In this document: piece by piece, positions 1 to 64,000 of the stretch | Layout: each line of letters starts with the position of its first letter | Numbering within the stretch: the stretch's first letter is position 1 | From: Halarchaeum rubridurum | Lineage (GTDB): Archaea; Halobacteriota; Halobacteria; Halobacteriales; Halobacteriaceae | Assembly: GCF_014647115.1 (NCBI RefSeq) | Contig: NZ_BMOO01000001.1 | Coordinates: 372,001 to 436,000, forward strand | Direction: 5' to 3' | DNA: 64,000 nucleotides | Notes under the pieces: generated by a model | Database searches by the model: none | What the model was told of the DNA's origin: nothing | Seen by the model: only the letters and a program-made list of their open reading frames with translations | Program-made: the position numbers and the translations under genes

Positions 1-352
1 CGCGGGCGTCGTGGACGGCGGCGACGTGGACGCCGAACGCTTCGGGCGGCGGGTCGCAGAGCGCCTCGACGCCGACGTGGACCTCGTCGCGGAGCACGGC
101 GCGGACGACGCCCACGAGATCGTCGGCGCGGCGAGCGTCGTGGCGAAGGTCGCACGCGACGACCACGTCGACGCGCTCGCCGCGACGTACGGTGAGGTCG
201 GGAGCGGCTATCCGGGCGACGCGACCACCCGCGCGTTCCTCCGCGAGCACGTCCGCGAGCACGGGTCGCTCCCGGCGTGCGCGCGCGAGTCGTGGCAGAC
301 GTGCGACGACGTGCTCGCGGCCGCATCGCAGTCCGCGCTCGACGACTTTTAA
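1..352 (+). CDS. rnhB: Ribonuclease HII, C-terminal part (5-prime end outside window)
   Basis: RNase HII cleaves the RNA strand of RNA-DNA hybrids and starts removal of single ribonucleotides from DNA. The open frame runs in from the left edge (phase from base 2), so only about the last 116 residues are visible. The visible part fits the family C-terminal half, with the segment GAASVVAKVARDDHVDAL and the stretch SGYPGD. The N-terminal catalytic acidic residues are outside the window. It ends 34 bp before nucS on the same strand, so two DNA-repair genes are neighbours and probably co-transcribed. The GTG at 11 is only an internal codon. Confidence 0.9.
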   Translation, partial: AGVVDGGDVDAERFGRRVAERLDADVDLVAEHGADDAHEIVGAASVVAKVARDDHVDALAATYGEVGSGYPGDATTRAFLREHVREHGSLPACARESWQTCDDVLAAASQSALDDF

Positions 353-386
353 CGGTTTTACGCGTGGGCCGCGTCCCACGCGGCGA

Positions 387-1166
387 ATGAGTACGGAACG
401 CTACGCGTCGCCGGACGCGGAAACCGTGGCGCGGGTGATCGACGAGGCGCTCCACGCGGGCGCGCTCGTCACCGCGGAGGTGCGCTGCGAGGTCGAGTAC
501 GACGGCCGGACGAGCGGCTACCTCGGGCCGGGCGACCGCCTGCTCGTCGCCAAACCCGACGGCACCGTCCTCGTTCACAAGCCGGCGAACCACAAGCCCG
601 TGAACTGGATGCCCGCCGGTGGCACCGTCACGGCGTCCGTCGGCGACGCCTCGGGCGAGCCGGTGGTCGTCGCGCGCCGGACGAACCCCCGCGAGCGCGT
701 CGAGGTGCGCGTCCGCGAGACGTACGGTCTGACGCGCTTCGACGCCGACGACACGGCCGAGTACGAGGAGTCCGGCACCGAAGCCGAGATGCACGACTAC
801 ATCGCGGCGAACCCCGAGGAGGTGGAGGAGGGCCTGCGGATCGTCGAGCACGAGCGCGAGACGAAGTACGGCTACCTCGACTTCTACGCGAGCGACGCCG
901 AGGGGACGCCGGTCGTCATCGAGGTGAAGCGCGTGCAGGCGACGCTGACGCACTTCGACCAGCTGAAGCGGTACATGGACCTCTTCGCGGGCGACGAGGA
1001 CGACGTCGACGGGACCGAGCGCGCGGTCCGCGGCATGCTCGTCGCGCCGTCGGCCTCGGCGCGCGTGAAGCGGGCGTGTCGCGACGCCGGCCTGGAGTTC
1101 GTCGCGCTCCCCGACTTCGAGACGGAGGCCGCGGGGACGAACGCGTCGCTCGCGGACTTCGAGTAG
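387..1166 (+). CDS. nucS: Endonuclease NucS/EndoMS (mismatch endonuclease)
   Basis: 259 aa. NucS/EndoMS acts on mismatched or branched DNA in archaea and actinobacteria, many of which lack MutS-MutL. The N-terminal half is the beta-rich DNA-binding/dimerisation domain (residues about 30-115). The C-terminal nuclease domain shows the RecB-like catalytic set: D165 in YGYLDFYA, then E179 and K181 in IEVKR, followed by a conserved QLKRYMDLF helix. ATG at 387 is chosen because it begins the family-like N-terminus; the frame stays open further upstream over the end of rnhB, but without homology. It lies directly downstream of RNase HII. Confidence 0.93.
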   Translation: MSTERYASPDAETVARVIDEALHAGALVTAEVRCEVEYDGRTSGYLGPGDRLLVAKPDGTVLVHKPANHKPVNWMPAGGTVTASVGDASGEPVVVARRTNPRERVEVRVRETYGLTRFDADDTAEYEESGTEAEMHDYIAANPEEVEEGLRIVEHERETKYGYLDFYASDAEGTPVVIEVKRVQATLTHFDQLKRYMDLFAGDEDDVDGTERAVRGMLVAPSASARVKRACRDAGLEFVALPDFETEAAGTNASLADFE

Positions 1167-1244
1167 CGGGGCGGGGAGCGGCGAGGCGGAGGGAAAAAGC
1201 GAGCGGCGAAAAGAGCGCGCGTGCGGTGGCTTCGGCGCGGGGCG

Positions 1245-2834
1245 TCAGTTGTCGTCGGTGAGCAGGTAGCGCAGGATGTCACCGTAGGCGGGCCGCGTGA
1301 GCAGCACGCCGACGAGGACGCCGAGGATGGTGACGATGGCGAACCCGCGGAGGTCACCGAGCGAGAGGACGGCGAGCGGGCTCATGGCGACGATGGTCGT
1401 CGCGGCCGCACCGCCGATTATCCAGAAGGCCTTGCGGAAACGACTCTGGAAGACCCGGTCGGAGGAGACCTGCTCGGTGGTGACCTCGTCGGCGATGATG
1501 ACGAGGTCGTCCACCCCCGTCCCGATCACCGCGATGAACCCCGCGATGTGCGAGAGGTTCAAGGAGAGGCCGGCCAGGGAGCTGAAGCCGAGGAGGATGA
1601 CGACCTCGCTCAGCGCCGTGACGAGCATCGGGGCGGCGATCTTCGCGCGCCCGTAGCGGAAGTAGACGACGAGGCTGACGGCGAGCGCGGCGATGAGCCC
1701 CGTGAGGAAGCTGAGGGGCTTGAAGCGCTCGGCGAGCGACGCGTCGATCTGGTAGACGTCACCGCTCTCGATGTCGAGGGAGGCGGGGAGCGCGCCGGCG
1801 CGGAGGTCGATGGCGATCTGGCGGGCCTCGCTCATCGAGTTCGTCTGGAGGACGAAGGAGTTCGTCGTCTGGAAGTCGCCGCGCTCGATGGAGCTGGCGA
1901 GCGTCTCGCCCATCCCGTACGTCCCGACGACCTCGCTGTCGCGGGTCGTTATCAGGCAGTATTCGTCGCCGGGCGTGCCGTTCGGGTACTGGCAGTTACT
2001 GATGCCGGCGCTGCTCGTGTAGCCGTAGCGCTGCATCGCCTCGGCGAAGGACGCCCCGCCCTCCTCGGTGAGGGTTATCGGGACGACCGGCACCGAGCCG
2101 AAGGAGCCCTGCTGCATCCGGGCGTCGCTGACGCGCCGGATGTCCTCGTTCGTGAGGACGGTGTCGTTCGTCTGTGCGCTCGCGTTCGCCGGGTGGTAGG
2201 CGAGGACGGCGACCTGCCCACGACTACTCACGAGGTCGCGGACCTCGGAGAGGTCGGCGTTCGGCACCTCGACGACGATGTAGTGGGCGTCGCCGCCGAC
2301 GGTGGACTGCACGGAGACCTGCGCCCCGGAGAACCCGAGGGAGTTCACCTTGTTGGAGAGCGTCTCCACGATTTCGTCCCGCGTGGCGGCGGTGACGCCG
2401 TCGCGGACGGTCGCGCTCTCGGCGTCGAGGCCGGCGGCACCGAGCGCGCTGCGGAACTGGCTCGGCGTGACGTTCGCGAACACCTCGACGGTGTCCTCGC
2501 CGCCCGCGCTGTCGGCGAGGCGGAGGCGGACGTCGGCCGAGGAGACGTTGTCGAGGTCGTCGGCTATCGTCGTGGCGATGGTCGAGCGTTCACCCGCGTC
2601 GCTCGGCAGCGTGACGTTCTCGGCGGTGAGCCCGACGACGGGCGCGCGGACGCGCGTCCCGCCGGAGAGCTGAAGGCCGTACTGGAGGTTCGTCGGGCCG
2701 CCGCCGGCGGTCGCGTTCTCCGCGGGGGCGCTTCCGACGACGGGGCCGGCACCGGGGACGAAGAGCGCGCCGAGGCTCCCGAGGACGAGGACGACGAGGA
2801 GGGCGACCCGCCAGTTCGAGCGGACGTCGACCAT
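1245..2834 (-). CDS. secD: Protein-export membrane protein SecD
   Basis: 529 aa. SecD with SecF forms an RND-like membrane complex that assists late steps of Sec-dependent export using the ion gradient. There is one N-terminal transmembrane helix (about residues 8-28), a large extracytoplasmic region, then a five-helix bundle from about residue 375. The motif LQYGLQLSGGTRV follows the first helix, and the GFIAVIGTGVDDLVIIADE stretch is the family signature in the bundle. Its ATG abuts the secF stop codon with no gap, so secF-secD are one operon with secF first. It is convergent with nucS. Confidence 0.93.
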   Translation of the reverse strand: MVDVRSNWRVALLVVLVLGSLGALFVPGAGPVVGSAPAENATAGGGPTNLQYGLQLSGGTRVRAPVVGLTAENVTLPSDAGERSTIATTIADDLDNVSSADVRLRLADSAGGEDTVEVFANVTPSQFRSALGAAGLDAESATVRDGVTAATRDEIVETLSNKVNSLGFSGAQVSVQSTVGGDAHYIVVEVPNADLSEVRDLVSSRGQVAVLAYHPANASAQTNDTVLTNEDIRRVSDARMQQGSFGSVPVVPITLTEEGGASFAEAMQRYGYTSSAGISNCQYPNGTPGDEYCLITTRDSEVVGTYGMGETLASSIERGDFQTTNSFVLQTNSMSEARQIAIDLRAGALPASLDIESGDVYQIDASLAERFKPLSFLTGLIAALAVSLVVYFRYGRAKIAAPMLVTALSEVVILLGFSSLAGLSLNLSHIAGFIAVIGTGVDDLVIIADEVTTEQVSSDRVFQSRFRKAFWIIGGAAATTIVAMSPLAVLSLGDLRGFAIVTILGVLVGVLLTRPAYGDILRYLLTDDN

Positions 2835-3710
2835 CTACCGGCTCACCCCCTCGAACTTGTACCAGCGAAGCAGACTGAGGTTGAGCATGTAGGTGTTCAT
2901 GAGGTCGGTGGCGAGACCGAAGACGAGCACGAGCCCGATGCTCGTGAGGAGTTCGATACCGAAGGCGTAGGCGACGACGGCCATGACGGCCATCGCCACG
3001 AGCGAGGTGACGGTCATCGTCACACCGGTCTTCATCGCCCGGTCGACGCTCTCGTAGAAGCTCCCGGAGCGTCGGAGGACGTGGTTCGTGAGGAGGATGT
3101 CGGAGTCCACGGAGTACCCGATGAGCATCAGGAGCGCGGCGACGGTGCCGAGCGAGAGCTGGATGCCGAAGACGTTCATCAGGGCGACGGGGATGACGAT
3201 GTCGCCGAACGCGGAGAGGACGACGGCGCCGCTCGGGACGGCCGTCCGGAAGAGGACGAAGACGATGATCGCCATCCCGACGAAGGAGCCGAGCAGCCCG
3301 AGGAGCGCGAAGCGCTGGGACTGCGCGCCGAAGGTCGCGGACGTGCTGGTCGTGGAGACGACCTCGTAGCCGGCCGAGCGCGCCTGGCTCTGGAGGGTGC
3401 TCGCGTCGGCCCCGGAGCCGAACGTGGCGACGTACGTGTCGGGGCGCGAGGGGATGGAGCGAACCGCGGAGACCGGCGTCGAGAACGCCTGACGAACCGC
3501 GTCCTGCGAGGCCGCCTGTGCGGACGTGGCGTGAATCGTGAGTTCCGTCCCGCCCGTGAACTCGAGGCCGAGCGAGACCGGCGTACCGTTGAGGACGTAC
3601 CACGCGGCGAGCACCAGCAACGCGAGGGCGAGCACGGCGAGTGGCACGCCCGCGAGCTGCCGGTTCGAGTACCGGGTGTAGTCCACCTCCGGAACGTCGA
3701 ACGAGGGCAT
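2835..3710 (-). CDS. secF: Protein-export membrane protein SecF
   Basis: 291 aa. Partner of SecD in the accessory Sec translocation complex. The first helix lies at about residues 20-40, followed by the family motif SLGLEFTGGTEL, a periplasm-side domain, and five further helices. LMLIGYSVDSDILLTNHVLR is the SecF counterpart of the SecD signature. The start ATG at 3710 gives a short hydrophilic N-terminus (MPSFDVPEVDYTRYSNRQL) typical of haloarchaeal SecF. It is first gene of the secF-secD pair; the 76 bp upstream to the next gene holds its promoter. Confidence 0.93.
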   Translation of the reverse strand: MPSFDVPEVDYTRYSNRQLAGVPLAVLALALLVLAAWYVLNGTPVSLGLEFTGGTELTIHATSAQAASQDAVRQAFSTPVSAVRSIPSRPDTYVATFGSGADASTLQSQARSAGYEVVSTTSTSATFGAQSQRFALLGLLGSFVGMAIIVFVLFRTAVPSGAVVLSAFGDIVIPVALMNVFGIQLSLGTVAALLMLIGYSVDSDILLTNHVLRRSGSFYESVDRAMKTGVTMTVTSLVAMAVMAVVAYAFGIELLTSIGLVLVFGLATDLMNTYMLNLSLLRWYKFEGVSR

Positions 3711-3786
3711 ATGCGTTCGAATAGCGGTACGGTTTCGGATAAGACTTCGCTTATGTCGGCGGCGTCGGGGCCTGACCTCCCAAGTA

Positions 3787-4398
3787 TCACCGGATGTCGC
3801 CGACGAACCGGTCCGGGACGTGATCGACGATACCGTCGGGCGTCGCCGCGACGAGTCGCTCGGCGAGCGCGACCATCGGCTTGCGAACCGCCGCGTACCC
3901 CACCGAGACGACGACGCCGGCGACGACGAGCGACCGGAGCGTCCCGGTCGCCGCGAGGTAGCCCGGCACGGCGAGGACGAAGCCGACGAGCGCGTCCTCG
4001 GGCGCGCCGTCGTAGCGAATCAGCCGACGGGGACGCCACCAGCGGCCCCGAACGTGGTCGTAGACGGCGCGCTCGCTCGTCCCCTCCCACGGTCGGAGTT
4101 CGAGGCCGCCGCCGAGGGCGTCGCTGGCGGCGTGGAGCGCCGCCGCGAGCAGGAAGACCGCGACGGCGAGCGCGAGCGTCGTGCCGAGGAGGGCGTACGC
4201 GCCGACGCCGAGGAGCGCCGCGAACGACCCGTAGACCGGGAAGTGCAGCGTCTTTCGGTGGCCGGCGTAGAGGTCGAAGTCGGGGAAGAGGCCGCCGAAC
4301 GCCCCGGCGGCGAGGACGAGCGGCGCGGCGTCGCCCGTGAGCGTGCTCGCGGCCGCCCCGACGAGCAGGCCGGCGAACGCGTGCGTCGTCGCCATCAT
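3787..4398 (-). CDS. Membrane-bound metal-dependent hydrolase, YdjM/DUF457 family
   Basis: 203 aa with about four hydrophobic helices. It carries the YdjM-type pattern: MATTHAFAGLL at the N-terminus (a conserved histidine in the first helix), FPDFDLYAGHRKTLHFPV with the Asp/His cluster thought to bind metal, and LHAASDALGGGLELRPWEG near residue 90. The family is annotated as LexA-binding, inner-membrane metal-dependent hydrolase in bacteria; the substrate is unknown. The first two residues are both Met, so the start could be one codon further in. It stands apart from secF on the same strand. Confidence 0.75.
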   Translation of the reverse strand: MMATTHAFAGLLVGAAASTLTGDAAPLVLAAGAFGGLFPDFDLYAGHRKTLHFPVYGSFAALLGVGAYALLGTTLALAVAVFLLAAALHAASDALGGGLELRPWEGTSERAVYDHVRGRWWRPRRLIRYDGAPEDALVGFVLAVPGYLAATGTLRSLVVAGVVVSVGYAAVRKPMVALAERLVAATPDGIVDHVPDRFVGDIR

Positions 4399-4447
4399 GA
4401 CGGTGTCGTCTACGGGAGGTCAGAACAAAAGCGCGTCGCCACGTCGA

Positions 4448-4828
4448 CTACGGCGCGACGGTGGCCTCGCCGTAGAGGACGACCGAGGGAAGGAGGAGAC
4501 CGACCGTGAGGAGCGCGAGCGCGCCGAACGCGAGCGCGCGCCGCCGCGTGGTCGACGTGAGTGTCGCGTGGCCGGCTAGCGCGAGGAGCGCGACCTGCAC
4601 CGCGAGATCGAGGAGACCGGCCGGGCGGCCGGCCGCGCCGTCGACGACGGAGAGCAGCAGAGCGGCCGAGCAGCCGGTCAGCGTCGCCGCGACGGCCGTC
4701 GGGCGTGTCCGCGCTCCGGCCGCGGAGACGACGATTCCGGTCAGCGCGACGTTGCAGGCGACGCGGGCGACGACGAGGGCGGCGACGACCGCGGGGTTCG
4801 ACCAGCCCCCGAGGGGCCACGGGACCAT
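4448..4828 (-). CDS. Small integral membrane protein, function unknown
   Basis: 126 aa, almost entirely hydrophobic, with about four predicted helices (VVAALVVARVACNVALTGIV, TAVAATLTGCSAALLLSVV, LLDLAVQVALLALAGHA, ALAFGALALLTVGLLLPSVV) and short charged loops. No family is recognised. ATG at 4828 is preferred over upstream in-frame starts because upstream translation is a charged high-GC shadow reading antisense through pgi. It lies between two other minus-strand genes. Coding status rests on composition and hydrophobic periodicity. Confidence 0.6.
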   Translation of the reverse strand: MVPWPLGGWSNPAVVAALVVARVACNVALTGIVVSAAGARTRPTAVAATLTGCSAALLLSVVDGAAGRPAGLLDLAVQVALLALAGHATLTSTTRRRALAFGALALLTVGLLLPSVVLYGEATVAP

Positions 4829-4878
4829 ACGTGTGACTCGTCGTATCGCGTCTTCACGGTTCGGGTCGGAGAAGCGCG

Positions 4879-5349
4879 CTACGGCAGGTACCGGACGTTT
4901 ATCAGGCCGGGTTCGGAGCGGACCTCGACGCGGCGCGCGCCGACGCGGGCCGCGCGCTCGACCGTCGCCTGGTCGTCGACGACGTCCGCGACGGCGTCCT
5001 CGGTGTCCGACTCGGGGACGGCGAGGACGTGAATCTCGCCGTCGCCGGCGCGCTCGGCGGTGGCGAGGTCGCCCTCGGGGAGCCCCTCGGCCAGCTCGCG
5101 GGCCTGCTGGGTGGGAGCCTCCTCGCTGGCGAAGACCTCGACGGTGTAGCGCTCGGCCACCTCGACGACGGAGTACGTCACCTCCATCGGGGGGTCGGGC
5201 GAGACGGTCGCCTCGACGACCTCGCCGGCCTCGACGCCGGGGTTGTCCGAGAGGGTGTGGACCTGGCCGCCGTGGACGTCCGTGAGCATCGCCGAGGAGT
5301 CCTCGGCGTGCGTCACGAGGTACGTGCTCGACTTCTCCTGCTCGCTCAT
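4879..5349 (-). CDS. Haloarchaeal conserved protein, DUF5812-like
   Basis: 156 aa, acidic and soluble. It starts MSEQEKSSTYLVTHAEDSSA and contains an MLTDVHGGQVHTL segment, a beta-rich middle, and a C-terminal half ending with SEPGLINVRYLP. I recognise it as the haloarchaeal DUF5812 type from the N-terminal pattern; function is unknown. ATG 5349 is used; a longer frame reaching 5481 adds an Arg/Ala-rich extension unlike family members. It is divergent from pgi, with 112 bp between the two start codons holding both promoters. Confidence 0.72.
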   Translation of the reverse strand: MSEQEKSSTYLVTHAEDSSAMLTDVHGGQVHTLSDNPGVEAGEVVEATVSPDPPMEVTYSVVEVAERYTVEVFASEEAPTQQARELAEGLPEGDLATAERAGDGEIHVLAVPESDTEDAVADVVDDQATVERAARVGARRVEVRSEPGLINVRYLP

Positions 5350-5461
5350 ACCCGTCCTTGGCCGCTCGGCCTTTTCCGGGTTTCGCCGCGCGCGGGCCGC
5401 AGCGGGCGGCGCACGCCACCGATGGACAACCCTCTTGGCGGCGGCGCGTCCCTGTGCGCGT

Positions 5462-6745
5462 ATGGACATCGACATCGGCAACGCGCTCGACGCGGTCGCC
5501 GCGCCCGGCGTCTCCCGGGACTACCTCGACCGGCTGGACGAGCGCGTCGCCGACGCACACGAGCGCATCGAGCGCGGCATGGCCGACGACGAGTTCGGCT
5601 ACGCGGCGCTGAACCTCCCGGCGCGCGTCGACACGGCGGCGATACGCGACGCCGTCGCGCCGCTCGCGGACGCCGAGACCGTGCTCACGGTCGGCATCGG
5701 CGGGAGCGCGCTCGGCGCGGCGACGCTCACCGACGCCCTCGACACCGACGGCGACGCGTACTACCTCGACAACGTCGACCCGGCGCAGGTATCGACGCTC
5801 CTCGACGACCTCGACCTCGAATCGACCGCGCTGAACGTCGTCTCCCGCTCCGGGACGACCGCGGAGACGCTGGCGAACTTCCTCGTCGTCCGCGAGGCCT
5901 ACGAGGAGCGCGGCGTCGACTGGACCGAGCGCACCCTCGTCACGACCGGCGAGTCGGGCAACCTCCGGGACCTCGCGGCCGAACACGACCTCCCAGTTCT
6001 CCCCGTCCCCGACGGCGTCCCCGGGCGCTTCTCCGCGCTCTCCACCGTCGGCCTCGCGCCCGCGGCGATACTCGGCGTCGACATCGAGGCCGCCGTCGAC
6101 GGCGCGCGACGCGAACGCGACGCCCTGACGGGGTCGCTCTACGAGACGCCCGCGTACGCTTACGGCGCGCTCACGTACGCGCTCGCCGCGCGCGGCGCGA
6201 ACGCGAACGTCGTGATGCCCTACCACGAGTCCCTGGAGACGTACGCCGAGTGGTACGCCCAACTGAGCGCCGAGAGCCTCGGGAAGGAGGGCCTCGGCCA
6301 GACGCCGGTGCGCGCGCTCGGTGCGACCGACCAGCACAGCCAGCTCCAGCTCTATCGAGCCGGCCCGAACGACAAGCTCGTCACGTTCGTCCACGCGCGC
6401 GACGGCCCCGACGTCGACATCCCCGAGACGGAGCTGGCGGGCCTCGACTACCTCGCGGGCGCGTCGCTCGGCGACCTCCGCGACGCCGAGTTCGAAGCGA
6501 CGGAGGCCAGCCTCGCCGACGTCGGCCTCCCGAACGTCCGCGTGGAGATAGAGCGCGTCGACGCCGCCTCGCTCGGCGGGTTGCTCTACGGCATGGAGGC
6601 CGCGACCGTCCTCGCCGGCGAGCTCTACGGCGTCGAGACGTTCACCCAGCCGGCCGTCGAGTGGGGCAAGGAGGTCGCCCGCGACCTCCTGGGCGGCGCG
6701 GAGGCGCTCGACGAAAAGGAGACCCTCCGCGTCACCCGCGAGTGA
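5462..6745 (+). CDS. pgi: Glucose-6-phosphate isomerase
   Basis: 427 aa. Interconverts glucose 6-phosphate and fructose 6-phosphate; in haloarchaea mainly a gluconeogenic step. Phosphosugar-binding SIS motifs are clear: GIGGSALGAATL near residue 78 and SRSGTTAETLANF near 126. The catalytic-region segments AESLGKEGLGQTP and GATDQHSQLQLY follow, and the C-terminal EWGKEVARDLL is conserved. ATG 5462 gives the haloarchaeal N-terminus MDIDIGNAL. Its stop overlaps the GTG start of the next gene (GTGA), so the two are translationally coupled. Confidence 0.95.
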   Translation: MDIDIGNALDAVAAPGVSRDYLDRLDERVADAHERIERGMADDEFGYAALNLPARVDTAAIRDAVAPLADAETVLTVGIGGSALGAATLTDALDTDGDAYYLDNVDPAQVSTLLDDLDLESTALNVVSRSGTTAETLANFLVVREAYEERGVDWTERTLVTTGESGNLRDLAAEHDLPVLPVPDGVPGRFSALSTVGLAPAAILGVDIEAAVDGARRERDALTGSLYETPAYAYGALTYALAARGANANVVMPYHESLETYAEWYAQLSAESLGKEGLGQTPVRALGATDQHSQLQLYRAGPNDKLVTFVHARDGPDVDIPETELAGLDYLAGASLGDLRDAEFEATEASLADVGLPNVRVEIERVDAASLGGLLYGMEAATVLAGELYGVETFTQPAVEWGKEVARDLLGGAEALDEKETLRVTRE

Positions 6746-7476
6746 GCGCCGCCGCGTCGACCCCGGACCGGCGCGCGCGCCTCGGCGCGCTCTGCGTCGT
6801 CGTCGCCCTCGCCGTCACGGGCCTGCTCGCGGGAACGCTCGTCCAGCTCGTCGTGACGTCCATCCTGCGGGCGTTCGCCCCGCCCGACGCCCTCCGGCTC
6901 GCCGTCGCGCAGTCGGGGTTCGCGCTCGCGCTCGCGTTCACCGCGCTCGGCTACGTCGTCGTCACGCGCCGACCCCTGACGTACTTCGACGTCCGCCTCG
7001 ATAAGCGCGGCGCGCTCTGGGCGGGCGGCGGCCTCCTCGCCATGTTCGGCGTCCTCGCCGCGACGGGCGTCCTCGCGGGCGCGCTCGGCGTCGGAAACGC
7101 GACGCACGGTACCGTCGCCGCGATACGCGAGACGCCGTGGCTCGGCCTCCTCCTCGTCCCCGTCTCCCTGCTGTTCGTCGGGCCGGGCGAGGAACTACTG
7201 ATGCGCAACGTCGTCCAGAAGCGCCTCTACAGTGCCTTCTCGCGTCGCGGCGCGCTCTTCGTCGCCAGCGTCGTCTTCACGCTCGTCCACCTGCCCGCGT
7301 ATGCGACGCCCGGCGCGGGCGCGCTCGCCCTCGGCGTCACGCTCGCGCGGCTCTGCTGTGTCGCGCTCGTCCTCGGCGTCGTCTACGAGCGCACCGACAG
7401 CGTCGTCGCGGCCGCGCTCGCCCACGGCGGCTACGACGCGGTCCAGTTCGGCGCTCTGTTCGTCGCCTCGGTCTGA
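6742..7476 (+). CDS. CPBP-family intramembrane metalloprotease
   Basis: 244 aa with about eight hydrophobic helices. It belongs to the CAAX-processing/bacteriocin-processing (Abi/CPBP) family: a membrane glutamate protease-like fold with EExxxR (GEELLMRNVV), FxxxH (FTLVHLP) and a third conserved block, HGGYDA. The substrate is unknown. GTG at 6742 overlaps the pgi TGA and is the only start that avoids the antisense-like upstream sequence. It is transcribed with pgi but a metabolic link is not evident. It converges on the CocE-type hydrolase with a 1-bp gap. Confidence 0.85.
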   Translation: MSAAASTPDRRARLGALCVVVALAVTGLLAGTLVQLVVTSILRAFAPPDALRLAVAQSGFALALAFTALGYVVVTRRPLTYFDVRLDKRGALWAGGGLLAMFGVLAATGVLAGALGVGNATHGTVAAIRETPWLGLLLVPVSLLFVGPGEELLMRNVVQKRLYSAFSRRGALFVASVVFTLVHLPAYATPGAGALALGVTLARLCCVALVLGVVYERTDSVVAAALAHGGYDAVQFGALFVASV

Positions 7477-7477
7477 C

Positions 7478-9349
7478 TCAGAGCGTCCCCGCCGTCACCG
7501 GAATCTCGATCCGCGAGGGCCGGTCCTCGTCGTGGTAGACGCGCTGGTCGGCCGTCGTGAGGTCGCGCTCGCCCGCGGTCGCCGGCACCGCACCCGTGTT
7601 CGGGTTCCGGTCGAAACGCGGGAAGTTGCTGCTCGTGACGTCCAGCCGGATGCGGTGGCCGGCGTCGAAGGTGTGGGCCGTGTGGCGGATGCGGATCGAG
7701 AGCTCCTGCACCGAGCCGGGCTCCATGAGCTCGGGGTCGGTGAGCGAGTCGCGAAAACGCGTCCGCACGCCGCCCTCCGCGACGTTCAGCGCCGTGCCGT
7801 CCGGGTGGACGTCGACGAGCTTCGCCGTGAAGTCCGTGTCGGGCGCGGAGCTGGAGACGAACAGCGTCAGCTCGCTCCGGCCGGCGACGGAGACCGGGCC
7901 GTCGAGGGCCGGCGTGCTGTAGACGAGCACGTCCGGGCGCCCCTCGATGCCGGACTGGTCGCTGATACCCGGCGAATCCGCCTGCAGGAGGACGCTCGTT
8001 CCCCCGGTCGTCGGTACGGGGTCCCGGGGGTCGTAGGTGTACGCGTCGGCCGGCTGGCGTTCGAGGGGCATGTCCCGTTCGAGGGTCCCGTCGTCGGCGC
8101 TCGCGCCCGCGTCGCCCCCGCTGTTGAGGTAGAGGTCTGTGCGGGTGGGGGACGGTGGCCACTCGTCGGCCTCGCGCCACTCGTTCTCGCCCATCTGGAA
8201 GTAGCGTACCTTCGGGAGCGACGCGACGCGCTCGCTCGTCGAGTCGGTGAGCCAGTGGTCGAACCAGTCGAGCGCGAGGCCGGCGACGGCGGCCTGCGAC
8301 GAGCTCCCCTCGCCGAACTCGTGTGCGCCGATGGCCGTCGCGTCCGTCCCGTAGGTGAGGTGCGTCCACGGCCCCATTATCATGTGGTGGTTCTCGCGGA
8401 CGTCCTCGTCCGCCGCCGACTCGATGGCGTCGTAGACGTCGCTCATCCCGCCCTTGAAGGCGTCGTACCAGCCGCCGACGTGGAGAATCGGGACGGAGAC
8501 GGAGCCGATCTGCTGGGGGATGCTCACCCGGTTCCAATACTCGTCCTTCGTGTAGTGGTGGAGGTAGCGCTTCCAGAACGGAACGACCTCGTTTATCTGG
8601 GAGACGTCGGTGAGCGGCAGCTGCTCGTACCCCTCCTCGTGGACGTTCGCCACGAGGTCGTCGAGGCCGTCGCGGAGCGCCGCCTTTCGCGCGTCGGGGA
8701 CGTCCAGGCGGTCCACGGTGTCCGCGGAGTTCGTCGCCAACCACGAGAGGAGGTTCCCCATTTCGAGGAGGCCGCCGGACTGGTAGCCGAGTTGGTCGTA
8801 GTCGTACCAGGAGGGAATCTGGGGGAGGATTGCCTCCAGCGACGGCGGGTCCTCGACGGCCGCGAGCCACGTCGTCATCCCCATGTAGGAGAGCCCGAGC
8901 ATCCCGACCGACCCCGTGCTCCACGGTTGGGCGGCCGCCCACTCGATGGTGTCGTAGCCGTCCGGCCCCTCCTCGAAGACCGGCTCCCAGTCCGCGCTCC
9001 CCTCCGAGGCGAAACGCCCGCGGACGTCCTGCACGACGACCGCGAACCCGCGCTCGACGGCGGGCCGGATACCCGTGACCGGGGCCGAGGCGTCCTTGCC
9101 GTACGGGGTGCGATAGACGAGCGTCGGGTACGAGCCGTCACCGCTCGGCCGGTAGACGTCGGTCGCCAGCCGGACGCCGTCGCGCATCTCGACCATGACG
9201 GTCTCCTGCGGGTCGGGTCGGTCCGAGGCGGCCTCGGCACCGCCCGTCAGTACGTCGCCGAACGCGGTTCCACCGACCGCGGCCGCCCCGGCACCGACGC
9301 CGAGGAGGTGGAGGAACCGCCGGCGGTCCATCGACAGCGAATCTGTCAT
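7478..9349 (-). CDS. Tat-exported CocE/NonD-family (X-Pro dipeptidyl-peptidase S15) hydrolase
   Basis: 623 aa. An alpha/beta hydrolase acting on esters or peptides outside the membrane. The N-terminus has a twin-arginine signal (MDRRRFLHLLGVGAGAAAVG, residues 7-26). The catalytic domain contains YRTPYGKD, QDVRGRFASEG and the nucleophile elbow GLSYMG; the C-terminal jelly-roll domain has RHTAHTFDAGHRIRLDV. An AT-rich TATA-like stretch at about 9361-9369 would place transcription start near 9340, so the internal Met at 9331 (MDRRRF) is a plausible true start. Substrate cannot be deduced. Confidence 0.88.
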   Translation of the reverse strand: MTDSLSMDRRRFLHLLGVGAGAAAVGGTAFGDVLTGGAEAASDRPDPQETVMVEMRDGVRLATDVYRPSGDGSYPTLVYRTPYGKDASAPVTGIRPAVERGFAVVVQDVRGRFASEGSADWEPVFEEGPDGYDTIEWAAAQPWSTGSVGMLGLSYMGMTTWLAAVEDPPSLEAILPQIPSWYDYDQLGYQSGGLLEMGNLLSWLATNSADTVDRLDVPDARKAALRDGLDDLVANVHEEGYEQLPLTDVSQINEVVPFWKRYLHHYTKDEYWNRVSIPQQIGSVSVPILHVGGWYDAFKGGMSDVYDAIESAADEDVRENHHMIMGPWTHLTYGTDATAIGAHEFGEGSSSQAAVAGLALDWFDHWLTDSTSERVASLPKVRYFQMGENEWREADEWPPSPTRTDLYLNSGGDAGASADDGTLERDMPLERQPADAYTYDPRDPVPTTGGTSVLLQADSPGISDQSGIEGRPDVLVYSTPALDGPVSVAGRSELTLFVSSSAPDTDFTAKLVDVHPDGTALNVAEGGVRTRFRDSLTDPELMEPGSVQELSIRIRHTAHTFDAGHRIRLDVTSSNFPRFDRNPNTGAVPATAGERDLTTADQRVYHDEDRPSRIEIPVTAGTL

Positions 9350-9454
9350 GAACTATGTGCATTATTCTACCATGATAAGTGTTCGCCCGCAGTACGTAGT
9401 GAGCGCCGTCGGGACGAGCGCGGGAGAGCGGGCTGCGTCGATGGGGGACGGGGA

Positions 9455-9913
9455 CTAGTTCGGGTTCTTCCGCGCGAGGTCGGAGCCACAGACCGGGCAG
9501 CGCTCGCGGTCCTCGTCGAACTCGCGGCCGCAGCCCTGACACTGGAAGTTCCAGTCGCGGCGCTCGGTGATGCCCTCCTTCGAGACGCCCTCGACGGCGA
9601 GGTCGAGGGCGTCCGCGACGTTCTGCATCGCGTAGTCGTCGGTGACGAGCACCGCGTCGAGTTCGAGCGCCGCGGCGAGGACGCGCACGTCCGTCTCGGA
9701 GAGGACGTCGGCGTCGCCGGTGCGCGTCGCGGCGTCCTCGACGCGCCGAACCGCGGCCTCGTCGGGGACGTGGACGCGCATCCCCGACCCTTCGAGGGCG
9801 GTGAGCCGGTAGCTCGCGGCGTCCTGCAGTTCCGCACGGACCTCGGGGACGGTCGCCGCCGGTCCGTCGACGTCGTACTCGTCGATGAACGCCGACGAAT
9901 CGAGGACGTGCAC
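9455..9913 (-). CDS. NOB1-family endonuclease (PIN domain plus zinc ribbon), rRNA maturation
   Basis: 152 aa. Archaeal NOB1 cleaves precursor 16S rRNA at its 3-prime end. The PIN domain starts VHVLDSSAFIDEY with the first catalytic Asp; further acidic residues occur in SETDVRVLAAAL and VTDDYAMQNVA. The C-terminus is a zinc ribbon, CQGCGREF ... CPVCGSDL. GTG start at 9913 is selected because the residues begin the PIN fold there, and it overlaps the stop of the PRC-barrel gene by one base. The cluster with aIF5B nearby supports a ribosome-related role. Confidence 0.9.
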   Translation of the reverse strand: MHVLDSSAFIDEYDVDGPAATVPEVRAELQDAASYRLTALEGSGMRVHVPDEAAVRRVEDAATRTGDADVLSETDVRVLAAALELDAVLVTDDYAMQNVADALDLAVEGVSKEGITERRDWNFQCQGCGREFDEDRERCPVCGSDLARKNPN

Positions 9914-10158
9914 TAGCGCTCGATGACGATGTAGTCCTTGACGGCCTGCACGCGCCCGACGGGGATGCGATAGCGTCCGTGGTCGTCCGTCGGGAAGTCG
10001 AGCGTGATCTGGTTCGTCTCCTCCGTCTGCTCGACGAGGAGGTCGGAGAGCGACCCGCTCTTGAGGTTCATCGTGATGTTGTACAGCATCCCGAGTTCGG
10101 TCCCGTCGGACCCCATGACTGCCTTCCCGGAGAGGTTCTCGGCGAGGATGTCGGCCAT
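9913..10158 (-). CDS. PRC-barrel domain protein
   Basis: 81 aa, a single small beta-barrel: MADILAENLSGKAVMGSDG, ELGMLYNITMNLKSG, then RYRIPVGRVQAVKDYIVI. Archaeal stand-alone PRC-barrel proteins of this type are usually found beside RNA-maturation or translation genes, and here the stop codon overlaps the NOB1 start by one base. A role in 16S rRNA processing is an inference from the neighbourhood. ATG 10158 is preferred to the ATG at 10197, whose extra residues (Pro/Ala-rich) do not fit. Confidence 0.87.
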   Translation of the reverse strand: MADILAENLSGKAVMGSDGTELGMLYNITMNLKSGSLSDLLVEQTEETNQITLDFPTDDHGRYRIPVGRVQAVKDYIVIER

Positions 10159-10327
10159 ACCCGTGTCTGTGGCCGCGGGCGGTCTTAAAACCTCCACACC
10201 GTCGCGTCGCGGGGCGCCGCGGCGCGCGAGCGACGCGCGTCACCGGGCCGGCGTGCCGGCGCACCGAGTCGGTGGCGCGCGCCGTCGTCCGCGAGCGTTA
10301 AGCACCGCCGACACGCACGTCCGGCGA

Positions 10328-11218
10328 ATGGCCGACACGCTCATCGGTGCCGCGTTCGCGGTGCTGGGCGCGCTCTGTCTCGCCGTCCAGAGCCTCACCA
10401 TCAGGCTCGGCACGAAGACGCACCGCGTCACGGACGTCGTCGCGGCGATGTTCGCCGTCAACCTCCTCGTGCTCGTCCCCCTCGCGGGCGTCGCCGGGTA
10501 CCCGGACTACGGGCTCACGCCCGGCGGCGTCGCCGCGTTCGCCGTCGCCGGCCTCCTCGGCTCGCTCCTCGCGCGCTTCTGTTACTTCCACGGCATCGCG
10601 CGCCTCGGGGCCAGCCGCGCCGAACCCCTCAAAGCGCTCTTCCCCGTCTTCGCCGGCGGCGTCGCGGTGCTCGCGCTCGGGGAGTCGCTCTCGCTCGCGC
10701 TCGCCGCGGGCGTCGCGCTCCTCGTCCTCGGCGGCGCGGTCGTCGCCCTCGATTCCCGGGCGACCTCGGCGACCGCGTCCGGCCAGCGGCTCCGGGCCGA
10801 CCTCGCCTACCCGCTCGCCGCCGCGCTCCTCCTCGGCGTCGACCCCGTCTTCACCAAACTCGGGCTGGCGACGGGGACGACGCCGCTCGTCGGCCTCACC
10901 GTGCGCGTCGTCGCCGCGACGCTCGGCTTCCTCGCGTACCTCGGGTGGCGGCGCGTCCGCGACGGCGTCGGGTGGCGACCGCGCGCGAACCGCTGGCTCG
11001 TCGCCGCGAGCGTCGCCAACACCGGCTACCTCGGCGCGTACTACGCGGCGCTCGACCGCGCCCCCGTCGCCGTCGTCACGCCCCTGCTCGGCGTCAGCAC
11101 GCTGTTCGTCGTCGCCGGCGCGGCGCTCTTCCTCCAACGCGAGGAGCGCGTGACGGCGCGCCTCGGCGTCGCGGCGGTGCTCGTCGTCGCCGGGGCCGCG
11201 CTCGTCGTGCGCGGGTGA
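10328..11218 (+). CDS. EamA/DMT-family transporter
   Basis: 296 aa with ten predicted transmembrane helices in two five-helix repeats, the usual drug/metabolite transporter fold. Typical features are the small-residue-rich helix ends, RLGASRAEPLKALFPVFAGG at the end of the first repeat and YAALDRAPVAVVTPLLG in the second. The substrate is unknown. ATG 10328 follows a likely short leader. It diverges from the PRC-barrel/NOB1 pair and precedes aIF5B on the same strand with a 68-bp gap. Confidence 0.87.
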   Translation: MADTLIGAAFAVLGALCLAVQSLTIRLGTKTHRVTDVVAAMFAVNLLVLVPLAGVAGYPDYGLTPGGVAAFAVAGLLGSLLARFCYFHGIARLGASRAEPLKALFPVFAGGVAVLALGESLSLALAAGVALLVLGGAVVALDSRATSATASGQRLRADLAYPLAAALLLGVDPVFTKLGLATGTTPLVGLTVRVVAATLGFLAYLGWRRVRDGVGWRPRANRWLVAASVANTGYLGAYYAALDRAPVAVVTPLLGVSTLFVVAGAALFLQREERVTARLGVAAVLVVAGAALVVRG

Positions 11219-11286
11219 GGGTATCGGGGGATTTACCTGTCCCTACCTGCTGCGTTCGGGTAACAGCCGTTCTGGCGTGGGTTTCA

Positions 11287-13080
11287 ATGTCGGGAGATAC
11301 ACAACACGGGGGACTCAGAACCCCCATCGTCGCGGTTCTCGGGCACGTCGACCACGGGAAGACGAGCCTGCTGGACAAGATTCGGGGCTCCACCGTCATC
11401 GAGGGCGAAGCGGGGGCCATCACGCAACACATCGGCGCGACCGCCGTCCCCCTCGACGTCGTGAGCGAGGTCGCGGGGAGCCTCGTCGACCCCACGGAGT
11501 TCGACCTCCCCGGGCTCCTCTTCATCGACACGCCCGGCCACCACTCGTTCACGACGCTGCGCTCGCGCGGCGGCGCGCTCGCGGACATCGCCATCCTCGT
11601 CGTCGACGTGAACGACGGCTTCCAGCCCCAGACGGAGGAGGCGATCAAGATTCTCGCGGACTCCCAGACGCCGTTCGTCGTCGCCGCGAACAAGGTCGAC
11701 ACGGTCCCGGGCTGGCAGGTCCACGAGGACGCCCCCATCCAGCAGAGCCTGGAGGCCCAATCCGAGCGCGTCGAGCAGCAGTTCAACGAGAAGCTCTACG
11801 AGATAATCGGCGAGCTCTCCGACGCCGGCTTCACCTCCGACTTCTACTGGCGCGTCCAGGACTTCCGCTCGAACGTCGGCGTCGTCCCCGTCTCGGCGAT
11901 GACGGGCGAGGGCATCCCCGACCTCCTCGCCGTCCTCATGGGCCTCGCGCAGCGCTACATGAAGGAGGACATGGAGATCGACGTGCAGGGCCCGGGCGCG
12001 GGCACCGTCCTCGAAGTGAAGGACGAACAGGGCTTCGGGACGACGCTCGACGTCATCCTCTACGACGGCACCGTCCGCGCCGACGACACCATCGTCGTCG
12101 GCGGCGTCAACGGCCCCATCGTCACGGACGTCCGCGCGCTCCTCAAGCCCCGACCGCTCGCCGAGATACGCACCGAGAGCCGCTTCGAGAAGGTCGAGGA
12201 GATCGCGGCCGCGGCCGGCGTGAAGATCGCCGCCCCGGACCTCGACGACGCCATCGCGGGCGCGCCGATCCGCGCCGTCCGCGGGCGCGACCTCGACGAC
12301 GTCATCAGCGAGGTCCAGGCGGAACTCGCGGAGGTCGCCGTCGACACCGGCGAGGAGGGCGTCGTCGTGAAGGCCGACACCCTCGGGAGCCTGGAGGCGA
12401 TGGCGAACGCCTTGGAGGAGGCCGAAATCCCGATCATGCGCGCCGAAGTCGGCGACATCGCCCCGCGCGACGTCGCGATGGCGACCACCGTCGAGGAGGA
12501 GGAGTACCGCGCCATCCTCGGCTTCAACGTCGACACGCTCGGCGACGCCGCCGACCGCGCCGAGCAGGACGACGTCGAGGTGTTCCGCAGCGACGTCATC
12601 TACCAGCTCGTCGAGGAGTACGAGGCGTTCGTCGAGGACATCGAGCGCCGCCAGAAGGAGGCCGTCTTCGAGAACGTGATGCGCCCCGCGCGCTTTCGCA
12701 TCCTCACGGACCACGTCTTCCGCCAGTCCGACCCCGCCGTCGTCGGCGTCGAGGTCCTCTCGGGCACCCTCAAGCGCAACACGCCCGTTGGCTACTTCGA
12801 CGGCAACGAGATCGAGCGCGTCGGCGTCGTGAAGGGCATCCAGGACCAGGGCGAGGACGTCGACGAGATTCGCGCCGGCAACGAGGCCGCCGTCAGCATC
12901 GACGGCCCCACCGTCGGCCGCGGCATCGACGAGGGCGACGAACTCTGGGTCGACCTCCCCGAGAAACACGCGAAGGTCCTCGAACAGGAGCTCTTGGAGG
13001 AAATCCCGATGGACGAACGCGAAGCCCTCCACCAGTACCTCGAAACCCAGCGCAAACGCGACCCCTTCTGGGGGAAGTAG
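11287..13080 (+). CDS. infB: Translation initiation factor aIF5B (IF-2 type GTPase)
   Basis: 597 aa. The GTPase promotes initiator-tRNA placement and subunit joining. The GTP-binding domain shows GHVDHGKTSLLDKIRGS (about residues 17-33), the switch II DTPGHHSF and the NKVD specificity motif (AANKVDTVPG). Domains II-IV follow, including VVKADTLGSLEAMANAL and the C-terminal LWVDLPEKH. Length is the archaeal type without the long bacterial N-terminal extension. ATG 11287 gives MSGDTQHGG as in haloarchaea; the frame open upstream is a shadow of the EamA gene. Confidence 0.95.
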   Translation: MSGDTQHGGLRTPIVAVLGHVDHGKTSLLDKIRGSTVIEGEAGAITQHIGATAVPLDVVSEVAGSLVDPTEFDLPGLLFIDTPGHHSFTTLRSRGGALADIAILVVDVNDGFQPQTEEAIKILADSQTPFVVAANKVDTVPGWQVHEDAPIQQSLEAQSERVEQQFNEKLYEIIGELSDAGFTSDFYWRVQDFRSNVGVVPVSAMTGEGIPDLLAVLMGLAQRYMKEDMEIDVQGPGAGTVLEVKDEQGFGTTLDVILYDGTVRADDTIVVGGVNGPIVTDVRALLKPRPLAEIRTESRFEKVEEIAAAAGVKIAAPDLDDAIAGAPIRAVRGRDLDDVISEVQAELAEVAVDTGEEGVVVKADTLGSLEAMANALEEAEIPIMRAEVGDIAPRDVAMATTVEEEEYRAILGFNVDTLGDAADRAEQDDVEVFRSDVIYQLVEEYEAFVEDIERRQKEAVFENVMRPARFRILTDHVFRQSDPAVVGVEVLSGTLKRNTPVGYFDGNEIERVGVVKGIQDQGEDVDEIRAGNEAAVSIDGPTVGRGIDEGDELWVDLPEKHAKVLEQELLEEIPMDEREALHQYLETQRKRDPFWGK

Positions 13081-13172
13081 AACCGGGAGATGGGCAGAAA
13101 GGTGTGCCCCGGCCGCGTCCCGGGAGACGGCGGGTGACGTGAGTGGGTGACACCGACACGCGATGGCGATGG

Positions 13173-14567
13173 CTACTCGTCGGGTTTCGTCAGGACGAGG
13201 ATGTTCTCCTCGACGTCGTCGTAATCGGCGGTCGTCGCGGCCATGTTACGCCACAGTCGAATCTCGGGCGCTTCGAACCCGACCCGGTTCTCGGCGAGTT
13301 CGGCGAGTATCTCCGCCGTCTCGACTTCGACTTGCCAGTACGAACCCGAGTCGCCGACGACGTAGGCCGCCTTGCCGCCGGGAGCGAGCACGTCGTACAC
13401 CTGCTCGAAGTGGTGTTGCATCCCCGCAAAGTACTCGGTGATGACTCGTGGGTAGTACTTCCCGAAGCCGTGTGAGATGTCCTCTTCCTCGAGAATCGTC
13501 TCCATCTCGCTGACGATGGCGTCCACTCGGTCGTTCGCTCGTATGTCGACCTGCTCGCCCTCGTCGTCGGCGACGTAGATGTTCTTCGTGTGCGAACGGA
13601 TGTTCGCCTTCTTGATTCGCTGTAAGTCTTCGTTGTCGTCGGCGGCGTCGAGCCAGATGAGTTCGAGGCGCTGGTTTCGCGTGTAGTCGTGTTCGGCGGG
13701 ATACGGGGGTGACGTGATAACGTAGTCCACTTCGCCGTCGTGTGCGTCCGCGTTCAGCAGTTCGGATTCGTCACGAAGGACGTCCGCGAGTTGACGAGCG
13801 TCCGCGCGGAGTATCTCGGTGTCGCCCGGCTCGATTTCACCCGACTCGACGGCTGCTTGAACACGCTCGAGGTCCGCTTCGATGTCGGCGAGCTTGTTCT
13901 TGAAGAAACGGAACACGTCCGTATCGCCTTCCTGTGTTCGGTCACGGGTCGCTTCGGGCCCGAAGCGGACGTTACCGACGTCCTCGGGGAGAACCGCGAT
14001 CATCGCCAGCTCGAACAAGTCGGTCACGTCGTCGTCCGGCAGCTCCTCGACGTGGTATTTGAGCACCGTCATCTTCTGCAGCGGCTTCTCGGAGAGCCAC
14101 CCCTTCGGCGTCTTCTCCGGTTCGCTGAAGTCGTACGTGCTCAAGTCGACGTCCGTGCCACCCGATTCTCCGAACGAGTCGAGCGTCGTATTACCCTGTG
14201 AGGATATCTCGTCGAAGACCGGTCGAATCGTGCGCAGGAGCTCGGAGCGGCGCTCGCGGAACGCATCGAGGTCGACGTCCCAGTTCGTCTTGCAACGCGC
14301 GCTCAGCACGCTCGCGGGCGAGGTGTCCGTACCGATGCTGTCGATACCGAGTTTCTTCGCGGTGAGCGTGGTCGTACCCGTGCCGTTGAACGGGTCGACG
14401 ACGAGGTCGTCCTCGCCGATACCGAACTCGTCCGCGAGGCCCGTGACGAGACGGTCGCTGTACGCGTAGACGAATCGGTACCAATCGTGGATGTCTACAT
14501 CGTCCAAGCGACCGATGTTCGATGTGTGCTTCAAGTCGGGTGCCCCGTTAAGTTGGTCAGTAGGCAT
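13173..14567 (-). CDS. DNA amino-methyltransferase of a type II restriction-modification system
   Basis: 464 aa. SAM-dependent DNA methylase with motif I VDPFNGTGTT (residues 57-66) and catalytic motif IV TSPPY (285-289, TSPPYPAEHDYTR). The S/T-P-P-Y form indicates N4-cytosine or N6-adenine modification. Motif I precedes motif IV, with about 220 residues between them. The N-terminal HDWYRFVYAY block and the block after TSPPY match a known modification-methylase family, but I cannot name its target sequence. A winged-helix gene and a nuclease gene lie divergently upstream. GC content is lower and codon choice less biased than in the flanking genes, consistent with transfer. Confidence 0.9.
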   Translation of the reverse strand: MPTDQLNGAPDLKHTSNIGRLDDVDIHDWYRFVYAYSDRLVTGLADEFGIGEDDLVVDPFNGTGTTTLTAKKLGIDSIGTDTSPASVLSARCKTNWDVDLDAFRERRSELLRTIRPVFDEISSQGNTTLDSFGESGGTDVDLSTYDFSEPEKTPKGWLSEKPLQKMTVLKYHVEELPDDDVTDLFELAMIAVLPEDVGNVRFGPEATRDRTQEGDTDVFRFFKNKLADIEADLERVQAAVESGEIEPGDTEILRADARQLADVLRDESELLNADAHDGEVDYVITSPPYPAEHDYTRNQRLELIWLDAADDNEDLQRIKKANIRSHTKNIYVADDEGEQVDIRANDRVDAIVSEMETILEEEDISHGFGKYYPRVITEYFAGMQHHFEQVYDVLAPGGKAAYVVGDSGSYWQVEVETAEILAELAENRVGFEAPEIRLWRNMAATTADYDDVEENILVLTKPDE

Positions 14568-14722
14568 CGTTCTCTTTTAACGTTGTGTGATCAGCGAGCG
14601 GATAGTGTCTTCGGTTATACTCGGTTCAAGAGTCGAGAATCTGCGAATCTATTTAGAGTACAAACTCTTGTTTATTCGTGCTACTGCGAGGTGTTTTACA
14701 CGAAGCGTCTGGAGTCAGGGTC
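14568..14722. other. AT-rich intergenic region between methyltransferase and regulator genes
   Basis: 155 bp with markedly higher AT than the surrounding chromosome. Besides the operator-like site it contains a plus-strand TATA-like TATTTAGA at 14649-14656, suited to start transcription near 14678 for the regulator gene, and TTTATT at 14670-14675. No coding sequence or RNA gene is seen. Confidence 0.6.
14611..14627. promoter_or_regulatory. Candidate operator/TATA of the methyltransferase gene
   Basis: On the minus strand GAACCGAGTAT (14627-14617) runs directly into TATAACC, a TATA-like box about 50 bp before the methyltransferase ATG. The same 11 bases recur in the opposite orientation at 15091-15101, in front of the nuclease gene. 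On the plus strand TCGGTT is also repeated at a 10-bp step (14611, 14621). The placement suits binding by the small winged-helix protein encoded between the two sites. This is inference from sequence identity and position. Confidence 0.5.
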
Positions 14723-15073
14723 GTGAGCGACGATCTCGAAGCGGAGGATTTCAGAGAGCAAGCGAAGGTGTTCAAGGCCCTCCAGTCGGAAGTGCGATTG
14801 AAACTACTGAAAGAGGTGAGCGAACGCCAACCGGTTTCGGCACCCGAGCTACACGACGCGTTCGAAGTCACGAAGGAGAGTATCAAGAAGAACCTCAATC
14901 AACTGGAAGAAGCCGGATTGCTCCGGTCATCACGGGAACGAGGACCGGGGAACCGACCGCGGGACGAGTTCGTCCTCGCGTACGGAGAGAGCGGGGTGAT
15001 GGTGCAACTCGACGTCGTCCCCGACGACTACGACTTCTATCTCGGCGAGTCCGACGTGGCGTCACCACTCTGA
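14723..15073 (+). CDS. Winged-helix (ArsR-like) regulator of the restriction-modification island
   Basis: 116 aa. The N-terminal 75 residues form a winged helix: FREQAKVFKALQSEVRLKLL (helix 1), VSAPELHDAF and VTKESIKKNLNQLEEAGLL (recognition region), then a wing RSSRERGPG. The C-terminal 35 residues are acidic and unassigned. GTG 14723 has GGAG eight bases upstream and gives a natural N-terminus (SDDLEAEDF). A GTG at 14678, 25 bp after a TATA-like box, would add 15 residues and could be a leaderless start. Position between M and R genes suggests a control-protein role, though it is not a classic Xre-type C protein. Confidence 0.75.
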   Translation: MSDDLEAEDFREQAKVFKALQSEVRLKLLKEVSERQPVSAPELHDAFEVTKESIKKNLNQLEEAGLLRSSRERGPGNRPRDEFVLAYGESGVMVQLDVVPDDYDFYLGESDVASPL

Positions 15074-15090
15074 CGTTCAGTCGGTGCATA

Positions 15091-15140
15091 GAACCGAGTA
15101 TCTTCGAAGGTTAACCGTAGTCGACTACGAATACATATAA
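15091..15140 (+). promoter_or_regulatory. Promoter/operator region of the endonuclease gene
   Basis: In order: GAACCGAGTAT (15091-15101, inverted copy of the site at the methyltransferase promoter), the palindrome CTTCGAAG (15102-15109), GGTTAACC (15109-15116), and the perfect 14-bp palindrome CGTAGTCGACTACG (15116-15129), which ends a few bases before the TATA box CATATAA (15134-15140). TSS is expected near 15160-15165, giving a short leader before ATG 15188. The stacked palindromes upstream of the TATA box indicate tight control of nuclease expression. Confidence 0.55.
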
Positions 15141-15187
15141 CCTATGCGGTGGTTTTAGCTCTCACTCACGGAAAGCCACAGCCACCG

Positions 15188-15946
15188 ATGGCGAAATACG
15201 AACCGATCATCACGTGGGTGTTCGAACAGCAAGCCGAAGAGTACGGGACGGACGAGGAGATTCCATTCCACAGGGACCACATCGAGCAGGCGATGGAGGC
15301 GTTGGACATCCACGTCGGTAACGTACCGGACATTCCGTACGCGTACCGGAGTCGTCGGCCACTTCCCGACCAGATCGCACAGTATGGGTACACGGCAGTC
15401 GTCATCGACGACAAGCGGGAGGGTGAAGACCCGACGTATCTGTTCACGAAGACGGAGCAGTTGATACCCGTACCCGAGGTCGTGGACGAGACACACCGGA
15501 CGAGCATCGACGCGCTCCCGGACCCCGTCCACGAGTACATCGGAAAAGACGAACAAGGGGTGTTGACACAGGTCCGGTACGCCGGACTGCTCGACGACTT
15601 CACGGGACTCGACACCTACCACCTCCAGTCGCATCTCCGGATGCGCGTCCGTGGGCGTGAGGCCGAACTGGACGACCTGTACGTCGGCGTCGACCCCGAC
15701 GGCGACCACGTCGCCCTCGCCATCGAGGCGAAAGGGGACGGAGAGACCCTCAACAGGAACCAACTGATTCGAAACACCCGGGGTATCGAGGACGAACCGC
15801 GGTATCCCGACTCGGTGCGGACACTCGCCGTGAAACTGGACGAGGAGGGGTACTTCTACCTGTTCGAGTTCGAGGTGTTCCGAGACGGCGACGAGGACAG
15901 AGTGGAGACCGACCGGGTGTGGAAGTACGAGTTCGAGTCCGAGTGA
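15188..15946 (+). CDS. Putative type II restriction endonuclease, PD-(D/E)xK fold
   Basis: 252 aa. No close named relative is recognised, but the core LDDLYVGVDPDGD ... LAIEAKG supplies a D-x(n)-E-x-K nuclease site: E160, D162/D163, E180 and K182, followed by a Gln (Q192) in LNRNQLIRN, as often seen in this fold. The N-terminal part has PYAYRSRRPLPDQI (about 50-63). ATG 15188 is chosen; GTG 15149 would lie inside the expected leader. The gene follows the regulator, on the strand opposite to the methyltransferase, so the three genes read as M, then C and R divergently. Recognition sequence unknown. Confidence 0.75.
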   Translation: MAKYEPIITWVFEQQAEEYGTDEEIPFHRDHIEQAMEALDIHVGNVPDIPYAYRSRRPLPDQIAQYGYTAVVIDDKREGEDPTYLFTKTEQLIPVPEVVDETHRTSIDALPDPVHEYIGKDEQGVLTQVRYAGLLDDFTGLDTYHLQSHLRMRVRGREAELDDLYVGVDPDGDHVALAIEAKGDGETLNRNQLIRNTRGIEDEPRYPDSVRTLAVKLDEEGYFYLFEFEVFRDGDEDRVETDRVWKYEFESE

Positions 15947-16043
15947 GAACGGAGACGCGCGCGTCGCCCACGACTTCAAAAGCGACGCGAGAGGCCGCCA
16001 CAATTTTTTCGGGCGGCGGGACCGTATTGGCACTCGAACGACG

Positions 16044-16286
16044 ATGCCGAGCGACGAACCGACGCCCATCGAGCGCACCGCGAGCGAACCGATGGCGACG
16101 CGCTACGACCTCGTGCTGGCCGCGATCCCGCTCGCGCTCCTCGCGGGGGCGCTCGCCGGGATGGCCGCCGGCGTCGGCACCCGACCGGGCGTGGCGGTCG
16201 GGGGTGTCGGCGCGCTCTGCGCGCTCGGCTACGCGATCTTCGGCGACCCCCCTATCGAGCGCGGCGGCGGTCGACGGACGAGCTGA
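16044..16286 (+). CDS. Small membrane protein, haloarchaeal, function unknown
   Basis: 80 aa. A hydrophilic N-terminus (MPSDEPTPIERTASEPMATR) is followed by two helices (LVLAAIPLALLAGALAGMAA and VGGVGALCALGYAIFG) and a basic tail. Such two-helix proteins are common next to DUF5811 genes in haloarchaea as far as I recall. Its stop codon touches the stop of the DUF5811 gene (convergent, no gap). Confidence 0.7.
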   Translation: MPSDEPTPIERTASEPMATRYDLVLAAIPLALLAGALAGMAAGVGTRPGVAVGGVGALCALGYAIFGDPPIERGGGRRTS

Positions 16287-16667
16287 TCACTTGGCGACCG
16301 CGTCGTTCGAGCGCTTGCGGAACGCCTGTTTCACCTGGAGCGCGGCGGACGCCGCGAGTCCCTGTGCGACCTCGGCGCGTTCCTCGGCGGGGACGAGGTC
16401 GGAGTCGCCCTCGTCGAACTCGGGCGTGAACCCGGCGCTGACCGGGTTCCCCGCGGGCGGCCGGACGGCGACCGTCGCACGCGTCCCCTGCTGGCTCTGG
16501 CCGATCTCCGCACCGACGACGTACTCGTCGGGGAGGTACTCGCGGGTCTCGGCGGCGATCCGCGCGAGGCTGTCGCGGAGCGCGCGACGCTGCTCCGGCG
16601 TCAACGCCGCCTCCTCGTCGTCCGTCGGGTTCCCGCCCGGTCCGGCGTACGGCGTGTTGCCGTTCAT
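16287..16667 (-). CDS. DUF5811-family haloarchaeal protein
   Basis: 126 aa. It starts MNGNTPYAGPGGNPTDDEEA and carries LTPEQRRALRDSLARIAAET, EYLPDEYVVGAEIG and a C-terminal helix QGLAASAALQVKQAFRK. The pattern is that of DUF5811, a haloarchaeal protein of unknown function. It is last in a minus-strand run downstream of pdaD (51-bp gap). Confidence 0.8.
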   Translation of the reverse strand: MNGNTPYAGPGGNPTDDEEAALTPEQRRALRDSLARIAAETREYLPDEYVVGAEIGQSQQGTRATVAVRPPAGNPVSAGFTPEFDEGDSDLVPAEERAEVAQGLAASAALQVKQAFRKRSNDAVAK

Positions 16668-16718
16668 ACCCCCGAGTAGGGGCTACGCGGTTGAAAGGCC
16701 TTCCCCCACCGGCGACCC

Positions 16719-17195
16719 TCAGAGGATGGGGTCGCTGTCGCCGTAACAGGCGACGACGACCGCCGCGGCGTACTCGCCCGCGTCCGCCCTGACCGTCGCC
16801 GTCTCGACGCGCTCGCCGTCGAATTCCCAGTCGCGCAACTCGCGTCCGGCGTCGAGACCGGCACGCACCCGCGTCGCGACGTCGTCGGGGTCGGTCTCGT
16901 CGGCGACCTCGTAGAAGAGTCCGGGGCCGTCGGGGTCGCGCGACCACCCGAGTCCGGCGGAGACGTGTCGCGGGCCCGCGGCGTTCGCGTGCGCCTCCAC
17001 GACCGTCAGGCGCTCGCCCGCCGGCCCGAGGTCGGGCGCGGTGCCGACCGCCTCGACGTCGGCGTCGGCGGGAATTACGGAGGAGACGGCGACGAGGTTG
17101 TAGTTGTGGACGTTCGCGTCCGCGAGCGCCGCGTCGTAGGCGGCCATCGCGGTGGGGGCCGTGCCCGTCCCCCAGACGACGCGTATCGTGGCCAT
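16719..17195 (-). CDS. pdaD: Pyruvoyl-dependent arginine decarboxylase
   Basis: 158 aa. Converts arginine to agmatine, the first step toward polyamines and the source of agmatine for tRNA-Ile2 modification. The self-cleavage site that creates the pyruvoyl group is the Ser-Ser pair in NYNLVAVSSVIPADA (residues about 32-46); the new N-terminal serine becomes pyruvate. A GTGTAPTAMAAYDAAL segment at the N-terminus and the C-terminal sheet fit the family. The tiaS gene, which consumes agmatine, is present at 42.5 kb. Confidence 0.92.
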   Translation of the reverse strand: MATIRVVWGTGTAPTAMAAYDAALADANVHNYNLVAVSSVIPADADVEAVGTAPDLGPAGERLTVVEAHANAAGPRHVSAGLGWSRDPDGPGLFYEVADETDPDDVATRVRAGLDAGRELRDWEFDGERVETATVRADAGEYAAAVVVACYGDSDPIL

Positions 17196-17244
17196 ACGGC
17201 GGCTATCGGACGAGGAGCGTGAAGAACTGTCGGTTCGGACGCGC

Positions 17245-18471
17245 CTACTGGACGTAGGCGGCGTAGCCCGGCGTCCCGTTCTCCTCCTCGCGCTGAATCT
17301 TCTCGAGGGCGTCCTCGAAGTCCGCCATCGTGACGGTCTCGCGGCCGTCGCGGATGGCGAACATCCCGGCCTCGGTGGTGAGGGATTCGAGCTCCGCGCC
17401 GCTGAAGCCCTCGGTGTCGCGCGCGAGCGCCGCGTAGTCGACGGCCTCCGCGAGGTTCATCCCGCGCGTGTGGATGTCGAGGATGCGCTCGCGGGCGGCC
17501 TGGTCGGGCTCGGGCACCTCGATGAGGCGGTCGAAGCGACCGGGGCGGAGGATGGCGGAGTCGAGCATGTCGAAGCGGTTGGTGGCGGCGATGATGCGGA
17601 TGTCGCCGCGCTCGTCGAAGCCGTCCATCTCGTTGAGGAGCTGCATCATCGTCCGCTGGACCTCGGCGTCACCGCTCGTCTTCGAGTCCGTGCGCTCGGC
17701 GGCGACGGCGTCGATCTCGTCGATGAAGAGGATGGCGGGCTCCTCCTGCTCGGCGAGGTCGAAGAGGTCCCGGACGAGCCGGGAGCCCTCGCCGATGAAC
17801 TTCTGGACGAGCTCCGAGCCGGCCATCTTGATGAACGTCGCGTCCGTCTCGTTGGCGACGGCCTTCGCCATCATCGTCTTCCCCGTCCCCGGCGGGCCGT
17901 GGAGGAGCACGCCGCTCGGCGGCTCGACGCCGACGTGCTCGAACTGGTCGGGGTTGACGAGGGGGTCCTCGACGGCCTCGCGGACCTCGCGGAGCTCCTC
18001 GTCGAGACCGCCGATGTCCTCGTACTCGACGGAGGGCGACTGATCGACCTCCATCGCCTGTGCACGGGCGTCCGTCTCGTCGTCGAGGACGTCCTGGATG
18101 CTGAACGAGTCGTTGATGGTGACGCGGTCGCCGACCTCGACGCGCTCGCGGGTCCGGTCGGAGACGTCCGTGAGGACCTCCTGGTTGTTCCCGTGTTGCT
18201 TGACGACCGCGCCGTCCTCGGAGAGGTCCTCGACGGTGGCGAGGTAGAGCGACGCCGTCTTCAGCGTCTCGTTCTCGCGCTGGAGGTCGTCGACTTCCTC
18301 GCGGAGGTCGGCGCGGTGGTCTCGCACCGCCGCCAACTGCTCTTCGAGCTGGTCGTTGACGTCGACCAGCTGGCGGAGGTGGTCTCTGAGCGCCGCCAAC
18401 CGCTCTTCCGGGCTCGATTCGGGGTCGAGCTCGAGCGTCGGCCGGTCGGGGAGAGTGGGGCTGCGAGACAT
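17245..18471 (-). CDS. pan: Proteasome-activating nucleotidase PAN (AAA+ ATPase)
   Basis: 408 aa. Hexameric ATPase that unfolds substrates for the 20S proteasome. Order: N-terminal coiled coil (about 25-75), OB domain, AAA+ domain with Walker A GPPGTGKT (about 191-198), Walker B ILFIDEIDAV, and arginine finger region ILRPGRFDR. The C-terminus reads GYAAYVQ; the tyrosine is third from the end, so the tail is not the canonical hydrophobic-Tyr-X ending used to open the proteasome gate. Start ATG 18471 gives a typical acidic N-terminus. Confidence 0.93.
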   Translation of the reverse strand: MSRSPTLPDRPTLELDPESSPEERLAALRDHLRQLVDVNDQLEEQLAAVRDHRADLREEVDDLQRENETLKTASLYLATVEDLSEDGAVVKQHGNNQEVLTDVSDRTRERVEVGDRVTINDSFSIQDVLDDETDARAQAMEVDQSPSVEYEDIGGLDEELREVREAVEDPLVNPDQFEHVGVEPPSGVLLHGPPGTGKTMMAKAVANETDATFIKMAGSELVQKFIGEGSRLVRDLFDLAEQEEPAILFIDEIDAVAAERTDSKTSGDAEVQRTMMQLLNEMDGFDERGDIRIIAATNRFDMLDSAILRPGRFDRLIEVPEPDQAARERILDIHTRGMNLAEAVDYAALARDTEGFSGAELESLTTEAGMFAIRDGRETVTMADFEDALEKIQREEENGTPGYAAYVQ

Positions 18472-18567
18472 CCGTTGGGCGCGATAGGCACCCCATAAAG
18501 AAGTCCCTTTGGGTCACGGGCACACCCGCGGTGACCCCGGCCTCACCGGCGTTCCATCGGGCCGTCC

Positions 18568-20361
18568 TCAGAGCAGCAGGTCGTCTGCGCGGTCGAGGTA
18601 GTCGCGGTAGACGCCGATGGCGGACTCGATGGGGGCGGGCGAGGACATGTCGACGCCGGCGTCGCGCAGGAGGGCGAGCGGATACTCGGTCGACCCGCGC
18701 GTGAGGAAGTCGACGTACGCCTCGGCGGCGTCCCGGTCACCGTCGAGGATGTCCTGCGTGAGCGCGACGGCGGCGCTGATTCCCGTGCTGTACTGGTAGA
18801 CGTAGTAGGAGTAGTAGAAGTGGGGGATGCGCATCCACTCGCGCGCGATGCGGTCGTCGACGTGCGCGGGCTCGTAGAACTCGCGTTTGAGGTCGCCGTA
18901 GGCCTCGTCGAGGGCGTCCGGCGTCAGCGGCTCGCCGCTCTCCTCCATCGTGTGGATGGTGTGCTCGAAGTCCGCGAACAGCGTCTGCCGATAGAGCGTC
19001 GAGCGGAAGCGTTCGAGGTACTGATCGAGGACGTGCGCGCGCAGCGCCTCGTCGTCCGTGTGCTCCAGCAGGTAGTGGGTCAGCAGGCTCTCGTTGACCG
19101 TCGAGGCGACCTCCGCGACGAATATCTCGTAGTCGTTGTAGACGTACGGCTGGTGCTCGCTCGACAGTTGGCTGTGCAGCGAGTGGCCGAGCTCGTGCGC
19201 GAGCGTGTAGACCGAGTCGAGGTCGCCCTGGTAGTTCATCAGGATGAACGGCTGGGTGTCGTACGTCCCGCCGGAGTACGCCCCCGAGCGCTTGCCCTTG
19301 TTCTCGTAGACGTCCACCCACCCCGAGTCGAGCCCCTCGGCGACGCGTTCCTGGTAGTCCTCGCCGAGCGGCGCGACGGCCTCGACGACGTAGTCGCAGG
19401 CCTCCTCGTAGGGGATTTCGGGCTCCTCGGCGTCCGTCAGCGGCATGTAGAGGTCCCACATCTCCAGCTCGTCGACGTCGAGGGCGCGGCGCTTCAGGTC
19501 GGCGTGCCGGTGGAGCGCGTCGAGGTTCTCGCGCACCGTCTCCACGAGGTTGTCGTAGACCTCGACGGGGATGTTCGGGCCGTCGAGCGCCGCCTCCCGC
19601 GCCGTGTCGTACCCCCGCACCTGCGCGCGCTTGACGTCCGCCTTCGTCGAGTACTGCAGGGAGGAGCCGATGGTGTTTCGCACCTCGGAGATGCGGTCGT
19701 AGAACGAGGCGTGGACCGTCTCGCGGAACGCGCGGTCGCGCTCCTGGAGGAGCGTCGTGAGGTTCGCCTGCGTGATCGTCACGTCCTCGCCGTCCGGACC
19801 CTCGACCGTCGGGAACTCCAGGTCGGCGTTCGTGAGCATCCCGTACACCTCGCCGGGCGCGCCCATCACCTCGCCGAACTCCGAGATGACCTCCTCGACC
19901 TCCGCCGAGCGCGTGTGGTCTTTCATCCGGAAGACGTCGTCGAGGTAGTGCTCGTAGAGGTCGAGGCCGTCGGTCGCGGCGACCATCTCGTCGAGCTCCG
20001 CCCGGTCGAGCGACTGGAGCTCGGGTTCGAGGAAGGACGTCGCCGAGGAGAGCTTCGAAGCGAGCGCGGAGCCCCGGGACTTCAGCGCCTGGGCCTCCTG
20101 GTCGCGCGTGTCCTCGTCGGCGCGCATCCGGGCGTACGCCGCGAGCGTCGAGACGGTGCGCGCGACGTCCTCGTACGCCGCCAGGAACTCGCGGAGCGTC
20201 TCGCCGTCCGCGGCGACGCGCCCCTCGTACTCGCGGAGCTCCTCGATACCCTCCTTCGCCGCCTCGAAGTCCTCCTCCCACGCCTCGGTGGAGTCGTAGA
20301 CGCTCTCCAGGTCCCACTTGTCCGCCGCGTCGATCTCCTCGCGCTCAGGGACGGTACTCAT
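18568..20361 (-). CDS. pepF: Oligoendopeptidase F (M3B metallopeptidase)
   Basis: 597 aa. Cytoplasmic zinc peptidase degrading short peptides. The zinc site HELGH lies in TLAHELGHSLHSQLS near residue 388, with a downstream catalytic-domain Glu in FVAEVASTVNESLL. The N-terminal helical region (EREEIDAADKWDLESVY onward) is typical for PepF. ATG 20361 is chosen over upstream in-frame codons that read antisense through truA. It sits between truA and pan on the minus strand. Confidence 0.93.
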   Translation of the reverse strand: MSTVPEREEIDAADKWDLESVYDSTEAWEEDFEAAKEGIEELREYEGRVAADGETLREFLAAYEDVARTVSTLAAYARMRADEDTRDQEAQALKSRGSALASKLSSATSFLEPELQSLDRAELDEMVAATDGLDLYEHYLDDVFRMKDHTRSAEVEEVISEFGEVMGAPGEVYGMLTNADLEFPTVEGPDGEDVTITQANLTTLLQERDRAFRETVHASFYDRISEVRNTIGSSLQYSTKADVKRAQVRGYDTAREAALDGPNIPVEVYDNLVETVRENLDALHRHADLKRRALDVDELEMWDLYMPLTDAEEPEIPYEEACDYVVEAVAPLGEDYQERVAEGLDSGWVDVYENKGKRSGAYSGGTYDTQPFILMNYQGDLDSVYTLAHELGHSLHSQLSSEHQPYVYNDYEIFVAEVASTVNESLLTHYLLEHTDDEALRAHVLDQYLERFRSTLYRQTLFADFEHTIHTMEESGEPLTPDALDEAYGDLKREFYEPAHVDDRIAREWMRIPHFYYSYYVYQYSTGISAAVALTQDILDGDRDAAEAYVDFLTRGSTEYPLALLRDAGVDMSSPAPIESAIGVYRDYLDRADDLLL

Positions 20362-20398
20362 TGGCGAACACAGGTGCCGCGGCGCTGTTAAGCGTTCC

Positions 20399-21229
20399 TC
20401 ACCGGTCCGTGAGGCCGTCGACGACGGTGCCCGCGACCCGGGCGCTCGCGCGGCGCGCGGCACGCTCCTCCGCGAAGAACGCGCGAGTGTCCCGGACCGC
20501 GCGCGCGTCGCGCTCGAACGCGACGTCGAACCGCGGCCGGTCGTAGTCGACGCCCGCGAGGACGAGCGGGCCCGGCGGGGCTTCGGGGACACCCTCGGGA
20601 CCCGGGAGCGGGTCGGGGGCGAGGACGCGCTCGACCTTCGACGGCGGGGCCGCGCCCGTCGCCACGCTCCGCACGAGCGACGCGACGCGGCGGACGAACC
20701 CCCGGGGGAAGCCGCCGGCGCGCGCCCGCAACGCGAGGAAGTCCCCGTCGCCGTCATCGTCGCGCTCGACGGCGAGCGAGAGGTCGCGCTCCGTCCCCGC
20801 GTCGTCGCTCGTCAGGTTGTGGAAGTCGTGCGCCCCCGAGAGTGCGCGGGCGGCGTCGCGGGCGAGGGCCGGGTCCGCCGCCGGCGCGTAGAGGTGGTAG
20901 ACGTACTCGCGCGCGACGGCGTCGTGCGTCGCGTGGAAGTCCGCGGGGACGGCCGCGTGCGCCCACGCCCGGACGGCGTCGTGGAGTTCGGCGTTCAGCG
21001 CGCGCGGCGTCAGCCACTCCGGGCAGTCGAACGCGACCGTCTGGGCGAGGGCGGAGACGCCCGCGTCCGTCCGCCCCGCGGCCGCGTACCCCGGTGGCTT
21101 GTCGCCCTCGAAGACGCCGTGCGCGCGCAACGCGTCGAAGAGCGCGTCCTCAACCGTCGGGACGTCCGGTTGGCGCTGGAAGCCGCGGAAGGGGCGGCCG
21201 TCGTAGGCGAGGCGGAACGCGCGGCGCAT
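20399..21229 (-). CDS. truA: tRNA pseudouridine synthase A
   Basis: 276 aa. Makes pseudouridine at positions 38-40 of tRNA anticodon arms. The catalytic Asp is in GRTDAGVSALAQ (about residues 52-63), and the start AFRLAYDGRPFRGFQRQP and the FHATHDAVAREYVYHLY segment are family hallmarks. The stop of hisS is 6 bp upstream, so hisS-truA form an operon of tRNA genes. pepF follows after 37 bp. Confidence 0.93.
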   Translation of the reverse strand: MRRAFRLAYDGRPFRGFQRQPDVPTVEDALFDALRAHGVFEGDKPPGYAAAGRTDAGVSALAQTVAFDCPEWLTPRALNAELHDAVRAWAHAAVPADFHATHDAVAREYVYHLYAPAADPALARDAARALSGAHDFHNLTSDDAGTERDLSLAVERDDDGDGDFLALRARAGGFPRGFVRRVASLVRSVATGAAPPSKVERVLAPDPLPGPEGVPEAPPGPLVLAGVDYDRPRFDVAFERDARAVRDTRAFFAEERAARRASARVAGTVVDGLTDR

Positions 21230-21235
21230 CCGTGC

Positions 21236-22534
21236 CTACGCGACGTCGTCGTAGCGCGGTTCGTCGTGCTCGCCGGGGAACTCATCAACGGGGACCTGGG
21301 TCTGGTCGCCCGACGCCATGTCCTTCACCGTGACGTTGCCGTCTTCGAGGTCGCGCTCTCCCACGATGACGACCGTCTCGGCGTTGATCGAGTCCGCGTA
21401 GTTCATCTGCGACCCGAAGGAGCGCCCCGAGACGTCGGTCTCGACGACGTGCCCGCGCTCGCGGAGGTCGCGCGCGACCCGCGCGGCCTCCGGACGGACG
21501 TCACCCACTTGGAGGACGTAGTAGTCCGTCCGGACCGCCTCCTCGGGCCAGACGCCCGCGCGCTGACAGAGGAGCGGGAGCGTCGAGTAGCCCGTGGCGA
21601 ACCCGACCGCGGGCGTAGGCTGCCCGCCGAAGGACTCGATGAGGTCGTCGTAGCGCCCGCCGCCGAAGACCGAGCGCCCGACCTCGCCCGTCGAGTCGAA
21701 GCACTCGAAGACGACGCCCGTGTAGTAGTCGAGGCCGCGCGCCGTCGTGAGCGAGACGGTGAGGTGGTCCCGGACGCCGTAATCCTCGGTCGCCCGCAGG
21801 ACCGCGCGGAGGTTCTCGACGGCGTCCGTCACGCGCTCCGTGTCCGCGAAGTCGACGAGGTCGTCGAGGTCGTTCGACGCGATGACGTCGTCGAACGCCT
21901 CGGCCTGCGCGACCGAGAGTCCCGTGCCCGCGAGCCGCTCGACGTAGTCGTTGTCGTCGAGTTTCGCGCGCTTGTCCACGACGCGGATGGCCTCGCGGAC
22001 GTCGACGTCCGCGTCGAAGCTGTTCAGCACGCCGCCGAGGACGTCTCGATGACTCACGCGGAGCTCGAAGTCCTCGGCCGTCAGCCCGAGGTCGGTGAGC
22101 GCGCTCGCCGCCGTCGCCAGCACCTCCGCGTCCGCCTCCGGCTCCGCGGAGCCGAAGAGGTCGACGTTCGTCTGGTAGAACTCCCGGTTGCGCCCCGACT
22201 GGGGCTCCTCGTAGCGCCAGAAGTCCCGCGTCGAATACCACTTGATGGGCTTACTGAGCGCCTGCTGTTTCGCCACGACCATCCGCGCCACCGTCGGCGT
22301 CAGTTCGGGCGTGAGCGTGACGTGCCGGCCGCCCTGGTCCTCGAAGTCGTAGAGCTCCGTGACGATGTCGCCGCCCGACTTGTCCGTCCACATCTCCGCG
22401 CGTTCGAGCGCCGGCGTCCCGATTTCGCGGAAGCCGTAGCGGCGGGCCGCGTCCTCGACGGCGTCCATCGCCTCCCGCCGAGCGCGCATCTCCCCGGGGT
22501 AGAAGTCCCGGAAGCCCTTGAGTCGGTCGTACAT
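21236..22534 (-). CDS. hisS: Histidyl-tRNA synthetase (class II)
   Basis: 432 aa. Charges tRNA-His. N-terminal MYDRLKGFRDFYPGEM leads to motif 1; motif 2 appears in WYSTRDFWRYEEPQSGRNREF; the histidine-binding block is GLDYYTGVVFECF; motif 3 lies in GGRYDDLIESFGG. The C-terminal anticodon-binding domain covers about residues 335-420. Length is normal. The gene starts the hisS-truA pair. Confidence 0.95.
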   Translation of the reverse strand: MYDRLKGFRDFYPGEMRARREAMDAVEDAARRYGFREIGTPALERAEMWTDKSGGDIVTELYDFEDQGGRHVTLTPELTPTVARMVVAKQQALSKPIKWYSTRDFWRYEEPQSGRNREFYQTNVDLFGSAEPEADAEVLATAASALTDLGLTAEDFELRVSHRDVLGGVLNSFDADVDVREAIRVVDKRAKLDDNDYVERLAGTGLSVAQAEAFDDVIASNDLDDLVDFADTERVTDAVENLRAVLRATEDYGVRDHLTVSLTTARGLDYYTGVVFECFDSTGEVGRSVFGGGRYDDLIESFGGQPTPAVGFATGYSTLPLLCQRAGVWPEEAVRTDYYVLQVGDVRPEAARVARDLRERGHVVETDVSGRSFGSQMNYADSINAETVVIVGERDLEDGNVTVKDMASGDQTQVPVDEFPGEHDEPRYDDVA

Positions 22535-22582
22535 ACGCCCGAATTGACCCGGGGCGCGCTTGAAGCCTGTCCTTCGACGCCG

Positions 22583-23455
22583 CTACTGCGCGAGCAACGC
22601 GATCCCCGCGACGGCGAGCGCCGACGCCGCCAACCGCGTCCGGAACCCCTCCTCCGCGAGGAGCACGCCACCGAGGACGACCGCGACGACCGACTGGGCG
22701 TTTATCACCGTCGCCGCCACGCTCGCCGACGTCACCGAGAACGACAGCGTCGTCGCCACGCGCGCGAGCGCGACGACGACCGCTATCCCGACGAACTTCG
22801 GGAGGGCCGCGCGTACCCCCGCGTCCGGCCAGTCGCGGAGCGCGAGCGGCGCGAGGAAGACCGCCGGCCCGAGGAGGCTCACGATGACCCAGTACGCCGC
22901 CGGGACGCCGACGTCCTGGAGGGCCACGCGCTTCGCCACGTCGCTCACGCCGTAACACGCCGCCGAGAACAGCGCGAGTTGCACCGCGCGCGACTCCGTG
23001 AGGTTCCGCAGCGGGTCGAGCAGTCGCCCGCCCTCGTAGTTGGCGAGGTAGACCGCCGCCGTCACGACGGCGATGCCCGCCACCTGGAGCGGCCCGAGCG
23101 CCACCGGGAGGAGGAGGACTTCGAGCGGCAGGACGAACACCGGCACGATCTTCGCCACCGGCGCGACGAGCGTCACGTCGCCCGCCGCGAGCGCGCGCGT
23201 CACCGTCAGAAATCCGAGCGCCGCAAAGCCGACCGTGACGAGGACGACCGCGATACCGAACGCGGAGAGCGACGGCACCGTGGGGAACCCCCCGAGGTAC
23301 ACGTACGCCCCCGGCAGGTACCACGCGGTCGCGATGCCGTTGACGACGACGGCGATGACCGCACCCGAATAGCCCGAGAAATAGCGTTTCAGGGAGTAGA
23401 GATAGCCGCCCCACAGCAACGCGGCCACGACGGCGGGGAGGAGACCGGGGACCAT
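22583..23455 (-). CDS. EamA/DMT-family transporter (second copy in window)
   Basis: 290 aa with about ten helices in two EamA repeats; the motif TRALAAGDVTLVAPVAKIVP closes the first repeat, and TSASVAATVINAQSVVAVVL the second. Sequence is clearly different from the EamA gene at 10.3 kb. The substrate is unknown. It lies between pdcd5 (40-bp gap) and hisS (48-bp gap) on the same strand, so it may be carried along in that transcription unit. Confidence 0.86.
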   Translation of the reverse strand: MVPGLLPAVVAALLWGGYLYSLKRYFSGYSGAVIAVVVNGIATAWYLPGAYVYLGGFPTVPSLSAFGIAVVLVTVGFAALGFLTVTRALAAGDVTLVAPVAKIVPVFVLPLEVLLLPVALGPLQVAGIAVVTAAVYLANYEGGRLLDPLRNLTESRAVQLALFSAACYGVSDVAKRVALQDVGVPAAYWVIVSLLGPAVFLAPLALRDWPDAGVRAALPKFVGIAVVVALARVATTLSFSVTSASVAATVINAQSVVAVVLGGVLLAEEGFRTRLAASALAVAGIALLAQ

Positions 23456-23495
23456 ACAGGCCCGACCCCGCCGAGCGCGGAAAGCGTTCCGTCTC

Positions 23496-23861
23496 CTACC
23501 GACGCGAGATGTCGAAGGACTTCGAGTCCGGCTTCAGCTCGCGCAGCAGCTCCTTCATCTGCTCCTCGTCCAGCTGGTCCTGCAGGCGACCCGAGCGCCC
23601 GAGCGCCACGACCTGCTGTTCGACGCGCTCCGCGAGGTCTGGCTTGCTCATCTTCACGGAGTTCAGCCGCCGCCGCGCGCCGTCCGAGAGGTACTGGCGG
23701 AGAATGGCCTGCTTTTGCTCCTCGGCCTGCTGCTGGGCCTGCTGTTGGGCCTCCGCGTTCGCGGCCGCGTCGCCGCCGCCCTGCTGTTGTTGCTGTTTCA
23801 GCTGCTCGCGCTTCTGCTTTCGGAGCTCCTCCAGTCGGTCGTCGTCGGGGGTCTCGCTCAT
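23496..23861 (-). CDS. PDCD5-family DNA-binding protein
   Basis: 121 aa. Archaeal homologue of human PDCD5/TFAR19, a small helical protein reported to bind double-stranded DNA. A charged Gln-rich N-terminal region ([16 protein letters not shown], then a poly-Gln/Ala coil) precedes the compact helical core [20 protein letters not shown] ... [14 protein letters not shown], ending [13 protein letters not shown]. It normally pairs with rps19e; here the pair is kept on the same strand but is separated by almost 500 bp of hairpin-rich DNA. Confidence 0.9.
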
Positions 23862-24359
23862 GCGTGACCGTAGGCGTTCGAGCGGGAAAAAGGCTTAGGA
23901 CCCCCACCTTTTTCCAGGTCGGGTGCGCTTCGCGCACCCTCCCCGCAAAAAGCTGGACCAAAAAATCCCGCGAGCGCGAAGCGCTCGCGGACGAGAGCAG
24001 AAAACCACCACCGCAACCAAGAGCCGCCACCGCAGCCGCTTACCGTGAACCCTGCACGAAAAAATCCGCGAGCCGGTGGCTCGCGGCACGGGAACGGTAA
24101 GGGGCAAAAACGCGAACTCCCTCTACGAGCGGGGTGCCGCGACACGCGTCGTGTCGCGGGCCGACGCACGCGGGCTGACGAGGCCACGCGTCGGGAGCGA
24201 TCAGGGGGCGATCAACCGAACACGGCTAGCGTCCGCGCACCGAGCGGGTCGAAGACCCCGGACGTGCGCGGTTCACTCGCGCGCGAGGCCCGAGTACCCC
24301 CGAAGGGGGTAGACGGGCTTTTGCCAGCCCCGGCTCCGCCGGGGCACAGCAAACGGTCG
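23862..24359. repeat. Hairpin-rich intergenic insertion between rps19e and pdcd5
   Basis: 498 bp without a credible gene. It holds six perfect GC-rich inverted repeats, each with a three-base loop: 23921-23939 (8-bp stem, TTC), 23968-23990 (10 bp, GAA), 24066-24086 (9 bp, GGT), 24137-24159 (10 bp, CGT), 24295-24311 (7 bp, GAA) and 24327-24345 (8 bp, TCC). At 23901-23966 there is a minus-orientation copy of the TTTTTGGTCCAGCTTTTT / GGAAAAAGGTGGG element seen downstream of gltA; at 24317-24354 a degenerate relative ends GCAAACGGTCG. The upstream gene and its usual partner flank it. Confidence 0.7.
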
Positions 24360-24815
24360 TTACGCGTAGCGTTCGAGCTCGGGGCGGTCGAGGTCTTCGA
24401 GGACGTCGCCGGCGGTGTCGTCGAGGAGGCTGCGGCCCTCGCCGGTGACGATGCGGCCCTCGGAGCCCTGCTGCTGCACGAGGTCGGCGTCCTCCAGCTG
24501 CTGGAGGATGGTCCGGATGACGTTCTTCGAGCCGTCGGTCTTCTGTCGCGGGGCGACGCGGTAGCGCGTCGAGCCCTTCGTCAGGGAGCCGTACTCGGTG
24601 CTGAGTCGCTCGACGCCGACGGGGCCGTCGACGGCGACCTTGCGCAGGAGGCTGGCGGCGCGGCGCGCCCAGAAGTCGTCCTGCTGGGGGGGCATCTCGC
24701 GGTCGTGGCCGGTCTTGGCGAACGCGGCCCACTCGGGGGCCTCGACGACGTCGTCGAGTTCCTCGGTCAGTGCGTCGATGAGCTCGTCCGTCGGGGCATC
24801 GTAGAGGGTTGCCAT
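24360..24815 (-). CDS. rps19e: 30S ribosomal protein S19e
   Basis: 151 aa. Archaeal/eukaryotic-type small-subunit protein required for 30S maturation. Family features: MATLYDAPTDELIDALTEEL, PEWAAFAKTGHDREMPPQ, FWARRAASLLRKVAVDGPVG, and the RNA-binding loop region YGSLTKGSTRYRVAPRQKT. ATG 24815 gives the canonical N-terminus; longer frames upstream run into the membrane-protein gene antisense or out-of-frame. It precedes pdcd5 on the minus strand. Confidence 0.95.
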   Translation of the reverse strand: MATLYDAPTDELIDALTEELDDVVEAPEWAAFAKTGHDREMPPQQDDFWARRAASLLRKVAVDGPVGVERLSTEYGSLTKGSTRYRVAPRQKTDGSKNVIRTILQQLEDADLVQQQGSEGRIVTGEGRSLLDDTAGDVLEDLDRPELERYA

Positions 24816-24853
24816 TACGCTGTTTTGGTCGGCCGCGAGGGTTAAAGGCATCG

Positions 24854-25879
24854 TTAGCGCCGCGCGCGGAGTTCGAGCCACGCGGCCGCGCCGCCGCCGG
24901 CGACGGTCGGGGCCCAGTAGACGGCGGCGCGGAAGACGAGCGCGGCGGAGGTGGCGGTGGCGGCGGTGACGCCCGTCGTGGGGACGAGGAGGAGGACGAG
25001 GGCGGCCTCGACGCCGCCCGCGCCGCCGGGGAGGGGCGTGACGCTGGCGATGGTGGCGACGGGGACGGCGATGAAGACGATGGCGGCGGCGACGTCGGTG
25101 GCGGGCGTGAGCGTCCAGAGGGAGAGGTAGAGGGCGGCGCAGAGACAGAGCCACCCGAGCGTGGACCACGTGACGGCGACGGCGAGGTCGCGGCGGCTGG
25201 TGGCGACGCGCTCGATGGAGCGCACGAAGCCGTCGACGCGCTCGCGGACGGCGTCGCGGCCGGGGGCGGAGACGCGGGGCAGGTGACGTCCGAGGCGCGC
25301 CCAGACGGGGTGGACGACGCCGACGAGGCGACGCTTGGTGGCGGTCCGGTAGCGCCACGCGAGCGCGGCGACGGCGGGGACGGCGACGGCGAGGGCGACG
25401 ACGACGCCGAAGACGAACTGGACGCTGTCGCCGGCGGCGTAGCGGGCGACGTAGTAGGTGAGACCGACGAGCGCGAGGACGATGGAGGGGACGAAGTTGA
25501 GGGTGTCGACGCTGGCGATGGCGGCGAGGCCGGTCTCGTATTCGCTGTCGGTGGCGCGGGAGATGAGGAGGGCGCTGAAGGGTTCGCCGCCGGCCTGGCC
25601 GAACGGCGTGATGTTGTTGGCGAAGGCGGCGGCGGCGTAGAGGAGGAGGGCGTCCCACGCGCTCGTGGCGACGCCGAGGGCGTCGAGCACGCGCCGGAGG
25701 GCGAGCGACCACGCGACGAGCCACGCGAGGCCGACGGCGAGGATGACGGCGAACGCCCGGAGTTCGAGGAGCGCGAGCGTGCGGGCGATGTCGTCGACGC
25801 CGACGACCCAGAAGAGCAGGGCGAGGACGGCGGCGACGGCGGCGAACCCGACGCCGATTGCGCGGGAGTCGAACTCCAT
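24854..25879 (-). CDS. Flippase-like membrane protein (lysylphosphatidylglycerol synthase TM-domain family, UPF0104)
   Basis: 341 aa with about eight hydrophobic helices. It has the family blocks AAAAFANNITPFGQAGGEPF and VTPLPGGAGGVEAALVLL (two Pro/Gly signature loops). Only the membrane domain is present, without the C-terminal aminoacyl-transfer domain of MprF, so a lipid-translocating or glycolipid-related role is more likely than lipid aminoacylation; that is inference. It is first of the minus-strand run and is divergent from thiL across 168 bp. Confidence 0.82.
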   Translation of the reverse strand: MEFDSRAIGVGFAAVAAVLALLFWVVGVDDIARTLALLELRAFAVILAVGLAWLVAWSLALRRVLDALGVATSAWDALLLYAAAAFANNITPFGQAGGEPFSALLISRATDSEYETGLAAIASVDTLNFVPSIVLALVGLTYYVARYAAGDSVQFVFGVVVALAVAVPAVAALAWRYRTATKRRLVGVVHPVWARLGRHLPRVSAPGRDAVRERVDGFVRSIERVATSRRDLAVAVTWSTLGWLCLCAALYLSLWTLTPATDVAAAIVFIAVPVATIASVTPLPGGAGGVEAALVLLLVPTTGVTAATATSAALVFRAAVYWAPTVAGGGAAAWLELRARR

Positions 25880-26047
25880 TCACCCGAGTCGACAGCGGGC
25901 GTGCGCGTAAAGGCACCGACCGTGCGGCGGCGTGCGGGGCGTGGCGACGGCGGCGCGACCCGAGCGACGCACGGGCGCGGCGACCGACGGCGGGGCTGAC
26001 GGCGTGCGAAGCGGTGGCGTTTTGCCGGCGGCCGCCGGGGTGTCGGT

Positions 26048-26908
26048 ATGGACGAACGGGCCGCGCTCGGCCTCGTCGGCGACCTCGTGGACGCGGCGGG
26101 CGACGACGCGGCGGTGCTCGGGGGGACGGTCGTGACCATCGACATGCTCCACGAGACGACGGACTTCCCGGCGGGGACGACGCGCTACACGGCGGGATGG
26201 CGCGCGGTCGGGGCGTCGCTCTCGGACGTCGCGGCGATGGGCGCGGCGGCGACGGGCGCGGTCGGCGTCTACGGTGCGCCGTCGTTCGAGCCGGACGACC
26301 TCGAAGGGTTCGTGCGCGGGGCGCTCGACGTCTGCGAACACGTCGGTGCGGAGTACGTCGGCGGCGACCTGGATGGGCACGACGAGTTCACGGTGGCGAC
26401 GACGGCGCTCGGCGAGACGGACGCGCCGGTGTCGCGCGACGGGGCGAGCGCGGGCGAGGTCGTCGCGGTGACGGGCGCGCTCGGGCGGAGCGCGGCGGCG
26501 CTCGACGCCTTCGACGCGGGCGAGACCGAGCGCGCGAACGAGCTCTTTCGCTTCACGCCGCGCGTCCGGGCGGGCGTCTCGCTCCGCGAGCACGCGAGCG
26601 CGATGATGGATTCGAGCGACGGCCTCGCGCGCTCGCTCCACCAGCTCGCGGAGGCCTCGGACGTCGGCTTCGACGTCGAGGGCGCGGCCGTCCCGATTTA
26701 CGACGCGCTCCGCGGAAAGGGGCGACTCGCGCGGGCGACGACGTTCGGCGAGGACTTCGAGTTGGTGTGTACGCTCCCGGCCGACGCGGTCGCGGCCGCG
26801 AAAGCGGCGCTCGACGTCCCGTTCACCGTCGTCGGCGACGTGACCGAGTCGGGCGTGCGACTGGACGGCGAGGCGCTCGCGGACCGGGGCTACACCCACG
26901 GCGAGTGA
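26048..26908 (+). CDS. thiL: Thiamine-monophosphate kinase
   Basis: 286 aa. Phosphorylates thiamine monophosphate to the active cofactor thiamine diphosphate. It shows DDAAVLGGTVVTIDMLHETTDF (metal- and substrate-binding N-terminal part), VGASLSDVAAMGAAATGA, GGDLDGHDEFTVATTALG and the conserved MMDSSDGLARSLHQL. Length is somewhat short compared with bacterial ThiL but usual for haloarchaea. ATG 26048 is preceded by a short G-rich leader. It converges on the site-2 protease gene with a 10-bp gap. Confidence 0.92.
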   Translation: MDERAALGLVGDLVDAAGDDAAVLGGTVVTIDMLHETTDFPAGTTRYTAGWRAVGASLSDVAAMGAAATGAVGVYGAPSFEPDDLEGFVRGALDVCEHVGAEYVGGDLDGHDEFTVATTALGETDAPVSRDGASAGEVVAVTGALGRSAAALDAFDAGETERANELFRFTPRVRAGVSLREHASAMMDSSDGLARSLHQLAEASDVGFDVEGAAVPIYDALRGKGRLARATTFGEDFELVCTLPADAVAAAKAALDVPFTVVGDVTESGVRLDGEALADRGYTHGE

Positions 26909-26918
26909 GGGGCGCGCT

Positions 26919-28031
26919 TCAGCCGACGAGCCGTATCGGGACCGGCATGAAGCAGAGCAGGCCCCCGAGGAGGGTGAGCGCGGCGACGGCGAGGCGACGC
27001 GTGTCGAGGTCGTTCTCCTCTATCGGGCGGGCGGAGCCCTGGAAGGCGAGGAAGGACGTGATGAGCCCCCACATCACCCAGACGACGGCGGCGTTGGTCG
27101 CGTCGCGGGCGACGTAGACGTACGCGGCGAGACCGAAGAGGACGGTGGGGACGAGCGGGGCGACGCGCTCGTAGATGGGGCCGAAGACGGCGCGCATCAC
27201 GTGGCCGCCGTCGAGTTGGCCGGCGGGGAGGAGGTTGAGGAAGGTGACGAACATCCCGACCCAACCGCCGAAGACGACGGGGTTGACGGCGAGGCCCGCA
27301 CCGTAGGAGAGGGGCTGGTCGAGCGCCCACGCGATGAGGCGGAGGAGCGGCGGGTTGCCAAAGCCGATGGCGATTCCGCCCGTCTGGACCGTCGGGACGC
27401 TAATCGGCGGGAGGAGCAGACCGACCGCGGTCACGACGACGGTGGCGACGAGGCCGGCGAGCGGGCCGGCGACGCCGATGTCGAAGAGCGCCTCGCGGTC
27501 CGGCATGACGCCCTTCATGCGGATGACCGCGCCGAGGGTGCCGATGGGCGAGAACGGGATGGGGATGAAGTAGGGGAGGGTGGCGTCGACACCGTGGTAG
27601 CGCGTCATGACGTAGTGACCGAGTTCGTGGACGCCGAGGACGCCCATCACGGCGAGGACGAACGGGACGGCGCGGAGGACGTCGACGGAGAAGATGTCGT
27701 CGACGTAGTACCACTGTGCGCCCGCGTAGAGCGTCGTGAGGACCGTCAAGCCGGCGAGGGCGACGTTCGTCCACGGGACCCCGGCGCTCGACTCCGCGTC
27801 GTCGCGTGCGGGCGTGGCCGCGAGGACGACCTCGCCCGGACGCTCCTCGATTCGGACGTCGTAGCCGTGGTCGCGGAAGAGGGGCAGGGCGGTGCGCTGG
27901 AGGGCGCTCCGGTCGACGAGCGGCTCACCGTAGTAGACGACCGTCTCGCCTTCGCGCACGACCTCGTAGACGGAGAACACCGACGAGAGCGCGCCGGCGG
28001 TGGGCGCGTCGTCGGGCGGGTCGGCGAACAT
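26919..28031 (-). CDS. Site-2 protease family intramembrane metalloprotease (M50)
   Basis: 370 aa. Cleaves membrane proteins within the bilayer. The soluble N-terminal part (1-85) is followed by helices carrying the zinc motif HELGH (GVHELGHYVMTRYHG, about 132-146) and the third ligand region NLLPAGQLDGGHVMRAVFG (about 263-281). The substrate is unknown; possible roles are membrane stress or regulator cleavage. Same strand as the AEC carrier gene 24 bp upstream, likely co-transcribed. Confidence 0.9.
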   Translation of the reverse strand: MFADPPDDAPTAGALSSVFSVYEVVREGETVVYYGEPLVDRSALQRTALPLFRDHGYDVRIEERPGEVVLAATPARDDAESSAGVPWTNVALAGLTVLTTLYAGAQWYYVDDIFSVDVLRAVPFVLAVMGVLGVHELGHYVMTRYHGVDATLPYFIPIPFSPIGTLGAVIRMKGVMPDREALFDIGVAGPLAGLVATVVVTAVGLLLPPISVPTVQTGGIAIGFGNPPLLRLIAWALDQPLSYGAGLAVNPVVFGGWVGMFVTFLNLLPAGQLDGGHVMRAVFGPIYERVAPLVPTVLFGLAAYVYVARDATNAAVVWVMWGLITSFLAFQGSARPIEENDLDTRRLAVAALTLLGGLLCFMPVPIRLVG

Positions 28032-28055
28032 ACCGGGAGAAGGGGGTCCGACCGT

Positions 28056-29012
28056 TTAAATCCAGAGAAGCCCCCCGCGGAGTGCCCAGATCAGGGCGGC
28101 GAGGGTGGCGACGCTGCAGACGGTCGTGGTGAAGATGACGGTGCTGACGTACTCCGGGGCGGAGAACGACGTCTCGGCGTCGCCGGAGAACTCGATGGTG
28201 AGCACGAGCGGCGTGACGGCGGCGGGCATCGCGCACTCCAGGACGAAGACGCGCGCGACGTCGCTGTCGGCGAAGCCGAGACCGAGGGCGAGCGCGAGCG
28301 CGACGAGCGGCGCGACGCCGAGTTTCAGCGCCGTCGGGACGCCCGCGCGGGTGAGCGACGGCCCGGAGCGCGTGTTCGCGAGCTGGATGCCGAGCATGAG
28401 GAGCATGACCGGGATGGCGGCGTCGCCGACGAGCTGAATCGTCTCCATCAGCGCGGTGTCGGTCGGCGGGACGGCGTCGAAGTACCGCGCGAGTCCGGCC
28501 GCGAGGAGCCCGTAGAGGAGGGGAAGCCGGAAGACCTCCGTGGCGGCGTCGCGGAGGTCGGTCTCGCCGCCGCGGGCCGCGAGGAAGACCCCGAGCGTGT
28601 ACTGGAGGACGTCCTGGGCGACGATGTAGAGGACGGCGACGCTCTGCCCGATGGGGCCGAACGCGAAGCGCGCGAGCGGGATGCCGTAGTTGCCGGCGTT
28701 CGGGAACGTCGAACTGAGGACGAACGCGCCGCGGTGGGGTTCCTCGAGGCCGAGGGCGCGCGCGGCGACCGATGCGACGACGGTCATGACGGCGACGTAG
28801 CCGAGGACGCCGGCCCCTATCTTGGCGACCGCGCCGCTGCCGAGCGACGTCGTGGCGAGGCTGTAGAAGACGAGGCAGGGCGTGAGAACGTAGACGGAGA
28901 CCGTCCCGAGCGCGTCGACGCGGACGTCGCGGACCCGTCCGAGGACGAACCCGACGCCGGCGACGAGGAGGACCGGGAGGATCGCGGACGTCAGCGCGGA
29001 GACGAACGACAC
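28056..29012 (-). CDS. AEC-family permease (auxin efflux carrier type)
   Basis: 318 aa with ten predicted helices. Family features are SVYVLTPCLVFYSLATTSL in helix 2 and SSTFPNAGNYGIPLARFAFG, in which the Asn-x-x-Asn-x-Gly-x-Pro element typical of AEC proteins is recognisable. The C-terminal half repeats the fold (MLLMLGIQLANT). The transported compound is unknown. The site-2 protease gene follows downstream. Confidence 0.88.
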   Translation of the reverse strand: MSFVSALTSAILPVLLVAGVGFVLGRVRDVRVDALGTVSVYVLTPCLVFYSLATTSLGSGAVAKIGAGVLGYVAVMTVVASVAARALGLEEPHRGAFVLSSTFPNAGNYGIPLARFAFGPIGQSVAVLYIVAQDVLQYTLGVFLAARGGETDLRDAATEVFRLPLLYGLLAAGLARYFDAVPPTDTALMETIQLVGDAAIPVMLLMLGIQLANTRSGPSLTRAGVPTALKLGVAPLVALALALGLGFADSDVARVFVLECAMPAAVTPLVLTIEFSGDAETSFSAPEYVSTVIFTTTVCSVATLAALIWALRGGLLWI

Positions 29013-29125
29013 GACTGGACGTGTGGCGAACGCGAAGAAAGGGGCTTCGAATCGACGGCCACGCGGCCGTCGTGGAGGGCTGTCGGGCGGTCGGCGGTGC
29101 TCGTACTCGTGCTACGGAGTCAGTC

Positions 29126-29380
29126 CTACGCGCGCTGGACGCGCCACGTGGTCGCGGAGGTGTACGACCACTTCTCGATGTCGAGGTCGAGGTCGTCGGT
29201 CGAGTCGCTCAGCTTCGCCATCAGGGCGCCGATCTCCTTCGTCGAGAGCTCGACGTCGTCGGCGATGAACTTGCTCTTGAAGTAGAGCTCGCCGTCGGCC
29301 GCCTTCTCGCGCAGGTACGAGAGCAGCCGGGTTTCCTTGTCGTCGTCCGACGCGGTCGGGGACTGCGCGGTTGCGCTCAT
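29126..29380 (-). CDS. DUF7123-like haloarchaeal protein, possible winged helix
   Basis: 84 aa. Starts MSATAQSPTASDDDKETR and contains LLSYLREKAADGELYFKSKF, IADDVELSTKEIGALMAKLS and the ending IEKWSYTSATTWRVQRA. The order helix, helix, recognition-like helix and beta hairpin suggests a small winged-helix fold; DNA binding is not shown. ATG 29380 gives the family-like start; the frame is open to 29476 without matching sequence. Confidence 0.75.
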   Translation of the reverse strand: MSATAQSPTASDDDKETRLLSYLREKAADGELYFKSKFIADDVELSTKEIGALMAKLSDSTDDLDLDIEKWSYTSATTWRVQRA

Positions 29381-29655
29381 GGCTATCCCACGCTTGTCCC
29401 CGGACGACGGTATAAGGGGGGGAACGTTAGTGTGGTTTCGCGCTCTTTCCGGAGTCAAAATCGTCACCGATGCCATTTCACCGACCGTTTACTGAGCGTC
29501 GAAAGCGCTTTAGACGTTTTACGAATGGCCGAGAGAGTTTGTATTGTGTCACTCATATCAGAAAATATATTTGCCCCTCACCGGCCGATATCGGGGACAG
29601 ATGCGGAGTCGCGCCCCCCATTTGGGACCGGTGCGGGCGGCGCGGGCGGCGCGCG
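29381..29655. other. AT-rich spacer, no gene seen
   Basis: 275 bp between the DUF7123-like start and the moaE stop. It includes an unusually AT-rich stretch (about 29505-29575, with AAAATATATTTG near 29562) for this genome. An ATG at 29525 opens a frame of unlikely composition that runs into the moaE antisense. I see no RNA gene. The promoter of the DUF7123-like gene is expected in the part next to 29380. Confidence 0.5.
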
Positions 29656-30447
29656 TCAGGCGTCACGCTCGTGTCGCCAGAACTCGTCGTCGACCGTGAC
29701 CTCCTTCTTGAAGATGGGGACCTCGTCCTTGAGCCGGTCGATACCGTCCTCGACGGCGCGGAAGGCCTCGCGGCGGTGGCCGGCGAGCACGACGACGAAG
29801 ACGATGTCCTCGCCGGCCTCGATGCGGCCCGTCCGGTGGTGGAGCAGGACGTCGTGGACGCCGTCACGGGCCTCGAGGGTCGCACGAATGTCGTCGAGGC
29901 GCTCGGCCGCGACGTCCGCGTAGGTCTCGAACGTCAGAGCTTCGGTCGGGGCGTCGTCGGCGTTCTCCTGCGCGCGGACGCGCCCGGTGAACGTCGCAAT
30001 CGCGCCCGCGAAGCGCTCGTCCGCGCTCCGCTTCGCGGCCGCGACGAGCGACCCCAGCGACTCGTGGGGTTCCGTCTCGCGGATGGCGGCCAGCACCACG
30101 TCGGGGTCGAGGTCGGCGGCGTCGGCGACGTGGGCGAGCGGATCGTCGACGGCGACGTCGCCGACGGCGAGGCGCGGGAGTGCGGCGTCGTCGAAGCCCA
30201 CCGTGAGCGCGAAGTCGTGGTCGCGCGCGAGGTCGTCGAGGGTCCCCGGGAGCGACGCGCGCGAGTCGGTCGTGACGCGACGGCGGTCCCCGCCGAGACG
30301 GACGGTCGTGCGGTCGTCGGCGTCGGCGAGGGACGGGTCGCGCCGGACGACGGCGACGGCACCCTCGTCCGCGAACCGTTCGCGGAGCGCGTCGACGACG
30401 GCCGACGGGTCGTCCCCGGGCGGTGTCGCGACGTCGAGAACGTACAT
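29656..30447 (-). CDS. moaE: Molybdopterin synthase catalytic subunit MoaE with degenerate MobB-like N-terminal domain
   Basis: 263 aa, about 110 residues longer than plain MoaE. The C-terminal domain (about 135-263) inserts sulfur into precursor Z: GAIATFTGRVRAQENADDA, VLLHHRTGRIEAGEDIVFVV and the active-site lysine region KDEVPIFKKEV. The N-terminal part retains MobB-like blocks (HDFALTVGFDDAALPRLAVG) but no P-loop GxxGxGK at its start, so nucleotide binding looks lost. A MobB-MoaE fusion is the known form in haloarchaea as I recall. It is divergent from pyrH. Confidence 0.9.
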   Translation of the reverse strand: MYVLDVATPPGDDPSAVVDALRERFADEGAVAVVRRDPSLADADDRTTVRLGGDRRRVTTDSRASLPGTLDDLARDHDFALTVGFDDAALPRLAVGDVAVDDPLAHVADAADLDPDVVLAAIRETEPHESLGSLVAAAKRSADERFAGAIATFTGRVRAQENADDAPTEALTFETYADVAAERLDDIRATLEARDGVHDVLLHHRTGRIEAGEDIVFVVVLAGHRREAFRAVEDGIDRLKDEVPIFKKEVTVDDEFWRHERDA

Positions 30448-30546
30448 ACGATACGGGAGGGTGGCGGGCGGTTTGTCCGTTTCGACGCCCCGAGCTATCG
30501 CCGCTTGACAACCCTTAAGGCCGCGACAGGGTTATTCCGCGGTAGT

Positions 30547-31275
30547 ATGAGAGTCGTCGTTTCCGTCGGCGGGAGCGTGCTCGCGCCCGACTTGGCGCAC
30601 GAACGGGTCGAGCAGTACGCCGACGTCATCGACCAGTTGGTCGATGCGGGGTGTTCGGTCGGCGTCGTCGTCGGCGGCGGCGGTGTCGCGCGCGACTACA
30701 TCGAGACCGCCCGGGACCTCGGGGCGAACGAGATCGAACTCGACGACATCGGCATCTCGGTGACGCGCCTGAACGCGCAGCTCCTCATCGCCGCGCTCGG
30801 CGACGACGCCGCGCCCAGCCCGGCCGAGAGCTACGAGGAGGCCGGCGAGGCGATGCGTCGTGGCGACGTCGCCATCATGGGCGGCGTCACCGCCGGTCAG
30901 ACCACCGACGCCGTGAGCGCCGCGCTCGCCGAGTACACGAACGCCGACCTGCTCGTCTACGCGACGAGCGTCCCCGGCGTGTTCAGCGCCGACCCGAAGA
31001 CCGACGACACAGCGGAGCGATACGACCGCATCACGCCCGGCGAGCTCGTCGACGCCATCGCCGGCATCGAGATGAGCGCGGGGAGTTCCGCGCCCGTCGA
31101 CCTGCTCGCCGCGAAGCTCATCGAGCGCTCGCGCGTCCGCGGCATCGTCCTCGACGGCACCGAGCCGACGGCCGTCCTCGACGCCGTCCTCCGCGGCGAA
31201 CACGACGGCACCGACATCGTCCCGGACGGGCGCGCGGAGCGCGTCGACTACTGGGTCGAGGACGAGGGCGAATGA
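30547..31275 (+). CDS. pyrH: Uridylate (UMP) kinase
   Basis: 242 aa. Phosphorylates UMP to UDP in pyrimidine nucleotide synthesis. Amino-acid-kinase fold with MRVVVSVGGSVLAPDL at the start, VGVVVGGGGVARDYIETA, IMGGVTAGQTTDAVSA and YATSVPGVFSADPKTDD. ATG 30547 lies about 28 bp after a TTAAGG box (30514-30520), consistent with leaderless transcription. The stop overlaps the lysS ATG (ATGA), so the two are coupled. Confidence 0.94.
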   Translation: MRVVVSVGGSVLAPDLAHERVEQYADVIDQLVDAGCSVGVVVGGGGVARDYIETARDLGANEIELDDIGISVTRLNAQLLIAALGDDAAPSPAESYEEAGEAMRRGDVAIMGGVTAGQTTDAVSAALAEYTNADLLVYATSVPGVFSADPKTDDTAERYDRITPGELVDAIAGIEMSAGSSAPVDLLAAKLIERSRVRGIVLDGTEPTAVLDAVLRGEHDGTDIVPDGRAERVDYWVEDEGE

Positions 31276-32924
31276 GCGACGACGAGTACGACCCGCACGC
31301 GACGCTCACCGGCGAGCGCGTCTTCTGGGCCGACGAGGCCGCCGACGCCGTCGAGGCGCGCGGCGGCGACGACCCCCTCGTCGTCAAGGGCGGCATCTCG
31401 CCCTCCGGCGTCCCCCACCTCGGGAACATGAACGAGGTGATGCGCGGACACTACGTCGCCGCGGTGCTCCGCGAGCGCGGCCACGAGGTCCGCCAGCTCT
31501 TCACGGCCGACGACCGCGACCCGCTCCGCGGACTCCCGCGGAAGCTCGCGGACCTCGACGGCGAGATCGTCGACCTCGGCGACGTGAACGCGGGCGCGCT
31601 CGGGCGAAACCTCGGACACCCCTACACCGACATACCGGACCCCTTCGGCTGCTGTGACTCCTACGGTGCGCACTTCTCGAACCTCATCGAGCGCTCCGCC
31701 GAGCTCCTCGGCGTCGACGTCGAGACCGTCTCCAACACCGCGCTCTACGAGGACGGCGAGCTGGCCGACGTCACCCGCTTCCTCCTCTCGAACGCCGAGG
31801 AAGCCCGCGACGTCCTCGGGAAGTACCAGGACAAAGTCGATTCGTCCTACGTCCCGTTCAACCCGATCTGCGAGCACTGCGGGAAGGTGACGGAGACGGT
31901 GACCGGGATCGACGCCGAGGCCGGCACGGTCGACTACGAGTGCACCGACATGGACGCGGGCGACCAGACCATCGAGGGCTGCGGGCACCGCGGAACGGCG
32001 ACGCTCCGGGAGGGCAAGCTCCCGTGGCGCTTCGAGTGGCCGGCGCAGTGGCAGGTCCTGGGCGTGGACTTCGAGCCGTTCGGGAAGGACCACGCGGAGG
32101 GGTCGTGGCCCTCGGGCTCCGACATCGCCGCGACCCTCCTCGGAATCGAGCCGCCGACCCCGATGGTCTACGAGTGGTTCACGCTCGACGGCGAGCCCTT
32201 CAGCTCCTCCGCGGGGAACGTCGTCCTCGTCTCCGACGTCCTCGACCTCGTCGAGCGCGACGTCCTGCGGTACTTCTTCGCCAAGGACCCGAAGCGCGCG
32301 CGGGACTTCTCCACCGAGCGCATCGACCTGCTCGTCGACGAGTTCGACCGCTTCGAGCGTCTCTACTACGGCGAGGTCGAGGACGCGAGCGAGCGCGAGC
32401 GCGAGCGCGCCGAGCGCATCTACCCGTTCGTCGTCGATGAAGTGAGCGAGGAGCGGCCGGTCCGCCTCCCGTACACGTTCGCGGCCGTCCTCGGGATGAC
32501 CGAGGACCCGGAGCTCCGCGAGGAGATCGCGCGCCGCGAGGGACACATCCCGGAGGACGCGAGCGAGGAAGCCGTCGAGGCCGCGCTGGCGCGCGTCGAG
32601 CGCGCCCGGACGTGGGCCGAGCGCACCGACAACCAGTACAACTACCGGATCGCGCGCCGCGAACTCCCGGACGTCGACGTCGACGCCGAGACCGCCGCGG
32701 CGCTCGACGAGCTCGCGGCCTTCATCGAGCGCGAGGACCCGGACGGCGAGACCCTCCAGGGCGAGGTCTACGAGACCGCGAAACGCCACGACATCGATAT
32801 CGGCGACTTCTTCGCCGTCGGCTATCGGCTCTTCTTCGACGAGGAGCAGGGGCCGAAGCTCGGGCAGTTCCTCGCGGACCTCGACGAGACGTTCGTCGTG
32901 AAACGCCTGCGCCGCGAGGGGTAG
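31272..32924 (+). CDS. lysS: Lysyl-tRNA synthetase, class I
   Basis: 550 aa. Charges tRNA-Lys; class I LysRS is the archaeal form. HIGH-like motif: SGVPHLGNMNEVMRG (about 47-61). The KMSKS-equivalent reads EPFSSSAGNVV, with no lysine in the loop. The C-rich insertion CEHCGKVTETVTG ... CTDMDAG ... GCGHRG is the zinc-binding knuckle expected in the family. The C-terminal helical domain binds the anticodon. ATG 31272 overlaps the pyrH stop. Confidence 0.95.
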   Translation: MSDDEYDPHATLTGERVFWADEAADAVEARGGDDPLVVKGGISPSGVPHLGNMNEVMRGHYVAAVLRERGHEVRQLFTADDRDPLRGLPRKLADLDGEIVDLGDVNAGALGRNLGHPYTDIPDPFGCCDSYGAHFSNLIERSAELLGVDVETVSNTALYEDGELADVTRFLLSNAEEARDVLGKYQDKVDSSYVPFNPICEHCGKVTETVTGIDAEAGTVDYECTDMDAGDQTIEGCGHRGTATLREGKLPWRFEWPAQWQVLGVDFEPFGKDHAEGSWPSGSDIAATLLGIEPPTPMVYEWFTLDGEPFSSSAGNVVLVSDVLDLVERDVLRYFFAKDPKRARDFSTERIDLLVDEFDRFERLYYGEVEDASERERERAERIYPFVVDEVSEERPVRLPYTFAAVLGMTEDPELREEIARREGHIPEDASEEAVEAALARVERARTWAERTDNQYNYRIARRELPDVDVDAETAAALDELAAFIEREDPDGETLQGEVYETAKRHDIDIGDFFAVGYRLFFDEEQGPKLGQFLADLDETFVVKRLRREG

Positions 32925-33326
32925 GGCACGGCGCGCTCTCGGCGGACGAAATGGGCGAGCAGACGACGCTCGGGTTTCTCGCGGTTTCACCGCTCGCTCG
33001 TTCGGCGACTCCCGATGGTCGTCGCCACACGGGACGGCGCGTCGCCGTTTCTCCGGGCGTCCCGCGGCGGCTTTCAGCGCACGGGACAGCGTGGCGCCGG
33101 CTTCGGGTTTGAACGTTCGGGAGCGGGAAGACGAACCACGGGGCTCGCGTCCGTGGCCCGAGCGGCTCCTCAGAGCCCGGTAGGGTCACAGGTCACTCGC
33201 GGCTTCGCCGCGAGGCCGACGACTGAGGGGAGCGAAGCGGACTGAAGGAGGAGTGCGTTCGGCCGAGCTTGTACCGTGCGCCGGCGAAGCCGGCGCTCGG
33301 CAAACGGTCGAGTATAAAGGCCGCTT
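32925..33326. repeat. Intergenic region with hairpin element between lysS and ilvE
   Basis: 402 bp between convergent genes; no credible gene. The right half (33171-33310) is related to 41006-41140: both begin CAGAGCCCG, then have CACTCGCGGC-triloop-GCCGCGAG, and later TTCGGCCGAGCTT / TTTGGCCGAGCTTTT. Perfect hairpins are 33196-33214 (8-bp stem, TTC loop) and 33278-33296 (8-bp stem, GAA loop). The end GCAAACGGTCG also occurs at 24350. The left half (32925-33170) shows nothing assignable. Confidence 0.65.
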
Positions 33327-34271
33327 CTAGACGTATGTGAACCAGTCGTCGTGTTCGTCGGTGCGTCGGTCGACGAGGTCGAAGAAGGCGGACTGGAGTT
33401 CCTCGGTGACCGGACCCCGACTGCCGTCGCCGATGACGACGTTGTCAACCTTGCGGATGGGCGTGACCTCGGCGGCGCTCCCGGTGAAGAAGAGCTCGTC
33501 GGCGGTGTTGAGCTCGCCGCGGGAGATGGCGGTCTCGTGGACGGGGATATCGCGCTCCTCGGCGAGCGTGATGACGGTGTCGCGGGTGATACCGTCGAGG
33601 ATGCTCTCGGAGAGCGAGGGGGTGTAGAGCTCGCCGTCCCGAACCATGAAGATGTTCTCGCCGGGGCCCTCGGCGACGTTGCCCTCCTTGTTGAGGACGA
33701 TGGCCTCCTCGTAGCCGTTGCGCCGGGCTTCCTCGCCGGCGAGGAGGCTGTTGACGTAGAGGCCGTTCGTCTTGGCGTTCGTCGGGATTTGGCTGGAGGC
33801 GTGCTTGCGCCACGAGGAGATCATGACGTCGATGCCGTTCTGGAGGGCTTCCTCGCCGAGGTACGCGCCCCACGGCCAGGCGGCGATGGCGACGTCGGTC
33901 GGGCAGTCGCCGGGGGAGACGCCGAGCTGGTGGTAGCCGTAGTAGGCGACGGGGCGGATGTAGCAGGATTCGAGGTCGTTGCGGCGGATGACCTCGAGGG
34001 TGGCCTCGGTGAGTTCGTCCTTGGAGAAGGGAATCTCCATGTCGTAGGGTTTCGCGGAGTCGAAGAGCCGCTCGACGTGCGCGTCCCAGCGGAAGAGCGC
34101 GGGGCCGTTCTCGGTGTCGTAACACCGCGCGCCCTCGAAGACGCCGGTGCCGTAGTGGAGGCCGTGCGTGAGGACGTGCGTCGTCGCGTCCTCCCAGTCG
34201 GTGAACTCGCCGTTCATCCAGATGGTGTCGAGGGAGTCGCGTTCGGCACGCATCTCGTCGAAGCCGGGCAT
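33327..34271 (-). CDS. ilvE: Branched-chain-amino-acid aminotransferase
   Basis: 314 aa, PLP-dependent, class IV. Transfers amino groups to and from Leu, Ile and Val. MNGEFTDWEDATTHVLTHGL, GTGVFEGARCYDT and the segment NAKTNGLYVNSLLAGEEARR (catalytic Lys in NAKTNG) match the family; FMVRDGELYTPSLSESILDG and TGSAAEVTPI are the cofactor-phosphate and substrate blocks. Threonine deaminase, another isoleucine-pathway enzyme, is at 50 kb. It is monocistronic by spacing. Confidence 0.94.
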   Translation of the reverse strand: MPGFDEMRAERDSLDTIWMNGEFTDWEDATTHVLTHGLHYGTGVFEGARCYDTENGPALFRWDAHVERLFDSAKPYDMEIPFSKDELTEATLEVIRRNDLESCYIRPVAYYGYHQLGVSPGDCPTDVAIAAWPWGAYLGEEALQNGIDVMISSWRKHASSQIPTNAKTNGLYVNSLLAGEEARRNGYEEAIVLNKEGNVAEGPGENIFMVRDGELYTPSLSESILDGITRDTVITLAEERDIPVHETAISRGELNTADELFFTGSAAEVTPIRKVDNVVIGDGSRGPVTEELQSAFFDLVDRRTDEHDDWFTYV

Positions 34272-34310
34272 GGCGAAACGATGTTCGGCCGACGTAATGA
34301 ACGTTCCTCG

Positions 34311-35036
34311 TTAGCGACGGAGCGCGTCGAGGACGTCGCGGCCCTCGACGTAGACGAATCCGTGCTCCTCGGCGTAGCGGCGGGCGTCCGCGGGGGTGCG
34401 CGCGCCGCCGGTCTCGGCGTCGAGCATCTCGCAGACGACGACGGCGGGCGGGCGTCCCGCGGCGTCGGCGAGCGCGAGGCCGAGTTCGGTGTGGCCCTCG
34501 CGGTCGGCGAGGCCGTCGGGCGCGCCGCGGAGGAGGTGGACGTGACCGGGCGCGCGGAACGTCGCCGCGAACTCCGTGCCGGCGGGGTCGGCGGCGGCGT
34601 CGGCGAGCGCCGTGATGGTGAGCGAGCGGTCGTCGTCCGTGATGCCCGTGTAGGTGTCGCGGTGGTTGACGGTGAGGCTGAACGACGCGCGTTCGTCGTA
34701 GCCGAGGTCGTCGTCCGTGACCGCGGGGTGATCGAGCGCGTCCGCGAGGAAGGGCAACTCGAAGGCCTCGCAGACGTCGTGGGAGAGGGCGGTGCAGATG
34801 AGGCCGCCGGCGTCGGTCCGCATGCGCGCGACGGCGGCGGGCGTGACGTCCGCGGCGTGGTAGATCAGGTCGACTTCGCCCTCGCGGTCGGCGGCGTCGT
34901 GAACGAGCACGGGGTCGCCGCGCTCGATGGCGGCGACGGCGGCCGCGACGTCACCGGTCGGGGCGTCCGCGCTCGCGTCCGTCGCGCCGGCCTCGGTTCC
35001 GGCGTCGGGGTCGCTCACGCCGTCACTGTGCGACAC
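34311..35036 (-). CDS. ribB: 3,4-dihydroxy-2-butanone-4-phosphate synthase
   Basis: 241 aa. Makes the four-carbon unit of riboflavin from ribulose 5-phosphate. [20 protein letters not shown] has the acidic metal-binding residues; [20 protein letters not shown] and [19 protein letters not shown] are family blocks; [20 protein letters not shown] and [17 protein letters not shown] complete the site. The first 30 residues are an acidic Ala/Asp extension. Its start lies inside the end of the riboflavin kinase/regulator gene (14-bp overlap). Confidence 0.94.
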
Positions 35037-35718
35037 GGACGATCACCTCGTCGCCGTCGTCGAGGGCGAGTTCGTCGCGGAGTTTGTCCGCGGCGATGAG
35101 TTCGACCTTCGTCTCGTCGTGGTGGGTGCGGTCGGGGACGATGACGTGGACGGGGTCGTAGGCGTCACCGCCGGCCTCGAGCGTGGCGGGGTAGCACGTC
35201 GCGGAGCCGTACGTCCGCTCGTCGTCCTCCCACGCGTCGATGTCGATGCCGTCGAGGGACTCCATGGCGGAGCGCGCGCGCCGCGATGGCTCGTCGAGTT
35301 CGACGTTCAGCGTCCCCGCGAAGGGCTCGTAACCGAGTCGCTCCTCGAACTGGCGGTTGTAGCCGGGGAGGGAGATGTAGTGTCGCCCCTCGCCCATCCC
35401 GCTCGTGACGCGCCCGCTCAGCGCGAGCTCGGCGGGGTCCTCGAACACCCGCCGGTAGTCCTCGTACTCGCGCTGAAGGACGCGCTCGCCGTCGTCGGTG
35501 ATGGTGACCCACTGGCCGTCGCTGACGACGTCTCGTTCGACGTAGCCGGCCTCCTCCAAGGCCTGGAGGCGTCGGGAGGCGGTCTGCGTGGAGGCGTCGA
35601 GCCGGTCGGCGAGGTCGCCACAGGAGGCCTTCACCTCGCCGTGGCGCGCGCCGTCGAGCGCGAGGAGCTTCAGCGCGGCGAGCTCGTCGTACCCGACCGC
35701 GAGCGTTGCCCGTGACAT
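35023..35718 (-). CDS. rbkR: CTP-dependent riboflavin kinase with N-terminal HTH regulator domain (RbkR type)
   Basis: 231 aa. The N-terminal winged helix ([14 protein letters not shown] ... [23 protein letters not shown]) is fused to an archaeal CTP-dependent riboflavin kinase domain (from about residue 95: [58 protein letters not shown]). The kinase makes FMN; archaeal RbkR proteins have been described as combined riboflavin kinase and repressor of riboflavin genes. ATG 35718 is used in preference to 35745. It overlaps ribB, an expected target. Confidence 0.92.
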
Positions 35719-35719
35719 A

Positions 35720-35748
35720 CCCGCGAATACGGGCGCGCCGAGCATAAT
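35720..35748 (-). promoter_or_regulatory. Promoter and candidate autoregulatory site of the rbkR-ribB operon
   Basis: On the minus strand an AT-rich ATTATG (35742-35748) is placed about 27 bp before the rbkR ATG, suggesting a leaderless transcript. Between box and start codon lies the inverted repeat CCCG-N6-CGGG (35720-35733), well placed to be bound by the RbkR winged helix. The assignment is inferred from position only. A further perfect repeat CTCAG-AA-CTGAG (35764-35775) lies just behind the twy1 stop codon. Confidence 0.4.
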
Positions 35749-35775
35749 GGTTGTGGGACGCGTCTCAGAACTGAG

Positions 35776-36717
35776 CTAGTCGTAGAAGCCGCCGCCGGGC
35801 GCGAGTTCGGGCACCCACGTTTCCTCGTCACGGGCGAGCAACGCGACCGACGAGGCCTCCTGGACCTTGACGACCGGGTGGTCGGGCATGTGCTCGCCGA
35901 CGCGCTCCGCGAAGGCCGCGACGAATTCGGGCGAGGGCATCGAGTCCCGGTCGAGGCGGCCCCGCGAGTGCCCGACGTGCATGTACGCCTTCAGCTCCAC
36001 GAAGTCGGGGTCCGCGCGCCGGTAGAGCCCCGCGTACCAGTCCGGGTTCGTCATGTTCTCGCCGTTCACGAGCGTCGTCCGCAGGACCGTGCGCGTCTCG
36101 TCCTTGTCGTGGAGGACGTCGAGCGTCTCTATCAGGGACTCCCACGCGTCGTCCTCCGTCGCGCCCACGACGTCGTCGAACGTCGCGCGCTCCGGGGCGT
36201 CCACGGAGACGTACAGCTGCGTGGGGTCGCACTCGCGCAGCACCTCGGGGCGCGTCCCGTTCGAGACGAGGAACGTCGTGAGCCCGCGGTCGTGGAAGGC
36301 CTCCAGGAGTTCGGGGAGGTATGGGTAGAGGGTGGGTTCGCCGTCGAGGCTGATGGCGACGTGCTTCGGGTCGAGGGCCTCCTCGAAGCGCTCGCGGGGG
36401 ACGTTCTCGTTCCCGCCGAACCCGGAGAGGAGTTTCTTCTGCAACTCGATGGAGGCCTCGACGACCGCCTCCGGGTCGTCCCACTCGACGCCGTCGAGTT
36501 CGTACGCGTGACCGTTGTGGTCGCGCCAGCAGAAGACGCAGCGCTCGTTGCACCTGACCACGGGCGTCATCTGGATGCAACGATGGGAGCGAATCCCGTA
36601 CCACGCGTGTTTGTAGCAGGTGCCCTCGCCGCGGAGGGCGTTCGCCGTCCACCCGCAGGTCTGGGCGGCCGTGTGGTTCTCGTGGTGGTAGCTCGGCGAA
36701 TCCACCTGCTCGGGCAT
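35776..36717 (-). CDS. twy1: tRNA 4-demethylwyosine synthase Twy1 (radical SAM)
   Basis: 313 aa. Builds the tricyclic base of wyosine derivatives at G37 of tRNA-Phe, using pyruvate. Two iron-sulfur clusters are visible: C21, C34 and C47 for the accessory cluster, and the radical-SAM CxxxCxxC of CNERCVFC (C56, C60, C63). VAISLDGEPTLYPYLPELL is the SAM-binding GE block. ATG 36717 gives MPEQVDSPSYHHEN; the upstream in-frame Arg-rich stretch is not family-like. Confidence 0.94.
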   Translation of the reverse strand: MPEQVDSPSYHHENHTAAQTCGWTANALRGEGTCYKHAWYGIRSHRCIQMTPVVRCNERCVFCWRDHNGHAYELDGVEWDDPEAVVEASIELQKKLLSGFGGNENVPRERFEEALDPKHVAISLDGEPTLYPYLPELLEAFHDRGLTTFLVSNGTRPEVLRECDPTQLYVSVDAPERATFDDVVGATEDDAWESLIETLDVLHDKDETRTVLRTTLVNGENMTNPDWYAGLYRRADPDFVELKAYMHVGHSRGRLDRDSMPSPEFVAAFAERVGEHMPDHPVVKVQEASSVALLARDEETWVPELAPGGGFYD

Positions 36718-36826
36718 ACCCACAAGCGGGTGGCGCGCGGGCAAAAGCGCAGCGGAACGCCCGCCGCGTAGCGGTAGACGAAACCGCCTCACGTACCTTC
36801 AACTCCCGGCGGGACGAGAGGTGGGT

Positions 36827-37540
36827 ATGGACGTGACGCTCGCGCGGCACGCGACGCTCGTGGTGGCACTCGACGGCGTGCGGTTCCTCGTCGACCCGAT
36901 GCTCTCCGAGGCGGGCACGAACCCGCCCGTCGAGGACACGCCGCGACAGCGGCGCAACCCCCTCGTCGACCTCCCGGACGTCGACCTCGCCCACGACGCC
37001 GTCCTCGTGACGCACCGCCACCCCGACCACTGGGACGCGTGGGCTGAGGCCGTCGACGCGGACACCCCCGTGTTCTGCAACCCCGCGGAGGCCGACGCCT
37101 TCCGCGAGGACGGCCTCACCGACGTCCGGCCGGTCGACGAACGCGAGACGTTCCGGGGTGTGACGATACACCGGACGCCCGCGCGCCACGGTCACGGCGA
37201 GACCGCCGAGGCGATGGCCCCCGTCTGCGGGTTCGTCCTCGACGGCGACGAGACGTGCTACCTCGCCGGCGACACCGTCTGGTACGACGCGGTCCCGGCG
37301 GCCATCGACGCCCACGACCCGGACGCCGTCGTCGTCAACGCCGGCGCGGCGCAGTTCCGCGACGGCGACCCGATCACGATGGACGCCGCGGACGTCCAAC
37401 GCGTCGTCGAGCACGCGGACGCCCCGGTCGTCGCCGACCACATGGAGGCCATCAACCACTGCCTGCTCGACCGCGACGACCTCCGTGCGGCCGTCGACGA
37501 CGTCGTGATTCCCGCGGACGGCGAGACCGTCTCGCTCTGA
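36827..37540 (+). CDS. MBL-fold metallo-hydrolase
   Basis: 237 aa. Metallo-beta-lactamase fold with the metal motif [11 protein letters not shown] (residues about 63-73), a second ligand His in [22 protein letters not shown] supplying the bridging Asp, and [12 protein letters not shown] as the final His. It resembles the UlaG/L-ascorbate-lactonase-like class; the substrate is unknown. ATG 36827 is preferred over GTG 36821. Divergent from twy1, followed by argS after 55 bp. Confidence 0.83.
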
Positions 37541-37595
37541 CGGCGCGCCCCGCGGTTTCAGAACGCATTTTAGCCCGCGTAGCGCACACCGTAGC

Positions 37596-39347
37596 ATGTT
37601 CCTCGCACTCCGCTCGGAGGTCGAGTCCGCCCTCACCGGGGCGCTCGAAACCCTCGACCTGCCGACGGACGACCTCGGTATCGAAGAACCCCCGGAAGGC
37701 GTGGACGCCGTCGTCGCCTCCAGCGTCGCGTTCCGCCTCGCGGGCGAACTCGGCGCGGCCCCGCCCGAAGTCGCCGCCCGCATCGCCGACGCCGTCGACG
37801 CCGAGGGCTACGAGTACGTCCGCGAGGTCCGCGCGCAGGGCCCCTACGTCAACGTCCTCCCGACGCCCGCCTACTACGCGGACACGCTCGACGCGGGGAG
37901 GGAGGACGACTACGGCGAACTCCCCGCGACCGGCGAGGACGTCCTCGTCGAGCACACCTCCGCGAACCCGACCGGCCCCGTCCACGTCGGACGCGCGCGC
38001 AACCCCATCGTCGGCGACGCCGTCGCGCGCCTCCTCGACTACGCCGGCCACGACGTCACCACCGAGTACTACGTGAACGACGCCGGCCGGCAGATGGCCG
38101 TCTTCACGTGGGCCTACGAGACCTTCGACGAGGCCGACCTCGATTCGGAGCCCGAGCGCGGGCGCGTCGAGTACGACCTCGTGCGCTACTACCGCAAGGG
38201 CAACGCCTACCTCGAAGACGCCGACGCCGACGCCGTCGAGGCCGCAGAGGACGAGATTCAGTCCATCCTCCAGGGCCTCGAGGCGGGCGACGAGGAGACC
38301 TACGAACGCGTCCAGCGCGTCGTCGATCAGGTCCTCGGCGGGATGCGAGAGTGTCTCCGTCGGCTCCCCGCGGAGTTCGACGAGTTCGTGAAGGAGACGT
38401 CGTTCATGCGCGACGGCCGGACGACGGCGCTCGCGGAGCGTCTCCAGGAGAGCGACGAAGCGGTGTTGGAGGAGGGCGCGTGGCAACTCGACCTCTCCGA
38501 GTGGGGGTACGAGAAGAAGCTCGTCTTCCTCCGCTCGGACGGCACGAGCCTCTACACGACGCGCGACCTCGCGCACCACGAGTGGAAGTTCGACGCCTAC
38601 GACCGCTCGATCACCGTCCTCGGCGAGGACCACAAGCTCCAGGCCGGCCAGCTCCAGGCCGCCCTCGAACTCCTCGGGAACGACACCGACCAACTGGAGA
38701 ACGTCATCTACTCCTACGTCAACCTCCCCGAGGGGAAGATGAGCACCCGGCGTGGCACCGGAATCGACCTCGACGACCTCCTCGACGAGGCCATCGGGCG
38801 CGCCCGCGAGGAAGTCGAGAAACGCCTCGACGACCGCATCCGCGAGGACGACATCGACGCCGACGACGTCGAGCGCATCGCCGAACAGGTCGGCGTCGGT
38901 GCCGTCCGCTACGACATCGTCTCCAAGCAACCCCAGAAGGCCATCACGTTCGAGTGGGACGAGGCGCTCGACTTCGAAGCGCAGAGCGCACCCTATATCC
39001 AGTACGCGCACGCGCGCACCTGCGGCATCCTCGACGACGCCGACGTCCCGGCCGAGGCCGACGCGAGCCTCCTCGAAGCCGACGCCGAAATCGAGCTCCT
39101 CCGCGAGACCGCGCGCTTCCCGGGCGTCATCGACGCCGCCGCCGAGGACTTAGAGCCCCACCAGATCGCCACCTTCGCCCGCGAGTACGCCGACGCGTTC
39201 AACACCTTCTACCGCGAGTGCCCCGTGCTCGCCGACGACGTCGACCCCGCCCTCCGGAGCGCGCGCCTCGCGCTCGTCGCGAGCGCACGCAACACGCTCG
39301 CCAACGCCCTCGACGTCCTCGGCATCGACGCGCCGACCTCGATGTAG
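37596..39347 (+). CDS. argS: Arginyl-tRNA synthetase
   Basis: 583 aa, class I. Charges tRNA-Arg. The N-terminal additional domain (1-110) is followed by the HIGH region [20 protein letters not shown], the ArgRS block [20 protein letters not shown] and the KMSKS-like [17 protein letters not shown]. The C-terminal DALR domain ends [14 protein letters not shown]. Length and order are normal. It is followed by about 270 bp of repeat-containing DNA before prf1. Confidence 0.95.
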
Positions 39348-39617
39348 GACTTTTTGCTGCGCTCGCTTCGCGCGCGGTGAACCGGCGACCTGCCGGGTCC
39401 TTCGGACCGCTCGGTCGCCGGACGCTAGCCAACGTGGAACGTTCGATAGAGCTAGCGTACGTACCGCGAACGACCTCAGGGAGCGAGCGGGCCAAGAGCC
39501 GACCAACGGGAGGCTCGCGGGCTTTTGGTCGAGCTTTTGCCAGCGAGGCGAAGGCGAGCGCAGGAAAAGGTCGTGGGTCGCAGGGTACTTACCGATACGT
39601 GCCCCTAGCTCTCCGTA
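39348..39617. repeat. Intergenic region with hairpin and TTTTGG/AGCTTTT element between argS and prf1
   Basis: 270 bp. A two-level hairpin at 39382-39421 has an outer 9-bp stem (CCGGCGACC / GGTCGCCGG) and an inner GGTCC-TTC-GGACC. GCTAGC occurs at 39425 and again at 39451, able to pair. At 39521-39578 lies a member of the dispersed element: GCTTTTGGTCGAGCTTTTGC, a GC-rich middle, then GGAAAAGGTCGTGGG. The last 30 bp before 39618 carry the prf1 promoter. No gene seen. Confidence 0.6.
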
Positions 39618-40874
39618 ATGAGCGAGCAGCAGGGCGAGCAGGCGTCCGAGGACCGCCGGAAGTACGAGTTCCGGAAGGTCATCGAGAAGCTCCAGGACTA
39701 CTCCGGGAGCGGGACGCAACTCGTCTCCATCTACGTCCCCGAGGACAAGCAGGTCTCGGACGTGGTGGCCCACGTCACCCAGGAGCACTCGGAGGCCTCG
39801 AACATCAAGTCGAAGCAGACCCGGACGGCCGTCCAGGACGCCCTGACGTCCATAAAGGACCGGCTGCGCTACTACGACACCTATCCGCCGGAGAACGGGA
39901 TGGTGCTCTTCTCGGGGTCAATCGACGTCGGCGGTGGCCAGACGGACATGGTGACGGAGGTCCTCGAATCGCCGCCCGAGCCCGTCCAGTCGTTCCGCTA
40001 CCACTGTGACAGCGCCTTCCTCACGGAGCCCCTGGAGAACATGTTCGCGGACAAGGGCCTCTACGGGCTCATCGTCCTCGATCGGCGCGAGGCGAACGTC
40101 GGGTGGCTGAAGGGCAAACGCGTCGAGCCCGTGAAGTCCGCCTCCTCGCTCGTCCCCGGCAAACAGCGCAAAGGGGGGCAGTCCGCCCAGCGTTTCGCCC
40201 GCCTGCGCTTGGAGGCCATCGACAACTTCTACCAGGAGGTCGCGGGGATGGCGAACGACCTCTTCGTCGACCGCCGCCACGAGCTCGACGGCGTCCTCGT
40301 CGGCGGTCCCTCGCCGACGAAGGACGAGTTCCTCGACGGCGACTACCTCCACCACGAGATTCAGGACAAGGTCCTCGGGAAGTTCGACGTCTCCTACACG
40401 GACGAGTCCGGCCTCTACGACCTCGTCGACGCCGGCGGCGACGCGCTCGCCGAGGCCGCGCTCATGGAGGACAAGAACGCGATGGAGTCGTTCTTCAAGG
40501 AACTCCACGACGGCGACCTCGCCACCTACGGCTTCGAGGCGACCCGCCGCAACCTCGTGATGGGCTCCGTCGACGAACTCCTCCTGAGCGAGGACCTCCG
40601 ACAGGACGTCGTCACCTACGAGTGCGAGAACGGCCACGAGGAGCGCGAACTCGTCGAGCGGCGCAAGAACGAGGTCCCCGAACACGAGTGCTCGGAGTGC
40701 GGCGCGACCGTCGCCGAGGGCGAGCGCGAGGACGTCATCGACCACCTCATGAACATCGCCGACCAGCGCGGCACCGAGACGACGTTCATCAGCACGGACT
40801 TCGAGAAGGGCGAACAGCTCCTCAACGCCTTCGGCGGCATCGCGGGTCTGCTGCGCTACTCCACGGGCGTCTAG
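39618..40874 (+). CDS. prf1: Peptide chain release factor aRF1
   Basis: 418 aa. Recognises all three stop codons and releases the peptide. Domain 1 has the stop-codon motif NIKS (residues 62-65, SNIKSKQTR); domain 2 has the catalytic GGQ (186-188, KGGQSAQRFARLR); domain 3 contains a CxxC pair (YECENGHEERE ... CSECGATVAEG) typical of the archaeal mini-domain. It stands alone between two repeat-bearing intergenic regions. Confidence 0.95.
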   Translation: MSEQQGEQASEDRRKYEFRKVIEKLQDYSGSGTQLVSIYVPEDKQVSDVVAHVTQEHSEASNIKSKQTRTAVQDALTSIKDRLRYYDTYPPENGMVLFSGSIDVGGGQTDMVTEVLESPPEPVQSFRYHCDSAFLTEPLENMFADKGLYGLIVLDRREANVGWLKGKRVEPVKSASSLVPGKQRKGGQSAQRFARLRLEAIDNFYQEVAGMANDLFVDRRHELDGVLVGGPSPTKDEFLDGDYLHHEIQDKVLGKFDVSYTDESGLYDLVDAGGDALAEAALMEDKNAMESFFKELHDGDLATYGFEATRRNLVMGSVDELLLSEDLRQDVVTYECENGHEERELVERRKNEVPEHECSECGATVAEGEREDVIDHLMNIADQRGTETTFISTDFEKGEQLLNAFGGIAGLLRYSTGV

Positions 40875-41137
40875 AACACAAACCGTTCAGCCGACGTTTT
40901 TCATCCGACGAGCGACGCGGGTAGCGTCCGCGCGACGAGCGTTCACGAGACGGCCGTGCCGTCTCGTTCGCCAATCGGCACTCTCCGATCTCCGACGACG
41001 GCTCGCAGAGCCCGAGAAGCGGTTCACTCGCGGCGAAGCCGCGAGGCGACAAGACCACCGAAGGTGGTCGTAGTCGCTTTTGGCCGAGCTTTTGCAAGCG
41101 ACGGCGCGCGTAGCGCGCCGAGCGCTGGAAAAGGTCG
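40875..41137. repeat. Hairpin-element region between convergent prf1 and glutaredoxin genes
   Basis: 263 bp. Perfect three-base-loop hairpins: 41027-41045 (8-bp stem, GAA), 41053-41069 (7 bp, GAA) and 41103-41119 (7 bp, GTA). The core TTTTGGCCGAGCTTTTGC (41078-41095) and GGAAAAGGTCG (41128-41138) flank the third hairpin. The block 41006-41138 parallels 33171-33310. T- and A-tracts on either side of a GC stem would give a U-tract after a hairpin in both transcription directions, which fits a bidirectional terminator. Confidence 0.6.
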
Positions 41138-41383
41138 TCAGGCGTAGTGCTCGTCGAGATACTCGACGATGTCGTCGCTCTCGGGCATCCCCGCGATGTC
41201 GTTGGCGGGGTCGACGAGGACCGGGACGCCGGTCTGGCCGCTGACTTCCCTGACTTCCTCGCGCCGGTCGTGGGAGCGCGGGACGTCGTGTTCTTCGTAT
41301 TCGAGGCCGAGCTCGTCGAGTTTGGACTGGACTTTCGCGCAGTAGGGACAGCCGGGGAGGACGTACAGTTCGAAGTCGCTCAT
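41138..41383 (-). CDS. Glutaredoxin-like thioredoxin-fold protein
   Basis: 81 aa. Thiol-disulfide protein with the active-site CPYC (C12, C15 in LYVLPGCPYCAKVQSKLDEL), the cis-Pro block QTGVPVLVDPAND and a terminal helix ESDDIVEYLDEHYA. Resembles the glutathione-S-transferase N-domain/glutaredoxin group used by haloarchaea with gamma-glutamylcysteine rather than glutathione; that partner is inferred from family knowledge. ATG 41383 is preferred to 41407. Confidence 0.9.
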   Translation of the reverse strand: MSDFELYVLPGCPYCAKVQSKLDELGLEYEEHDVPRSHDRREEVREVSGQTGVPVLVDPANDIAGMPESDDIVEYLDEHYA

Positions 41384-41431
41384 GTCGTCGCGTAGAAGCC
41401 GGAGCAAGAAGAACGACGCGGAGGCGGAGAG

Positions 41432-42406
41432 TCAGGCTTCGGTCTCGGCGTCGTCGCCGCGCTCCTTGAGGAGGTCGCGGAAGGCGTCGGGGTCGTCGAT
41501 GCGTTCGAGTTCCGCGCGTTCGATGATGGCGGTGCCGTCGATGGACTCCTGTTTGGCTTCGTCGACGAAGTAGACCGCCTGGGTGCGGGTGATGCGCCCG
41601 ACGCTCGCCATGATGCGCGCGCGTTTGACGGCGGCGTCGGTGAGCGTGGAGTGGCCGGTGAGGAGGCCCTCGGGGCGGTGGCGGTTGGTGTCCTCGCCGA
41701 CGGCGTTGAACGGGGCGCGGACGGTGGGGTGGACGTCGAAGCCGGCCCGGGTGAGGACGGCGACGATGGGTTCGTCCTCGGGGTCGGCTTCGGGGTCCTC
41801 CGGGGTGGGGTCGGCGTCGCGGACCTCGTCCGCGCCGTTCATCACGTCGACGGGGCTGGTGAGGTCGTCGCCGAAGACGTCTTCGAGTTTGACGGCGACG
41901 TCGATGCTGGCGTTCATGCCGTCCTCGTACTTCGAGACGGTGCGTCGGGAGACGCCGAGTTCGGTGGCGAGGCGACCGAGGCTCCAGCCGCGCTCCTCGC
42001 GTTCGTCGGCGAGGACGTCGCCGTCGATGTTGACGTAGAGGCCCCCGGGGGCGGCGTAGACGAGCGGCGGGACGCCCTCGACGAAGAAGTCGAGGGCGGT
42101 GTCGGGGCTGATGACGGGGACGCCGTGGCGGAAGTAGACGACACCGCGTTCGAGCTCCTCGTCGCGGGTGCGGAGCCCGACGACCATCGGGGTGCCGTGG
42201 AGGTAGTGGCCGAGCCGGCGCATCTCCGCGCCCGTCGGGCCGTCGAGCGCGTCGACGTTCCCGAGTATCTTGAGGAAGAGCAGGTCGTCGCCGCGGCGGG
42301 CGGCGACGTCGAAGCTCTTCGGGCGGATGACGCACCGGTCGCTCACCGCGAACCCCGCGTCCTCCAGCATCGCGGTAACGTTCTCGATGAGTGCCGACCG
42401 GGACAT
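41432..42406 (-). CDS. HTH-type transcriptional regulator (archaeal Xre-like HTH with N- and C-terminal extensions)
   Basis: 324 aa. An Xre-type helix-turn-helix lies near the centre (about 125-165: [20 protein letters not shown], then SKYEDG). The N-terminal 110 residues ([20 protein letters not shown]) resemble a nuclease-like/regulatory domain found in the conserved archaeal family of putative HTH-type regulatory proteins; the C-terminal 130 residues ([20 protein letters not shown]) are also family-specific. Target genes unknown. ATG 42406 sits about 25 bp from a palindromic TATA element, so it is likely leaderless. Confidence 0.87.
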
Positions 42407-42428
42407 ATCGGTCCCTAAGCCAGTATGC

Positions 42429-42438
42429 ACATATATGT
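42429..42438 (-). promoter_or_regulatory. Palindromic TATA element upstream of the HTH regulator
   Basis: ACATATATGT is a perfect 10-bp palindrome 23-32 bp before the regulator ATG, at the distance expected for a TATA box with leaderless transcription. It is embedded in GCACA...TGTGC-like flanks. Being symmetric, it could also serve the divergent tiaS direction or be an autoregulatory site; only the TATA role is well supported. Confidence 0.55.
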
Positions 42439-42499
42439 ATTGTGCCGGCGGGAGGCGAACCCCGAAAGCCGTAGGTGAACGCGGCGGATAGGTGCGGGC

Positions 42500-43780
42500 G
42501 TGACGACGGTCGGCATCGACGACACGGACTCGCGGACGCGCGGGATGTGCACGACGTACGTCGCCCACCGGGTGGCGACGGCCCTCGAATCGCGGGGGTA
42601 CGACGTCGCGCGCGTCCTCCTCGTGCGGCTGAACCCCGCGGTCGAGCACAAGACGCGGGGGAACGCGGCGCTCGCGCTCCACACGGAGGCACCCGTCGAC
42701 GAGGCGTTCGAACTCGCGCGCGACGCCGTCGAGACGGCCGCCGAGGTGGGCGACGACCGGACGAACCCCGGGCTCGTCGTCGCGCCCGGCGACCCGGCCG
42801 ACCCCGAGGCGGTCCCGGACGCAGTCGTCGACTTCGCGCGCGAGGCGGTGCGCGACCATCACGGCATCGACGACGCGCTGGCGTGCTGTGCGGCGTTCGG
42901 CTACCGGAGCGAGGGGTGGAAGAACGGGCGCGGGCGAATCGGCGCGCTCGCGGCGGTCGGCGCGTGGCGCGCGCTCGACGACTGGACGTACGAGCACATC
43001 GCGTATCGGGCGCGCGAGCGCTGGGGGAGCGAGCGAACGGTCGACCACGACTCGGTGTTCGCGGCCGCCGCCGACGCCTACCCGGCCGTCTGGGACACGG
43101 TCGACCGGGAGGCGGGGGAGACCGTTTGCGTGCCGCACACGCCGGGGCCGATTCTCTACGGCATCAGGGGCGACGACCCGGCGGCGTGTCGGGCCGTCGC
43201 GGACCGAATCGGGGGCGAGTCGGTCGCGTCGTCGCGGACGTTCGTGACGAACCAGGGGACGGACGCACACCTCCGCGACGCCGACGCGCTCGCCGACCTC
43301 GCCGACGGCCGGGCGTACCGCGTGGACGGGACGGTCGCCGCGCCGCCGGAGACGCGCCGCGGCGGCCACGTCTTCTTCGAAATCGAGGACGACACCGGGA
43401 GAGCGCGCTGTGCGGCGTTCGAGCCGACGAAGCGCTTCCGCGAGCGCGTGCGCGACCTCCGCGTCGGCGACGTGGTGACGGTCTGCGGGGAGGTGAGCGA
43501 GGGGACGCTCAAACTGGAGAAGTTCGCCCTCCGGGAGCGCGTGACGACGGAGCGGACGACGCCGACCTGCCCCGACTGCGAGCGGACGATGGAGTCCGCG
43601 GGCGCGGACCAGGGGTATCGGTGTCGGGACTGCAAGACGAGCGCCCCGGGGAAGGTCGCGGTGTCGATAGCGCGCGCGCTCGAACCCGGGTGGTACGAGG
43701 TGCCACCGCGCGCGCGCCGCCACGTCGCCCGCCCGCTCGTCCGGGGGTCGTGGGACGCACCGACGCATCCCGAGCGGTGA
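42500..43780 (+). CDS. tiaS: tRNA(Ile2) 2-agmatinylcytidine synthetase TiaS
   Basis: 426 aa. Uses ATP and agmatine to convert C34 of tRNA-Ile2 to agmatidine so that it reads AUA. N-terminal [18 protein letters not shown] is the ATP/tRNA-binding start of the family; [15 protein letters not shown] is in the central domain; an OB-fold ([20 protein letters not shown]) and a zinc ribbon CPDC ... CRDC follow. GTG 42500 begins the conserved N-terminus. The agmatine source PdaD is encoded at 16.7 kb. Confidence 0.94.
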
Positions 43781-43900
43781 CGGCCGGCGGTGTGGGAGGT
43801 CGTTCGAACGTGCACAGCCACTATCGCATATAGGCGTTGTGGCCGTCCACGCGTCCGTATTTGAAGGGTTTCGGTTTTAATTTCGCGTCAGATGGACGGC

Positions 43901-43907
43901 TATATAT
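43901..43907 (+). promoter_or_regulatory. TATA box for mini-ORF/DUF7511 transcript
   Basis: TATATAT, about 30 bp before ATG 43936. It is preceded by an 8-bp inverted repeat GCCGTCCA (43842-43849) / TGGACGGC (43893-43900) whose right arm touches the box, which could be a regulator-binding site. The placement makes a leaderless start at 43936 probable. Confidence 0.55.
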
Positions 43908-43935
43908 GTCGCGCGCGACTGCGTTCGAGGTACCG

Positions 43936-43986
43936 ATGCGAACCGAGACTGCCGCGCCGGCGGCGAATCGGGAGGTGGTCGAATGA
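43936..43986 (+). CDS. Candidate 16-residue leader peptide upstream of DUF7511 gene
   Basis: The frame MRTETAAPAANREVVE-stop starts about 30 bp after a clear TATA box, so its ATG may be at or near the transcript 5-prime end. Its stop overlaps the ATG of the next gene (ATGA). A strong Shine-Dalgarno sequence GGAGGTG (43971-43977) lies inside it, 5 bp before the downstream ATG. This looks like translational coupling or a short leader ORF. Too short for homology; it might also simply be non-coding leader. Confidence 0.4.
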   Translation: MRTETAAPAANREVVE

Positions 43987-44204
43987 CCCGCGGCTGCGTC
44001 GCGGACAGCGCCTCGACTGCCGACCTGCGGCTCGCGCGCGAGACAGAGACGTGGCCGGAGTTCGACCTCGCGTGTCGCGTCGAGGAGCACGACGACGGCG
44101 CGGAGTGTACGGTCTACCCCGCGGACGCCGACGACGACGCGCTCGTGACGACGTGGCTCACCGCCGCCGACGACGCGTTCGTCGACGTCGAGACCGTCCG
44201 CTGA
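43983..44204 (+). CDS. DUF7511-like small haloarchaeal protein
   Basis: 73 aa, acidic. The C-terminal half CTVYPADADDDALVTTWLTA, then ADDAFVDVE, carries the TTW(I/L)TA...FV pattern of DUF7511 proteins. Function unknown. Preceded by an optimal GGAGGTG five bases from the ATG, which is uncommon in haloarchaea and points to a transcript with a leader or an upstream coding frame. Confidence 0.72.
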   Translation: MTRGCVADSASTADLRLARETETWPEFDLACRVEEHDDGAECTVYPADADDDALVTTWLTAADDAFVDVETVR

Positions 44205-44282
44205 CGCGTTCGTCGCCACTCGTCTTCCGTTTTCACCCCCGTTTTCTCCGTTCGGTGGCCACTCCGACCGCGAGCGCGGCGT

Positions 44283-45239
44283 TCAGTACGTGTCGATGGT
44301 CGTCCCGACCGAGCAGACGTACTCGCCGGTGGCGACCTGCGGGAGCCGCCGGGAGCGCCAGAAGAGCCCGTCGTTGTCCGCCGTGATTTCGGCTTTCACC
44401 TGCCCGAAGGGGTCGACGACGCGAAAGAGCGTGTCGCCCCGCGAGACCTCGTCGCCGAGGTCGACCCGGTAGTCGACGAGGCCGCCCGCGGGCGCGCCGT
44501 AGCGGTCGAAGGCGTGCGCGCGGGTCTGCGGTCCCGGCTGGTGGTCGCCGTCGAGGTAGCCGTAGTGGCGCAGGACGTTGAAGAGGCCCGTGACGCCGTA
44601 CTCGATGGACTCCTCGTCCCAGCCGACGCAGCCGCCGAGTTCGGGGTCGATGGTCGGGATGCCCTCGTCGGGCGCGGCGCGCGCGAGTTGGCCCTCCGGT
44701 CCCTTCTGGTCGAGGATGTGCCCGCAGTCGAAGACCTTCGCCAGTTCGAGGCACTTCCGGTGGAGCCGGTGGTGGCGACCGCACCGCACCCGGACCTCGT
44801 TGATCATCCGCGACGTCGAGCCCTGGTGGAGGTCGATGACCATGTCGGCGCGCGTCGCGGCCTCGAAGGTCGCGTGCGCGATCCGCTCCGAGGACGACCC
44901 GCGGTCGTCGCCCGGGTACGCCCGGTTCAGCTTCGTGTCGTCGATGGGGTTTCGGTGTTCGGCGACCTGGAAGGCGTGGTAGTTGGCGATGCCCGTCACG
45001 AGAACCGTGCCCGCGAGCTCCGCCGGGTCGACCCGTGGGACGAACCGCGAGACGACGCCGACGCCGTTGAGTTCGTCGCCGTCGCTCGCCGCCTGCACGT
45101 AGAGCGTGTCGCCCTCCGTCGCGCCGTTGATGACGGCGACCGGGAGGCCGACCGTCGTGCCGTCGCGCGTCTCACCGACCGTGAGCCGGCCCGTGTCGAT
45201 TTCGCCCGGGGCCGCGCTCGCCGTGCCGAGACTCGTCAT
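44283..45239 (-). CDS. Succinylglutamate desuccinylase/aspartoacylase-family protein
   Basis: 318 aa, M14-like fold. Blocks: INGATEGDTLYVQAASDGDE with LNG (residues 38-59), NYHAFQVAEHRNPIDDTKLN, DLHQGSTSRM (near residue 136) and a C-terminal beta domain (GLVDYRVDLGDEVSRGDTLF). In the usual metal motif HGDE the His is replaced here by Asp (SDGDE, D53), while the Glu and the second His are kept. The natural substrate is unknown. ATG 45239. Confidence 0.85.
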   Translation of the reverse strand: MTSLGTASAAPGEIDTGRLTVGETRDGTTVGLPVAVINGATEGDTLYVQAASDGDELNGVGVVSRFVPRVDPAELAGTVLVTGIANYHAFQVAEHRNPIDDTKLNRAYPGDDRGSSSERIAHATFEAATRADMVIDLHQGSTSRMINEVRVRCGRHHRLHRKCLELAKVFDCGHILDQKGPEGQLARAAPDEGIPTIDPELGGCVGWDEESIEYGVTGLFNVLRHYGYLDGDHQPGPQTRAHAFDRYGAPAGGLVDYRVDLGDEVSRGDTLFRVVDPFGQVKAEITADNDGLFWRSRRLPQVATGEYVCSVGTTIDTY

Positions 45240-45327
45240 TACCTAGTGGGGGTCGGGCGCGCGTATTGAGTGTCCCGGAACGGCGGGACGGCGGCCGCGG
45301 CGCCGGACCGCCGGTGCGTCGTCCTCC

Positions 45328-45606
45328 TCACCCGACCTCCAGCGGTTCGTCCACACCGTCTCCGTCCTCGTCCCATTCGAGTTCGAACTCGACGCTGAGC
45401 TCGCCGGGCGCGTCTGTCGGGCCCTCGCGCTCGGCTTTGACCTCGAAGGTCGGGCGCGACGGCGGGGTGAGCGTCACGGACTCGCCGCCGGCGCTGAGCG
45501 TGAGGTCGCCGCCGCGTTCGAGGGCGTCCGCGACGCTGCGGAGGTAGGCCGCGATTTCGGTTCTCGTGTGTTCGCGCTCCGACTCGAACAGGACTTCTTC
45601 TGGCAT
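45328..45606 (-). CDS. Amphi-Trp domain protein
   Basis: 92 aa. Starts MPEEVLFESEREHTRTEIAA and continues YLRSVADALERGGDLTLSAG, SVTLTPPSRPTFEVKAEREG and SVEFELEWD, matching the amphi-Trp domain (helix plus amphipathic strand ending in E-x-E-x-W). Found widely in haloarchaea, function unknown. Acidic throughout. Confidence 0.85.
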   Translation of the reverse strand: MPEEVLFESEREHTRTEIAAYLRSVADALERGGDLTLSAGGESVTLTPPSRPTFEVKAEREGPTDAPGELSVEFELEWDEDGDGVDEPLEVG

Positions 45607-45681
45607 ACGGGAACGTAGGGCACGCGAGCGAATAAGTGCACCCGCGGAATCGGGTCGTGTCGCTTCGACGCGGGCGCGCCG

Positions 45682-46920
45682 TCACTCGGCGTCGTCGCCG
45701 GCGAGCGCGCGGAGTCGGTCCGCGCCGGCGCGGGTGCCCTTGGCGAGCAGGACGTCGCCGGCGCGCAGCGCGGTGTCGGGGCCGGGCTGGATGACCCACG
45801 CGTCGTCGCTCCCGGCGTCGAGGCCGTCCGCGGCGGCGTCGACCGGGCCGTCGGGTCGCCGGACGGCGATGACGCGCATCCCCGTCTCGGTCTTCACCGC
45901 GGCCGCGCCGAGCGTCGTCTCGTCGAGGTCGGCGCGCTCGGCGACCTGCACGCGGACGATGACCTCGTCCGACTCCTCAACGGCCTCGCGGACGACGACG
46001 TGCGTGTCCAACCCCCTGAGGACGCCCTCGGAAATCTCGACGGCGGCGTCGCTGATGACCTCGGTGGCGTTGGCGATCTGGACGAGTCCGCGCAGCGAGA
46101 CGGGGTCGGCGACGTCCGCGGCGGCGCGGAGCGTCCACGCCTCGAAGCGGGCTTTGAGCGCATCGACTTCGGCTTCGAGTTCGACGACCTCCGCGGCGAT
46201 GTCGTCGCTGTCGAAGAGGACGCTCCCGTAGGCGAGGTCGACGGCGAGCTCGCTCATGTTCTTCATGAGGACGAGGGAGTCGACGGCGCGCTCCAAGTCC
46301 GCGATGTCGGGGTCGGCGGGCTCGGCGGGGGTGTACGCCTCGCCGCTCGCGGTCTCGAAGACGTCGCCGACGGACTCCTCGGGGCCGCGCAACAGGAGGA
46401 CGTCGCCGGCCTCGAGCGTCGTCGTCGGGCCGGGGTTCGGTATCCAGTCGCCGCCGCGCCGGACGGCGATGACGCGCACGCCCGTCTCGGTTTCGAGGTT
46501 GACGTCGGCGAGCGTCCGGTCCGTATACCTGGAGTCGGGGGCGAGTTCGGCGCGCACGAGGCGCTCGACGGCCTCGGGGAGCGCGCCGCGGATGGCGTCG
46601 GGGACGCCGACCTCCTCGATGACGACCTTGGCGATGTCGCCGCTGGCGTCGGAGACCTTCTCGGCCGCGCCGATGATGCCGAGGACGGGCGCGAGCGTCT
46701 CGGCGTCCTCGGGGTTGCGCGCCGCCATCAGGAGGCTCATCCGGGCGCGCAACTGGAGGACGTCCATGCGCTCTTCGAGTTCGAGGACCTCGCGGGCGAT
46801 GGCCGGGCTCCCGTGGAGGACGGCGGAGTAGGAGAGGTCGATGAGGAGCTCGGCGGTGTCCTTCATCTCCGCGAGGAGGTCCTTGACGCTCGCGGGTTCG
46901 TATTCGACGCGGCCGGGCAT
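45682..46920 (-). CDS. Duplicated PhoU / TrkA-C domain protein (potassium channel or transport regulator)
   Basis: 412 aa composed of two homologous halves. Each half has a PhoU-like helical part (EYEPASVKDLLAEMKDTAEL; ERAVDSLVLMKNMSELAVDL) and a TrkA-C part with GVRVIAVRRGGDWIPNPGP and GMRVIAVRRPDGP ... VIQPGP, both ending in AGDVLL. TrkA-C domains bind nucleotides such as c-di-AMP and gate K+ transport. No membrane helices are present, so it is a cytoplasmic regulator. No channel gene is adjacent. Confidence 0.87.
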   Translation of the reverse strand: MPGRVEYEPASVKDLLAEMKDTAELLIDLSYSAVLHGSPAIAREVLELEERMDVLQLRARMSLLMAARNPEDAETLAPVLGIIGAAEKVSDASGDIAKVVIEEVGVPDAIRGALPEAVERLVRAELAPDSRYTDRTLADVNLETETGVRVIAVRRGGDWIPNPGPTTTLEAGDVLLLRGPEESVGDVFETASGEAYTPAEPADPDIADLERAVDSLVLMKNMSELAVDLAYGSVLFDSDDIAAEVVELEAEVDALKARFEAWTLRAAADVADPVSLRGLVQIANATEVISDAAVEISEGVLRGLDTHVVVREAVEESDEVIVRVQVAERADLDETTLGAAAVKTETGMRVIAVRRPDGPVDAAADGLDAGSDDAWVIQPGPDTALRAGDVLLAKGTRAGADRLRALAGDDAE

Positions 46921-47110
46921 ACGTGATGCAACACCACGGCCGCGTAAAAAGTCACGCCCGCTCGGTAACCGTCACACGACGAACGGTGAGATAGACGGCC
47001 GTCGAAAAATACGGGAATATCGGGGCGGTCCGGACGGTGCTCGTGGCACGAGAGCAGGGAACGATTGACAATAGGCAATCCTTTTGGAACCCGATGAAGA
47101 ACCGTGGTGT
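46921..47110. other. Divergent promoter region of PhoU/TrkA-C gene and gltA
   Basis: 190 bp between divergent starts. It contains moderately AT-rich stretches (GAAAAATACGGGAATAT near 47003-47019 and GATTGACAATAGGCAATCC near 47064-47082); GATTG-ACAATAGG-CAATC forms a 5-bp inverted repeat about 30 bp before the gltA ATG. No gene is seen. Confidence 0.45.
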
Positions 47111-48253
47111 ATGTCCGACGAACTCAAGAAGGGGCTCGAAGGTGTGCTCGTGGCTGAGTCCGGGCTCAGCCTAATCGACGGCGACGAGGGCCGGCTCGTC
47201 TATCGCGGCTACACCATCGAGGACCTCGCGCGTGGGGCGTCGTACGAGGAAGTCCTCTATCTCCTCTGGAACGGCGAACTCCCGACCGAGTCGGAGCTCG
47301 ATGCGTTCGCGAGCGACATGGCGGCGGAACGCGCCGTCGACGACGACGTCCTCGGGACCGTCCGGGACCTCGCCGAGGCCGACGAAGTGCCGATGGCCGC
47401 CGTGCGGACCGCCGTCTCGGAGCTCTCCGCGTTCGACCCCGACGCGACCGAGGACACCGACCCGAAGGACCGCGAGGCGAACCTCGCGAAGGGCAAGCGC
47501 CTCACCGCGAAGCTCCCGACCATCGTCGCTGCGTTCACACGCCTGCGCAACGGCGAGGAGCCCGTCGCGCCCCGCGAGGACCTGAGCCACGCCGCGAACT
47601 TCCTCTACATGCTGAACGGCGAGGAGCCCGACGACGTGATGGAGGAGGTCTTCGACCAGGCGCTCGTCCTCCACGCGGACCACGGCCTGAACGCCTCGAC
47701 GTTCTCCGCGATGGTGACGGCCTCGACGCTCGCCGACCTCCACTCCGCCATCACGTCCGCCATCGGGACGCTCTCCGGGAGCCTCCACGGCGGCGCGAAC
47801 CAGAACGTCATGGAGATGCTGGAGGAGGTCGACGCCTCCGGGAAGGACCCCATCGAGTGGGTCGAGGACGCCCTCGACGACGGCCGGCGCGTCGCCGGCT
47901 TCGGCCACCGCGTCTACAACGTGAAGGACCCGCGCGCGAAGATTCTCAGCGAGCAATCGGAGGAGCTCGGCGAGGCCGCGGGCGACACGAAGTGGTACGA
48001 GATGAGCGTCGCCATCGAGGAGTACATGCGAGAGGAGAAGGGCCTCGCCCCGAACGTCGACTTCTACTCCGCCTCGACGTACTACCAGATGGGCATCCCG
48101 GTCGACATCTACACGCCCATCTTCGCCATGAGCCGCGTCGGCGGCTGGATCGCCCACGTCCTCGAACAGTACGACGACAACCGCCTCATCCGCCCCCGCG
48201 CACGCTACGTCGGTTCGACGGACGAAACGTTCGTCCCCCTCGACGAGCGGTAA
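47111..48253 (+). CDS. gltA: Citrate synthase
   Basis: 380 aa. Condenses oxaloacetate and acetyl-CoA in the citrate cycle. Typical short archaeal form: GLEGVLVAESGLSLIDGDEG at the start, LHADHGLNASTFSAMVTAST, GTLSGSLHGGANQNVMEML, the catalytic His region VAGFGHRVYNVKDPRA and the catalytic Asp in NVDFYSASTYYQMGIP. It ends TDETFVPLDER. The last codons and following DNA are repeated 129 bp downstream. Confidence 0.95.
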   Translation: MSDELKKGLEGVLVAESGLSLIDGDEGRLVYRGYTIEDLARGASYEEVLYLLWNGELPTESELDAFASDMAAERAVDDDVLGTVRDLAEADEVPMAAVRTAVSELSAFDPDATEDTDPKDREANLAKGKRLTAKLPTIVAAFTRLRNGEEPVAPREDLSHAANFLYMLNGEEPDDVMEEVFDQALVLHADHGLNASTFSAMVTASTLADLHSAITSAIGTLSGSLHGGANQNVMEMLEEVDASGKDPIEWVEDALDDGRRVAGFGHRVYNVKDPRAKILSEQSEELGEAAGDTKWYEMSVAIEEYMREEKGLAPNVDFYSASTYYQMGIPVDIYTPIFAMSRVGGWIAHVLEQYDDNRLIRPRARYVGSTDETFVPLDER

Positions 48254-48442
48254 GCGCCCCCGACCGGCCGAGCACGGCGAGGCCGGACTTTTTGGTCCAG
48301 CTTTTTCGAGGAGCGGGTCGCGCAGCGACCCCGACGAGGAAAAAGGTGGGACTGGACGTTCGTCCCCCTCGACGAGCGGTAAGCGCCCCCGACCGGCCGA
48401 GTACGGCGAGGCCGGACTTTTTGCTCCAGCTTTTTCGAGGAG
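48227..48442 (+). repeat. Tandem duplication of the gltA 3-prime end with hairpin element
   Basis: 48227-48313 and 48356-48442 are 87-bp direct repeats differing at two positions by my reading, offset by 129 bp. Each begins inside the codons for TFVPLDER-stop of citrate synthase and runs into GGACTTTTTG(G/C)TCCAGCTTTTTCGAGGAG split over the element core. The first copy is followed by the hairpin GGGTCGC-GCA-GCGACCC (48315-48331) and GGAAAAAGGTGGG (48338-48350); the second lacks them. The second copy therefore holds a silent gene-end fragment. Convergent MATE gene ends 30 bp later. Confidence 0.85.
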
Positions 48443-48471
48443 TGGCGACGCGGGACGATTCGCTTTCGCTC

Positions 48472-49848
48472 TCAGTCGTCCGTCGCCTCGACGCTCCCCC
48501 GTTCGGCCATCATGTCGGCGGCGCGGGTCGCCCAGTCGGAGTGGCGGAAGCCGACGACGGCGACGGCGGCCATCCAGACGTACTGGGTGCCGAGGGCGAC
48601 GTACGCGCCGAGGGGACCCCAGCCGAGCGCGACGCCGAGGACGTAGGTGAGGCCGACGAGACCGCCAAAGACGCCGGTGACGCGCGCGAAGAGCGGGATG
48701 CGGGTCTCGCTCGCGCCGCCGAGCGCGCCGGAGAGGACGGTGAAGACGGCGACGAAGACGGCGGTGAGGCCGTAGACGCGCGCGAACCCGGTGGCGTAGG
48801 GGAGGGCGTCGGGCGAGCCGGCGGCGAGGAGACGGACGACGTCGGGGGCGAGGGCGACGAGCGCGAGGCCGACGCCGCCGACGGTGAGGGCGGCGAGGCC
48901 GGTGGTCGCCCACCCCCGATAGCGGGCTTCGGCGGGGTCGCCGTCGCCGAGCGACTGGCCGACGAGGACGCCGACGGCGGTGCGGTAGCCGCGGGAGAGC
49001 GGTCCCGTGACCTGCTGGTAGACCCTGCGGCCGATCTGGAAGCCGGCGTTCACGGGCGTGCCGAAGCCGAGGAGGAGGGCGTTGAAGGGGAACTCGGCGA
49101 GGGTGGTGGCGAACCCCTCGGCGATCTTCGGGGCGGCGACGGTGACGAGCTGGCGGGCGACGACGAGGTCGCGGGGGCGGACGAGCGCGAGGTCGTCGGC
49201 GAAGACGACGATGGCGACGAGGAGGAGCGCGGCGGAGAGGACGTTCGAGACGGCGGTGGCGGCCCCGACGCCGAGGACGCCGTAGGAGGCGACGCCGAAG
49301 AGGCCGAGGCCGAAGACGAGCGAGCCCCCGATGTTGGTGACGTTGGCGAGGCCGGTGACGTACATCGGCGTGCGGGTGTCGCCGGTGCCCTGGAGGGCGC
49401 GGCTGGCGACGAGGGAGACGTGGCGGGCGGGCGCGGTGGCGAGGACGACGCCGAGGTACGTCGCGCCGAGGGTCACGGTGTCGCCGGTCGCGCCGAAGAG
49501 CCGGATGAGCGGCGGGCCGAGGAACACCCCGCAGAGGGCGATGGGAACGCCGGCGAGGAGGCCCATCAGGACGGCGCTGGAGACGGCTTCGGCGCGGTTG
49601 GCGTCGGCGTCCGCACCGGTGTCCTGGCTGGCGAGCGCGATGGCGGCGCTCCCGAACCCCATGCCGATGCGGAGCGGGACGCGCCCGTAGAGGTCGGCGA
49701 GCCCGACGGCGACGACGGCGGCGGGGGAGAACGTCGCGGTGACGAGGACGTCGACCGTCCGCATCAGGGTGCGGAGGGTCTGGGAGGCCATCACGGGCCA
49801 CGCGAGGCCGAAGACGCGTCGCCACGTGTCGGCCAGGCGGCTGTCCAC
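48472..49848 (-). CDS. MATE-family efflux transporter
   Basis: 458 aa with twelve helices. Na+/H+-coupled exporter family. First repeat: WRRVFGLAWPVMASQTLRTL, MRTVDVLVTATFSP and PLRIGMGFGSAAIALASQDT; ALQGTGDTRTPMYVTGLANV is the loop typical of the family. The second repeat has VGVLVGQSLGDGDPAEA and SGALGGASETRIPLFA. The exported compound is not predictable. Divergent from ilvA across 179 bp. Confidence 0.9.
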   Translation of the reverse strand: MDSRLADTWRRVFGLAWPVMASQTLRTLMRTVDVLVTATFSPAAVVAVGLADLYGRVPLRIGMGFGSAAIALASQDTGADADANRAEAVSSAVLMGLLAGVPIALCGVFLGPPLIRLFGATGDTVTLGATYLGVVLATAPARHVSLVASRALQGTGDTRTPMYVTGLANVTNIGGSLVFGLGLFGVASYGVLGVGAATAVSNVLSAALLLVAIVVFADDLALVRPRDLVVARQLVTVAAPKIAEGFATTLAEFPFNALLLGFGTPVNAGFQIGRRVYQQVTGPLSRGYRTAVGVLVGQSLGDGDPAEARYRGWATTGLAALTVGGVGLALVALAPDVVRLLAAGSPDALPYATGFARVYGLTAVFVAVFTVLSGALGGASETRIPLFARVTGVFGGLVGLTYVLGVALGWGPLGAYVALGTQYVWMAAVAVVGFRHSDWATRAADMMAERGSVEATDD

Positions 49849-50027
49849 GTCCGTACTGCACGGCGACCCACCCTAAGGCGTGCGGTATCGGCACACGACC
49901 CCGTCAGTTTCACTTTCACTCCGCTTTCCGGGCACTTATTACCTCGCGGCGCGTCGGTCCAGTCGTCACACGCTCCCGTTCTGCGGTGCATCGAATCCCT
50001 TAGGCGACGCCTCGGCGTAGCGGGCGT
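49849..50027. other. Divergent promoter region of MATE and ilvA genes with TTTCAC repeat
   Basis: 179 bp. It includes a tandem TTTCACTTTCAC (49908-49919) within GTCAGTTTCACTTTCACTCC and, further right, ATCCCTTAGGCG (about 49995), which could serve as the weak TATA region of ilvA. No gene or RNA is seen. Confidence 0.4.
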
Positions 50028-51239
50028 ATGCTCGAACTCGACGACATCCGCGAGGCCGTCGCCCCCGTCTCCGAGGTCGCGCGGCGGACGCCGCTTGAGC
50101 ACTCGTACACGTTCTCCGCGATGACCGGGGCCGACGTCCACCTGAAGTTCGAGAACACCCAGCGGACCGGCTCGTTCAAGGTCCGCGGGGCCGCGAACCG
50201 CATCCAGCGCCTGAGCGACGCCGAACGCGAGGCCGGCGTCGTCACCGCGTCCGCGGGCAACCACGCGCAGGGCGTCGCGCTCGCGGCGACGCGCGCCGGC
50301 GTCGACGCGACGGTCGTGATGCCCGAGACCGCGCCCATCTCGAAGGTGAAGGCGACGCGGAGCTACGGCGCCGCGGTCGAGCTGTCCGGTATCGACTACG
50401 ACGAGGCCCAGGCGCGCGCCCACGAAATCGAGGTCGAGGAGGAGCGGACGTACGTCCACGCCTTCGACGACGAGGCCGTCATGGCCGGGCAGGGCACCAT
50501 CGGCGTCGAGCTCGTGGAGGACCTCCCCGCGGTCGACACCGTCGTCGTCCCGGTCGGTGGCGGCGGGCTTATCGGCGGCGTCGCGACCGCCGTGAAGGGA
50601 ATCGCCCCCGACGTCCGCGTCGTCGGGGTGCAGGCCGAGGGCGCGTCGAGCGTCGCGGACAGCCTCCACAAGGGCCGCGTCACGGAGGCCGAGCAGGTCG
50701 ACACCATCGCGGACGGAATCGCCGTGCGCGGCGTCGGCGAGCGGACGTTCCCCGTCATCCGCGAGCGCGTCGACGACGTCGTCACCGTGACGGACGCCGA
50801 AATCGCGAACGCGCTCGTTCTCCTGCTGGAGCGCGGGAAGACCCTCGTCGAGGGCGCGGGTGCGGCACCGCTCGCCGCCCTGCTCGCGGAGGCGTTCGAC
50901 TACGAGGCGGACGAGACGGTCGTGCCCATCCTCTCCGGTGGGAACGTCGACCTCAACCTCCTCACGACCGTCATCCTGCGCGGCCTCGTCGACCAGGGTC
51001 GCTACGTCAAACTCCGGACGGTCCTCAAGGACCGCCCCGGGGCGCTCGACGACCTCCTCGACATCCTCACGGACGAGCGCGCGAACATCTACGCGATACA
51101 GCACGACCGGACGAACCGCGACGTCGCGCTGAACGCGGCGGAGGTCGAACTCGAACTGGAGACGCGCGGCGAGGACCACGTCGAGGGCCTGCTCGCGCGC
51201 CTCCGGGACGCCGGCTACGAGGTCGACCTACTCGTCTGA
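50028..51239 (+). CDS. ilvA: Threonine ammonia-lyase (threonine deaminase)
   Basis: 403 aa, PLP fold type II with a C-terminal ACT domain. Converts threonine to 2-oxobutanoate for isoleucine synthesis or threonine breakdown. Catalytic Lys is K51 in RTGSFKVRGAANR; the phosphate loop is VPVGGGGLIGGVATAV; SAGNHAQGVALAA is conserved. The ACT domain (about 325-403, VLKDRPGALDDLLDILTDER) suggests feedback control. The stop overlaps the convergent exported-protein gene by 12 bp; ridA lies beyond it. Confidence 0.94.
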   Translation: MLELDDIREAVAPVSEVARRTPLEHSYTFSAMTGADVHLKFENTQRTGSFKVRGAANRIQRLSDAEREAGVVTASAGNHAQGVALAATRAGVDATVVMPETAPISKVKATRSYGAAVELSGIDYDEAQARAHEIEVEEERTYVHAFDDEAVMAGQGTIGVELVEDLPAVDTVVVPVGGGGLIGGVATAVKGIAPDVRVVGVQAEGASSVADSLHKGRVTEAEQVDTIADGIAVRGVGERTFPVIRERVDDVVTVTDAEIANALVLLLERGKTLVEGAGAAPLAALLAEAFDYEADETVVPILSGGNVDLNLLTTVILRGLVDQGRYVKLRTVLKDRPGALDDLLDILTDERANIYAIQHDRTNRDVALNAAEVELELETRGEDHVEGLLARLRDAGYEVDLLV

Positions 51240-52244
51240 GTCGTCGTCGCGCACCGCCTCGTACTCGATGGTGAGGAAGGGGACGCCGCAGAGCCACATC
51301 GTCTGCGTCGCGGTGATGCCCGTCTCGGCGGGCCGGACGGCGAAGCGTTGCTCGACGGGGAGCGCGAACGCGCCGAGCGGCGTCACGAGGTAGAGACCGG
51401 CGAGGTCGCCCGCGCGCGTCGTCAGGTCGACGCCGGTCGCGTCCGGGTCACCGCCGGCGTGGGCGATGTGGAGCGCCGTCGAGACGTTCCCCCACGGAAT
51501 CGGGACGGCGACGTTCACGTACCGCTCGGTCGCGGTACGTGAGCCAGTGGGGCCGTCAGGCTCCGCGTCGTTCACGTACCGCTCGGTCGCGGTACGTGAG
51601 CCAGCAGCGCCCCGCGCTGCGTCGTTCACGTACCGCTCGGTCGCGGTACGTGAGCCAGTGGGGCCGTCAGGCTCCGCGTCGTCGGCGTCGTGTTCGCCCT
51701 CGGCGTCCGCGTCGCCGCCCGCGCCCGCGTGGCTCCCGTAGAGCGCGACGAAGACGGCCTCGTCCGTCTCGGGGTTCGTCCGCACCCACGCCCGGACGTC
51801 GTCGCGCGGGTCGGCGTCCGCGCGGACCGTGGCGAACCGGCTTTCGAGGGGGACGGTCGACGCCTCGCGGGGGCCGGGGAGGTTCAACTGCTCGACGGTG
51901 CTCGTGGCGCGCGCGGCGAGCGCCGCGCCGAGGCGGAAACCGCGGTGCCACGTCGCGGTCGCCGTCATGCGGTAGTCGCTCGTCACCTCGTAGAAGGCCC
52001 GGACGGCGGGGTGGACGCGGTCGGGGTCGAAGTCCGCGCGGGCGTAGTGGGCCATGTCGTCCATCTCGCCGACGGGGGTCTCGCCCGTGGTCAGCCCGGC
52101 GCGCTCGGGGAAGTCGGGGCCGACGTAGCCGTCCGCGGTGACGGGGCTGAGCGGGACGGCGGCCGCACGGCGTCTCGCGCGCGCGAGGAGCGACGAGCAG
52201 ACGAGGAGCGACGCGGCGGCGAGGAGTCGGAGGCGTCGGCGCAC
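51228..52244 (-). CDS. Predicted exported protein with internal palindromic repeats, function unknown
   Basis: 338 aa. The N-terminus MRRRLRLLAAASLLVCSSLL is a signal-peptide or anchor-like helix. No family recognised; conserved-looking parts are DDMAHYARADFDPDRVHPAV and LYLVTPLGAFALPVEQRFAV. Residues about 187-242 are a low-complexity insert with three copies of GSRTATERYVN in units of 19, 18 and 19 residues, linked by DAEPDGPT or DAARGAA. The repeats break an otherwise ordinary beta-rich protein. C-terminus acidic. Overlaps ilvA end. Confidence 0.7.
   Translation of the reverse strand: MRRRLRLLAAASLLVCSSLLARARRRAAAVPLSPVTADGYVGPDFPERAGLTTGETPVGEMDDMAHYARADFDPDRVHPAVRAFYEVTSDYRMTATATWHRGFRLGAALAARATSTVEQLNLPGPREASTVPLESRFATVRADADPRDDVRAWVRTNPETDEAVFVALYGSHAGAGGDADAEGEHDADDAEPDGPTGSRTATERYVNDAARGAAGSRTATERYVNDAEPDGPTGSRTATERYVNVAVPIPWGNVSTALHIAHAGGDPDATGVDLTTRAGDLAGLYLVTPLGAFALPVEQRFAVRPAETGITATQTMWLCGVPFLTIEYEAVRDDDSDE
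51516..51652 (-). repeat. Three in-frame palindromic repeats inside the exported-protein gene
   Basis: Three identical 26-bp palindromes at 51516-51541, 51573-51598 and 51627-51652: arms CACGTACCGC and GCGGTACGTG around a TCGGTC loop. Unit spacing is 57 and 54 bp, multiples of three, so each adds RTATERYV within GSRTATERYVN without breaking the frame. Spacers are AGCCAGTGGGGCCGTCAGG-type or an Ala-rich variant. It resembles coding-region palindromic elements known from Rickettsia rather than a CRISPR. Confidence 0.85.
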
Positions 52245-52334
52245 GACTTCCCTACGCGCGCCACCGAGTAAACGCCGGTGGTGGGCGACGAAAACGCGCC
52301 CACAATTAAGTCCCGCCCGGGCGACGATGGGCGT

Positions 52335-52718
52335 ATGAAGCGGATCATCGAGACGCCGGACGCACCCGACGCCGTCGGGGCGTACAGTCAGGCGACGACC
52401 GACGGGAACGTCGTCTTCACCGCCGGACAGATTCCGCTGACCGCGGAGGGGGAGAGCCTCGTGGACGAGGACGTCGCCACGCAGACCCGCCAGTGTCTGG
52501 AGAACGTGAAGGCCATCCTCGAGGACGAGGGGCTGACGATGCAGGACGTCCTCAAGACGACCGTCCTGCTCGCTGACATCGACGACTTCGAGCAGATGAA
52601 CGACGCCTACGGCGAGTACTTCGCGGACAACCCGCCCGCGCGGAGCGCGTTCGCCGTCGCCGACCTCCCGAAGGGAGCGGCAATCGAGGTCGAGGCCGTC
52701 GCCGCCCAGCGCGACTGA
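52335..52718 (+). CDS. ridA: RidA-family reactive enamine/imine deaminase
   Basis: 127 aa. Hydrolyses 2-aminoacrylate and 2-aminocrotonate released by PLP enzymes such as threonine deaminase. Family blocks: GAYSQATTDGNVVFTAGQIP, TRQCLENVKAILEDEGLTMQ, TTVLLADIDDFEQMNDAYGE and the C-terminal PARSAFAVADLPKGAAIEVE with the conserved substrate Arg. ATG 52335 gives MKRIIETPDAP. It is on the ilvA strand, separated by the exported-protein gene. Confidence 0.93.
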   Translation: MKRIIETPDAPDAVGAYSQATTDGNVVFTAGQIPLTAEGESLVDEDVATQTRQCLENVKAILEDEGLTMQDVLKTTVLLADIDDFEQMNDAYGEYFADNPPARSAFAVADLPKGAAIEVEAVAAQRD

Positions 52719-52724
52719 CGCCGG

Positions 52725-52907
52725 ATGGGCCTCGCGGACACGGCCGCGTGGGGCGGGGTCGCCGCCCTCGCCTTCCTGGTCGTCGCCGTCGCGTACCGCA
52801 CCTTCGCGGCCGGCGGCCCCTCGCTCCCAGTGCTGCTCGCGCTCGCCGTCGTCGTCGGGAGTGCGGGGGCGGTCGGGGCGCGCGTCGCCGAACGCCGACC
52901 CCGGTAG
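52725..52907 (+). CDS. Small two-helix membrane protein, unknown function
   Basis: 60 aa: WGGVAALAFLVVAVAYRTFA, a short loop, SLPVLLALAVVVGSAGAVGA and a basic tail (RVAERRPR). It starts 6 bp after the ridA stop, so it is probably co-transcribed. Coding status rests on composition and spacing. Confidence 0.6.
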   Translation: MGLADTAAWGGVAALAFLVVAVAYRTFAAGGPSLPVLLALAVVVGSAGAVGARVAERRPR

Positions 52908-52953
52908 CGAAAAGAAGGCTTTAAACCGTCGAGCGGGCTAGCGGGGAGTGCAG

Positions 52954-53035
52954 GCCGGGATGGCCGAATGGCAAAGCGCACGCCTGGAAAGCGTGTCCCC
53001 TTACGGGGTTCTGGGTTCAAATCCCAGTCCCGGCG
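52954..53035 (+). tRNA. tRNA-Ser (anticodon GGA)
   Basis: 82 nt. Acceptor arms GCCGGGA (52954-52960) and TCCCGGC (53028-53034) pair fully; discriminator G53035; CCA is not encoded. Anticodon stem CACGC (52979-52983) / GCGTG (52991-52995) with loop CTGGAAA, anticodon GGA at 52986-52988, reading UCC and UCU. A long variable arm (CCCC-TTAC-GGGG type, 52997-53008) and the T-arm CTGGG-TTCAAAT-CCCAG (53011-53027) confirm a class II serine tRNA. A short T-run follows. Confidence 0.96.
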
Positions 53036-53121
53036 TTTCTCTCAGCGAACTACTCCCGACGAGCGTCGCGTAGCGGCGGCGGAACCGTGTGAGGCGAAGC
53101 GGACTGAGGAGAGGAGGCCGC

Positions 53122-53994
53122 TCACACGACGCCGAGGCCGACGGCGAGCGCACCGAGACCGACGAGCGCGGCGACGGCGGCACCGGCGTACGCGTAGCGG
53201 TACGTGGCGAAGTCCGCGGCGAGTTCGCCCTCGGGCTTGTCCGAGACGATGAACGATTCGCCCGCGGCGGGTTCGACGACGACGTCCTCGGGTTTGAGCG
53301 GGTGAGTGGCGTCGGCGGCGGCGCGGACGTGTCCGAGCACGTAGACGTCGTCGCCGGGCGAGAGCGTCCCCTCGTAGTAGCGACGTTCGCCGTGCGCCGT
53401 CCCGAGGTCGACGACGTTCGTTATCGAGTCGGTCTGCTCGGCGAGGCCCGCTTCGTTGCGGACGAAGTCGGCGATGCGCGCGGGCGGGTCGGCGTCCGGG
53501 GGGACGCTGACGCCGACCGCGAAGTCGTCGAGGACGGCGAGGACGTCGCCGGCGGAGACGCCGACGTCGGTGAGACGGTCGACGTCGAGCGCGCCGACCT
53601 GTATCTCGTCGATGCCGGTACCCGAAGAGACGTCCTCGACGTGGTCGCCGACGTCGACGGTGACGGTGCCGGTGCCGTCGTCGAGGGCGAACGGCGTCGC
53701 GTAGACGCCCTCGGCGCGCGTCTCCCACATCTCGGAGTCACCGCGTTCGTCCCACTCCTCGACCTCCCACGCGGAGAGGACGGCGGGTTCACCGCCGATG
53801 GGGGAGTCGAACGGTTCGTCGGCGCGGACGGTGCCCTTCAGTTCGACGCGACCCTCCTCGCGGACGTCCCGGACGGCCGTCGTCTCGGTGGTCTCGACGA
53901 GCGCGTGTCGGCGGTGCTGGCGGCGGCCGTAGACGCCGGCGAACGCGGCGACGAGGAGGAGGGCGACGCCGACGACGGTCGGGAGGGCGGACAT
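53122..53994 (-). CDS. GIDE-domain membrane protein (MULAN/E3-like)
   Basis: 290 aa with one helix at each end (LPTVVGVALLLVAAFAGVYG and AYAGAAVAALVGLGALAVGL). The middle matches the GIDE domain of mitochondrial E3 ligase MULAN: VELKGTVRADEPFDSPIGGE, PAVLSAWEVEEW and DDGTGTVTVDVGDHVEDVS, followed by YYEGTLSPGDDVYVLGHVRA. No RING finger is present, so no ligase activity is implied. Role in haloarchaea unknown. Confidence 0.8.
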   Translation of the reverse strand: MSALPTVVGVALLLVAAFAGVYGRRQHRRHALVETTETTAVRDVREEGRVELKGTVRADEPFDSPIGGEPAVLSAWEVEEWDERGDSEMWETRAEGVYATPFALDDGTGTVTVDVGDHVEDVSSGTGIDEIQVGALDVDRLTDVGVSAGDVLAVLDDFAVGVSVPPDADPPARIADFVRNEAGLAEQTDSITNVVDLGTAHGERRYYEGTLSPGDDVYVLGHVRAAADATHPLKPEDVVVEPAAGESFIVSDKPEGELAADFATYRYAYAGAAVAALVGLGALAVGLGVV

Positions 53995-54045
53995 GCGTGT
54001 GCCCGTGTCGTCGAAGCGAGTGGATAAGGGTTCGGCTCGTGCGGC

Positions 54046-54285
54046 CTACAGGTCGGCGTTCACGCGCACTTCGCCCTCGGTGACGGTGTCGACGAGGTCG
54101 CCGTCGACGGTGTAGTCGTCCTCGTCCTTCTCGCTCCACCCGAGGGCGGCGAGGACGGCCTCGCCGAGGCCGGGGTCGGGGTCGACCCACGCGGTGTTCG
54201 ACTCGACTTCGGTGACGACGCCGAGCTCCTCGCCCTCGACGTCGACGAGTATCTTCCCTTCGTCCTCGCTGGTGAGCGTGGCCAT
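54046..54285 (-). CDS. Small PRC-barrel-like haloarchaeal protein
   Basis: 79 aa. MATLTSEDEGKILVDVEGEE leads into LGVVTEVESNTAWVDPDPGL, a beta-rich arrangement like the PRC-barrel/DUF2171 type, and it ends TVTEGEVRVNADL. Strongly acidic. ATG 54285 is used; the extended frame to 54312 adds a basic stretch that does not fit. Function unknown. Confidence 0.7.
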   Translation of the reverse strand: MATLTSEDEGKILVDVEGEELGVVTEVESNTAWVDPDPGLGEAVLAALGWSEKDEDDYTVDGDLVDTVTEGEVRVNADL

Positions 54286-54386
54286 ACGGTGTGCATGACG
54301 GCGCGCCGGCAAAGCGCTGGTGGCTGACGGACCCGGGTCGGCCGCGCGGGCGGCGGGGTTTTGCCCGTCGGGCGCGTCTCAGACGT

Positions 54387-54575
54387 GTGAACGAACCGAC
54401 GACGCGGGACGACGAGCGCGACGGCGACGGGCGCGACGGTGACGGAATCGACGACCCGGTCGTCGTGGACGCGGAGGCGGTCGACCCCGAGGACGGCGGG
54501 CTCGCGCACTGCCACGACTTTGCGCTCGCGGGGCAGGGGGCGGCGACGCGTCGCCGAAGGGCCGACCGGGTGTGA
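54387..54575 (+). CDS. Possible small acidic protein, unknown
   Basis: 62 aa from GTG 54387: MNEPTTRDDERDGDGRDGDG, DDPVVVDAEAVDPEDGG, then LAHCHDFALAGQGAATRRRR. The D/G-rich start and Cys-His pair are compatible with a haloarchaeal small protein, but no family is recognised and base composition alone could give this frame. It sits between a divergent small gene and the thermosome promoter. Confidence 0.35.
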   Translation: MNEPTTRDDERDGDGRDGDGIDDPVVVDAEAVDPEDGGLAHCHDFALAGQGAATRRRRADRV

Positions 54576-54644
54576 TAACCCCCACCATACGATTCGGTCG
54601 CGTCGAGCGCTCTCGCGTCACCTGACACCCTCTCACGCACAAAT

Positions 54645-54652
54645 TTTATATA
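54645..54652 (+). promoter_or_regulatory. TATA box of thermosome gene
   Basis: TTTATATA in the AT-rich block AAATTTTATATAG. It is 28-35 bp before ATG 54680, so transcription should begin close to 54672-54677, giving a leaderless or very short-leader mRNA. Thermosome genes in haloarchaea are heat-inducible; upstream bases that might mediate that cannot be singled out here. Confidence 0.65.
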
Positions 54653-54679
54653 GAAGGGCAAACAATCGATGTGGTGACG

Positions 54680-56347
<1,668 letters not shown>

Positions 56348-56446
56348 AGCCGGTCTGACGACGCCCACTCCCGACCCGACCCCGTTCTCGCATCGCTCGT
56401 CGACCGATTCCGTTCGGTTTCTTCGTACGTTACCGGCCAGTGGCCG

Positions 56447-56734
56447 CTACGTCCGCCACGCGCGCAGCCAGCGGAGGACGGTACGGTCGAGGTCGAACGT
56501 CGCGGCGAGGAAGTACGCGCCGGCACAGAAGAGAACGACGCCGACGGCGAGCGCGAGGACACCCCACGACCACGCGTCGCCGGCGAGGGTCGCGGCGGCG
56601 AACCCGCGGATACTGACGCGGACGAGTGCGATCCCGAGTACGAAATAGCCGACTTTCCACGCGAGGCGTTTCACCTCGGCGCGGGCGGCCCGTCGGGCGA
56701 TTTCCTCGACGTCGTCATCGCGTCGGGAGGCCAT
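56447..56734 (-). CDS. Small membrane protein, unknown function
   Basis: 95 aa. Charged N-terminus MASRRDDDVEEIARRAARAE followed by two helices (KVGYFVLGIALVRVSIRGFA and WSWGVLALAVGVVLFCAGAYFLAA split by a short loop) and a basic tail. No family recognised. ATG 56734 is favoured. It follows lrp on the same strand after 39 bp. Confidence 0.6.
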   Translation of the reverse strand: MASRRDDDVEEIARRAARAEVKRLAWKVGYFVLGIALVRVSIRGFAAATLAGDAWSWGVLALAVGVVLFCAGAYFLAATFDLDRTVLRWLRAWRT

Positions 56735-56773
56735 AGCCGTCGCTACGCGGCGATTGCACAAAAAAGAGGGCGC

Positions 56774-57235
56774 CTACTCCTCGTCGACGTCGAGTTCGAA
56801 CTGCTCGTTCTCGGCGGCGGCGTTGAGGACGACGCTCGTCGAGGACTCCTTGATGTCCTGGTCGCCGAGGAGTTCCTTGATGAGGTAGTTCATGTCGTCG
56901 GTGTCGATGAACTTCCCGATGGCGATGATGTCGTGGTCGCCGGTCACCTCGTAGACGGAGACCATCTGCTTGTGCGCGCGGAGGTGCTCGGCGAGGTCGG
57001 GGAGCGCGGTCCCCTCGACCTTCAACTGGAGGACGGCGGTGACGTCGTAGCCGAGCTTGTCGTAGTCGACGATGGGGGTATACCCCTGGATGACGCCCTC
57101 GTCCTCCAAATCCTTGAGGTGGTTGGAGATCGTCGTCACGGAGACGTCGAGTTCTTCGGCGAGGCTGCGGAGGCTCGCGCGGCCGTCGCCGAGGAGTGCG
57201 TTGATGAGTTTCGCGTCGAGGTTCTCGTAGGTCAT
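56774..57235 (-). CDS. lrp: Lrp/AsnC-family transcriptional regulator (glnA-linked)
   Basis: 153 aa. Winged helix ([40 protein letters not shown]) then the RAM ligand-binding domain ([35 protein letters not shown]). Acidic C-terminal extension. It is divergent from glnA; the same Lrp-glnA arrangement is known in Halobacterium, where Lrp influences glnA and other amino-acid genes. A TTAAAT box 30-35 bp before the ATG suggests leaderless transcription. Confidence 0.92.
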
Positions 57236-57359
57236 AGCCCGACAGACGGGCCGGGGGCATTAGAATTTAACGAACGTCCACTTCCCCAGATACCGAAAAG
57301 ATTTGCGAGGACCGCAACCGCTTTAGTAGTCCGTGCGTTTGCATCGAACGACGAAACCA
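57236..57359. promoter_or_regulatory. Divergent lrp-glnA promoter region
   Basis: 124 bp. Minus-strand TATA-like TTAAAT at 57265-57270 serves lrp; plus-strand TTTAGTA at 57322-57328 serves glnA with a predicted leader of about 9 nt. The DNA between is where Lrp would be expected to bind; no long symmetric site is evident, but CGAACGTCC / ACGAACGG-type half repeats recur near 57271 and 57364. Confidence 0.55.
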
Positions 57360-58730
57360 ATGACGAACGGGAAACCGGTCACTGATGGCGGTCTCAGCGA
57401 GACTGAACAGGAAGTGCTGGACGAGATCGAGGAGAAGAACGTCGACTTCCTCCGACTCCAGTTCACGGACATCCTCGGCACCGTGAAGAACGTCTCCGTG
57501 CCGGCGGAACAGGCCGAGAAGGCCTTCACGGACGGTATCTACTTCGACGGCTCCTCCATCGAGGGGTTCGTCCGTATCCAGGAGTCCGACATGCGTCTCA
57601 AGCCGGACCCCGAGACGTTCGCCATCCTCCCGTGGCGCCAGCGCGAGGAGACGGCGTCCGCGCGCCTCATCTGCGACGTCATCAACACGTCGACGAACGA
57701 GCCCTTCGAGGGCGACCCGCGCCGCGTGCTGAAGAACGTCCTCGAACGCGCCGACGACATGGGCTACACCGTCAACGCCGCGCCCGAGCCCGAGTTCTTC
57801 CTCTTCGAGGAGGACGAGCGCGGTCGCGCGACGACGGAGCTCTCGGACTTCGGCGGCTACTTCGACCTCGCGCCGAAGGACCCGGCCTCCGACGTGCGCC
57901 GTGACATCATCAAGGGACTCGAGGACATGGGCTTCGAGATCGAGGCCTCCCACCACGAGGTCGCGGAGTCCCAACACGAGATCAACTTCGAGTACGACGA
58001 CGCGCTCACCACCGCGGACAACGTGGCCACGTTCCGCACGGTCGTCCGCGCCATCGCCGCGGAGCACGACCTGCACGCGACGTTCATGCCGAAGCCCATC
58101 GCGGAGATCAACGGCTCCGGGATGCACACGCACTTCTCGCTCTTCGAGGACGGCGAGAACGCGTTCCACGACGAGGACGACGAGTTCAACCTCTCCGAGA
58201 CGGCCCACCAGTTCCTCGCGGGCATCCTCGAGCACGCGCCCGCCATCACGGCCGTCTCGAACCCGACCGTGAACTCCTACAAGCGCCTCGTTCCCGGCTA
58301 CGAGGCCCCGGTGTACGTCGCGTGGTCCGACCGGAACCGCTCCGCGCTCATCCGCAAGCCCGCGGCGCGCGTCCCCGCCGCCTCCCGCATCGAGGCGCGC
58401 TTCCCCGACCCGTCCTGTAACCCGTACCTCGCCTTCGCCGCGCTCATCTCCGCGGGTCTCGACGGCATCGAACAGGGCCTCGACGCGCCCGACCCGGTCC
58501 GCGAGAACATCTACGAGTTCGACGCCGAGAAGCGCGAAGAGTACGGCATCGAGACGCTCCCGTCGAACCTCGGCGAGGCCGTCGACGCCCTCGAGGCGGA
58601 CGACACCGTCCTCGACACGCTCGGCGACCACATCTCCGAGAAGTTCATCGAGGCCAAGCGCGAGGAGCACACGGGCTACCGCATCCAGGTCTCCGACTGG
58701 GAGAAGGAGCGCTACCTCGAGAAGTTCTAG
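57360..58730 (+). CDS. glnA: Glutamine synthetase, type I
   Basis: 456 aa. Makes glutamine from glutamate, ammonia and ATP. Key blocks: [45 protein letters not shown] (metal ligands), [15 protein letters not shown] (glutamate binding), the ATP loop [19 protein letters not shown], and [23 protein letters not shown] 57360 gives [11 protein letters not shown]. Divergent from the Lrp gene; the PAP2 gene converges downstream. Confidence 0.95.
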
Positions 58731-58748
58731 CTCTAACGGCTCAGGCCG

Positions 58749-59579
58749 TTAGCGACGTCCGACCCGTCGGCGAACCGACCGGGTGACGGGGAGCGCGACG
58801 ACCCCGGCGCCCGCGATTCCACTCGTTATCACGACACCGTACCACGGCAGCGGCGCGACCAGCGCCGCGAGGCCCAATCCGCCACAGACGGCGTACCCGA
58901 ACAGCGTCGGGGCGGGCCCGAGCGCGCCCCGCGGGTGGCGCGCGACGCCGAGGGAGCCGAGGAGCGCGCCGAGGCCGAGGCCGGCGGCGGCGAGCGCCTC
59001 GACGGTCGGGCCCGCGAGGCTCACGGCGATGACGCCGAGGCCGGCGGTGAGGACGTAGCCGGCGACGAGTCGACGACGCGTGAGCGCGAGGACGAACGCG
59101 ACGAGCGCGCCCCCGGCGAGGACGCCGGCGACGACGTCCACGAGGTAGTGGACGCCGAGGAGGAGGCGGGTGGCGCAGACGAGCGCGACGGCCGCGGCGG
59201 CGAGCCCCCAGCGGACGCGGCGACGCGGCCGCCGGAGAAGGGCGGCCGCCCCGCCGTAGAGGGCGGCGGACGAGATGGCGTGCCCGCTCGGGAAGCCGTG
59301 GCCGTCGGCGGCGACGAGCGCGACGCTGGCGGGCGGACGGCCGAGCGCGAAGAGCGCCTTCACGCCGACGACGGTGCCGAAGACGGCGAAGCCGAGCGCG
59401 ACGTAGCGGGCGGCGTCGCGCTCGCTGACGAGGTCGTAGCGCGGGCCGAGCCAGTGGACGGTGGCGACGGCGAAGACGACGAACCACGCGTCGCCGAGCT
59501 GGGTGGCGGCGGAGAAGAGCGGGACGAGGCTCTCGGGAACGTGGTCGGTGAGCGCGCGGGTGATGCCGACGCCGCGCAT
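58749..59579 (-). CDS. PAP2-superfamily membrane phosphatase
   Basis: 276 aa with about nine helices. All three PAP2 motifs are present: KALFALGRPP (KxxxxxxRP), PSGH (GFPSGHAISSAAL) and the TRLLLGVHYLVDVVAG block (SRxxxxxHxxxD type). It removes phosphate from lipid or isoprenoid phosphates on the outer face; the substrate is unknown. The C-terminal 110 residues are extra helices. It starts 3 bp after the YihY stop, so they form an operon. Confidence 0.87.
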   Translation of the reverse strand: MRGVGITRALTDHVPESLVPLFSAATQLGDAWFVVFAVATVHWLGPRYDLVSERDAARYVALGFAVFGTVVGVKALFALGRPPASVALVAADGHGFPSGHAISSAALYGGAAALLRRPRRRVRWGLAAAAVALVCATRLLLGVHYLVDVVAGVLAGGALVAFVLALTRRRLVAGYVLTAGLGVIAVSLAGPTVEALAAAGLGLGALLGSLGVARHPRGALGPAPTLFGYAVCGGLGLAALVAPLPWYGVVITSGIAGAGVVALPVTRSVRRRVGRR

Positions 59580-59582
59580 GGG

Positions 59583-60791
59583 TTATCGCTTCGAGCGGAG
59601 CCAGCCGGCGACCTTCCCGGGGACGCCGAGGGCGTTCAGCGAGAGCCCGACGATGGTCATGAAGACGTAGAGGCCGAAGGTGGAGAACCCGACGACGAGC
59701 ATGGCGAGGATGGCCCACCCGCCGTGGAGCCAGTGGAGCGCCCCGAGCGTCATGACGGTCCCGTAGAGGAGGACGAGGTAGGGGCCCCAGCCGCGGGCGT
59801 GGGTGCGTCGGACGCGCGAGCGGACGTACCCCTTCAGTTCGGTTTCGAGCGCGTCGCGGTCGGCGGTCTGCTCGTCGAGTTCGCGTTCGAGCGAATCGAC
59901 GCGGCGCTGGAGCTCGGCGACGTCCGGCGTCGGCTCGTTCCGACCGCCGTCGGTCTCCGGGCGACCGCCGTCCGTCTCGACCCGCCGCTCGTCCGGTTCC
60001 GTCTCGGTGTCGTCCGTTCGTCCCGCGAGCACGGCGTTGAGTATCGCCCCGGCCATAATAACAGTCCCGGAGACGTACAGCCACGTGATGAGGAGGACGG
60101 CCGCACCGAGGACGCCGTAGAGGTCGGGGGGGCCGACGGCGGTGACGTAGAGGCGGAAGGCGTCGGCGAGCAGCGTCCAGCCGACGGCGGCGGCGAGCGC
60201 GCCCGGCCACACGTCGGCGAACGGGAGGTCGGCGTCGGGGAAGACGGCGTACACCGGCAGGAAGACGACGACGAGCGCGGCGGCGAGGCCGACGCTCCCG
60301 AGGAGGCCGCCGAAGACCCCACCGATGGCGCGCGGGAGGAAGACGCCGACGGCGGCGGCGAGCGCGGCGGCGACCCCGACCGCACAGAGGACGAGCGCGC
60401 CGTCGGCGAACTGCTCCGTCAGGGGCTCGTTCTCCCGGCGGCCGTAGACCCGCGAGAACGCGACGTCGAGGCCGCGGAAGACGCGGAGGCCGGACCACGC
60501 GAGGACGACGAGGCCGGCGAGCGTCGCGCCGCGCCGGCCGGCCGCCGAGCGGACGGTTTCGGTGACGACGCGCTGGCCGGCGGGCGTGAGGAACGACCCG
60601 ACGGCGTCGACGACGTAGCGCGAGAGGGCGTCGCCGCCGAGCGCGGAGCCGAGGGCGAGCGCGAGGACGAGCAGGGGGACGAGGGAGACGAAGGCGTAGT
60701 AGGCGACGCCGGCGGCGAGGAACGTTATCTCGTGGCGGCGCGCGCCCGCGACGACGGCGCGGGCGACGCGGACGGCGTCGGGTCTGGACAC
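59583..60791 (-). CDS. YihY/BrkB-family membrane protein
   Basis: 402 aa. N-terminal six-helix YihY core (ITFLAAGVAYYAFVSLVPLL, VVLAWSGLRVFRGLDVAFSR, YGVLGAAVLLITWLYVSGTV). After it come an acidic low-complexity linker (about 270-300), a coiled coil (ELQRRVDSLERELDEQTADR) and two more helices. Function is not established, although the old label was ribonuclease BN. GTG 60791 is chosen (VSRPDAVRVARAVV); upstream frame reads antisense through trm1. Confidence 0.82.
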   Translation of the reverse strand: MSRPDAVRVARAVVAGARRHEITFLAAGVAYYAFVSLVPLLVLALALGSALGGDALSRYVVDAVGSFLTPAGQRVVTETVRSAAGRRGATLAGLVVLAWSGLRVFRGLDVAFSRVYGRRENEPLTEQFADGALVLCAVGVAAALAAAVGVFLPRAIGGVFGGLLGSVGLAAALVVVFLPVYAVFPDADLPFADVWPGALAAAVGWTLLADAFRLYVTAVGPPDLYGVLGAAVLLITWLYVSGTVIMAGAILNAVLAGRTDDTETEPDERRVETDGGRPETDGGRNEPTPDVAELQRRVDSLERELDEQTADRDALETELKGYVRSRVRRTHARGWGPYLVLLYGTVMTLGALHWLHGGWAILAMLVVGFSTFGLYVFMTIVGLSLNALGVPGKVAGWLRSKR

Positions 60792-60865
60792 GGCTGGTGG
60801 ATGGGGGCCGCCGGCAAAAACCCCGCGTGTGGCGCGGAGGGCGGGGAGGTGACGCCTCGAATCCG

Positions 60866-61975
60866 TCAGGGCGCGGCGTCGCGTATCTCGGCGACGGACG
60901 CGTCCGTCTCGAACGTCGTGCCGCCGTAGTGAGTGCGCGAGGCCGCGTGGCCGGCGTCGCGGAGACTCGTGAGGAAGTCGTCCATGGCGACGGCGGGTTC
61001 GCTCCAGCGCTTGTAGAGTTTGTGCTGGTCGTAGTGCGTGGGTCGGTCGAGTTCGGCGTCGAGCGTGTCGAGGAGGGTCGTGGCGGTCTCCGCGGTCCCC
61101 ATCCCCGCGTCGAGGCCGTCGCGGGTCGCGGCGAGGAAGGCGTCGTCGTGGGTCGCGCCGAGCCAGAGCGGCCCCGCGGCGAGGAGATTGGTGCCGTCGC
61201 AGTTCGGGCAGGCGTCCGGGCGGGCCGCGTGCAGGCCGTGCTCGTGGTCGCGCCAGAGACACTCCGGGCAGTGATAGACGTGCCCGAGCGCGTCCACCGC
61301 GTCGTTCGCGGCGCTCGCCGAGTGCGTGAGGTCGACGTACGTGCGGACGTAGTGACGCGTCGCGTGCGTCAAGAGGGGCGTGACGCCGACGTCGAAGCGC
61401 GCGGCGGAGCGAGCCATCGCGGAGAGGAGGACGCGGACGCCCATCTCGGCGTGGTACTCGGTGTTCCGCGGGACGGTGGCGTACTTGCGGACGCCGGAGT
61501 CGAAGTGCGCGCCGCAGAGCGGGGCGGTGTCCGTCGCCGTGACGCAGACCATGTCGCGGGCGTTGGCGAACGTCGCGTCGAGGAACGGCGCGGGCGTGCC
61601 GAACGGGTCGAGGTCGACGACGTCGTAGGCGTCCTCGGGGTCCCAGAGGACCGCGTTCGCGTCGTCGTGGCGGACGTCGCCCGCGACGCCGTTGCGCGCG
61701 AGGTTCTCGCGGGCGAGGTCGACGGCCGCGGGGTCGCGGTCGACGAGCGTCGCGTCCCAGCCGTCGGTGGCGGCGCGGACGCCCCGGACCCCCGAGGCGC
61801 ACGTCGCGTCGAGATACGTCTCCGCGCGGGGTTCGCGCTCGCGGTACGCGCGCAGCGCCGCCACCGTCAGATCGCGGTTCAGTTCCTGCTCGGTGTTGAA
61901 GAACACCGCGCCCTCGACGCCCTCGCCGGACTGCTCGGGCACCTCGACCGTCACCGCGCCCTCCGTGACCTCCAT
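60866..61975 (-). CDS. trm1: tRNA (guanine26-N2)-dimethyltransferase Trm1
   Basis: 369 aa. Methylates G26 of tRNAs using [23 protein letters not shown] is the family start; SAM site in [20 protein letters not shown]; catalytic region [21 protein letters not shown]-terminal zinc ribbon CPEC ... CPNC. ATG 61975 ([14 protein letters not shown]) is supported by homology; the frame extends 31 codons further without matching sequence. Divergent from the SWIM-domain gene. Confidence 0.94.
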
Positions 61976-62100
61976 GGCGTCCCGTGAGAGCGGTGCGGCC
62001 CTAAAGGACACGACACGAGGCGAGCGCCGCACCGACACCGATGCGACGACGACACCCGCGAACCGCACGCCCTTTAGTCGGCCCGGGACTATCGGCGGTC

Positions 62101-62463
62101 GTGACGGCCGACGCCCGCGACGACGGCGAGGACTGGCGCGACGCCCTCGGAGCCGCGGGCGAACTCACACCCGAAATCGTCGCGCGGGTCCTCGACGCGC
62201 ACGGCGACCGCGGGCGGCGCGCCATCGACGCCGTCGGCGAGGGGCGCGTGAAGCAGTACGCGGACTTCACGGTCGTCGTCGGCCACGAGGACGAGTACGT
62301 CGTCGAGGACGGCGGCTGCACCTGCCGGGACAGCCAGTACAACCTCGACCCCGACGACCCCGACCAGCGCTGCTGGCACGTCCTCGCCGTCGAGATCGCC
62401 GAGCGCGTCGGCGCGGTCGACCACCACGACATGTACTACTCCGAGGTCCGGGACTTCCTCTAG
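62101..62463 (+). CDS. SWIM zinc-finger protein
   Basis: 120 aa. The SWIM motif CxC-x(n)-CxH is formed by C73, C75, C91 and H93 ([11 protein letters not shown] ... [14 protein letters not shown]). The 70 residues before it form a small helical-beta region ([19 protein letters not shown]). SWIM domains bind DNA or protein. GTG 62101 is used; ATG 62041 lies in the divergent promoter area. It is followed by MoxR ATPase and CoxE-like VWA genes, the same three protein types as in the bacterial yehLMPQ cluster. Confidence 0.82.
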
Positions 62464-62512
62464 AGACCTGCTTCGCGGGTGCTTTTTGCCGTCGGGCACG
62501 TACCGGTCCGCG

Positions 62513-63415
62513 ATGACCGCTTTCGCGGACGCGACGGAGGCCGACGTGCGCGCGGCCTTCGACGAGCAGGACTACGTCGCCGGCGACGACGTCGTGACGA
62601 CGGCGCTCTTGGCGCTCCGACTCGGCAAACCCCTGCTCGTCGAGGGCGCGCCGGGCGCGGGCAAGACCGAACTCGCCAAGACGCTCGCGCGCGGCTTCGA
62701 CACCGACCTCGTCCGCCTCCAGTGTTACGAGGGATTGGCGGCCGAGAACGCCCTCTACGAGTGGAACTACACGAAACAGCTCCTCGCCGTCGAGGGCGAT
62801 GACGCGAGCGTCGACGGCGAGCGCTCCGTCTTCGACGAGGAGTACCTCCTCGAACGCCCGCTGCTGCGCGCGCTCGCCGAGGCCGACGACGGCGAGAACC
62901 CGCCCGTGTTGCTCGTCGACGAGGTCGACCGCGCGGACGAGGCCTTCGAGGCCCTCCTCCTCGAGGTGCTCTCGGACTTCCAGGTGAGCGTCCCCGAACT
63001 CGGCACGATATCGGCCGAGCGCCCACCGATAGTCGTCCTCACGTCGAACCGGACGCGCGGGCTCTCGGACGCGCTCAAGCGCCGCTGTCTCTACCTCCAC
63101 GTCGAACCGCCCACCTTCGAGCGCGAGCTCGAAATCGTCGAACGCAAATCCGCCCTCGACGCCGACGTCGCCGCGGAGGTCTGTGGCGTCGTGCAGGCGC
63201 TGCGCGAGCGCGCGCTCCGCAAACAGCCCGGCGTCGCGGAGACCCTCGACTGGGCGGACGCGCTCGCCGCGCTCGACGTCGAGGGCCTCGACGCGGCGAC
63301 GGTCGAGCGGACCATCGGCTGTCTCCTGAAGGACGCGACGGACGTCGCCGAAATCGACGCCGAGGCCATCGAGGCGGCGCTCGACGAGGCGCGCGCCGGC
63401 ACGCGGGCGGCGTGA
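62513..63415 (+). CDS. MoxR-family AAA+ ATPase
   Basis: 300 aa. Walker A GAPGAGKT (residues 45-52), Walker B VLLVDEVDRAD, sensor 1 VVLTSNRTRGLSDALKRRCL with the arginine finger, and a C-terminal lid. MoxR proteins act as chaperones that assemble or activate metal centres or complexes together with VWA proteins. ATG 62513 is preferred over 62486. The stop overlaps the next ATG (TGATG), coupling it to the VWA gene. Confidence 0.9.
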   Translation: MTAFADATEADVRAAFDEQDYVAGDDVVTTALLALRLGKPLLVEGAPGAGKTELAKTLARGFDTDLVRLQCYEGLAAENALYEWNYTKQLLAVEGDDASVDGERSVFDEEYLLERPLLRALAEADDGENPPVLLVDEVDRADEAFEALLLEVLSDFQVSVPELGTISAERPPIVVLTSNRTRGLSDALKRRCLYLHVEPPTFERELEIVERKSALDADVAAEVCGVVQALRERALRKQPGVAETLDWADALAALDVEGLDAATVERTIGCLLKDATDVAEIDAEAIEAALDEARAGTRAA

Positions 63416-64000
63416 TGGACGACTACCTCCGGGCGGAGCTCGTCCGCTTCGCCGCCGCGCTCCGCGAGGGCGGCGTCGCGGTCCCGGGGGACGGCGCGCT
63501 CGCGGCCGCCGACGCCCTCGACGCGCTCGACGACCGGAGCCGGGAGTCGGTCCGCGCGGCGCTGCGCGCGACGCTCTGCACCCGCCCCGCCGACGAGGGC
63601 ACCTTCGCGTCGCGCTTCGAGACGTTCTGGACGCGCGTCCGGGGCGGCGAGGCGTCCTACGGCGGCGACGACGGCGTCGCCACGCTCGACACGAGCGCCG
63701 AGGGGGTGGCGGACGCCCCCGGCCAGATGGTCGTCGACGAGAGCGCCGCGATGCCGGGTGGCGCGGGCGGCGAACGCAGCGGCGGCGTCGGCCCGAGCCA
63801 GAGCGAGCGCGCCGGCAGCCAGTACAGCGCCGACGGCGCGAGCGAGCAGGTGTCGCTCGACGGCATCCACGGCAACGACGACATCGACGACGCCGTCGCG
63901 GCGTTCACCGAGGCGGTCGCGTCGCTCCCCGGCCGCCGGTGGGGCCGGGGCGAGGGGACGCCCGACGTCCGGCGCGCGCTCCGCCGCGGGGCCGCGACCG
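63415..64000 (+). CDS. CoxE-like VWA-domain protein, N-terminal part (runs out of window)
   Basis: At least 195 codons visible, open to the right edge. The N-terminus DDYLRAELVRFAAALREGGV and VRAALRATLCTRPADEGTFA, then FETFW, matches CoxE-like VWA proteins; the metal-ion-dependent adhesion site is expected beyond the window. A Gly/Ser/Ala-rich stretch (about 100-155) follows the helical start. It overlaps the MoxR gene by one base and completes the SWIM-MoxR-VWA set. Confidence 0.82.
   Translation, partial: MDDYLRAELVRFAAALREGGVAVPGDGALAAADALDALDDRSRESVRAALRATLCTRPADEGTFASRFETFWTRVRGGEASYGGDDGVATLDTSAEGVADAPGQMVVDESAAMPGGAGGERSGGVGPSQSERAGSQYSADGASEQVSLDGIHGNDDIDDAVAAFTEAVASLPGRRWGRGEGTPDVRRALRRGAAT

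Follow-up and report, generated by a model that had tools for sequence, protein, structure and literature searches.

Type II restriction-modification (R-M) systems with a C protein, such as PvuII, Esp1396I and Kpn2I, comprise three genes, in which the nuclease gene is preceded by that of a small DNA-binding regulator and, in some systems, the methylase is divergent; their operators are repeated within the unit. We found the same features, the operators as predictions, in a three-gene unit of the haloarchaeon Halarchaeum rubridurum, which lies in the 64-kb stretch of DNA analysed here (the window). However, the regulators of PvuII, Esp1396I and Kpn2I contain an Xre/lambda-cI-like helix-turn-helix, whereas the H. 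rubridurum regulator is an ArsR/HTH_20 winged helix, and the H. rubridurum nuclease gene, unlike theirs, has its own upstream region of ~114 bp with a site. In the literature searched, which covered few subscription papers, no ArsR-like controller of archaeal R-M was reported. Such a controller bears on how archaea delay a toxic nuclease after a new host has received an R-M system, and archaeal promoters (TBP/TFB) are not controllable in the sigma-70 manner. We propose that the locus is a complete Type II R-M unit, in which the winged helix quite probably acts as a dedicated controller similar to a C protein. As a compact unit with predicted operators, it makes the question of nuclease delay testable in Haloferax.

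The unit is located between infB and a DUF5811/PAN block and comprises a methylase gene on the minus strand followed by the winged-helix and nuclease genes on the plus strand (Table 1). A preceding sequence-only reading had described three genes of lower GC between infB and a conserved block, among them a methylase with DPFNGTGTT and TSPPY and a divergent 116-aa winged helix. The open reading frames are present as claimed, and the base composition confirms the description, with a GC of 0.53–0.63 in the unit vs 0.68–0.74 in the flanks and a GC3 of 0.71–0.81 for the unit genes compared to 0.94–0.96 for infB and PAN. The ancestral gene order is infB, a small membrane gene, DUF5811, an arginine-decarboxylase-like gene and PAN. 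In two genomes of the same genus without the unit, infB and the small membrane gene are separated by 64 bp (G165) and 82 bp (G170), while about 2.9 kb occupy this slot in H. rubridurum. Since infB abuts the small gene in both relatives, the R-M unit was inserted here as a segment of about 2.9 kb, and horizontal acquisition is part of the best explanation. The infB slot of Haloplanus ruber (L007/G198), a member of another family, also holds the R-M unit. Third codon positions of the H. rubridurum and Haloplanus ruber units are only 28–44% identical, so that the shared slot does not reflect a recent exchange between them. In another genome of the genus (G135, L205) a histidine-kinase-like gene occupies the slot, and the infB-adjacent position is possibly an insertion hotspot.

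Table 1 Features of the R-M unit and a related locus; positions refer to the window unless a locus is named
Feature	Position	Strand	Remarks
Inserted segment	13081..15978	.	left edge is the infB stop; right edge approximate
DNA amino-methyltransferase, 464 aa, predicted m4C	13173..14567	-	DPFNGTGTT, TSPPY; PADLOC; PMC6712171
Predicted operator O2, ACCGAGTATAACCGAAGACACT on the minus strand	14604..14625	-	IG1; p 0.019 alone
Predicted operator O1, GTCGAGAATCTGCGAATCTATT, divergent to O2	14632..14653	+	IG1
ArsR-like winged helix-turn-helix (HTH_20), 116 aa, GTG start	14723..15073	+	predicted dedicated controller; no cysteines
Predicted operator O3, ACCGAGTATCTTCGAAGGTTAA	15093..15114	+	95 bp upstream of nuclease ATG
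Type II restriction endonuclease, 252 aa	15188..15946	+	winged-helix-like 1-89; PD-(D/E)xK-like ~107-247; E160, D162, E180-A-K182
Stand-alone homologue of the nuclease N-terminal domain	L027:6709-6981	-	also plasmids NZ_CP095007, NZ_CP084470, NZ_CP132295

Among 391 Halobacteria, the methylase is restricted to six genomes, H. rubridurum and five others with 61–82% identity. An intact nuclease is present in the same six, with fragments in two further genomes, and the winged-helix subfamily (E ≤ 1e-8) likewise occurs in these six, solely within the units. The three genes are adjacent and in the same order and orientation in all six carriers, in agreement with the linkage expected from the sequence-only reading, and with linked methylase and endonuclease genes in each of them the gene content is that of a Type II R-M system. 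The winged helix is thus not a general ArsR protein that merely neighbours the enzymes.

The methylase matches PADLOC MTase_II (2e-36) and has an alpha-type motif order, with the FxGxG motif I (~residues 58–66; FNGTG) ahead of the SPPY motif IV (~residues 286–290). Its best characterised relative found was a CP1-type plasmid enzyme of D. radiodurans (24% identity over 90%, E 4e-15). The CP1 plasmid enzyme M.DraR1 is described as an alpha-class m4C methylase for CCGCGG (PMC6712171, PMC10855626). We equate the match on the plasmid with M.DraR1 on the basis of its CP1 position and the description in the paper, the locus tags of the record being newer. Motif order and homology place the H. rubridurum enzyme with the alpha-class m4C methylases, and it probably modifies N4 of cytosine. 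The conserved N-terminus (L/M-K/E-H) opens with TTG in five units and with ATG in the sixth; the real start of the H. rubridurum methylase may lie 11 codons past the ATG, at a TTG at about 14534 (window 14534–14567). Two further m5C methylase loci are found in the H. rubridurum genome on contig 6 (G000:C6:34194-35408 and 56286-57602).

The nuclease matches PADLOC REase_II (8e-33) and has bacterial relatives with 26–34% identity over most of its length, whose neighbours in most phage-like contigs and plasmids are an m5C methylase and often Vsr. The family, which had been called not recognisable from the letters, is thus less unknown than assumed, and its homologues are of the restriction type. 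The mechanical reading frame starts with GTG at 15149; since all six homologues open with MA(G)KY, the ATG at 15188 is probably the start. In a model of the nuclease (pLDDT 85.8, from a profile of 20 nucleases), residues 1–89 resemble winged helices and residues 107–247 resemble PD-(D/E)xK enzymes (EndoMS, Hjc, RecB-like) with Z of about 6–8 and a maximum of 7.9, structural neighbours that are suggestive only of a PD-(D/E)xK fold. E160, D162 and K182 are invariant in the 20 nuclease sequences, and E or Q precedes A-K in nearly all of them. No nuclease family was found in Pfam, NCBIfam or PHROGs, no solved structure matched by sequence profile, and Foldseek with the model returned nothing at E ≤ 0.001. 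Due to the missing Foldseek match and a VIA-align Z <8 no closer nuclease can be named, which is not evidence for a new fold. Close relatives of the methylase or the nuclease were absent from the viral contigs, and those of the nuclease from the phage records. Stand-alone homologues (~90 aa, 39%) of the N-terminal winged-helix-like domain, lacking the catalytic half, occur on haloarchaeal replicons, in one genome (G210) adjoined by an AAA ATPase. Conversely, the C-terminal catalytic half alone (~110–123 aa) is encoded at L025:5817-6149 (minus strand) and in L026, next to a 720-aa helicase-like ORF, and looks like decay or a split of the nuclease.

The regulator carries the winged-helix signature PF12840 (HTH_20; 2.3e-10, 40.7 bits vs a cut-off of 27), and its closest solved structure is an ArsR-family chain (PDB 2p4w, 1.8e-8). 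It falls outside the metal-sensing ArsR/SmtB family, with 38 bits for NF033788 vs a cut-off of 55, and since it contains no cysteine the classical thiolate metal sites of ArsR proteins are absent. Winged-helix families, and no HTH_3/Xre family, were found among its Pfam and NCBIfam matches. By fold the protein does not belong to the C-protein family, yet it may work like one. The AlphaFold model was unusable (pLDDT 51). The suggestion of an ArsR-like, non-Xre controller has gained support from these matches and from footprint-like repeated sites, which we regard as predicted operators.

A conserved block of ~22 bp is present once in the gap between regulator and nuclease genes (IG2) of all six genomes, 91–98 bp upstream of the nuclease ATG. 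It is CGAGTATCTTCAAAG-like in four genomes and reads CGAATGTCTGCTTAG and CGAATAACTATAAAG in G122 and G382, respectively. The best 20-bp match between IG2 and the gap between methylase and regulator genes (IG1) beat all 60 shuffles in four of the six genomes; in G122 and G324 such simple matches did not exceed the shuffles, and with p of about 0.05 repetition of the site is weak alone. A matrix built from the six nuclease-side regions was then run on the methylase/regulator regions, where its best match exceeded the shuffle mean in every IG1 (individual p 0.019, <0.001, <0.001, 0.051, <0.001 and 0.055), and the sum score was 90.5 compared to a maximum of 47.2 in 1000 shuffles (p < 0.001). The IG1 of H. 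rubridurum contains two divergent copies of the predicted site. CGAA replaces CGAG in the predicted site of G122 and G382, and both also have a changed recognition helix, SILYHLN vs SIVNNLN/SIKKNLN in the other carriers. This co-change of helix and site in two sequences is a hint and no proof. Together, co-inheritance in six of six carriers and the repeated upstream sites, to which binding is predicted, make the winged helix a likely dedicated controller.

In the proposed mechanism, the methylase, probably forming m4C, would protect host DNA, while the PD-(D/E)xK-type endonuclease would cut unprotected DNA. The winged helix would bind the ~22-bp sites upstream of the nuclease promoter and, as a divergent pair, between the methylase gene and its own, and would feed back on itself and on the methylase. 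In this way it could set the order and the ratio of methylase and nuclease expression like a C protein. As to the sign, our guess is that the winged helix most likely activates the nuclease, given that the likely promoter elements seem to be preceded, and not covered, by the site. However, the TATA/BRE core-promoter elements could not be located with confidence, and repression has to be taken seriously as an alternative.

It is also conceivable, if clearly less probable than a timing controller, that the unit is a functional Type II R-M system which the winged helix represses as a whole in response to an ion, stress or phage signal, similar to RptR or CapW. ArsR proteins are usually ligand-responsive repressors, and the predicted sites precede all genes of the unit. 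Non-C repressors of R-M do exist, as exemplified by RptR (PMC12255303). However, the lack of cysteines in the H. rubridurum protein speaks against such a ligand response by the classical metal sites, and the nuclease-side site does not obviously cover the start region. We consider it improbable that the repeats represent an element of the core promoter or of a host factor shared by the genes, with the winged helix regulating something else: some predicted sites do contain TATA-like or CGAA (BRE-like) strings, but when up to 3 mismatches are allowed the nuclease-side site is matched just once elsewhere in the 2.8-Mb genome, in which a general promoter element should recur often, and the confinement of the winged-helix subfamily to these units does not fit either. 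A decayed or silent island with an inactive nuclease, as low GC, patchy distribution and the decay fragments of the nuclease family in other haloarchaea might suggest, is very unlikely in view of three intact frames in H. rubridurum and five other genomes and of the invariant E160, D162 and K182.

For the target sequence, 412 palindromic patterns were compared between the six carriers and 11 non-carriers, with motif counts drawn from samples of 80–400 kb per genome. CGATCG showed the largest depletion in carriers, with observed/expected ratios of 0.19, 0.18, 0.03, 0.15, 0.83 and 0.85 compared to 0.51–1.00 in non-carriers, so that four of the six carriers are depleted and two are not. The family-wise permutation p was 0.020 for the mean difference and 0.13 for a t-like statistic. 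Whole-genome counts of CGATCG and AGATCG are influenced by GC and by how abundant GATC is, and serve as background only; a single CGATCG occurs within the window. As the most depleted palindrome, CGATCG is a candidate for the target of the R-M system, to which we would give roughly an even chance. CTCGAG, GGCGCC and TCGCGA seemed avoided in two carriers; they were unremarkable in the comparison of the six carriers with the 11 non-carriers and were rejected as targets. CGATCG is also the target of XorII, whose methylase is of the m5C type and alongside which a vsr homologue is reported. This combination would fit the bacterial operons of the nuclease relatives, a lead that arose after the CGATCG depletion and draws on that depletion and the literature; Vsr-m5C pairs also occur with targets other than CGATCG.

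The Type II R-M system itself is of a known kind, and the novelty lies in the controller and in the methylase partner, which is swapped from m5C to m4C. The nuclease family has m5C methylases as its partners in bacteria and an m4C-type enzyme in H. rubridurum, which represents a case of partner exchange. That archaea evolved their own analogue of the C protein, a winged helix that serves a single family of Type II R-M and falls into at least two groups with co-changed recognition helix and operator, together with an m4C methylase replacing the bacterial m5C partner, is an idea for and against which we see about equal weight. The Vsr/m5C-methylase/REase operons of Paracoccus p12374, the 5.2-kb Klebsiella plasmids and the IMG/VR loci encode the same nuclease family. 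They consist of one operon with an m5C methylase and often Vsr, beside which no such winged helix was seen, whereas the H. rubridurum unit has a divergent amino (m4C-like) methylase and a winged helix. The DraI system of Deinococcus radiodurans (M.DraR1, m4C, CCGCGG) contributes a distant methylase homologue with the same FxGxG...SPPY order and also pairs an m4C enzyme with a nuclease family that is usually served by m5C. Its nuclease R.DraR1 is a GIY-YIG enzyme (Eco29kI-like) unrelated to that of H. rubridurum, and the available part of the description mentions no winged-helix controller. RptR, the repressor of Type I R-M systems in Gammaproteobacteria (PMC12255303), differs from the H. rubridurum regulator by its all-helical, bZIP-like structure, its Type I context and its bacterial hosts, but it, too, is a regulator devoted to R-M that is not a C protein and has conserved sites.
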